Assembly (NCBI GenBank): GCA_937916485.1
Contig: CALFSV010000422.1
Span: forward strand, 1 to 33,018
Source: an uncultured Paracoccaceae bacterium
Lineage (GTDB): Bacteria; Pseudomonadota; Alphaproteobacteria; Rhodobacterales; Rhodobacteraceae
DNA length: 33,018 bases
Direction of reading: 5' to 3'
Position 1 is the stretch's first letter. Every line of letters begins with the position of its first letter. A program made the translations under genes and the position numbers. The notes under the pieces are model-generated. The model saw only the letters and a program-made list of their open reading frames with translations, was not told the DNA's origin and searched no databases. This document shows, piece after piece, positions 1 through 33,018 of the stretch.

Positions 1-40
1 AAACTCAGACCTGAGCTGTTCAAAAAACAGCCATACTACC

Positions 41-1195
41 TTACGGGATGTGACATCTAGTGAATAAGCGTAGCGCGCTGGCATCGCTTGGTGCCTCGGA
101 CTCCGCCTTAGCGAAGCCTTCATAGGCTCCATCAAGTGTAAATGCGCGCGGCAGCATAATCTTCTTGCTGCAGCTCAGCGCCTCCATCAGTACATCAGGA
201 AAATCGTCGGCGTCGAACAAAAATATTCCTGGCGTGCCGTCGAGGTCTGCCACACTGCGAGTGCGCGGCACCAGCGCTGGGATACCGTTGGCAAGCGCAT
301 CACCAATCTTTGAGGAGATCTGGTAACGCGTAATTGGCTCATCGCTATCGGATTGTGAAGGGAAGCCGGTCAAAACAACGTCGAAGGTTTGCAAAACCTC
401 CTGAAGCTCTTCAGCAGGGATATTGCCACGAGTCACAACGTTGTTGGCTTCGAGATCCTTGCGATAATCGTCTGGATGTATGTCTCCGTAAACATTCAAT
501 TCCAGTCTGCGCCCAAAAATATGGCTGGCCACGGCAATGGCCTCCGACGCTTCCAGCAGGCGCTTGTGGGGCCGCACGGTGCCGACGAAGCCGATACGCA
601 ACGGCCGGTCAGCAGCTTTATTGCTGTTGAACCGCCGTTTGTCGGTAGTTTGGCGCGCATGGCGTACGATCTCGGTCTTGTAATCCTCAGCCAGCGCCTT
701 GCTGGCGGCAGTGCGCGCGTCGATTTCTTCGATCAGACTGCGAACAAGACCTATAGTTTCACCGCCATAGGCCTTTTCAGCAGAACCCGGTGACTTTGAA
801 AAATGTTCCTCGTTGTCATCGAAATCGAGTACGAGACGGGCATCGGGTGCCGCGATTGCCGAGGCCAGAAGTAAAGTTGGCAAGCGAGGCTTGCACATCC
901 ACACCGTTGGAAAGCGGATGCCGTAGACCTCGAACATGCGGTGGTACTGCTCGCGCTGTTTCCAGGGAATCGTCATGATACGAAGGTTCGAACCCGCCAA
1001 TGGCGCCCAGATCTGGCCACCAAACTCCTCGAAAAGGTAACAAAATAGCCAGACCGGACGCCGGCCGTCGAGCACGTCATACAAAACCTTGGCTCGGCCG
1101 ATTGGGTTGTGCGCTCCATCCCAGCAGGTAATTGCAACTGCATCGGGCTTGGCGGCGTCCTCAATGATCTGCCAAATCCTCTCCGCCCCCTTGGA
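41..1195 (-). pseudogene. GT-B glycosyltransferase, cut from the upstream ORF by an in-frame TAA
   Basis: The C-terminal half resembles a GT-B glycosyltransferase of the GT4 kind: a Rossmann-like start (RIGFVGTVRPHKR), then a donor-site region around DEPITRYQISSKIGDALANG followed by PALVP. It probably adds a sugar during surface glycan synthesis. The first ATG/GTG/TTG-type codon in frame is TTG at 1084-1082, but good glycosyltransferase-like sequence (VAITCWDGAHNPIGRAKV) continues in the same frame upstream to the TAA at 1198-1196, with no ATG, GTG or TTG on the way. That TAA is also the stop of the preceding two-domain ORF, so the pair reads like one long protein interrupted by a nonsense codon. 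A purine-rich stretch (aagggggcggagagg) lies just before an ATT codon at 1177-1175, so rare ATT initiation is conceivable. I favour a nonsense-disrupted gene, then separate translation. The glycosyltransferase call is fairly safe; its substrate is unknown. Confidence 0.68.
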
Positions 1196-2068
1196 TTACC
1201 CCTCCAAGGGTAGCCTCGCATGCGCCACATCGAGCAGCCTGTGCCCATCGAATGCCAACAAGTCGACCGTGCTGCCGGGACTGGCGTCAAATTCGAACCG
1301 GAATCCGGCCTTGCGCTGAACGCCGTAACGATCGGTGACATCTCTTCGGATCAAAGGCCATTCGGTCTGGGCGGCCGGAACACCATCAATCAGAAGGAAT
1401 GGAGTTGTTGAGGGATGGTTTGCTAGCATCCAGCCCTCGAAGCTAGTTGCACTGATCCGGTCGATCGTCCCAAAAAGCTTACCCTTGACTTCGAAACGGA
1501 TGCTGTTGGGGGAAAATCCGGTCTTTGGCGTGACGAGATTGTCCACCACGCCGGACAAAAGGCCCGCGCTGTTGGCCCCATATCCCTGCAAGCGTAGCCC
1601 CGTCCCGAGCTTGTTCCCCGTTTCGTGAGCAACCACATTGAGTATCGAATTGTCTCGGTCAATATGGGCCTCAGCCTGCAATTGGGTTGTTTGTGCGAAA
1701 CGCCGTCGCCCATATAGCGCACGCAGAACCCGACCGCTCAGCCCCGCTTTATCGTTCAGTTCACGCAACTCGGCAATTCGGTACCACGATTCGCTGCGCG
1801 CATCGGATACCCAGATCTCCGCTTCGCCCCTGTGCAGAAGGTTGCACAGATCATCGGAAATCGTCATGCTAAAGCCGCGACGTCCGCTTCCGATGCCCTG
1901 TTCAAGGAGGTCATCTCGCGACAGATCAGCGATGGTGTCCGCTAGGATCCGGTTGTCTTGTCGGACTTGGACTTCCACCGGCTGGTTCGGGGATTTGAAG
2001 TCGTAAGCCCATCCTACCACAAGCTTTGGATCAATTCTTTCTATATAACCCCTAACCGCGAAGCTCAT
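1196..2068 (-). CDS. Protein with two GWA-type domains, probably the N-terminal part of a glycosyltransferase
   Basis: This 290-residue ORF starts with ATG at 2068 and overlaps the end of the sulfotransferase gene as ATGA, so the two are translationally coupled. It holds two related domains. Copy 1 is about residues 5-90 (pattern G-Y-I-E-R-I-D, then VVGWAYD, then PVEVQV). Copy 2 is about residues 195-285 (GTIDRIS, then FEGWMLAN, then FLLIDG). I recall domains of this look at the N-terminus of Rhodobacterales glycosyltransferases; I cannot name a family. No signal peptide or membrane segment is seen. The ORF ends at a TAA directly before in-frame glycosyltransferase sequence, so it is probably the front of one larger enzyme. 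Its role, perhaps glycan binding or positioning, is inference. Confidence 0.6.
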   Translation of the reverse strand: MSFAVRGYIERIDPKLVVGWAYDFKSPNQPVEVQVRQDNRILADTIADLSRDDLLEQGIGSGRRGFSMTISDDLCNLLHRGEAEIWVSDARSESWYRIAELRELNDKAGLSGRVLRALYGRRRFAQTTQLQAEAHIDRDNSILNVVAHETGNKLGTGLRLQGYGANSAGLLSGVVDNLVTPKTGFSPNSIRFEVKGKLFGTIDRISATSFEGWMLANHPSTTPFLLIDGVPAAQTEWPLIRRDVTDRYGVQRKAGFRFEFDASPGSTVDLLAFDGHRLLDVAHARLPLEG

Positions 2069-3050
2069 CTGACTAACTCACTCTCGCGACGTTCTGTAAG
2101 TCTCTGGAACGCTCTGGCGATCGAATCTGCAGGCAGGGCATCTTCGACACTCTGGTCTCTGTTTGCTTCCTGATACATGGTAAAAAGCCGGAACAGCCGC
2201 ACGGCGAGGTCATCCGGTTCATAGTCAGGGTTCACCGAAAAGGCGCGTGCTGAGTCCCTCAGTCGCTCTGTCTGCACTTCGGAGGGGCGGTCGCAGGCCC
2301 GGGTGATATCGTCGCTGTAGCCAAACAATTGAAAGTCGCTGCGGTAGATGTCCTGAACCAGCTCAATTTCACGTGGCCCATAGTACCGCTCGATCTTCGC
2401 GTTTGCGTCCGAAGCGTGATGTTTTCCAAACGATTCATAGGCGTCTGACGGATGTGAAATTCCATAGTGGCTGTGTTGGAGCCGCAGGAAGTCCTCTTTG
2501 AACCCTTCGAACCGCCCGATAAAGTCGTATTCCACGGCATCGACCATCAAGAGCGAAGCCTGTGTGGCAAAGTGTATATCCCGTTCGTCATTGGGCATCG
2601 CAGCAAGGCGTTCCAGAAATTCGACGAGCGTCGGCCTTGATCCCGGCTCAAAGCCCAACATAGGAAGATGAAACTGACGCTCGAATTCGTTTGTCACAAG
2701 CTTGTCTAAATAGCCGGACAAGAGCCGCGAAAACGGATTGCGGACGAAGGAAAGCGTCGGTACTCCGGCCCCCAGATGCGCCTGCCCTGTTCGGGTGGCA
2801 ACTGCCTGAATCTTTTGAGTGGGGAGATATCCCTATTGTGGATGTCGCCAATGTCCTGCAGTTCAAACGTTCCGCCAACGTACTGATCTGCCATGAATTT
2901 CTTTATCGACGTGCAGGCGACCTTGGGTGTCTCAATGTAGGCAAGCTTTCGCACATCATCGATGTGGGTCAGGTAGTTGACGTTATGAAGGCCCGTCCCA
3001 ACCAAACGTTCGGTTGGATCCGCACCAACCTTGTCCAATGCACTCGTCAC
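2065..3050 (-). pseudogene. Sulfotransferase (family 2 type) with a one-base frameshift
   Basis: The product would transfer sulfate from PAPS to a sugar. Both PAPS-binding elements are present but in different frames. The 5'-phosphosulfate loop TPKVACTSIK lies in the frame that runs from about 3050 to 2760. The 3'-phosphate motif FVRNPFSRLLSGYLDK lies in the frame that runs from about 2760 to 2065. Adding one base near 2758 would join WGPEY to TLSFVRNPFSR and give one continuous protein of about 328 residues. The best start is GTG at 3050-3048, with an AGAGG-containing Shine-Dalgarno sequence about 7 nt upstream; an in-frame TGA closes the frame further up. The gene overlaps the next one as ATGA. 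Frameshift decay and sequencing error cannot be told apart here. Sulfotransferase plus glycosyltransferase suggests a sulfated surface glycan, which is inference. Confidence 0.72.
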
Positions 3051-3347
3051 CAGGAACCCTCTTCGAACATAACCACACAACTCTTGATAACTGGTTGGCC
3101 AAGGAATTCAACAGGCACCGAAATGCGCGCCGCTTTCGCGCGAGGCCCGACCAATCCCCACTAGCAAGAGCCGCAGCAATGGACCTGCCGGGGTCTCATC
3201 GGCCAGAGAACCGGTTGAATTCACCAAAGATAGGTCGCATGACGTGCCAATGTCGCATAACGGGTTATATTCATCGTTCTGGCAGCGACAGTTAGGTGGT
3301 GGACTGCTCCTCGACGCATCGCCTGGCCACGGCACGGAGGCCGAAGC
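3051..3347. other. Intergenic region between divergent sulfotransferase and ABC exporter operons
   Basis: I see no convincing gene here. The short open frames lack family resemblance and good ribosome binding sites. The region must hold the promoters for both divergent operons. A TATATT box near 3270 on the plus strand is a possible -10 element, but no good -35 box goes with it. The exporter's Shine-Dalgarno sequence (GGAGG) lies about 8 nt before 3348. The 7-mer GAATTCA occurs twice, near 3105 and 3218, without clear meaning. Confidence 0.5.
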
Positions 3348-5180
3348 ATGAAGACAGCCGATCTTATCGATCCGTTCCTGGAGGCTTCCGGACCTCCGCC
3401 CCGGACGCTCTGGCGCTTCTTTGGATGGTGTTTGCGCGGGTCGGGCTGGTTCCTATTGGGCTCTGGTCTTATCACGGCGGTCGCCGGTGTGACCGAAGTC
3501 ATGACTGCCCTTGCCCTTGGCCGGGTGATCGATGCGACTTCGGCCAGCCTGCCTGAAACCTTCTGGTCCGAACAGGTCTTGCTGGTGCTGGGCACCTTTG
3601 TGCTGTTTCTAGTCATTCGTCCCATCGCCTTGTCAGCGTCGTCTGCACTTAACACGGTTGTCTTGCAGCCGAATGTTGCGCCCCTTGTCCTGTCAAAGCT
3701 GCATCGCTGGACGATGGGTCACTCGGTACGCTTTTTCGACAGCGATTTCGCGGGGCGGATCGCCCAAAAACAGATGCAAGTGGCGACAGCTGTCACCGAT
3801 ATCACGTCGGAATTCATCAACACGATTTGCTTTGCGCTTGCCTCACTGATTGGTTCGATCCTGCTGCTCCTTGCGATCGACTGGCGGATTGCCTTGGCGT
3901 TTGGCACCTGGGTCGTGGCCTACCTTTACCTGATCCAGTGGTTTTTGCCGCGTATCCGCAAGCGGGCCAAGGTCCGCGCCAATGCGCGGGCGAACTTGAC
4001 GGGCCAGGTCGTCGATACCATCACCAACATGAAAACCGTCAAGCTGTTCGGCCACGCCGATCACGAGGATCAGGCGGCGCTGAGCGCAATGGAGGTTTTT
4101 CGGGTCAAAGCCGTTGATATGGGCATCCTGAATGGATGGTTCCGGCTGGCCCTGATGACGCTGGCCGGTGTCATTCCCGTCCTGATGCTGGGCGGCACGC
4201 TGTTGTTGTGGCGGAGCGGTCAGGCCACGCCCGGCGATATCGTGGCCGCCGGCGCGGTGTCCTTGCGGATTGCCCAGATGACCGGCTGGGTCAGCTTTAC
4301 CCTCATGGCCATCTATTCGAACCTGGGCGAAGTCGAGGACGGAATGTTAACCCTGACCCCACCCCATGACCTGACGGACGCCAAAGACGCCGTGCCCCTC
4401 AAGGTTACAAGCGGTGCAGTACATTTTGACGACGTCAGCTTTGCCTACGGGCAACGTGTCGGTGGCATCAGTCGCATCAACCTGTCCATCGCGCCGGGGG
4501 AACGGCTTGGTATCGTCGGCGCCTCGGGTGCGGGTAAATCTACGCTCGTCTCGATCCTGTTGCGGCTTCACGATACGGAATCAGGGACCATCAGCATTGA
4601 CGGTCAGGATCTACGGGGCGTCACCCAAGAAAGCCTGCGCCGCCAGATTGGCATGGTCACGCAGGAAACCGCCATGTTCAACCGGTCGGCCAGCGACAAC
4701 ATCCGCTATGGCAAACCCGACGCCACAGATGCCGAAGTCATCGAAGCGGCGCGCAAGGCAGAGGCCCATGAGTTCATTGTCGGGCTGTCCGACTTCAAGG
4801 GAAACACCGGTTATGACGCGTTTCTGGGTGAACGGGGTGTCAAGCTGTCGGGTGGTCAGCGGCAACGGATCGCCTTGGCCCGCGCCCTGCTAAAGGACGC
4901 GCCGATCCTTGTTCTGGACGAGGCCACGTCTGCCCTGGATTCCGAGGTTGAGGCATTGATCCAAGCCGCTTTGGAGGGCGCGATGGAGGGCAAAACCGTC
5001 ATCGCCATCGCCCACCGCCTGTCGACCATTGCCAGCATGGACCGGATCGTCGTCCTGGATGTAGGTCAGATCGTCGAGGAAGGGACCCATGATGACCTTC
5101 TGGCCAAGGGCGGTCTGTATTCGCGCTACTGGAACCGTCAATCGGGCGGCTTTTTGCCACTGAACGAGGCCGCGGAATGA
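3348..5180 (+). CDS. ABC exporter half-transporter (TMD-NBD), first of a tandem pair
   Basis: This 610-residue protein has the MsbA/LmrA-type order: an N-terminal six-helix transmembrane domain (about residues 25-320) and a C-terminal nucleotide-binding domain. The NBD has Walker A GASGAGKST near residue 390, Q-loop VTQET, signature LSGGQRQR near 500, Walker B ILVLDE near 518 with the catalytic Glu, and the H-loop IAHRLS near 552. All catalytic residues are present. The ATG has a GGAGG Shine-Dalgarno sequence. It overlaps the next gene, a close paralogue, by ATGA. Co-translation suggests a heterodimer with two competent ATP sites, although two homodimers are possible. The substrate cannot be read from sequence; lipid, peptide or drug export are family options. 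Confidence 0.9.
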   Translation: MKTADLIDPFLEASGPPPRTLWRFFGWCLRGSGWFLLGSGLITAVAGVTEVMTALALGRVIDATSASLPETFWSEQVLLVLGTFVLFLVIRPIALSASSALNTVVLQPNVAPLVLSKLHRWTMGHSVRFFDSDFAGRIAQKQMQVATAVTDITSEFINTICFALASLIGSILLLLAIDWRIALAFGTWVVAYLYLIQWFLPRIRKRAKVRANARANLTGQVVDTITNMKTVKLFGHADHEDQAALSAMEVFRVKAVDMGILNGWFRLALMTLAGVIPVLMLGGTLLLWRSGQATPGDIVAAGAVSLRIAQMTGWVSFTLMAIYSNLGEVEDGMLTLTPPHDLTDAKDAVPLKVTSGAVHFDDVSFAYGQRVGGISRINLSIAPGERLGIVGASGAGKSTLVSILLRLHDTESGTISIDGQDLRGVTQESLRRQIGMVTQETAMFNRSASDNIRYGKPDATDAEVIEAARKAEAHEFIVGLSDFKGNTGYDAFLGERGVKLSGGQRQRIALARALLKDAPILVLDEATSALDSEVEALIQAALEGAMEGKTVIAIAHRLSTIASMDRIVVLDVGQIVEEGTHDDLLAKGGLYSRYWNRQSGGFLPLNEAAE

Positions 5181-7024
5181 GTTTTGGGCCGGGTCGCTTT
5201 TGGGGGCTGATCGACCCCTACGCCCCAGCCGGCTCGGCGCCGCCCCAGACAGTTGTTCCGTTCTTTCGCTGGGGGCTTAGCGGGGCGTGGCGGGCCATTT
5301 TTCTGGCGATGCTGATCACCGCGACCGCAGGCGCAACTGAGCTGGTATCAGCCTGGTTTACCGGTTGGGTGATCGATCAGGCCAGCGCCCGGGGCCAAAG
5401 CCCGTTCTGGGCAACCTACTGGCCGCTTGTCGTGGCGGGTGTGGCGTATTTCCTGATCCTGCGCCCCATCGTATTTGCGGCTGACGCGGGCATCACTTCG
5501 ATTCTGCTGGGGCCGCATCTTTTCCCTCTCGTCCTTAGCCGTCTGAACAAGCACACGCTTGGGCATTCGATGCGGTACTTTGAGAACGACTTTGCCGGTC
5601 GGATCAGCCAGAAGGCGATGCAGACCGCACGCGGCCTAACCGATGTGGTGGTCGAGGTGTCGGACGTCTTTGTCTACGGTTTAGCTATGTTTGCCGGCGC
5701 ACTGATCCTGATGGCGGGCATCGATGCGCGATTGCTTTTGGGAATGGTGGTCTGGGGATCGCTTTATGCGGTGGCGTTGATCTACTTTATCCCCCGGGTC
5801 CAGCTGCGGTCTGCCAAGCGGGCAGGGGCCCGGACAGTCGTGACCGGCCAGATCGTCGACACCCTGTCCAACATCGGGACGGTGAAACTCTTTGCCCATG
5901 ACACGTTCGAGGAAAAGGCCACCCTGCGGGCGCTTGAGGATCTGCGCTGCCGGTCGCTGGAGTTCGGCTGGATGTCCGCCGGTTTTCGCCTTGTGATCAT
6001 GTCGCTGGGCGGGATTCTGCCCTTGTTTGCAATCACGGGCAGCCTTTACCTTTGGACCCTTGGGCAGGCGACGGTTGGCGATATCGCCATGACCGCGATG
6101 ATTGCCACCCGACTGGCCCAGATCACGAACCGGCTTAGCAACGCGGCTGTGTCCGTGTTCACCAACATAGGCGAGATTGAGGACGGTATCGCCACGCTTG
6201 CCCCGGCACACGAGATTGTGGACAGGGCAAACGCGTTGGACGAGACCGTTAAGAAAGGGGCCATCACTTACGAGGATGTCCGCTTTACCTATGGTGGCCA
6301 GATTTCCGCGCTCAAAGGCTTTGATCTGACCATCCCGCAAGGCTGCAAGCTGGCGCTGGTCGGTGCGTCGGGTGCAGGCAAGTCGACGGTGGTTTCTCTG
6401 TTGCTGCGCCTTTATGACGTGGAAGGTGGCCGCATTCTGCTGGGGGATCATGATATTCGCGACCTGACCCAGACCGCCCTGCGCCAGCAGATTTCGGTGG
6501 TGCGGCAGGAAACGTCGATGTTCAACCGCTCAGCACTTGAAAACATACGCTACGGCCGGCCAGAGGCGACGGACGAAGAGGTGTTCGAGGCGGCGCGCAA
6601 GGCTGCGGCCCATGACTTTATCCTGACCCTGCGGGATCACCGCGGACGGGAAGGCTATGCAGCCCGGTTGGGTGAGCGGGGCGTGAAACTGTCGGGGGGT
6701 CAACGGCAACGGATCGCGCTTGCCCGCGCCATGCTCAAGGACGCGCCTATTCTGGTGCTGGATGAGGCCACCTCTGCCCTTGATTCCGAGGTTGAGGCTG
6801 AAATCCAGTCCGCCCTGGAAGTCGCCATGCAGGGCAAGACGGTGATAGCCATTGCCCATCGGCTGTCCACCATTGCCCGGATGGACCGCATTCTTGTTCT
6901 GGACGCCGGAAAGATCGTTGAGGATGGAACTCATACCCAGCTTCTGGCACAGGACGGGCTTTATGCCCGATATTGGAATCGCCAGTCCGGCGGCTTTCTG
7001 GGGGCGCAAGCGGCGGCCGAGTAG
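5177..7024 (+). CDS. ABC exporter half-transporter (TMD-NBD), second of a tandem pair
   Basis: This 615-residue paralogue of the preceding gene begins within its stop codon (ATGA). It has a six-helix transmembrane domain (about residues 30-325) and a full NBD: Walker A GASGAGKST near 395, Q-loop VRQET, signature LSGGQRQR near 504, Walker B ILVLDE near 523 and H-loop IAHRLS near 556. The two proteins share long stretches, especially around the signature, the H-loop and the C-terminal RYWNRQSGGFL, so the pair looks like a tandem duplication. Neither NBD shows the degenerate site seen in many asymmetric heterodimers. The next gene starts 1 nt after this stop, so it is co-transcribed. The substrate is unknown. 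Confidence 0.9.
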   Translation: MSFGPGRFWGLIDPYAPAGSAPPQTVVPFFRWGLSGAWRAIFLAMLITATAGATELVSAWFTGWVIDQASARGQSPFWATYWPLVVAGVAYFLILRPIVFAADAGITSILLGPHLFPLVLSRLNKHTLGHSMRYFENDFAGRISQKAMQTARGLTDVVVEVSDVFVYGLAMFAGALILMAGIDARLLLGMVVWGSLYAVALIYFIPRVQLRSAKRAGARTVVTGQIVDTLSNIGTVKLFAHDTFEEKATLRALEDLRCRSLEFGWMSAGFRLVIMSLGGILPLFAITGSLYLWTLGQATVGDIAMTAMIATRLAQITNRLSNAAVSVFTNIGEIEDGIATLAPAHEIVDRANALDETVKKGAITYEDVRFTYGGQISALKGFDLTIPQGCKLALVGASGAGKSTVVSLLLRLYDVEGGRILLGDHDIRDLTQTALRQQISVVRQETSMFNRSALENIRYGRPEATDEEVFEAARKAAAHDFILTLRDHRGREGYAARLGERGVKLSGGQRQRIALARAMLKDAPILVLDEATSALDSEVEAEIQSALEVAMQGKTVIAIAHRLSTIARMDRILVLDAGKIVEDGTHTQLLAQDGLYARYWNRQSGGFLGAQAAAE

Positions 7025-7025
7025 A

Positions 7026-8225
7026 ATGACCCAAATTCAGGATATGACACATCACGGGATGGGCCGGACTGAGGACGGGACCCTTGTCCCCCGGGTTCTG
7101 CCGGGTGAAGTGATTGATTTGCTTGAGGACGGGACGGCCCGCATCCTCACACCGTCGCCCGACAGGGTCAGCCCGCCTTGCCGCCACTTCAAGACCTGCG
7201 GCGGCTGCGCGATGCAGCATGCGTCGGACGACTTTGTCGCGACGTGGAAGGCCGGGATTGTTGAACGGGCCCTCTCTGGCCAGCATTTGCCCACGGCGAT
7301 TTCAGGTATCACCTCGTCACCCCCGAAATCCCGCCGTCGGGCCAAACTATCCGGGCGCAGGACCAAGAAGGGGGCGATGGTCGGCTTTCACACCCGTGCC
7401 TCTGATACCCTGACAGCCGTGCCGGACTGCCAGCTTTTGCACCCAAGGCTGACCGCGCTGATCCCGACGCTAGAGGCGCTGACGGTGATCGCTGCCTCGC
7501 GCAAGTCAGAGGTCGGGCTGACCGTCACCGATAGCCGTGCCGGGGCGGACGTGATGGTCGAAACGGACAAGGCGCTGACGCCTGAGCTTCGGATCATTCT
7601 GGCCCAGTTTGCCCAGACCCATCAATTGGCCCGCCTGGTCTGGGGGGATGAGCCGGTGGTGACAATATCCGCCCCCGTCCAGCACTTTGGCCGTGCCGCG
7701 GTGGTGCCGCCGCCTGGTGCCTTCTTGCAGGCCACCGCCCACGGCGAGGCTGCATTGGTGGCAGCCGTGTCAGAGATGGTTAAGGGCGCTTCCCGAATCG
7801 TTGATCTTTTTGCCGGTTGCGGAACCTTCAGCCTGCCCCTGGCAGAGCGGGCTGAGGTTCACGCGGTTGAAAGCGAAGCGGCGATGCTTGAGGCGCTGGA
7901 CCGTGGCTGGCGTGGCACACCGGGACTAAAGCGGGTAACGACAGAGGCGCGCGACCTCTTCCGCCGGCCGCTTCTTGAGGATGAGCTGGCCCGCTTTGAT
8001 GCCATCGTCATTGACCCTCCACGGGCCGGGGCAGAGGCGCAGATTGCCCTGATTGCCGCAGCAAAGGTTCCGACTGTTGCGATGGTTTCGTGCAATCCGA
8101 TCACTTTTGCCCGCGATGCCCGCAAGTTGGTCGAGGCGGGATACATCCTGCACCCTGTTCAGGTGGTTGATCAGTTCCTCTGGTCGCCGCATGTGGAACT
8201 TGTGACACGCTTCACATTGTATTGA
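7026..8225 (+). CDS. TrmA/RlmC/RlmD-family RNA (uracil-C5)-methyltransferase
   Basis: This 399-residue enzyme probably methylates C5 of a uridine in rRNA or tRNA with S-adenosylmethionine. A Fe-S ligand set is visible (C52, C58, C61 in CRHFKTCGGC, and C135), as in RumA/RlmD. The SAM-binding loop is DLFAGCGTF near residue 260, followed by IDPPRAG and the nucleophile loop VSCNP with catalytic Cys at about 356; a conserved Glu follows in HVELVTRF. The N-terminal TRAM-like region is short (about residues 15-45). ATG at 7026 lies 1 nt after the exporter stop codon, and it is preferred to in-frame codons inside the exporter gene. The exact target nucleotide cannot be assigned. Confidence 0.88.
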   Translation: MTQIQDMTHHGMGRTEDGTLVPRVLPGEVIDLLEDGTARILTPSPDRVSPPCRHFKTCGGCAMQHASDDFVATWKAGIVERALSGQHLPTAISGITSSPPKSRRRAKLSGRRTKKGAMVGFHTRASDTLTAVPDCQLLHPRLTALIPTLEALTVIAASRKSEVGLTVTDSRAGADVMVETDKALTPELRIILAQFAQTHQLARLVWGDEPVVTISAPVQHFGRAAVVPPPGAFLQATAHGEAALVAAVSEMVKGASRIVDLFAGCGTFSLPLAERAEVHAVESEAAMLEALDRGWRGTPGLKRVTTEARDLFRRPLLEDELARFDAIVIDPPRAGAEAQIALIAAAKVPTVAMVSCNPITFARDARKLVEAGYILHPVQVVDQFLWSPHVELVTRFTLY

Positions 8226-8318
8226 GGCTTGTCGTGGATTGATCGCTTTATGGTTTAGCCGAAGCCGGATAAGCCTCCCAAAAGATCAAAAACACGACAA
8301 CCACTGGAGCAGGCTAAA

Positions 8319-8819
8319 TTGAGTACGATGTCCCGGCGTGGAATGTTGCTTGGTAGTGCGGCCCTCGTCGCGGGCTGCGCCGAGACGAGCCGTTTTCTGG
8401 CCTATGATGGTCCGGCGGTCACGGGCATCCTTCTGTTCAAGCTAGATCGCCAGATGATGCTGCTGCAGGACAGTCAGGTCCTGAAACGCTACGAATTCGA
8501 GCTTGGGTTTGCCCCACTTGGCCCAAAGCAGGTCGAAGGGGATGGACGAACACCCGAAGGGCAGTATTGGATCGACCGGCGCAACCCGAACAGCGCCTAC
8601 CATCTGTCGCTTGGAATATCGTACCCGAATGCTGACGATGTCGCCCGTGCCCGCGCGATGGGTCGCCCGCCCGGGGGCGAGATTTTCATTCACGGAACGC
8701 CCGAACGCTATCTGGGTGCGCGTGATTGGACCGCGGGCTGCATCGCGGTCACAAATGAGGAAATCGAAGAGATCTACTCTATGGTGACGGTCGGGACCCC
8801 AATCTGGATCATGCCCTGA
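8319..8819 (+). CDS. L,D-transpeptidase (YkuD) lipoprotein
   Basis: This 166-residue protein has a YkuD catalytic domain. The active-site His is in FIHGTPERY (about H125) and the Cys in DWTAGCIAVTNEE (about C141), the pattern of YafK/ErfK-type enzymes that cross-link peptidoglycan or attach proteins to it. The N-terminus has twin arginines (SRRG), a hydrophobic stretch and a lipobox LVAGC (Cys about 20), so it should be an exported, possibly Tat-dependent, lipoprotein. The TTG start is chosen because GGAG lies about 9 nt upstream; the in-frame ATG three codons later has poorer spacing. It converges on the CAP lipoprotein gene. A carboxypeptidase role is also possible in this family. Confidence 0.85.
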   Translation: MSTMSRRGMLLGSAALVAGCAETSRFLAYDGPAVTGILLFKLDRQMMLLQDSQVLKRYEFELGFAPLGPKQVEGDGRTPEGQYWIDRRNPNSAYHLSLGISYPNADDVARARAMGRPPGGEIFIHGTPERYLGARDWTAGCIAVTNEEIEEIYSMVTVGTPIWIMP

Positions 8820-8840
8820 TCGCAGGTACTGTCGGTCCGG

Positions 8841-9350
8841 TCAGTTTCCTAGAACCAGCGTCCACCATATTTTGCCACCCGGCTCCTGAAACCAGGAAAT
8901 ACCCATCCGCGTTGCGGTCGGGTCAAGCAGTACTTCGCGCGTTTGCGGAAGCTGCACCCAGGCGGCCAAAGTCTCTGTTTCGGTCTCGAATGTCTCCGAG
9001 ATGGTTTCGCCGACAAGGTTGCCCTGATAACCGACCCTTTGGATGCGATCGATTGGTGACGATCCGTCGGACCCGAAATGCCAGGGCCGGTTCTGAATGG
9101 CCATATCGCGCGAGTGGGTCGCGGCCGCTGCCGTCAACTGAGCATCAAGCACCAAAGCCCGCACACCTGCCGCTTGCCGCAGCGTGTTGAGGCCGTCGAG
9201 GGCGCGAAACGGAATCTCTTGCGAGTCCTGCTCCGAAATTCTGTAGATCTGCTGTTCGGGCAGTCCGTCGGGTCCTATTGACGCCCGAGGTCCGGCGCAG
9301 GCGGCAAGCCCGGCCAGGGAGAGCGCGATGACAAAGTTACGACGGCGCAT
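8841..9350 (-). CDS. CAP-domain (SCP/PR1-like) lipoprotein
   Basis: The 169-residue product begins with a lipoprotein signal (MRRRNF, hydrophobic stretch, LAAC with Cys at 18). The rest resembles a bacterial CAP domain: LNTLRQAAGV, then LDAQLTAAAATHSRDMA, then the WHFGSDGSSPIDRI segment with a conserved His, and GETI. Bacterial CAP proteins are secreted and of mostly unknown function. Its position between two L,D-transpeptidase genes suggests an envelope role, which is inference. The ATG has an AAAGG Shine-Dalgarno sequence about 7 nt upstream. It diverges from the second transpeptidase gene. Confidence 0.78.
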   Translation of the reverse strand: MRRRNFVIALSLAGLAACAGPRASIGPDGLPEQQIYRISEQDSQEIPFRALDGLNTLRQAAGVRALVLDAQLTAAAATHSRDMAIQNRPWHFGSDGSSPIDRIQRVGYQGNLVGETISETFETETETLAAWVQLPQTREVLLDPTATRMGISWFQEPGGKIWWTLVLGN

Positions 9351-9493
9351 TTTAAGACCTTTCGCGAATATCCGCCCTCCTTATCGACAAGTCTGTAGCA
9401 CTTCAAACCCACATTGGCAGGTTACAGCCCAACTGACGTTTCTTTGAATTGCGGGATTGTCACACGAGGCGTAGTTACTCATTGCAACCTAGA

Positions 9494-9523
9494 CTTGGGC
9501 CCGTTGGTCCAAGCCCCCTTTTT
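9494..9523 (+). promoter_or_regulatory. Terminator-like hairpin in the leader of the second L,D-transpeptidase gene
   Basis: CTTGGGCC (9494-9501) pairs with GGTCCAAG (9506-9513) around the loop CGTT, with one G-U pair. It is followed by five C and then five T (9519-9523). It ends about 20 nt before the ATG. It could be a weak attenuator, or the end of an upstream transcript; the C spacer makes it an imperfect intrinsic terminator. Confidence 0.35.
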
Positions 9524-9544
9524 CGGCACCTTTGGGAAATTGAG

Positions 9545-10159
9545 ATGAAAAGCAATCAGCCGGTCGGGCTTAACCGCCGCAAGTTCATCGCCGCATCGGC
9601 CGCGGCTCTTGGGGGGGGTGTCGCAACCAGCGCTCTCTCCCAGACCCAGATGCAGAATTCGACCCAGATCGAGGAGGATTTGTCGGGAGCCGTTCAGCGA
9701 AACATCTCCAGCTTTCGTGCACTAGATTGGCGGCCGTACTTTTCCAACACCCGCAATGGCGCGATCCTTGTGGATATACAGTCTCGTGCCCTGCACTTCT
9801 GGTCCGAGGATCAAAGCATCTACAAGCTTTATCCCACCTCTGTTCCTCTGACGGACGATCTGACCCGGCTTGGTGAAACATCGGTAACGCAAAAAGTGGT
9901 TGCCCCGACCTGGCGGCCCACCCCGTCAATGCGCGAACGGAACCCCGAATGGCCATTGGTCGTCGAAGGTGGTGATCCGAACAACCCGCTTGGTCCGCTG
10001 GCCCTGTACCTGTCCTGGACGTACTACCGCATCCACGGCACCCACGACACGCGCAAGATCGGGCGCAGGTCGTCGAACGGCTGCATCGGATTGTACAACG
10101 AGCATATCACCGAGCTGTTCGACCTTGCGAAGGTCGGTACGCAGGTTCTGTTGATCTAA
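9545..10159 (+). CDS. L,D-transpeptidase (YkuD) with Tat signal
   Basis: The 204-residue product has a twin-arginine signal (LNRRKFIAASAAALGGG, Arg 11-12) and a probable signal peptidase I site near ALSQT, so it should be a folded, Tat-exported periplasmic enzyme. The YkuD motif is present: H164 in RIHGTHD and C180 in SSNGCIGL. Catalysis by this Cys forms 3-3 peptidoglycan cross-links or attaches other molecules to the sacculus. ATG at 9545 is preferred because the signal peptide starts here; the frame is open further upstream but has no export signal in the extra part. It is a different subtype from the lipoprotein transpeptidase at 8319. Its stop codon lies inside a palindrome shared with hemH. 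Confidence 0.88.
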   Translation: MKSNQPVGLNRRKFIAASAAALGGGVATSALSQTQMQNSTQIEEDLSGAVQRNISSFRALDWRPYFSNTRNGAILVDIQSRALHFWSEDQSIYKLYPTSVPLTDDLTRLGETSVTQKVVAPTWRPTPSMRERNPEWPLVVEGGDPNNPLGPLALYLSWTYYRIHGTHDTRKIGRRSSNGCIGLYNEHITELFDLAKVGTQVLLI

Positions 10160-10174
10160 GGCCCTTGGGCCTTA
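10157..10174. terminator. Bidirectional palindrome between convergent genes
   Basis: TAAGGCCC-TT-GGGCCTTA is an 18-nt perfect inverted repeat. Its outer triplets are the stop codons of both convergent genes (TAA of the transpeptidase on plus, TAA of hemH on minus). The T-tract is minimal, so it may act as a weak shared terminator or a 3'-end stabiliser. Confidence 0.55.
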
Positions 10175-11275
10175 GTCCAGCCATCCTTTGAGATTGTCCA
10201 TGATCACGCTCGAAAGGGCGTCGATATGGGCAGGGTTGTCGTTCAGGCAGGGAATGTAGGTGAAGTCCTCTCCCCCCGCATGCTCAAAGCTGTCGCGGAT
10301 TTCTTCGTTGATCTCTTCCAGGGTCTCGATGCAGTCGGCCGAAAAGGCAGGTGCACAGACGGCAATCCGCTTCTTGCCGCTTTCGGCAAGCCGGGCGACT
10401 TCTTCGACGGTGTAGGGCTTTAGCCACTCTTCGGGGCCAAACCGGCTTTGGAATGTTGTGGTGATCTGGGTCTTGTCCCAACCCAGCCGTTCCCGCAAAA
10501 GCCGCGTCGTTTTCTGGCACTGGCAGTGGTAGGGGTCGCCTTCCCTCAGGTACCGCTCGGGCACGCCGTGGTAGGAGCAGACCAGAACCTCGGGCTTTTC
10601 TTCCTTGGCGGCATAGGCCGTTTCGATCGATTGGGCGAGCGCTTCGATATAGGCGGGGTATTCGAAATAGGGTTGCACCACACGGGCGACCGGTTGCCAC
10701 TTTTCTTCCATCAACGCCCTGAAGAACTGGTCGTTGGCCGTGGCAGAGGTTGCGCCAGCGTAGTGGGGGTAAAGGGGGAAGAACAGGATGCGGGTGCACC
10801 CGGCGTCCACCATTTCCCGCACCTTGGACTTGGTCGACGGGTTGCCATAACGCATGCAGAAATCAAACATGACGTCGTCGCCGTAGCGGGCCTGCATCTG
10901 CGCCCGGATCGCATCGGTTTGATCACGGGTAATGGTCAGCAAGGGGCTTTCATCCAGTTCCGTGTTCCAGATCGACCGGTACGCCGCCCCTGAAGAGAAT
11001 GGCCGCTTGGTCAGGATGATGAGCTGCAACAACGGCTGCCAAAGCCAGGCCGAATAGTCGACGACCCGCTTGTCCGACAAAAACTCGTTCAGATAGCGCC
11101 GCATCGACCAATAGTCGGTTCCATCGGGCGTGCCGAGGTTGGCCAGCAGGATGCCGACCCGGGCGGGCTTGACCGCGGGATGGTCAGATGGTGCGTGGAC
11201 CGGGCAGGTAGCCGTTACCTCGGTATTTCGCTGTGATTTGGCATCAAGCATGGGCTTGTCCCCGTTCGGTGTCAT
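10172..11275 (-). CDS. hemH: Ferrochelatase
   Basis: HemH inserts Fe2+ into protoporphyrin IX, the last step of protoheme synthesis. The 367-residue sequence has the N-terminal GILLANLGTPDG, the RYLNEFLSDKRVVD segment, the catalytic His in SYHGVPERYLREGDPY, the QSRFGPEEWLKPYT motif and the FSADCIETLEEI segment with its conserved Glu. These are the hallmark blocks of bacterial ferrochelatase. ATG at 11275 is supported by GGGAGG about 5 nt upstream; a later in-frame ATG lacks this. An N-terminal extension of about 40 residues precedes the conserved core. The gene is on the same strand as the NDUFAF5-like gene, about 40 nt downstream of it. Confidence 0.95.
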   Translation of the reverse strand: MTPNGDKPMLDAKSQRNTEVTATCPVHAPSDHPAVKPARVGILLANLGTPDGTDYWSMRRYLNEFLSDKRVVDYSAWLWQPLLQLIILTKRPFSSGAAYRSIWNTELDESPLLTITRDQTDAIRAQMQARYGDDVMFDFCMRYGNPSTKSKVREMVDAGCTRILFFPLYPHYAGATSATANDQFFRALMEEKWQPVARVVQPYFEYPAYIEALAQSIETAYAAKEEKPEVLVCSYHGVPERYLREGDPYHCQCQKTTRLLRERLGWDKTQITTTFQSRFGPEEWLKPYTVEEVARLAESGKKRIAVCAPAFSADCIETLEEINEEIRDSFEHAGGEDFTYIPCLNDNPAHIDALSSVIMDNLKGWLD

Positions 11276-11315
11276 CTAGGCCTCCCGCATGGACATAGGC
11301 GGTCTCGACCTGCGG

Positions 11316-12155
11316 TCAATTGTCTTTGGGGTCAAGGGGCGTTTCCGTTGAATTCAGGGCTTCTGCCAGACTTTTTGTCGCGGAGCCGGGCCGAAGGGGC
11401 TTTGGCTGGTTCGCGGCAGGGGCCCATCCAGTAAGGGTTACGATGTCAAAGGTGGCCGTTACGCGCCCATCTTTGGTTCCAAAGGCCTCGGCGTACAGTG
11501 TAGCTGCCCGCATCAGGATAGTTCGCCGGGTAGAATGACGGATGCGCGAGGACAGGGCGTTTCCTTCGCCCATTGCCCGCAAATCACGCATCAGATCAAA
11601 GGCGGTTGCATAGCTGACGGTCATGGTCTGACCATCTGCCACCGGCAGGGCCAGACCAGCCCTTTGGACCAGGCCGCCCAGATCCCGGATCTCGCCCATT
11701 GGCGCGATCCTTGGGGATAGCCCGCCTGTCACCTCGGTTTCAGCCTGGGCCAGGCAGCGCCGCAATTCCTGTAGCGTCTGTCCTCCAAAAAGCGTCGCAA
11801 GAAGAAGGCCGTCGGGACGAAGGGCGTGGCGACATTGCACAAGCTGCCCCACTGGATCATTCGCCCAATGAAGGGCCAGGACATGCACGATTAGGTCATG
11901 GACACCCACCTCGAGGTCCAGAACCTCTGCGTCCTTTACGATCCGCGCCTGGGGCATCCGGTCGGACCAGATCGATGGCCAGGCCGTCACAACCGCCGGG
12001 GACGTAAACGTCCTGTTAACCTCGACCAGTCTCTCCTGCAGTTCGTTGGCAACGGATTCATGCAGGAACAGCGCTGGCGCCCGCGCGGCGCGAAGGCGGT
12101 TCCGCTCTAACGCAGAGCGATCAAAAAGGGGCGGCGGCGCAATCATCCGCCCCAT
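11316..12155 (-). CDS. BioC/NDUFAF5-like methyltransferase-fold protein
   Basis: This 279-residue protein matches the alphaproteobacterial relatives of mitochondrial NDUFAF5. It opens with LFDRSALERNRLRAA, then shows HDLIVHVLALHWANDPVGQL and LRPDGLLLATLFGGQTLQELR, which correspond to methyltransferase motifs II to post-III of the BioC type. NDUFAF5 hydroxylates an arginine of a complex I subunit, so a complex I assembly role is plausible here. The glycine-rich SAM loop expected near residues 50-60 is not visible: the region reads VNRTFTSPAVVTAWPSIW. The start ATG at 12155 lies only 16 nt from the divergent comF start and has no evident Shine-Dalgarno sequence; an ATG at 12146 is an alternative. 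Confidence 0.75.
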   Translation of the reverse strand: MGRMIAPPPLFDRSALERNRLRAARAPALFLHESVANELQERLVEVNRTFTSPAVVTAWPSIWSDRMPQARIVKDAEVLDLEVGVHDLIVHVLALHWANDPVGQLVQCRHALRPDGLLLATLFGGQTLQELRRCLAQAETEVTGGLSPRIAPMGEIRDLGGLVQRAGLALPVADGQTMTVSYATAFDLMRDLRAMGEGNALSSRIRHSTRRTILMRAATLYAEAFGTKDGRVTATFDIVTLTGWAPAANQPKPLRPGSATKSLAEALNSTETPLDPKDN

Positions 12156-12171
12156 GTAGGAGAGTTTGGTG

Positions 12172-12888
12172 ATGTTGCAAAGCGCCCTGCGCCTGATCTA
12201 CCCGGCACAGTGTGTTTCCTGTGGTGATTTGACGGAAACCGATTTTGCCCTTTGTGGCACCTGCTGGCGGGATACATCGTTCATCGGCGGCCTGGTCTGC
12301 GATGCCTGTGGCATTCCCCTACCGGGAGAGGACCGGGGCGAACAGGTGCTTTGCGATGACTGCATGGTGATCGCCCGCCCTTGGGCACGTGGCAGGGCTG
12401 CGCTGGTCTACGAGGGGACGGGGCGTAAGCTTGTCCTTGCGCTCAAACACGGCGACCGGACCGAGATTGCCCGCACCGTTGGCCCCTGGATGGCGCGCGC
12501 GGCGGCACCATTGCTTCGGGAGGATACCGTCCTTGTCCCCGTTCCGCTACATTGGACCCGGCTCTTGCAACGCCGATACAATCAGGCGGGACTCTTGGTG
12601 AACAGGCTTTCCTTGCTGTTGGAGTTGTCTTGCTGTCCCGATGCCTTGGTCAGGCGACGTCGGACGACGCCCCTTGGCGGCAAGTCCCGAGAGGACCGAT
12701 TCAGACATATGTCCGGAACGATTACCCCCCATCCCCGACGCAACGCGATAAACGGGAGACCGGTCCTACTGGTCGATGATGTCATGACATCCGGCGCTAC
12801 CCTCGCGGCCGCGACCGAGGCTGCCCATACCGCTGGCGCAACAGAGGTTTGCGTGCTGCTACTGGCCCGCGCGACAAAAGCACCCTAG
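12172..12888 (+). CDS. comF: ComF-family phosphoribosyltransferase-like protein
   Basis: The 238-residue product has an N-terminal zinc-binding region with four CxxC-type pairs (C14/C17, C28/C31, then CDAC and CDDC) and a C-terminal type I phosphoribosyltransferase fold with the PRPP loop VLLVDDVMTSGATL near residues 199-212. ComF homologues aid DNA uptake or recombination; the precise reaction is unsettled. ATG at 12172 is chosen over GTG 12169 and TTG 12166 because AGGAG (12158-12162) is best spaced from it. It diverges from the NDUFAF5-like gene with almost no spacer. Downstream, grxC follows after 37 nt on the same strand. Confidence 0.88.
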   Translation: MLQSALRLIYPAQCVSCGDLTETDFALCGTCWRDTSFIGGLVCDACGIPLPGEDRGEQVLCDDCMVIARPWARGRAALVYEGTGRKLVLALKHGDRTEIARTVGPWMARAAAPLLREDTVLVPVPLHWTRLLQRRYNQAGLLVNRLSLLLELSCCPDALVRRRRTTPLGGKSREDRFRHMSGTITPHPRRNAINGRPVLLVDDVMTSGATLAAATEAAHTAGATEVCVLLLARATKAP

Positions 12889-12925
12889 ATAAGGATGGAA
12901 ACGTCGACTTTCCGGGAAATCTGTC

Positions 12926-13183
12926 ATGAAAACTGTCGAACTTTATACCTCGCCCTATTGCGGCTACTGCCACGCGGCCAAGCGACTGCTGACCAACAAG
13001 GGCGTCAGCTTTCAAGAGGTGGACGTTATGGCCAACCCCGACAAGCGCCCCGAGATGGAGCGTCGTGCAAAGGGTGGCCGCACAGTGCCCCAGATATTTA
13101 TCGGTGGGGTTCACGTCGGAGGCTGCGACGAGCTGCACGCGCTTGAGCGGGCGGGCAAACTCGACGCGCTTCTTGCCGCTTGA
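12926..13183 (+). CDS. grxC: Glutaredoxin 3
   Basis: This 85-residue thioredoxin-fold protein reduces disulfides and glutathione mixed disulfides in the cytoplasm. The active site is C12-G-Y-C15 (TSPYCGYCHAAK), followed by the cis-Pro loop RTVPQIFI and the glutathione-binding GGCDEL. A CGYC centre in place of the E. coli CPYC occurs in related alphaproteobacteria. The length is typical. GGGAAA lies about 7 nt before the ATG. Its stop codon overlaps the TTG start of the next gene, a Nit-type amidase, so the two are coupled. Confidence 0.94.
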   Translation: MKTVELYTSPYCGYCHAAKRLLTNKGVSFQEVDVMANPDKRPEMERRAKGGRTVPQIFIGGVHVGGCDELHALERAGKLDALLAA

Positions 13184-14010
13184 AGACCGCCCTTCTTCAG
13201 CTTTCGTCCGGCGATGACCCGGCCGCCAACCTGGCGATGACCCGCGCCCTGCTACGCGAGGCCGCCGGGCAGGGTGCCGGGTTTGTCCTGACGCCTGAGG
13301 TCACGAATTGTGTTTCGGGAAGCCGCAGCCGTCAGAACGATGTCTTGCAAAGCGAGGCCGAGGATCAGACCCTGATCGGCCTTCAGGCCGAGGCACAGGC
13401 GCTGGGCGTATGGCTATTGATCGGTTCGCTTGCGCTTAAGACCGGCGATCCGGACGGACGGTTTGCCAATCGCTCTTTCCTGATTGACCCGGCTGGGGAA
13501 ATCGTCGCCCGCTACGACAAGATCCACATGTTCGACGTGGATGTTTCGGCCACAGAGACCTACCGCGAATCGGCAGGTTTTCGCCCCGGTGACCGGGCCG
13601 TTGTTGCCCGGACCCCCTTTGCCACGCTGGGTCTGTCTGTCTGCTACGACATCCGCTTTGCGCATTTGTACCGGTCGCTGGCCAAGGCTGGGGCCCAGGT
13701 CCTGACCGTGCCTGCCGCGTTCTCGCCCGTGACGGGTGCGGCGCATTGGGAAACCCTCTTGCGGGGAAGGGCGATCGAGACGGGCTGCTACGTTCTGGCC
13801 CCGGCGCAATGCGGCACCCACCCAACGACGACTGACAGCATCCGCCGGACCCACGGGCATTCGTTGGTTGTTGCGCCCTGGGGCGAGGTTCTGGCCGATG
13901 GTGGCACTGATCCGGGCATCACGATTGTTGATCTGGACCTTGCCGAAGTGTCAAAAGCGAGGGGGCGTATTGCCGCCCTGACCCATGACCGCCCTTTCAA
14001 AGGACCGTGA
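13180..14010 (+). CDS. Nitrilase-superfamily amidase (Nit1/YbeM-like)
   Basis: The 276-residue product carries the full catalytic triad of the carbon-nitrogen hydrolases: Glu 40 (LTPE), Lys 114 (RYDKIHMFD) and Cys 155 (SVCYDIRF). The DKIHMFDVD and CYDIRF wording is typical of the Nit1/Nit2 branch, whose members repair deaminated glutathione or hydrolyse omega-amides of keto acids. It begins at a TTG that overlaps the grxC stop codon, so it depends on grxC translation. Coupling with glutaredoxin favours the deaminated-glutathione amidase option, which is inference. Its own stop overlaps the ATG of the MarR gene. Confidence 0.86.
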   Translation: MKTALLQLSSGDDPAANLAMTRALLREAAGQGAGFVLTPEVTNCVSGSRSRQNDVLQSEAEDQTLIGLQAEAQALGVWLLIGSLALKTGDPDGRFANRSFLIDPAGEIVARYDKIHMFDVDVSATETYRESAGFRPGDRAVVARTPFATLGLSVCYDIRFAHLYRSLAKAGAQVLTVPAAFSPVTGAAHWETLLRGRAIETGCYVLAPAQCGTHPTTTDSIRRTHGHSLVVAPWGEVLADGGTDPGITIVDLDLAEVSKARGRIAALTHDRPFKGP

Positions 14011-14450
14011 TGCCCACACCGTCCGACAACCTTGCCATATCCCTTTTCAGTGAGATCCTCACTGTAGATCAGCTTGCCCGCAACAGTCTGGCCAAGGTAT
14101 TGCCCAAGGGGATGGAGCTGTCGCATTTTTCCGTCCTAAACAGCCTTGCCCATGCCGGGGGAGAGCGGACTCCGGCGCAGCTTGCCCGGACATTTCACCT
14201 GACCCGTGGCGCCATGACCAACACCCTTGGCAAACTTGAATGGGCCGGTTGGGTCCATATCCGGCCGGACTGGGATGATGCGCGGCGCAAACTGGTCTCC
14301 ATCAGCCCTTCCGGTCTTGCTGCCCGCGATGCGGCCGTGGCGGCGATCCTTCCGATGTTGGGCGATGTCGTCGATCAGGTCGGCGCAGAAAAGGCCCGCG
14401 CGGCGCTGCCTGTCCTGCGCGCCCTGCGCACCCGGCTTGAGCAGCAGTAG
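14010..14450 (+). CDS. MarR-family transcriptional regulator
   Basis: This 146-residue protein has a winged helix-turn-helix: ERTPAQLARTFHLTRGAMTNTLGKLEWAGWV is the helix-turn-helix part, and DDARRKLVSISPSG is the wing. MarR proteins bind DNA as dimers and usually repress neighbouring genes. ATG at 14010 overlaps the previous stop as TGATG, and AAGGA lies about 6 nt upstream; the GTG at 14007 is less likely. No cysteine sensor is seen. Being the last gene of grxC-nit-marR, it may answer to a redox or thiol-related ligand, which is speculation. Confidence 0.85.
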   Translation: MPTPSDNLAISLFSEILTVDQLARNSLAKVLPKGMELSHFSVLNSLAHAGGERTPAQLARTFHLTRGAMTNTLGKLEWAGWVHIRPDWDDARRKLVSISPSGLAARDAAVAAILPMLGDVVDQVGAEKARAALPVLRALRTRLEQQ

Positions 14451-14486
14451 CACGGCCCAAGCAGCCTTAGGGCTTCGTGCTTGCTG
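14442..14486. terminator. Imperfect hairpin spanning both stop codons of marR and ubiG
   Basis: CAGCA-GT-AGCAC (14442-14453) pairs with GTGCT-TGCTG (14477-14486), leaving a GT bulge. Inside, GCCC can pair with GGGC. The TAG of marR and the TAA of ubiG both lie within it. There is no T-tract, so it may be a bidirectional stop or a 3'-end stabiliser and not a classical terminator. Confidence 0.4.
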
Positions 14487-15210
14487 TCACGTAATTCACG
14501 GACAGGTCCCGGTCTGACAGTCGCCAGGACCAGTTGATCGGGTTGAACTGAAACCCCTTGCGATCAACCGGATCAAGGCCCGCTTGCTGCAACAGGCTGA
14601 ACAGCTCATCCGGGGTGATGAACTTGGCCCAGTCGTGGGTGCCCTTGGGCAGCCAGCGCATGACCCATTCAGCCCCCACAATCGCCATGGCGAAGCTCTT
14701 TGGATTGCGGTTGATGGTTGAGCAGATGTGCAGACCACCGGGTTTCAGAAGCATCCGGCAGGCGGTCAGATAACCCAGAGGGTCGGCCACATGTTCGACC
14801 ACCTCCATATTGAGGACCACGTCGAACTGTTCGCCCGCCGCTGCCATCTCTTCGGCGGTTCCGACGCGGTAGTCGATCGTCAGGCCAGATTGCTCTGCAT
14901 GGACCTGCGCCACCGGAATGTTGCGCGGTGCGGCGTCGACGCCTACAACCGTGGCACCAAGCCGGGCCATGGGTTCGCACAACAGACCACCACCGCAGCC
15001 GATGTCGAGGATGCGTAGCCCTTCAAATGGTTTGGGCTGGTCAAGATCGCGCGCAAACTCGGCCGCGATCTGCGAGGTGATGTAATCCAGCCGGCAGGGG
15101 TTAAGCATGTGAAGCGGTTTGAACTTGCCCTCAAGGTCCCACCACTCTGCGGCCATTGCCTCAAACTTGGCAATTTCCTGAGGATCGATTGTGGATTGGG
15201 CGGTTTGCAT
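14467..15210 (-). CDS. ubiG: Ubiquinone biosynthesis O-methyltransferase
   Basis: UbiG performs both O-methylations in ubiquinone synthesis. The 247-residue sequence starts with the typical [30 protein letters not shown] block, then the SAM loop [11 protein letters not shown] (residues 67-77), GVDAAPRNI, and EVVEHV. ATG at 15210 is chosen because GGAG lies about 7 nt upstream and the conserved start follows; an earlier in-frame codon at 15240 lacks support. It diverges from the iminopeptidase gene across 65 nt and converges with marR. Confidence 0.95.
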
Positions 15211-15275
15211 CCTTGGCTCCGTTCTGTCACGTCTTTGCAATAGCAGGTCTTGCTAACGGGCTATATAGGACACTC

Positions 15276-16265
15276 ATGGACAAGGTCTCAGGTCAAAAGC
15301 GCGCGGTGTCGCATCTTTATCCTCCTATTGATCCCTTCGATCAAAGGATGATGGAGGTTGGGGACGGGCACCGGGTCTATGTAGAACAATGTGGCAGGGC
15401 CGACGGGATACCGGTTGTCGTCCTTCATGGCGGCCCGGGCGGCGGATGCAGCCCGGCCATGCGACGCTACTTTGACCCCAACCTCTATCGCGTCATCCTG
15501 TTCGATCAGCGCGGCTGCGGGCGGTCGCGCCCCCATGCGAGCGTTGAGGCAAATACCACCTGGCACCTTGTCTCGGATATCGAGCTGATCCGCGAGACCC
15601 TTGGGATTGATCGTTGGGTCGTCTTTGGCGGCAGCTGGGGGGCAACCCTGTCTCTGATTTACGGGCAGACCCATCCGGACCGCACCCTCGCGCTTGTCCT
15701 GCGCGGTGTCTTTCTGATGACGCAAGGAGAGTTGGACTGGTTCTATGGTGGCGGCGCGGGCAAGTTCTGGCCCGATCTTTGGAGCAGGTTTACCGATCTT
15801 ATCCCCCCCGACGAACAGGGCGACCTGATTGGCGCCTATCACCGGCGCCTGTTTTCGGGCGATCTGATGCAAGAAACCCGCTATGCCCGCGCCTGGGCGT
15901 CGTGGGAGAATGCCCTGGCCTCGATCGACAACGACGGAGCGGGTGGCGAAAGCCCGGCCGAATATGCCCGTGCCTTTGCCCGGCTGGAAAACCACTACTT
16001 CCAGAACGCGGGATTTCTGACCGCGGATCAGCAGATCCTGAACCGCATGGATCGGATCGCCAATATTCCAGGGGTCATCGTGCAGGGCCGATATGACATG
16101 ATCTGTCCGCCTGCTGCGGCCCATAAGCTGGCAGGCCTTTGGCCCAAGGCCAGACTTCATATGGTGCCCCGCGCGGGCCATGCCCTGTCCGAGCCGGGGA
16201 TCAGTGCCGAACTGGTCCGCAGCATGGACCACTTCGGGCGCAATCCCAGCCTATTGGCGCTGTAG
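15276..16265 (+). CDS. pip: Proline iminopeptidase
   Basis: This alpha/beta-hydrolase of 329 residues removes N-terminal proline from peptides (family S33). Features are the oxyanion loop HGGPGGG (51-57), FDQRGCGRSRPH, the nucleophile elbow GGSWG (Ser 120), Asp 274 in GRYDMICP and His 302 in RAGHALSEPG. The start block LYPPIDPFDQRMMEVGDGHRVY is typical. ATG at 15276 has AGGA about 6 nt upstream; the frame extends further up but overlaps ubiG. A peptide importer operon follows, which fits peptide use, though a hairpin separates them. Confidence 0.92.
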   Translation: MDKVSGQKRAVSHLYPPIDPFDQRMMEVGDGHRVYVEQCGRADGIPVVVLHGGPGGGCSPAMRRYFDPNLYRVILFDQRGCGRSRPHASVEANTTWHLVSDIELIRETLGIDRWVVFGGSWGATLSLIYGQTHPDRTLALVLRGVFLMTQGELDWFYGGGAGKFWPDLWSRFTDLIPPDEQGDLIGAYHRRLFSGDLMQETRYARAWASWENALASIDNDGAGGESPAEYARAFARLENHYFQNAGFLTADQQILNRMDRIANIPGVIVQGRYDMICPPAAAHKLAGLWPKARLHMVPRAGHALSEPGISAELVRSMDHFGRNPSLLAL

Positions 16266-16281
16266 TCTTTACAGAGGCTTG

Positions 16282-16301
16282 AGTTTCGCTACGGTGAAAC
16301 T
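16282..16301 (+). promoter_or_regulatory. Hairpin with a UACG tetraloop ahead of the importer operon
   Basis: AGTTTCGC (16282-16289) pairs with GTGAAACT (16294-16301) around the loop TACG, closed by C-G. As RNA this is a C(UACG)G loop, one of the unusually stable UNCG class. No T-tract follows. It lies 17 nt after the pip stop and 26 nt before the importer start, and may protect a 3' end or mark a processing site. Confidence 0.45.
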
Positions 16302-16327
16302 TGGGACTGACTGGGAAGGAACTACAT

Positions 16328-17317
16328 TTGTCGACGGTACTCAGGATCATCCTGCAGCGTCTGGCACTTGGCCTTCTGACGCTTGTGATTGTCTCGATCG
16401 TCATTTTTGCAGCCGTAAACAGCCTTCCCGGCGATTTTGCCCAGGCCATTCTTGGTCAGGCTGCCACGCCAGAGGCTGTTGCGGCCATTCGTACCCAGAT
16501 AGGCCTCGATGACCCGCCGGTAACGCGGTATTTGCTTTGGTTATACGGGGCGGTGCAGGGCGACCTTGGGATCAGCTTTGCGCAGGCGAATTTTACAACC
16601 TTTACCGGCTCATCCAACAACGTCACGGTGGCCGACCAGATCGCCCCGCGCTTTGCCAATACGATGTTCCTTGCGGGCGTGACTGCCGCGATTGCGGTCC
16701 CGCTTGCCGTGACACTTGGCATTCTGGCTGCGCTCTACCGCAACTCGGTTTTTGATCGGGCGGCGAACATCTTTACCCTCTCCTCGATCTCCAGCCCCGA
16801 GTTCTTTGTGGCCTACGTCCTGATCCTGTTTCTGGCCGTACTGAACCCGATCCTGCCGTCCTTGTCCAATATCTATGCCGACATGGCGATGGGGGACCGG
16901 TTGAAGGCGACGTTGCTGCCAGCGCTGACCCTGACGCTGGTTGTGACCGCACATATGATGCGGATGACGCGAGCTGCGATCATCAACCTGCTGGCCTCGC
17001 CCTATATCGAGATGGCCAGGCTCAAGGGGATGTCGCCCCTACGGGTCATCCTGCGCCATGCGCTGCCCAATGCCCTCGCCCCAATCATCAACGTGATCGC
17101 CCTGAACCTTGCCTACCTGATTACCGGCGTCGTGGTGGTCGAGGTGGTGTTTGTCTACCCCGGCATCGGCCAGCTGTTCGTCGACAGCGTCAAGATCCGC
17201 GATATCCCGGTGGTGCAGGCCTGCTGCCTGATTTTTGCCGCTGCCTATATCCTGTTGAACCTGACGGCTGATATTCTGTCGATCCTGTCCAACCCCCGGC
17301 TGAGGCATCCGAAATGA
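16328..17317 (+). CDS. Peptide/nickel-type ABC importer permease (DppB-like)
   Basis: The product of 329 residues is an inner-membrane permease of the BPD_transp_1 family. The N-terminal helix (IILQRLALGLLTLVIVSIVI) and the following LPGDFAQAILG and GLDDPPVTRYLLWL blocks are typical of DppB/OppB. The cytoplasmic EAA loop that contacts the ATPase reads EMARLKGMSPLRVILRHALP. TTG at 16328 is chosen because AAGGA lies about 7 nt upstream; the open frame above it includes part of the hairpin. It overlaps the next permease gene as ATGA. The substrate is probably a peptide or similar solute, but cannot be named. Confidence 0.9.
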   Translation: MSTVLRIILQRLALGLLTLVIVSIVIFAAVNSLPGDFAQAILGQAATPEAVAAIRTQIGLDDPPVTRYLLWLYGAVQGDLGISFAQANFTTFTGSSNNVTVADQIAPRFANTMFLAGVTAAIAVPLAVTLGILAALYRNSVFDRAANIFTLSSISSPEFFVAYVLILFLAVLNPILPSLSNIYADMAMGDRLKATLLPALTLTLVVTAHMMRMTRAAIINLLASPYIEMARLKGMSPLRVILRHALPNALAPIINVIALNLAYLITGVVVVEVVFVYPGIGQLFVDSVKIRDIPVVQACCLIFAAAYILLNLTADILSILSNPRLRHPK

Positions 17318-18486
17318 GCGTCTGGCTTTGGATCGTCCTCGCCTTTGTGGGCATGGGTGCGCTGGCCTGGGCCGGGCGCTGGGCGGGGCAGGTGGCGACA
17401 TCCAATGCCCCACGCTTTCGGGACATGCCCTTTGGGGTGGCCTTTGGCTATGTCTTTGCGGCGGCCTGTATCATCGGGGGCATATGGCTGTGGTTTCTGC
17501 CCGGGGCTGTTTTCTTTCGCTGGGCGGTTCAGGGGTTCGTGCTGTTTGCCATTGCGGCCTTCATTTTCCGGCTGGTGTTTCGCCATGTGGGGACCGCAGC
17601 CACCAAACGGCTGTTCCGGGCGATGCCCCTGACAGCTGCCTTTGGCATTCTGGTCATCATCATCTACGCCATCCTAGCGATTTTTGCCGGCGCCATTGCG
17701 CCTTATGGCCAGTCCGAGATCCTTGGGGCGGCCAATGTCGTACCAGGGGGCGATCCGGCGATGGGGGGCAATCCGCTCTATCCCCTTGGGACCGACCAGA
17801 TCGGACGGGATATTCTGTCGCGTCTGATTTACGGAGCGCAAAACACCGTCGGCATCGCCTTTGTTACCACTCTGATCGCGTTTTTCCTTGGTGGTTCGCT
17901 TGGCTTTCTGGCGGCAACGGTCGGGGGTTGGCTTGACCAGCTGCTAAGCCGGGCGGTCGATGTGCTCATGGCGATCCCTGGCCTGATCTTTTCGCTGCTG
18001 CTGATGACGATTGCGTCCGTCTGGGCAGATGGAGAAAAGGCTCTGTTGACGGTCTACATGATCCTGATCATCGCAGTGATCGATTCCACCCGAGTGTTCC
18101 GCCTTGCTCGTGCGGTGGGTACGGGCATCGTCGTGATGGACTACATCGAGGCCGCCCGCCTGCGCGGCGAGGGGATGGGTTGGATCGTGTTCCGCGAAAT
18201 CCTGCCCAATGCGATGGCCCCGTTGCTGGCCGAGTTTGGCCTACGCTTCTGCTTTGTGTTCCTGACCATCGCGTCGCTGTCTTTCCTTGGTGTCGGCATA
18301 CAGCCGCCGCTTGCGGACTGGGGAACGATGGTGCGTGATCTTGGTCCCTTCATCAACTTTGCCGCCTTTGCGCCCTTGGTTGCCACCGCCCCCTTGATGG
18401 CGGCTGGTGCGATCGCCCTGCTGACGGTTGCGGTGAACTTTGTCGTCGACTGGATGTTGCAGAAATCGTCGGGGTTGAAGGAATGA
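17314..18486 (+). CDS. Peptide/nickel-type ABC importer permease (DppC-like) with N-terminal extension
   Basis: This 390-residue permease has the canonical DppC-like part from about residue 105 (LTAAFGILVIIIYAI), including the PLGTDQIGRDILSRLIYGA block and the EAA loop EAARLRGEGMGWIVFREILP. It carries about 100 extra N-terminal residues with roughly three more hydrophobic segments (about 3-24, 40-68 and 70-90), which usual DppC proteins of about 300 residues lack. The extension might anchor or regulate the complex; its role is unknown. The gene overlaps both neighbours as ATGA, so all three proteins are made together. Confidence 0.9.
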   Translation: MSVWLWIVLAFVGMGALAWAGRWAGQVATSNAPRFRDMPFGVAFGYVFAAACIIGGIWLWFLPGAVFFRWAVQGFVLFAIAAFIFRLVFRHVGTAATKRLFRAMPLTAAFGILVIIIYAILAIFAGAIAPYGQSEILGAANVVPGGDPAMGGNPLYPLGTDQIGRDILSRLIYGAQNTVGIAFVTTLIAFFLGGSLGFLAATVGGWLDQLLSRAVDVLMAIPGLIFSLLLMTIASVWADGEKALLTVYMILIIAVIDSTRVFRLARAVGTGIVVMDYIEAARLRGEGMGWIVFREILPNAMAPLLAEFGLRFCFVFLTIASLSFLGVGIQPPLADWGTMVRDLGPFINFAAFAPLVATAPLMAAGAIALLTVAVNFVVDWMLQKSSGLKE

Positions 18487-20138
18487 GCCGTCTCCTCACC
18501 ATTTCGGATATCTACCTTGAGGGGCGCAGCGAAGAGGTCTGGCAGCCAATCATCAACGGCGTCAGCCTGACCCTGGACAAGGGCGAGGTGCTGGGTCTCA
18601 TCGGTGAATCCGGTGCGGGCAAATCCACGCTTGGCCTTGCCGCGATGGGGTTTGTCCGTGACGGGGTGCGGATCAAGTCGGGCACCGTCAACTTTGACGG
18701 GACAGAACTTACCACTGCCTCTGCCGATACCAAGCGGGCCCTTCTGGGCAAGCGGATCGCCTATGTCGCCCAATCAGCGGCGGCCAGTTTCAACCCGGCC
18801 CACAGGTTGATCGACCAGCATATCGAGGCCCCGGTTCAACACAGGGTCCGGTCCCGTTCCGAAAGCATTCGGGACGGGATGGACCTTTATGCCCGCCTGC
18901 GCCTGCCCGACCCCGACCACATCGGGTTCCGCTATCCGCATCAGGTGTCCGGCGGTCAGTTGCAGAGGGCGATGACGGCGATGGCAATGGCCTGTCGCCC
19001 CGACCTGATCATCTTTGATGAGCCGACGACGGCCCTCGACGTCACCACCCAGATCGAGGTTCTGGCCGCGATCCGCGAGATCGTGGAACAGTTCGGCACC
19101 GCCGCGATCTACATCACCCACGACCTTGCGGTCGTGGCCCAGATGGCCGACCGCATCAAAGTCCTTCTTAAGGGCGACGAGGTCGAAGAGGCTGACACTC
19201 GCACCATGCTTTCTACCCCGAAAGAGGATTATACCAAGTCACTTTGGGCCGTTCGCGGATTTACCCGCCCGGTCAAACCGCCGGTCCCTGCGGGGCAGAT
19301 CCCCTTGGTGTCGATCAAAGGCGTGACTGCGGCCTATGGCAAAGTCAAAGTGCTGGAGGATGTCAGCTTTGACATTCCACCGGGCCGGACGGTTGCCGTT
19401 GTGGGCGAAAGCGGATCGGGCAAGTCGACGGCAGCCCGCTGTATAACCGGCCTGTTGCCCCCTGTTGAGGGGCAGATCCTGTTTGATGGAGCGCCATTGC
19501 CGCCCAACTACAAGAAGCGCAGCAAGGATCAGCTGCGTCAGGTCCAGATGATCTACCAGATGGCCGATACGGCGTTGAACCCGCGGATGAGCATCGGACA
19601 GATCATCGCGCGCCCTGTGCAGTTCTACATGGGTCTGCGCGGCTCGGCGCTGCAAAATCGGGTGAACGATCTTCTCAACCAGATCGAGCTTCCGCCTGAA
19701 CAATATGCCCACCGCCTGCCGTCAGAGCTGTCGGGTGGGCAAAAGCAGCGGGTCGGTATTGCCCGCGCGCTGGCCGCCGAACCGCGGATGATCATCTGTG
19801 ACGAGGTGACTTCGGCGCTGGATCAGCTGGTGGCCGAGGGGATCCTGCGTCTTTTGGCAAAGTTGCAGGATGAACTGGGTCTTGCTTACATGTTCATTAC
19901 ACATGACCTCGCTACGGTCCGAGCAATAGCCGATTCGGTTGTTGTCATGAAGGATGGTCGGGTCGTGGAACAGGGAACCAAGGAAGAGGTGTTCAACCCA
20001 CCGCACCACCCCTACACCGACCTGCTTCTCAGCTCTGTGCCCGAGATGGACCCCGACTGGCTTGACAATCTTTTGTCCAGTCGAGGAGTTGATAACATCG
20101 GGGATGCAGCTGCTGATAAGATATCAGTCGAATCATAA
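18483..20138 (+). CDS. Double ATPase subunit of the peptide ABC importer (DppD-DppF fusion)
   Basis: Two ABC ATPases are fused in 551 residues. NBD1: Walker A GESGAGKST (about 41-49), signature VSGGQLQR, Walker B LIIFDEPTTALD and ITHDLAVVAQ. NBD2: Walker A GESGSGKST near 310, signature LSGGQKQR, Walker B MIICDEVTSALD and ITHDLATVRA. Catalytic Glu and His are present in both. The fused form replaces separate DppD and DppF, so one polypeptide can serve both permeases. The start overlaps the permease stop as ATGA. Fifty nt then separate it from the binding-protein gene. Confidence 0.93.
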   Translation: MSRLLTISDIYLEGRSEEVWQPIINGVSLTLDKGEVLGLIGESGAGKSTLGLAAMGFVRDGVRIKSGTVNFDGTELTTASADTKRALLGKRIAYVAQSAAASFNPAHRLIDQHIEAPVQHRVRSRSESIRDGMDLYARLRLPDPDHIGFRYPHQVSGGQLQRAMTAMAMACRPDLIIFDEPTTALDVTTQIEVLAAIREIVEQFGTAAIYITHDLAVVAQMADRIKVLLKGDEVEEADTRTMLSTPKEDYTKSLWAVRGFTRPVKPPVPAGQIPLVSIKGVTAAYGKVKVLEDVSFDIPPGRTVAVVGESGSGKSTAARCITGLLPPVEGQILFDGAPLPPNYKKRSKDQLRQVQMIYQMADTALNPRMSIGQIIARPVQFYMGLRGSALQNRVNDLLNQIELPPEQYAHRLPSELSGGQKQRVGIARALAAEPRMIICDEVTSALDQLVAEGILRLLAKLQDELGLAYMFITHDLATVRAIADSVVVMKDGRVVEQGTKEEVFNPPHHPYTDLLLSSVPEMDPDWLDNLLSSRGVDNIGDAAADKISVES

Positions 20139-20188
20139 GAAACGAGAATGGCCAGTTTACGGCCGGATCGACACAAGGGAGAAACCAT

Positions 20189-21730
20189 ATGAAACAGATC
20201 AGCAGACGCGGATTGCTCCGCACGGGCATGGCCGCCGGGGTCCTCGCCGCGACCGGTGTCCCGACACTGGCACAAAGCCGTGGCGGCACGCTGCGCCTTG
20301 GCCTTGCCGGTGCGAACACATCGGACAGCTGGGATGGCCGGACACACTCGGACACCTACATGATCGTCTGTGCTATGGGTGCAGTGTTTGATTGCCTGAC
20401 CGAGATTGCCGCCAATGGCGAACTGGTTGGCGAACTGGCCGAAAGCTGGGAAGCCACGCCTGATGCCAAAACCTGGATCTTCAACCTGCGCCAGGGCGTG
20501 ACCTTCCACAACGGCGCAGCCTTCACCGCCGATGACGTTATCGCATCGCTCAACCTGCACGTTGCCGAAGGGTCGCAGTCCGCTGCTGCGCCAATCGTTG
20601 CCGCCATCACCGAGATGACGAAGCTTGGCGACTACCAGGTCCAGTTTGTCCTTGAGGCCGGCAATGCCGACTTCCCCTTCCTGCTGTCGGATTATCACCT
20701 GCTGATGTACCCGCACGCCAGCATCGAAGAGGCGATTGCCAACGGCATCGGTACGGGCCTTTACCGCAACGTCAGCTTTGATCCGGGCGTCCGCACCGTG
20801 CTTCAGCGCGTCGACGGTCACTACAAGGACGGTCAGGCCGGTTGGTTCGACTCGATCGAAGTCATCGCCATCAACGACGGCTCTGCCCGTATGACGGCAC
20901 TGATGACGGGCCAGGTCGATGTGGTGAACAACGTGGTCTTCCAGACCGAGCCATTGATGCGCGCCAACCCCGCCATCGAGGTGATGGATGTTACCGGCAA
21001 CCAGCACTACTCGTTCCCGATGCTGACCAACCTGTCGCCACTGGACAACGTCAACGTCCGTCAGGCGCTGAAGTATGCCGTTGATCGGCAGGAACTGGTG
21101 GACAAGGTCCTTCAGGGCCACGGCGCCGTCGCCAACGACCATCCCATCGGTCCGGCCAACCAGTACTACTTTGCCGAGCTTGAGCAGAACTCCTACGACC
21201 CCGACCGCGCCAAGGCGATGTTGCAGGCCGCTGGCCTTGACGGTCTGAACATCGACCTGTCGGTGTCTGATGCTGCCTTTGCCGGTGCTGTCGATGCAGG
21301 TCTGCTGTATCAGGCCAAGGCTGCTGACTGCGGGATCAACATCAACGTCGTTCAGGAAGCCGCCGATGGCTACTGGTCCAACGTCTGGCTGAAGAAGCCG
21401 TGGTGCGCCTCCTACTGGTCCGGTCGCGTCACCGAAGACTGGATGTTTACCCTTGGCTATCAGACAGGCGCCGCCTGGAACGATACCAACTGGGAAAACG
21501 AGCGGTTCCAATCCTTGCTTCTGGAAGCCCGGGCCGAGCTTGATAGCGCCAAGCGTCGCGAGATGTACTACGAGATGCAGATGCTTTGCTCGCAAGAGGG
21601 CGGCGTGGTCATCCCGATGTACGCCAACTTCGTCACGGCGAATTCGACCAAGCTGTCGCACCCCGAAACGGTTGGCAACGTCTACGACCTGGACAGCAGC
21701 CGCATCGCAGAGCGGTGGTGGATGGCCTGA
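20189..21730 (+). CDS. Substrate-binding protein of the peptide ABC importer, Tat-exported
   Basis: This 513-residue periplasmic binding protein belongs to the SBP_bac_5 (DppA/OppA/NikA) family. Hallmarks are GELAESWEATPDAKTWIFNL, LRQGVTFHNG and the VRQALKYAVDRQELVDKVLQG block. The N-terminus MKQISRRGLLRTG followed by a hydrophobic stretch and TLAQS is a twin-arginine signal, so it is exported folded; there is no lipobox Cys. A GGGAGA Shine-Dalgarno sequence precedes the ATG. It is the last gene of the importer operon, before an intrinsic terminator. Binding proteins of this family take di- or oligopeptides, nickel or other small solutes; the ligand cannot be read from sequence. Confidence 0.93.
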   Translation: MKQISRRGLLRTGMAAGVLAATGVPTLAQSRGGTLRLGLAGANTSDSWDGRTHSDTYMIVCAMGAVFDCLTEIAANGELVGELAESWEATPDAKTWIFNLRQGVTFHNGAAFTADDVIASLNLHVAEGSQSAAAPIVAAITEMTKLGDYQVQFVLEAGNADFPFLLSDYHLLMYPHASIEEAIANGIGTGLYRNVSFDPGVRTVLQRVDGHYKDGQAGWFDSIEVIAINDGSARMTALMTGQVDVVNNVVFQTEPLMRANPAIEVMDVTGNQHYSFPMLTNLSPLDNVNVRQALKYAVDRQELVDKVLQGHGAVANDHPIGPANQYYFAELEQNSYDPDRAKAMLQAAGLDGLNIDLSVSDAAFAGAVDAGLLYQAKAADCGININVVQEAADGYWSNVWLKKPWCASYWSGRVTEDWMFTLGYQTGAAWNDTNWENERFQSLLLEARAELDSAKRREMYYEMQMLCSQEGGVVIPMYANFVTANSTKLSHPETVGNVYDLDSSRIAERWWMA

Positions 21731-21753
21731 TCCATCCAGAAACGAACAGAAGG

Positions 21754-21779
21754 GGCCCCGTCATCGGCGGGGCCTTTTT
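21754..21779 (+). terminator. Intrinsic terminator of the importer operon
   Basis: GGCCCCG (21754-21760) pairs with CGGGGCC (21768-21774), followed by five T. It lies 24 nt after the stop codon of the binding-protein gene and separates the importer from the rimP operon. Confidence 0.88.
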
Positions 21780-21821
21780 CATGTCTGCAGGGCTGTTCCG
21801 ACAGGGTCCTTCAGACGGCCC

Positions 21822-21850
21822 TTGCAGACTCGATCCCTTATGCGTATATC
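21822..21850 (+). promoter_or_regulatory. Probable promoter of the rimP-nusA-infB operon
   Basis: TTGCAG (21822-21827) and TATATC (21845-21850) are separated by exactly 17 nt, each with four of six consensus bases. Transcription would start near 21857, giving a leader of about 87 nt before rimP. It lies just after the importer terminator, where a promoter is needed. An upstream inverted repeat (21785-21793 with 21818-21827) overlaps the -35 box. Confidence 0.5.
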
Positions 21851-21856
21851 CCCGTC

Positions 21857-21943
21857 AACAGCGGCGCCTTGGCCTCCACCCCCAAGGCACCACCGGGAAA
21901 TATCAACGGGCCGCGCGCCCGTTTTTTTGTGCTTATGGAAACC
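21857..21943 (+). promoter_or_regulatory. Structured leader of the rimP operon with built-in terminator
   Basis: The predicted leader holds a first hairpin, GCCTTGG (21866-21872) with CCAAGGC (21882-21888), and then an intrinsic terminator (21905-21928) directly before the rimP start region. CCCGT just before or at the predicted 5' end (21851-21855) and GCGGC/GGCGC (21861-21867) could pair with parts of the terminator stem, which would give alternative folds. This is the layout of a transcription attenuator. NusA, encoded second in the operon, is a natural candidate for feedback; autoregulation of the nusA operon is known in E. coli. Confidence 0.5.
21905..21928 (+). terminator. Intrinsic terminator inside the rimP leader (attenuator)
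   Basis: AACGGGC (21905-21911) pairs perfectly with GCCCGTT (21917-21923) around the loop CGCGC. The T-run is seven long (21922-21928). It ends 15 nt before the rimP ATG, so most transcripts must read through it for the operon to be expressed. Confidence 0.8.
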
Positions 21944-22561
21944 ATGACAAACGACCTGATCGCCAAGGCGGCCATTGATCGCCGCATCGCCGAAATCGTC
22001 CAGCCCGTGATCGAGGATCTTGGGTTCGAACTTGTGCGCGTTCGTCTGATGACCGGCAAAGAAAGCACGCTCCAGATCATGGCTCAAAAGCCTGACGGTT
22101 CGATCGAAGTGGACGAATGCGCCACGATCTCGACCGCTGTCAGCGCGGTTCTGGATGTCGAAGATCCGATCCTTGACGCCTATACCCTCGAAGTTTCAAG
22201 CCCCGGCATCGACAGGCCACTGACCCGCCTGAAGGACTTTGACCTTTGGGAAGGCAATGTGGCCAAGATCGAAACCACAGAGCTGATCGACGGACGCCGC
22301 CGCTTTAAGGGCGTGCTGGCGGGGATCGAAGGCGACGAAGTGCTGATTGAGATCGAAGAAGGGGCCGAAGCCGTCACCATCGGCCTCAAGTTTGATTGGC
22401 TTAGCGATGCAAAGCTTGTCCTGACAGACGACCTCATCCGCGAGGTTCTGCGGGGCCGCAAGGACAAGGGCCAGATCGACGAGGCCCAATTCGATGAAGT
22501 TCAGACCATCATTGATGGTGAGGAAGATGATAGCGCGCCGCGCAAAGGGGAGATCCACTGA
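21944..22561 (+). CDS. rimP: Ribosome maturation factor RimP
   Basis: RimP binds the 30S subunit and helps its late assembly. The 205-residue sequence has the N-terminal domain with [18 protein letters not shown], the [16 protein letters not shown] segment and [13 protein letters not shown], then the C-terminal SH3-like domain ([19 protein letters not shown]). The tail after about 170 is acidic and low in complexity. ATG at 21944 is chosen: GGAA lies about 5 nt upstream, and the conserved part begins soon after. An ATG at 21935 is possible; farther upstream the open frame overlaps the leader terminator. It overlaps nusA as TGATG. Confidence 0.92.
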
Positions 22562-24171
22562 TGGCCATTACATCCGCCAACCAGCTTGAGCTGCTGCAGA
22601 CCGCCGAGGCAGTTGCTCGCGAAAAGATGATTGATCCCGGTCTGGTGGTCGAAGCGATGGAAGAAAGCCTCGCCCGCGCCGCCAAGTCCCGGTACGGGGC
22701 CGAAATGGACATCCGCGTCCATATCGACCGCAAGACCGGCAAGGCGACCTTCACCCGCGTCCGCACTGTGGTCGAGGACGAACTGCTTGAGAATTATCAG
22801 GCTGAGTTCACGGTTGCGCAGGCCAAAGAGTATATGGAAGACCCCAAGGTCGGTGACACCTTTGTCGAAGAGGTCCCGCCCGTCGAGCTTGGCCGTATTG
22901 CTGCCCAGTCCGCCAAGCAGGTGATCCTACAAAAGGTTCGCGAAGCCGAGCGTGATCGCCAGTACGAAGAATTCAAGGATCGTGCCGGCACGATCATCAA
23001 CGCCACCGTCAAGCGTGAAGAATACGGCAACGTCATCGTCGATGTCGGCGCTGGCGAAGCGATCCTGCGTCGCAACGAAAAGATCGGCCGCGAAGCTTAC
23101 CGTCCCGGCGACCGCATCCGGTGCTTCATCAAGGATGTGCGCCGCGAACAGCGCGGCCCGCAGATCTTCCTGTCCCGTACCGCGCCCGAATTCATGGCAG
23201 CCCTGTTCAAGATGGAAGTGCCCGAAATCTACGACGGCATTATCGAGATCAAGGCCGTTGCCCGCGACCCCGGTTCGCGCGCCAAGATCGCTGTCATCAG
23301 CTATGACAACTCGATCGACCCAGTCGGTGCCTGCGTCGGTATGCGCGGCAGCCGGGTTCAGGCCGTTGTGAACGAGCTTCAGGGCGAAAAGATCGACATC
23401 ATTCCGTGGAACGAGGATATCCCGACCTTCCTCGTCAACGCCCTTCAGCCTGCCGAAGTCACCAAGGTGGTTCTGGACGAAGAGGCCGAGCGGATCGAAG
23501 TCGTCGTGCCCGAAGAACAGCTGAGCCTTGCCATCGGCCGTCGCGGTCAGAACGTGCGTCTGGCCAGCCAGCTTACTGGCCTCGACATCGACATCATGAC
23601 CGAGGAAGAAGAAAGCAAGCGCCGCCAGGCCGAGTTTGAAGAGCGGACCAAGCTGTTCATGGATACGCTCGACGTTGACGAATTCTTTGCCCAGCTTCTG
23701 GTCGCCGAAGGCTTTACCAACCTTGAAGAGGTCGCCTACGTCGATCTTGACGAACTCTTGGTCATCGACGGCGTCGACGATAGCACAGCCGCCGAACTTC
23801 AGGCCCGTGCCCGCGACCATCTTGAGGCGATGAACAAGAAGGCGATGGATCACGCCCGCGAGTTGGGCGTCGAGGACAGCCTTGTCGCCTTCCCCGGCCT
23901 GACGCCCCAGATGATCGAGGCGCTGGCCGAGGACGGGGTAAAGACCTTGGAGGACTTTGCCACCTGTGCTGACTGGGAACTGGCCGGCGGCTGGACCACC
24001 GTCGATGGTGTTCGTACCAAGGACGAAGGTGTCCTGGAAAAATTCGACATGAGCCTGGAAGAGGCTCAGGACCTGGTCATGACCGCCCGCGTTATGCTGG
24101 GCTGGGTCGATCCGGCTGAACTGGAGCAGGCCGCCGACGAAGGCGACGTAGAAGAGGAGGCGGAGGCCTGA
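22561..24171 (+). CDS. nusA: Transcription elongation/termination factor NusA
   Basis: NusA binds RNA polymerase and nascent RNA to control pausing, termination and antitermination. The 536 residues hold an N-terminal RNA polymerase-binding domain (1-125), an S1 domain (about 135-200), and two KH domains with [10 protein letters not shown] near 260 and [10 protein letters not shown] near 326. A C-terminal region with two helix-hairpin-helix repeats follows ([19 protein letters not shown] and [19 protein letters not shown]), with a very acidic tail. The start overlaps the rimP stop by one base. The gene ends in a hairpin at the junction with the ylxR-like gene. Confidence 0.97.
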
Positions 24172-24182
24172 TCCCAGGCCTC
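24163..24182 (+). promoter_or_regulatory. Hairpin at the nusA-ylxR junction
   Basis: GAGGCCTG (24163-24170) and CAGGCCTC (24175-24182) form a perfect 8-bp stem with the loop ATCC. The nusA stop TGA (24169-24171) lies in it, and the next start is 12 nt downstream. No T-tract follows, so RNA processing or control of ylxR translation is more likely than termination. Confidence 0.5.
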
Positions 24183-24193
24183 TGACAACCAAG

Positions 24194-24820
24194 ATGACCC
24201 GTGGCGGAAAACATGACGACACCGATGTGGCCGAGCGCCGCTGCATCGTCACGGGCGAGGTTCAGCCAAAGGCCGGGCTAGTCCGCTTTGTCCTTGGGCC
24301 TGACAATCAGGTTGTTCCCGACATATTGGGAAAGCTGCCGGGCCGGGGTATGTGGGTGACATCGACCCGCGAGGTGATCGAAAAGGCAGGCAAGGGGCAA
24401 TTTTCTCGCTCTGCCAAGGCGCCCGTCATCGTGCCAGAAGGCTTGACGGACGAGGTTGAGCGTCAGTTGGCCCGCCGGGTCGTTGACCTTATTGCACTGG
24501 CCCGCAAGGCCGGTCTTGCGGTATGTGGGTTCGAGAAGGTAAAAGCGTGGCTCTCCAATGATCAGGTCCGGGTGCTCTTGCAGGCCAGTGACGGGTCAGA
24601 ACGGGGCAAGACGAAACTCTGGACACCAACCGGTGCCCGTTACTACGGCTGTTTGACATCCCAGGAATTGGGTTTGGCATTCGGTCGGCAAAGTGTGATA
24701 CATGGCGCGCTCGCATCTGGTGGACTCAGCAACCGTGTTGTAGAGGAAGCCGCGAAGCTTCGCGGATTACGCGAGATTGACGGTGGGAAGACGCCCGCCG
24801 GGAAGGATACAGAAGTTTGA
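24194..24820 (+). CDS. YlxR (DUF448) domain fused to an L7Ae-like RNA-binding domain
   Basis: The first 80 residues are a YlxR/DUF448 domain: [21 protein letters not shown] and then LPGRGMWV. YlxR (RnpM) binds RNA and, in some Firmicutes, modulates RNase P. From about residue 90 follows an L7Ae/YlxQ-like part ([26 protein letters not shown]). In Bacillus these are two genes, ylxR and ylxQ, between nusA and infB; here they are one protein of 208 residues. The tail is basic. The stop overlaps infB as TGATG. The role is RNA binding tied to translation or RNA processing; the target is unknown. Confidence 0.85.
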
Positions 24821-27312
24821 TGAGCGATACCGACGGCAAAAAACCCCTTGGCCTGCGTGGCGCCCCGTCCCGACCCGGGAACGTGAAGCAAAGCTTCAGC
24901 CATGGCCGGACCAAGAACGTCGTGGTTGAGACCAAGCGCAAGCGCGTTGTGGTGCCAAAGCCAGGCGCCCTGACCACCGGTGGCACCGGCCCCGCGGTCA
25001 AGGGTGACCCGTCCAAGAGGCCCGCAGGCATCTCGGATGTCGAGCTGGAGCGGCGGATGAAGGCCCTCGCGCTGTCCCGCGCCCGTGAGGCCGAAGAAGC
25101 ACTTCAACGCGAGGCCGAAGAACGCGAGCGCGCCGAAGAGCGTAGTCGTCGCCGCGCCGAGATCGAGGCCAAAGAGGCCGAGGAGCGGGAACGCGAAGAG
25201 GCTTTGAAGGCAAAGGCTGAAGAAGAAGAGCGCACGAAGGCCAAACTAGAAGAAGCCGCCCGCAAGGCCGCCGCGGATGCTGCTGCGCCTGCCGTGCAGG
25301 ATGATCCGACATCCAGCCAGCGCGCAACGTCAGCACCCCGCAAGCCGGATCGCGAGCGCGATCTGCGCAGCGAAAAGACTGTGGCCAAGCCCAAGACAGA
25401 CCGCGAGGCAGATGGCCGCCGTGGTGGCAAACTGACATTGAACGACGCATTGGCCGGCGGTGAAGGTGGACGTCAGCGGTCCATGGCCGCGATGAAGCGC
25501 AAGCAAGAGCGTGCCCGCCAAAAGGCGATGGGCGGAGCTCAGGAACGCGAGAAGGTCGTCCGCGACGTTCAGCTGCCCGAGGCGATCATGGTCAGCGAGT
25601 TGGCCAACCGCATGGCAGAACGCGTTGCGGACGTCGTCAAGGCGCTGATGAAGAATGGCATCATGGCCACTCAGAACCAGACCATCGACGCCGATACCGC
25701 CGAATTGATCATCGACGAGTTTGGCCACAAGGTTGTCCGCGTTTCGGATGCAGACGTGGAGCAGGTTATTGCCCAGGTCGAAGACAAGTCCGCCGATCTC
25801 AAGCCGCGTCCCCCGATCATCACGGTCATGGGCCACGTTGACCACGGCAAGACGTCATTGCTTGATGCAATCCGCAAGACCAAGGTCGTGAATGGTGAAG
25901 CCGGCGGGATCACCCAGCACATCGGTGCCTATCAGGTCGAGGTCGGTGGTTCGCTGTTGACCTTCCTTGATACCCCAGGCCACGCGGCGTTCACGTCGAT
26001 GCGGGCCCGCGGGGCCCAGGTCACCGACATCGTCGTGCTGGTTGTTGCCGCTGATGACGCTGTCATGCCGCAGACCATCGAGGCGATCAATCACGCCAAG
26101 GCCGCCAAGGTTCCGATGATCGTCGCGATCAACAAGATCGACAAGTATGAGGCCAACCCCGACAAAGTCCGGACCGATCTTCTGCAACACGAAGTCATTG
26201 TGGAAAAGATGTCGGGTGACGTGCTGGACGTCGAGGTGTCGGCTACGACCGGCCAGGGCCTTGATAACCTGCTTGAAAATATCGCTCTTCAGGCCGAGCT
26301 TCTTGACCTGAAGGCCAACCCCGATCGCCCTGCCATGGGCGCGGTGATCGAGGCGCAGCTTGATATCGGTCGCGGTCCTGTGGCCACAGTTCTTGTGCAG
26401 AACGGCACTTTGCGCCAGGGCGACATTTTTGTTGTTGGCGAAAAGTGGGGCAAGGTTCGCGCGCTTATCGATGACAAGGGCGATCGTGTACCTTCGGCTG
26501 GTCCCTCGGTCCCGGTCGAGGTGCTGGGTCTGAATGGCACGCCCGAAGCCGGCGACGTCCTTAACGTGGTTGCCACCGAAGCGCAGGCCCGTGAAATCGC
26601 CGAGTACCGCGAGAAAGCCGCCAAAGAAAAGCGGGCCGCCGTCGGTGCCGCTACAACGCTTGAGCAGCTTATGGCAAAGGCCAAGGACGATCAGAACGTG
26701 TCCGAACTGCCAATCCTGGTGAAAGCCGATGTGCAGGGCTCTGCCGAGGCGATCGTTCAGGCGATGGAAAAGATCGGCAACGAAGAGGTCCGCGTTCGTG
26801 TCCTGCACTCGGGTGTTGGTGCCATCACAGAAAGTGACATCGGCCTTGCCGAAGCGTCTGGTGCACCTGTGTTCGGATTTAACGTCCGTGCCAACGCCAG
26901 CGCCCGCCAGTCTGCCAACCAAAAGGGTGTCGAGATCCGCTACTACAGCGTGATCTACGATTTGGTCGATGATGTGAAAGCGGCAGCCTCTGGTCTTCTG
27001 TCGGCAGAGATCCGCGAAAAGTTCATCGGCTACGCCAGCATCAAGGAAGTCTTCAAGGTTTCCGGTGTTGGCCGCGTTGCAGGTTGCCTCGTCACCGAAG
27101 GCGTTGCACGCCGTTCGGCTGGCGTCCGGTTGCTGCGTGACGATGTCGTGATCCACGAAGGCACGCTCAAGACGCTCAAGCGCTTTAAGGATGAAGTGGC
27201 TGAGGTTCAGTCGGGTCAGGAATGCGGCATGGCCTTTGAGGCCTACGAAGACATTCGCCCCGGTGATGTCATCGAGATCTTTGAAAGAGAGACGGTCGAA
27301 CGGTCCCTCTAG
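24820..27312 (+). CDS. infB: Translation initiation factor IF-2
   Basis: IF-2 is the GTPase that brings initiator tRNA to the 30S subunit and promotes 50S joining. The 830-residue protein has a long charged N-terminal region rich in Glu, Arg and Lys (about 65-160, likely helical), an IF2_N-type segment near 250-305 ([21 protein letters not shown]), then the G domain with G1 GHVDHGKTS near 337, G2 [10 protein letters not shown]3 DTPGHAAF near 384, G4 NKID near 437 and G5 SATTGQG. Domains II, III and IV follow to the end. ATG at 24820 overlaps the previous stop; the TTG at 24817 is less likely. A strong hairpin follows. Confidence 0.97.
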
Positions 27313-27329
27313 GAACGTTTCGGTCCTGA

Positions 27330-27369
27330 AACCAAAAAGGGACGGCCGCTTGGCCGTCCCTTTTTGGTT
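27330..27369. terminator. Strong bidirectional terminator after infB
   Basis: An 18-bp perfect stem (27330-27347 with 27352-27369) surrounds the loop GCTT. The outer part is A-rich on the left and T-rich on the right (five T after GTCCC), so it can stop transcription from both sides. It lies 17 nt after the infB stop and 20 nt past the end of the small minus-strand gene. Confidence 0.92.
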
Positions 27370-27389
27370 CTCATGCCTCGCGTTACCGC

Positions 27390-27542
27390 TTAGCTATGTT
27401 GGGGCACACCGGCCGACGCGACAACAGGCTGTCCTTCGTACATCCGCTCTCCCACGCGAATGACGACACGCCCATTTTCAAGCTGGCGAACAAGCAGCCC
27501 CTGAACTGACACACAGCTTCCCAAAACGATGGTGCGCAACAT
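27390..27542 (-). CDS. Small protein of 50 residues, unrecognised
   Basis: An ATG at 27542-27540 opens a 50-codon frame ending with TAA at 27392-27390. It begins MLRTIVLGSCVSVQGLLVRQ and has a beta-like, mildly basic pattern (QLENGRVVIRVGERMYEGQPVV). A strong Shine-Dalgarno sequence (ggggggaaggg) lies about 7 nt upstream, and a consensus TATAAT -10 box lies farther up. The shared infB terminator follows it. I do not recognise a family. The alternation of hydrophobic and polar residues suggests a small beta-barrel or SH3-like fold, which is a guess. The promoter, ribosome site and terminator together make it a likely real gene. Confidence 0.65.
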   Translation of the reverse strand: MLRTIVLGSCVSVQGLLVRQLENGRVVIRVGERMYEGQPVVASAGVPQHS

Positions 27543-27574
27543 TACGAAACCCTTCCCCCCATGAGTGTAATTTA

Positions 27575-27603
27575 ATTATAGCTTAAAGATTGGGCTAGTG
27601 AAG
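27575..27603 (-). promoter_or_regulatory. Promoter of the 50-residue gene
   Basis: On the minus strand, TATAAT (27580-27575) is a perfect -10 box. The -35 position, 17 nt upstream, reads CTTCAC, a poor match. The start of transcription would be near 27568, about 26 nt before the ATG, leaving room for just the Shine-Dalgarno sequence. The surroundings are AT-rich. Confidence 0.5.
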
Positions 27604-27673
27604 GAAAAAACGGACACATTTCAGACCCTTTTGGAAAGGACGCCTATCTGTTCACCCGCCAAACAAGGGTGCC

Positions 27674-28072
27674 TTAAAGCCAGTCGCGAAGGATCGGAAT
27701 GAGCGGAATATCAGCAGGCGGCATGGGGAAAGCGCTTAAGTCCCGCGCAAATGCCCATTTCAGAACCTGCCCTTCCCGTGCGATTGGGGTTCCCTCCCAC
27801 CTGCGACAGGCAAAAAGGGGCATCAGCAAATGGAAGTCGGGATAGGCATGAGAGGCAAAAGTCAGGGGGGCAAGGCATGACGACCATGTCTCGATTCCCA
27901 GTTCTTCATGCAACTCCCGAATCAGTGCTGCCTCTGGCGTTTCCCCCACCTCGACCTTGCCACCGGGAAACTCCCATAACCCGGCCATGGACTTGCCCTC
28001 TGGCCGCTGGGCAAGAAGGATCCTCCCATCCGGGTCGATCAGGGCCACGGCAGAAACCAGAACGACCTTCAT
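27674..28072 (-). CDS. mutT: MutT-type Nudix hydrolase
   Basis: This 132-residue protein hydrolyses oxidised or other nucleoside triphosphates, probably 8-oxo-dGTP, so that they are not built into DNA. The Nudix box is complete: G-x5-E-x7-R-E-x2-E-E-x-G-I within GGKVEVGETPEAALIRELHE followed by ELGI. It also has the MutT-like ILLAQRPEGKSMAGLWEFPGG. It overlaps the end of argJ as TGATG, so it is coupled to argJ. The length is typical of MutT. No clear intrinsic terminator follows. Confidence 0.9.
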   Translation of the reverse strand: MKVVLVSAVALIDPDGRILLAQRPEGKSMAGLWEFPGGKVEVGETPEAALIRELHEELGIETWSSCLAPLTFASHAYPDFHLLMPLFACRRWEGTPIAREGQVLKWAFARDLSAFPMPPADIPLIPILRDWL

Positions 28073-29286
28073 CAGGATCGGTAATCCGCGTTGATCTCGA
28101 TATAGCGGTGCGTCAGATCACAGGTCCAAACCGTCGACTCGCCCGCGCCAAGGCCCATTTCAACCGAAATGACGAGATCCTGCCCCTTCATGTAGGCCGC
28201 GGCTTGTGCTTCTGAATAGCTGGGTGAGACCCAGCCGTTTTCTGCAACGAGGATATCGCCAAACCGGATGACCAGTTTGTCCCGGTCGGCCTCTGCCCCG
28301 GATTTCCCCACGGCCATGACAATGCGTCCCCAATTCGGGTCTTCACCGGCGATGGCGGTCTTGACCAGCGGAGAGTTGGCGATGGCCATCGCGACCTTGC
28401 GGGCATCGCCGTCATTTGCCGCACCGCTGATCTGCACTTCGACGAACTTCGTCGCGCCTTCGCCGTCCCGGACCACCTGATGCGCCAGATCCATCATCAA
28501 GCCCTCTAGCGCGCTCGCAAACTCGGCGTTTCCGGTTACATCGACACCTGACGCCCCGGTCGCAGCCATCAGCAGCGTGTCGGAGGTCGACGTGTCGCTG
28601 TCCACGGTAATGCAGTTGAACGTGCGGTCCGTGCCCTGTGACAGCAGCGCCTGAAGAGCGTCAAACCCGATAGCCGCATCGGTAAAGATGTAGACAAGCA
28701 TCGTCGCCATATCCGGCGCGATCATGCCAGACCCTTTGGCAATGCCTGCGATGGTGACCGTCTTGCCGCCGACTGTGACCGTCGCTGCGGACCCTTTTGG
28801 AAAGGTGTCCGTCGTCATGATCGCCTTTGCGGCCCCCTCGATCCCGTCCACCGACAGGGCGTCGCGCAACTCTGACAGCTTGGCTGTGATCCTGTCATGC
28901 GGCAAAGGCTCACCGATGACGCCGGTCGAGGATGTAAAGAGGCGGGCCTCTTCGATGCCCAGTGTCGCTGCGGTCACCTGGCAAATGGCAGCAACGGCCT
29001 CTGCCCCGTTTCGCCCCGTAAAGGCGTTGGAGTTGCCAGAGTTTACCAGAAACGCCGCGCGACCCGTACCAGGACCGCCGGTCTTGGACTGACAGTCAAG
29101 CACGGGGGCGGATCGGGTGGCCGAGGTCGTATAGACTCCGGCAACCGTCGTACCCTCGGCCAGTTCGGCCAGCATGACGTCTGTTCGGTTCTTGTATCGA
29201 ACCCCGGCCGACACTGCGGCAAAGCGAACGCCACCAATGGCGGGCAGGGCTGGAAAGGCAGCGGGGGCCAAGGGCGATTTGGTCAT
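28072..29286 (-). CDS. argJ: Glutamate N-acetyltransferase / amino-acid acetyltransferase ArgJ
   Basis: ArgJ moves the acetyl group from N-acetylornithine to glutamate in the cyclic arginine pathway; bifunctional forms also use acetyl-CoA. The 404-residue precursor cleaves itself between Ala 194 and Thr 195 in the motif KGSGMIAPDMATMLVYIFTD, making Thr the N-terminal nucleophile of the beta chain. Other hallmarks are FLVNSGNSNAFTG and the EDPNWGRIVMAVGKSG segment. The start is 6 nt after the parvulin stop codon with only a weak Shine-Dalgarno sequence, which suggests coupling. Which acetyl donors are used cannot be told. Confidence 0.95.
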   Translation of the reverse strand: MTKSPLAPAAFPALPAIGGVRFAAVSAGVRYKNRTDVMLAELAEGTTVAGVYTTSATRSAPVLDCQSKTGGPGTGRAAFLVNSGNSNAFTGRNGAEAVAAICQVTAATLGIEEARLFTSSTGVIGEPLPHDRITAKLSELRDALSVDGIEGAAKAIMTTDTFPKGSAATVTVGGKTVTIAGIAKGSGMIAPDMATMLVYIFTDAAIGFDALQALLSQGTDRTFNCITVDSDTSTSDTLLMAATGASGVDVTGNAEFASALEGLMMDLAHQVVRDGEGATKFVEVQISGAANDGDARKVAMAIANSPLVKTAIAGEDPNWGRIVMAVGKSGAEADRDKLVIRFGDILVAENGWVSPSYSEAQAAAYMKGQDLVISVEMGLGAGESTVWTCDLTHRYIEINADYRS

Positions 29287-29292
29287 CTAGGT

Positions 29293-30150
29293 TTACTCTG
29301 ACAGAAGGCCAAGATTCAGAAGAACAGAGGGGTCAAAGGCCCCATCTTCGGGTCGCACGACAACCGCTGCATCCAGCAGGCCAGACAGCAGATCCTCGAT
29401 CGCGTTCTGCCGAACCTGGGACTCCAGCTCTTCGCGCACCTCTTCGAGGGTCGGGGGCACCATGTCGCGCTTATCGTTCAGCTGGATGATATGCCATCCA
29501 AACTGTGTCTGGACAGGGTCAGATACCGCGCCCACCTCGAGGTCTGAAACAGCTTGTTCAAACGGCGGCACCATCATGCCTAGGCCGAACCAGCCAAGCT
29601 CACCCCCATTGGCGCCAGAGCCGGGATCGAGCGACAGTTCCCGTGCAAGATCGGCAAAGGCCTCACCCGCGTTCAGGCGGGCGACGACAGCTGCCGATTC
29701 CTCTTCGGTCTCTACAAGAATGTGCGAGGCGTTGAATTCCTGCGCAGGACCGGCCCCAAGGACCAGCTCGTCATAGATGGCCTGAATAGCCTCGTCCGTC
29801 ATCGCCTCTTCCACGACCGAGTTGATGACCTCACCGGCCAAGAGTCCGCGCCGCTCATTCTGAAGGGCAATGGTGACGCGGGTCGGATCGGCCTCAAGCG
29901 TATCTGCAAGAACCTGCTGCTGGATCAGCTGATCCAGAACGCCGTCAAACAGCACATCGTCCGGCAACTGCTGGTATTGCGGCGGCAGCTGGCTGCGCGA
30001 AATGATCATCTGGCCCAGCGTGATCTCGGTTCCGTTCACCGTCGCAACGACAGTGTTTGGGCCGGGTGCCGCTGCATCCTGTGCAACCAGAGGCGAAGCA
30101 ATAGCCAATAGAAGGGCTGTGGAGGCCATTTTGACAGTGAATTTCAGCAT
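29293..30150 (-). CDS. Periplasmic parvulin-type peptidyl-prolyl isomerase
   Basis: The 285-residue protein has a Sec signal peptide (MLKFTVKMASTALLLAIASPLVAQD, cleaved near VAQ-DA; listed here as 25 residues at positions 1-25). The SurA/PrsA-like N-terminal chaperone part (about 30-130) precedes a rotamase domain (about 135-235) with ASHILVETEEE, FADLARELSLDPGSGANGG, ELGWFG and FGWHIIQL. It should help outer-membrane and secreted proteins fold. GGAAGGA lies about 8 nt before the ATG. It is first in a minus-strand operon with argJ and mutT, and lies back to back with secA. Confidence 0.9.
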   Translation of the reverse strand: MLKFTVKMASTALLLAIASPLVAQDAAAPGPNTVVATVNGTEITLGQMIISRSQLPPQYQQLPDDVLFDGVLDQLIQQQVLADTLEADPTRVTIALQNERRGLLAGEVINSVVEEAMTDEAIQAIYDELVLGAGPAQEFNASHILVETEEESAAVVARLNAGEAFADLARELSLDPGSGANGGELGWFGLGMMVPPFEQAVSDLEVGAVSDPVQTQFGWHIIQLNDKRDMVPPTLEEVREELESQVRQNAIEDLLSGLLDAAVVVRPEDGAFDPSVLLNLGLLSE

Positions 30151-30167
30151 AAATCGTTTCCTTCCTC

Positions 30168-30186
30168 GGTCGCGCGGTCGCGCGAC
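30168..30186. repeat. Tandem GGTCGCGC pair with a GTCGCGCGAC palindrome
   Basis: GGTCGCGC occurs twice in direct succession (30168-30175 and 30176-30183), and GTCGCGCGAC (30177-30186) is a perfect 10-bp palindrome. It lies between the parvulin and secA genes, just before the possible secA -35 box, so it could be an operator; GC-rich chance is possible. Confidence 0.35.
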
Positions 30187-30187
30187 G

Positions 30188-30216
30188 TTGACACTGTGGC
30201 AGCGCCCCCTTACATC
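30188..30216 (+). promoter_or_regulatory. Possible secA promoter
   Basis: A perfect -35 box TTGACA (30188-30193) is followed after 17 nt by TACATC (30211-30216), a weak -10. Transcription would start near 30223, giving a leader of about 106 nt before the secA ATG. It is a candidate only. Confidence 0.35.
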
Positions 30217-30328
30217 GCCAGAAGGCTCCGAGGGGGTCCGCGCTTTGACCCTTTCTTATGCCTCAGGCACTGGGGCAGCAAGCAACCTCCTCATCAAATT
30301 GCAGTAGGCAGGTCGGAGAAGACGTCAC

Positions 30329-33018
30329 ATGTTGGGTTTGGGATCGATTGCCAAGAAAGTCTTTGGCACGACAAACGACCGTCGTATCAAGGCGGCGCGT
30401 CCGGTGGTTGCAAAGATCAACGCACTGGAGCCAGAGTTCGAGAAGCTCTCTGACGAAGGTCTCAAGCAAAAGACCGAAGAACTGGCAAAACGGGCGATGG
30501 GCGGAGAAAGCCTTGATGATCTGCTGCCAGAGGCCTTTGCCAACTGCCGCGAAGCCGCCCGCCGGGCCCTAGGTCTGAGGGCGTTTGACGTTCAGCTGAT
30601 CGGTGGGATTTTCCTGCATCAGGGCAACATCTCCGAGATGAAGACAGGTGAGGGCAAGACCCTCGTCGCGACCTTCCCCGCCTACCTCAACGCCCTCACC
30701 GGCAAGGGTGTCCACGTCGTGACCGTCAACGACTACTTGGCCAAGCGCGACGCGGAATGGATGAGCAAGGTCTACGGCGCCCTTGGCCTGACAACCGGTG
30801 TCGTCTACCCCCAGCAGCCCGAATCCGAGAAGAAAGCGGCCTATGCCGCCGACATCACCTACGCAACGAACAATGAGCTTGGCTTTGACTACCTTCGCGA
30901 CAACATGAAGTCCGAACTAAGCCAGATGAACCAGCGCGAGCACAACTTTGCCATCGTGGACGAGGTCGACTCGATCCTCGTGGACGAAGCCCGGACGCCT
31001 TTGATCATTTCAGGTCCGAGCCAGGACCGGAGTGAGCTTTACAAGTCGGTTGATCTGCTGATCCCGCACCTCAAGGACGACCACTTCACGTTGGACGAAA
31101 AGACACGCAACATCAGCTTTACGGACGAGGGCAACGATTTCCTTGAAGAAAAGCTGCTAGAGGCAGGTCTGCTGCCCGAGGGTCAGTCCCTTTATGATCC
31201 GGAGTCGACGACGGTCGTGCACCACGTCAACCAGGGTTTGCGGGCGCACAAGCTGTTCACCCGGGACAAGGACTACATCGTGCGCGATGGCAACGTCGTC
31301 CTGATTGACGAGTTTACGGGCCGCATGATGGTCGGACGCCGGCTGTCTGACGGTCTGCATCAGGCCATCGAGGCGAAAGAGGGCGTGCCTATCCAGCCCG
31401 AGAACGTCACCCTCGCCTCGGTCACCTTCCAAAACTACTTTCGCCTCTACAACAAGCTGTCGGGCATGACCGGCACAGCCTTGACCGAGGCTGATGAATT
31501 CATGGAAATTTACGGGCTGGGCGTGGTCGAGGTTCCGACCAACCGTCCGGTGGCCCGTGTCGATGAACACGATCAGGTCTACCGCACTGCACGCGAAAAG
31601 TTTGAAGGCGTCGTGAAGGCCATCCAAGAGGCGCACAAGAAGGGTCAGCCCATTCTTGTCGGCACCACCTCGATCGAAAAGTCCGAATTCCTTAGCAACC
31701 TCTTGCAGAAAGAGGGCATCCCCCACAACGTTCTGAATGCCCGTCAGCACGAACAGGAAGCGCAGATTGTGGCCGACGCCGGTCGGCCCGGCGCGGTGAC
31801 CATTGCAACCAACATGGCCGGTCGCGGGACCGACATTCAGCTGGGCGGAAACGTCGAGATGAAGGTTCTGGCCGCCGTCGCCGCCGATCCGCAACTGCAC
31901 CCCGACGAGGTCCGCGCAAGGATCGAGGCAGAGCATACAGATGACAAGAAGAAGGTAATCGAGGCCGGGGGCCTTTTCGTTCTGGCCACCGAGCGGCACG
32001 AGAGCCGCCGGATCGACAACCAGCTGCGCGGCCGGTCGGGCCGCCAGGGTGATCCGGGGCGCTCCTCGTTCTTCTTGTCTCTTGAAGACGACCTGATGCG
32101 CATCTTTGGGTCTGAGCGGCTGGACAAGGTCCTGTCGACCCTTGGCATGAAGGACGGCGAGGCCATTGTGCACCCTTGGGTGAACAAGAGCCTTGAGCGC
32201 GCGCAGGCCAAGGTCGAGGGCCGCAACTTTGACATCCGTAAACAGTTGCTGAAGTTTGACGACGTGATGAACGAGCAGCGTAAGGTCATCTTTTCGCAGC
32301 GCCGCGAGATCATGGAAAACTCGGACCTGTCCGAGGTTGTTCAGGATATGCGGCACCAAGTCATCGAGGACCTTGTTGCCACCCATATGCCCGCCCGCAG
32401 CTATGCCGACCAGTGGGATACAGAGGAACTTCAGTCGCGCGTTCGCGAGATGATGAGCCTTGACGTCCCTGTCGCCGAATGGGCCGCCGAAGAAGGTGTC
32501 GACGATGCCGAAATTCGCGAGCGTCTTGAAAAGGCCGCGGACGCGCTGATGGCAGAAAAGACCGAGGCGTTTGGCGCAGAGGTCATGCGCAACATCGAAA
32601 AGCAGATCCTGCTTCAGACGATCGACGCCAAGTGGCGCGAGCATCTTTTGACGCTTGAACATCTTCGTTCGGTCGTGGGTTTCCGTGGCTACGCACAGCG
32701 TGATCCGCTGAATGAGTACAAGACCGAAAGCTTCCAGCTGTTTGAAAGCCTGCTTGATAGTCTTCGCAGTGACGTCACGCAAAAACTGTCCCAGATCCGC
32801 CCGATGACCGAGGAAGAGCAGCGGTCGATGATGCAGCGGATGGTCGAACAGCAACGGCGGGCCAACCCGGCTGCGGCTGCGGCCGCACCACTCGCACCGG
32901 CAGGCGATGCACCGACGGGCACCCCCCGAGACGGTTTCGACGAAGCTGATCCCACGACATGGGGCGATCCCGGCCGCAATGACGACTGCCCCTGCGGCTC
33001 GGGCAAGAAGTTCAAACA
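30329..33018 (+). CDS. secA: Preprotein translocase ATPase SecA (3' end outside window)
   Basis: SecA drives proteins through SecYEG with ATP. About 896 residues are visible without a stop codon. ATG at 30329 starts [19 protein letters not shown], the usual N-terminus. Walker A MKTGEGKT lies near 104-111, the [19 protein letters not shown] block near 210, and [13 protein letters not shown] and [11 protein letters not shown] mark the second nucleotide-binding fold. The C-terminal tail is Ala/Pro-rich, then [12 protein letters not shown], the start of the zinc-binding SEC-C motif. In relatives only a few residues (HCHG and a short end) follow, so the gene is nearly complete. It diverges from the parvulin gene. 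Confidence 0.97.

Follow-up and report, generated by a model that had tools for sequence, protein, structure and literature searches.

A conserved rimP leader with an intrinsic terminator and a candidate antiterminator in Rhodobacteraceae

The rimP-nusA-infB locus

The window, i.e., the whole stretch of 33,018 nucleotides analyzed here (contig CALFSV010000422.1 of an uncultured Paracoccaceae bacterium), carries four consecutive genes on the + strand: rimP (21944..22561, with an in-frame alternative ATG at 21935), nusA (22561..24171), a gene for a YlxR/RnpM-like RNA-binding protein between nusA and infB (24194..24820), and infB encoding IF-2 (24817..27312, with the start codon set by the ORF tool). 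NCBIfam models exceeded their cut-offs for RimP, NusA, and IF-2. As products of the operon, NusA, IF-2, and RimP serve as core factors in transcription, the start of translation, and the assembly of ribosomes.

Upstream, the region 20189-21779 holds a gene for a peptide/nickel-type ABC-transporter substrate-binding protein, followed by a terminator-like hairpin of its own. This hairpin, seen in the sequence at 21754..21779 on the + strand at the 3' side of the transporter gene, has the form GGCCCCG..CGGGGCC followed by T5 and a folding energy of -17.6 kcal/mol, and was reported by the terminator scan on the - strand only. It probably insulates rimP from upstream transcription. A relative of the substrate-binding protein was found somewhere within the retrieved stretch in 46 of 110 compared loci.

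Promoter and transcription start

The region between this hairpin and rimP contains a -35 element TTGCAG (21822..21827, + strand) and a -10 element TATATC (21845..21850, + strand) separated by a 17-nt spacer. TTG at this spacing recurs in the compared leaders: a spacer of exactly 17 with TTG occurred in 108 out of 108 scored leaders, the window included, and in 97 out of 98 leaders of a second set that has a few genomes in common with the first. The -10 hexamer was TATATG or TATATC in 100 of the 108 leaders. A consensus promoter scan of 11 kb did not list the TTGCAG/TATATC promoter. The conserved leader starts 12-13 nt past the first T of the -10 hexamer in 104 out of 108 cases, and the predicted transcription start of the window is the A of AACAGCGG at 21857 (+ strand), 12 nt from that T. 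The 5' end of the transcript is very likely AACAGCGGC, as judged from the sequence, and the assignment of a conserved sigma-70-type promoter to rimP is supported by the comparison.

In a check for a leader peptide, neither ATG nor GTG was present in the window from 21857 to the terminator. Translation from a TTG at 21869 would cross the terminator and continue in frame into rimP (21869-21943).

Terminator

A candidate intrinsic terminator with the GGGC..GCCC motif of the rimP-leader lies at 21905..21928 on the + strand. Its stem AACGGGC/GCCCGTT occupies 21905-21911 and 21917-21923 around the loop CGCGC, and its U-tract consists of seven T at 21922-21928, ending 15 nt before the ATG at 21944 and 6 nt before the in-frame ATG at 21935. 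It is the only terminator-like site from the transcription start to the ATG. The first-pass annotation had described a promoter-like pair with 17-nt spacing, one hairpin, and then a 7-bp stem with seven T ending 15 nt before the rimP ATG, and all of these parts were recovered at their places.

Taken by itself, the window sequence provides weak evidence for the promoter, the hairpin, and the terminator, which is not beyond chance. The scan of 11 kb found 13 terminator-like sites where 10.3 were expected, and the segment 21840-21932, which comprises the leader and some promoter bases, folded only slightly more stably than its shuffles (z of -1.10), 30 out of 200 of which were equally good. The comparison with other genomes was decisive. 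The AACAGCGG element and a terminator were found upstream of rimP in all 110 loci L001-L110, those most closely related to the window in RimP or NusA; RimP was recovered in 55 of the 61 genomes searched, and the NusA loci from named genomes are the best 80 of a longer list. A first pattern search had missed the terminator in three of 111 rows (L021, L025, and L079), where the stems or U-tracts are variant. The exact terminator 20-mer GGGCCGCGCGCCCGTTTTTT occurred in 7 out of 41 genomes, with one copy each and always at rimP. Conservation in alignment A1 extends to the U-tract plus the G and T behind it, while U-tract and start codon are separated by anything from 9 to 94 nt (108 of 111 rows with a terminator found by script, and with a start codon chosen by script).

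Range of the leader

The whole conserved leader element spans 21857..21935 on the + strand and is the sole match of the covariance model R1 in the window, with 96.2 bits. With E up to 0.1 as the limit, R1 matched 373 out of 394 family genomes and, among those of good quality, 338 out of 347. Thirteen of the 373 R1-positive genomes had two or three matches and the others one. Among the fetched loci, 98 of the 99 parsed R1 hits were followed by rimP, while the remaining hit (L238) is a weak second match within one genome. A search of 240 genomes of the class, with filters that lose weak matches, returned three genomes with an R1 match (E up to 0.01), all of them in the same family.

By eye, a terminator of the GGGC..GCCC or GTGGGC..GCCC type with a T run was seen before rimP in at least six alphaproteobacteria of other families. 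The loci in question (L119, L120, L123, L124, L125, and L127) carry this terminator in a different sequence, and R1 gave no convincing match in any of them. The GGGC..GCCC stem motif is therefore wider in range than the Rhodobacteraceae leader. No common structure was apparent among antiterminator-like folds before rimP in nine genomes of other families and in L130, a divergent member of the family.

Alternative folds of the leader

When the leader is cut before the 3' arm of the terminator, the best predicted fold of the window is a three-way junction of the helices P1, P2, and P3. P2, or hairpin 1, is formed by GCCUUGG/CCAAGGC (21866..21888, + strand) and shows strong covariation. In P1, the 5' strand GCGGC (21861..21865, + strand) pairs with GCCGC at 21910-21914, and in P3 the 5' strand CCG (21893..21895, + strand, within CCACCGG) pairs with CGG at 21907-21909. 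The 3' strands of both helices (21907..21914, + strand) thus overlap the 5' arm and the loop of the terminator. Since the 5' strand and the later CCG can both pair with this arm, the strongly conserved AACAGCGGC and CCACCGG both face it. The CGCGC-loop class, to which the window belongs, has only five P1 pairs. Two further candidate pairings were noted by eye, one between GGNUCC in the loop of hairpin 1 and GGGCC of the arm, the other between GGCGCG and the 3' arm.

P1 with at least four pairs was present in the prefix fold of 106 out of 110 leaders. In two further sets, all three of which overlap, it was found in 112 out of 116 leaders against 1118 out of 2320 with the first bases shuffled, and in 187 out of 197 against 1148 out of 1970. 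The rate of 48-58% with which even shuffled 5' bases pair is due to the high G+C content throughout. P1 was absent from the prefix fold in 10 of the 197 leaders (L010, L021, L025, L074, L199, L206, L214, L226, L227, and L232). P3, which has three pairs and was scored from two pairs on, was less regular and belonged to the best prefix fold in just 81 out of 116 and 129 out of 197 leaders. The share of cells that pair was 96.3% for P1 and 99.4% for P3 in alignment A1, compared to 92.9 and 98.3%, respectively, in alignment A2, itself fitted to the model.

Unguided RNAalifold recovered P2 in both sets, P3 in the first set alone, and P1 in neither, and a subset of 68 leaders yielded no helix. It was insensitive here, because it missed the terminator too.

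A CCA lies between hairpin 1 and P3 (21889-21892 in the window), of which C21890 and A21892 are kept in at least 90% of A1 and are not explained by P1-P3. This CCA may be a site of protein contact or have a role in the terminator state.

Covariation of the leader helices

Alignment of the leader for covariation had been proposed with the first-pass annotation, and the outcome favored the fold for P2 and P1. All five counted pairs of P2 showed two-sided, compensatory changes. The 5' strand of P1 fits its own terminator arm better than the arms of other leaders, with a z of -3.9 and none of 5000 shuffles as good among 117 distinct combinations, and a z of -4.6 among 92 coarser combinations. As a control, the 5' strand showed no such fit to the linker or to the P2 loop (p 0.95 each). 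A test on contiguous runs with 59 combinations was not significant (p 0.395), while the energy version of the test on 59 combinations gave a p of 0.0098.

P1 is nearly invariant, and compensatory changes are therefore few. At the outer pair G21861-C21914, the 172 leaders in register had GC in 162, AU in 4, GU in 4, and a mismatch in 2 cases, with 25 of the 197 leaders being out of the P1 register. The four A-U rows (L051, L112, L193, and L239) fall in four places of the best RimP tree, corresponding to four changes; this tree is poorly resolved and compatible with a single origin of these rows, two of which sit on long branches. Further fitting variants of P1 are UCGCGGC/GCCGCGA in L030, GAGCGGC/GCCGCUC in L117, and, by eye, CAUCG/UGAUG in L216. 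One part of the tree has the arm GCCUGUU or similar, and the 5' GCGG has also decayed in several members there. With this arm, the pairing can slide to AACAG:CUGUU, as seen by eye and in the folds of L011 and L013; in L010 and L214, AACAG:CUGUU was not formed in the prefix fold.

No two-sided change was found for P3 in A1 or A2. The 5' CGG was lost in 15 out of 197 leaders and the CCG retained in 14 of these 15, which suggests that the CCG depends on the arm rather more than on the 5' strand. The leader thus combines mutually exclusive conserved structures with compensatory changes in P1, as in a switch between antiterminator and terminator, with few events and some exceptions.

Proposed mechanism and alternatives

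We interpret the leader as a transcription attenuator of rimP-nusA-ylxR-infB in which a three-way-junction antiterminator is set against the terminator, and assign this interpretation a probability of about 0.7. Attenuation in cis is well supported by the sequence comparison, and a regulated switch is likely. The first-pass annotation had already proposed a transcription attenuator at this place, and the proposal is strongly supported, since the unit is conserved over its full length, from the promoter to the U-tract, and so is the candidate antiterminator, a feature the annotation had not noted. Comparison and folding support the promoter, P2, the terminator, the covariation of P1 with the arm, and the conservation before rimP. 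By inference, cells would contain both states, in a regulated proportion.

Transcription would start at about A21857 from the conserved sigma-70-type promoter, and the first 58 nt would fold into the three-way junction of P1, P2, and P3. The antiterminator could form first because its upstream strands precede the 3' arm in synthesis. With P1 and P3 jointly holding the 5' arm of the terminator, RNA polymerase would read through, while the terminator would form and transcription end with a leader of about 72 nt if the 5' arm were unpaired at the time of synthesis of the 3' arm. The 5' CGG, released in this state, could then pair with the CC or CCG behind hairpin 1 as a possible anti-antiterminator. 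The likeliest regulator would be NusA, which would favor the terminator and provide feedback. NusA is the first candidate because it is encoded in the operon, behind the terminator, and because precedents exist in B. subtilis and E. coli, by analogy with which feedback by NusA is plausible.

The earlier statement that only controlled read-through makes sense of a terminator at this place is too strong, since read-through at a low and constant level would suffice as well; in Rhodobacter sphaeroides, read-through of the UpsM leader was estimated at about 1 in 100 (PMC5089854). A fixed partial terminator would let a constant share of polymerases pass and set the level of the operon, with the 5' pairing merely tuning this share. 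For UpsM, no experimental evidence of a switch is reported (PMC5089854), and in the window the terminator state (-25.6 kcal/mol) is favored over the antiterminator (-23.0 kcal/mol) by about 2.6 kcal/mol. However, the conserved, mutually exclusive, and mutually fitting halves of the leader suggest a switch more than a fixed setting, and we consider a fixed terminator rather unlikely.

Doubtful as well is an attenuator that responds to a signal other than NusA, such as cold by way of an RNA thermosensor or a cold-shock protein, the state of RimP or 30S assembly, or a ligand on the junction with the conserved CCA. The two bases C21890 and A21892, kept in at least 90% of A1 and left over by P1-P3, would fit such a signal, and cold induction of nusA-infB in E. 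coli was ascribed to antitermination by Csp (Bae 2000, as cited in PMC6511841). Antitermination in E. coli is disputed, though, by the citing paper itself (PMC6511841), the hairpin-loop sequences are variable, and the analysis identified no sensor.

A small-RNA gene, of which the terminated product of about 72 nt would be a stable trans-acting sRNA and read-through secondary, is improbable. While UpsM is a precedent (PMC5089854), the loop of hairpin 1 varies in sequence and the strands complementary to the terminator are kept. The Rhodobacter sRNA SorX (RF02784) had a full-length match below threshold, but its 15.4 bits against a cut-off of 46.6 and its E of 0.32 are at chance level, and membership was rejected.

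That the terminator belongs to the upstream ABC-transporter unit as its 3' end, with rimP starting after 21928, is very improbable: the upstream gene lies on the same strand and a relative of its product occurs in 46 out of 110 loci, but it has its own terminator-like hairpin at 21754-21779 with a conserved promoter in between, the sequence between U-tract and start codon is of variable length (9 to 94 nt), and the comparison contradicts this reading.

For the attenuator preferred here, a family-wide switch in which the first nine nucleotides are the antiterminator strand of the three-way junction, and which senses the NusA level or the state of ribosome assembly, is put forward tentatively, at somewhat less than even odds. 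If true, it would be a complete sequence-defined autoregulation circuit for rimP-nusA-infB in Rhodobacteraceae. A single family offers a defined candidate antiterminator with natural variants, and the mechanism is directly testable by point changes and reporters.

Comparison with known systems

The first-pass annotation rightly noted that leader elements before rimP are reported in some other bacteria. The terminator of the window fits the rimP-leader of Naville and Gautheret (2010, PMC2965389), which was headed 'the most ubiquitous transcription attenuator' and for which NusA was considered the probable best candidate as regulator. As in the rimP-leader, an intrinsic terminator lies directly before rimP of rimP-nusA-infB, the GGGc..gCCC stem with a U-stretch is present, here as CGGGC CGCGC GCCCG U7, and the distance from terminator to gene of 15 nt in the window falls within the reported 4-130 nt (PMC2965389). 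For the general rimP-leader, neither a larger conserved element nor a visible antiterminator was reported (PMC2965389), whereas in the leader described here an element at the 5' end, the hairpin with its covariation, and a candidate antiterminator are conserved across one family. The gammaproteobacterial rimP-leader has a second, upstream tandem terminator (CCCg..cGGG) and a potential antiterminator, whereas one terminator was found here (PMC2965389).

Whether the leader belongs to a known family had been raised with the first-pass annotation, and the Rfam search matched no family at gathering score, either in the window or in 20 fetched loci; relaxed thresholds also gave no family. The Rfam family RF01770 (rimP) belongs to the same gene and the same position but does not match this leader. 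It was absent among the matches with E up to 10 in 21700-22000, its gathering cut-off of 47 bits not being reached, and none of 41 genomes exceeded the cut-off or had a weaker match listed at the rimP place in a search with filters that lose weak matches. R1 covers 373 of 394 family genomes, whereas Rfam is without a match in the window and the 20 fetched loci. In a literature search by title and start of abstract, with subscription papers mostly outside its coverage, a rimP leader of Rhodobacteraceae was not the subject of any paper. The rimP-leader terminator is thus of a known kind, while the conserved family-wide leader and its candidate antiterminator, as modeled here, appear undescribed.

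In B. subtilis, NusA is autoregulated by attenuation, as it stimulates an intrinsic terminator located within the 5' leader of nusA (PMC12288461). Compared to this attenuation, the hairpin and seven U of the window look strong, and a role of NusA here would be by analogy. In E. coli, two terminators are reported before rimP and transcripts of the operon rise in mutants with reduced NusA termination (PMC6511841), while expression of a rimP fusion was lower in a Rho mutant (PMC7815308).

Within the Rhodobacteraceae, a parallel in layout is the UpsM/mraZ leader of R. sphaeroides, which likewise combines a structured leader and an intrinsic terminator with read-through into a conserved gene cluster (PMC5089854). 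Refolding of a terminator arm was suggested for UpsM as well, although the consensus structure given in the same paper did not confirm this alternative fold (PMC5089854). The UpsM leader differs from the one described here in its length of 268 nt and its position before mraZ (PMC5089854).
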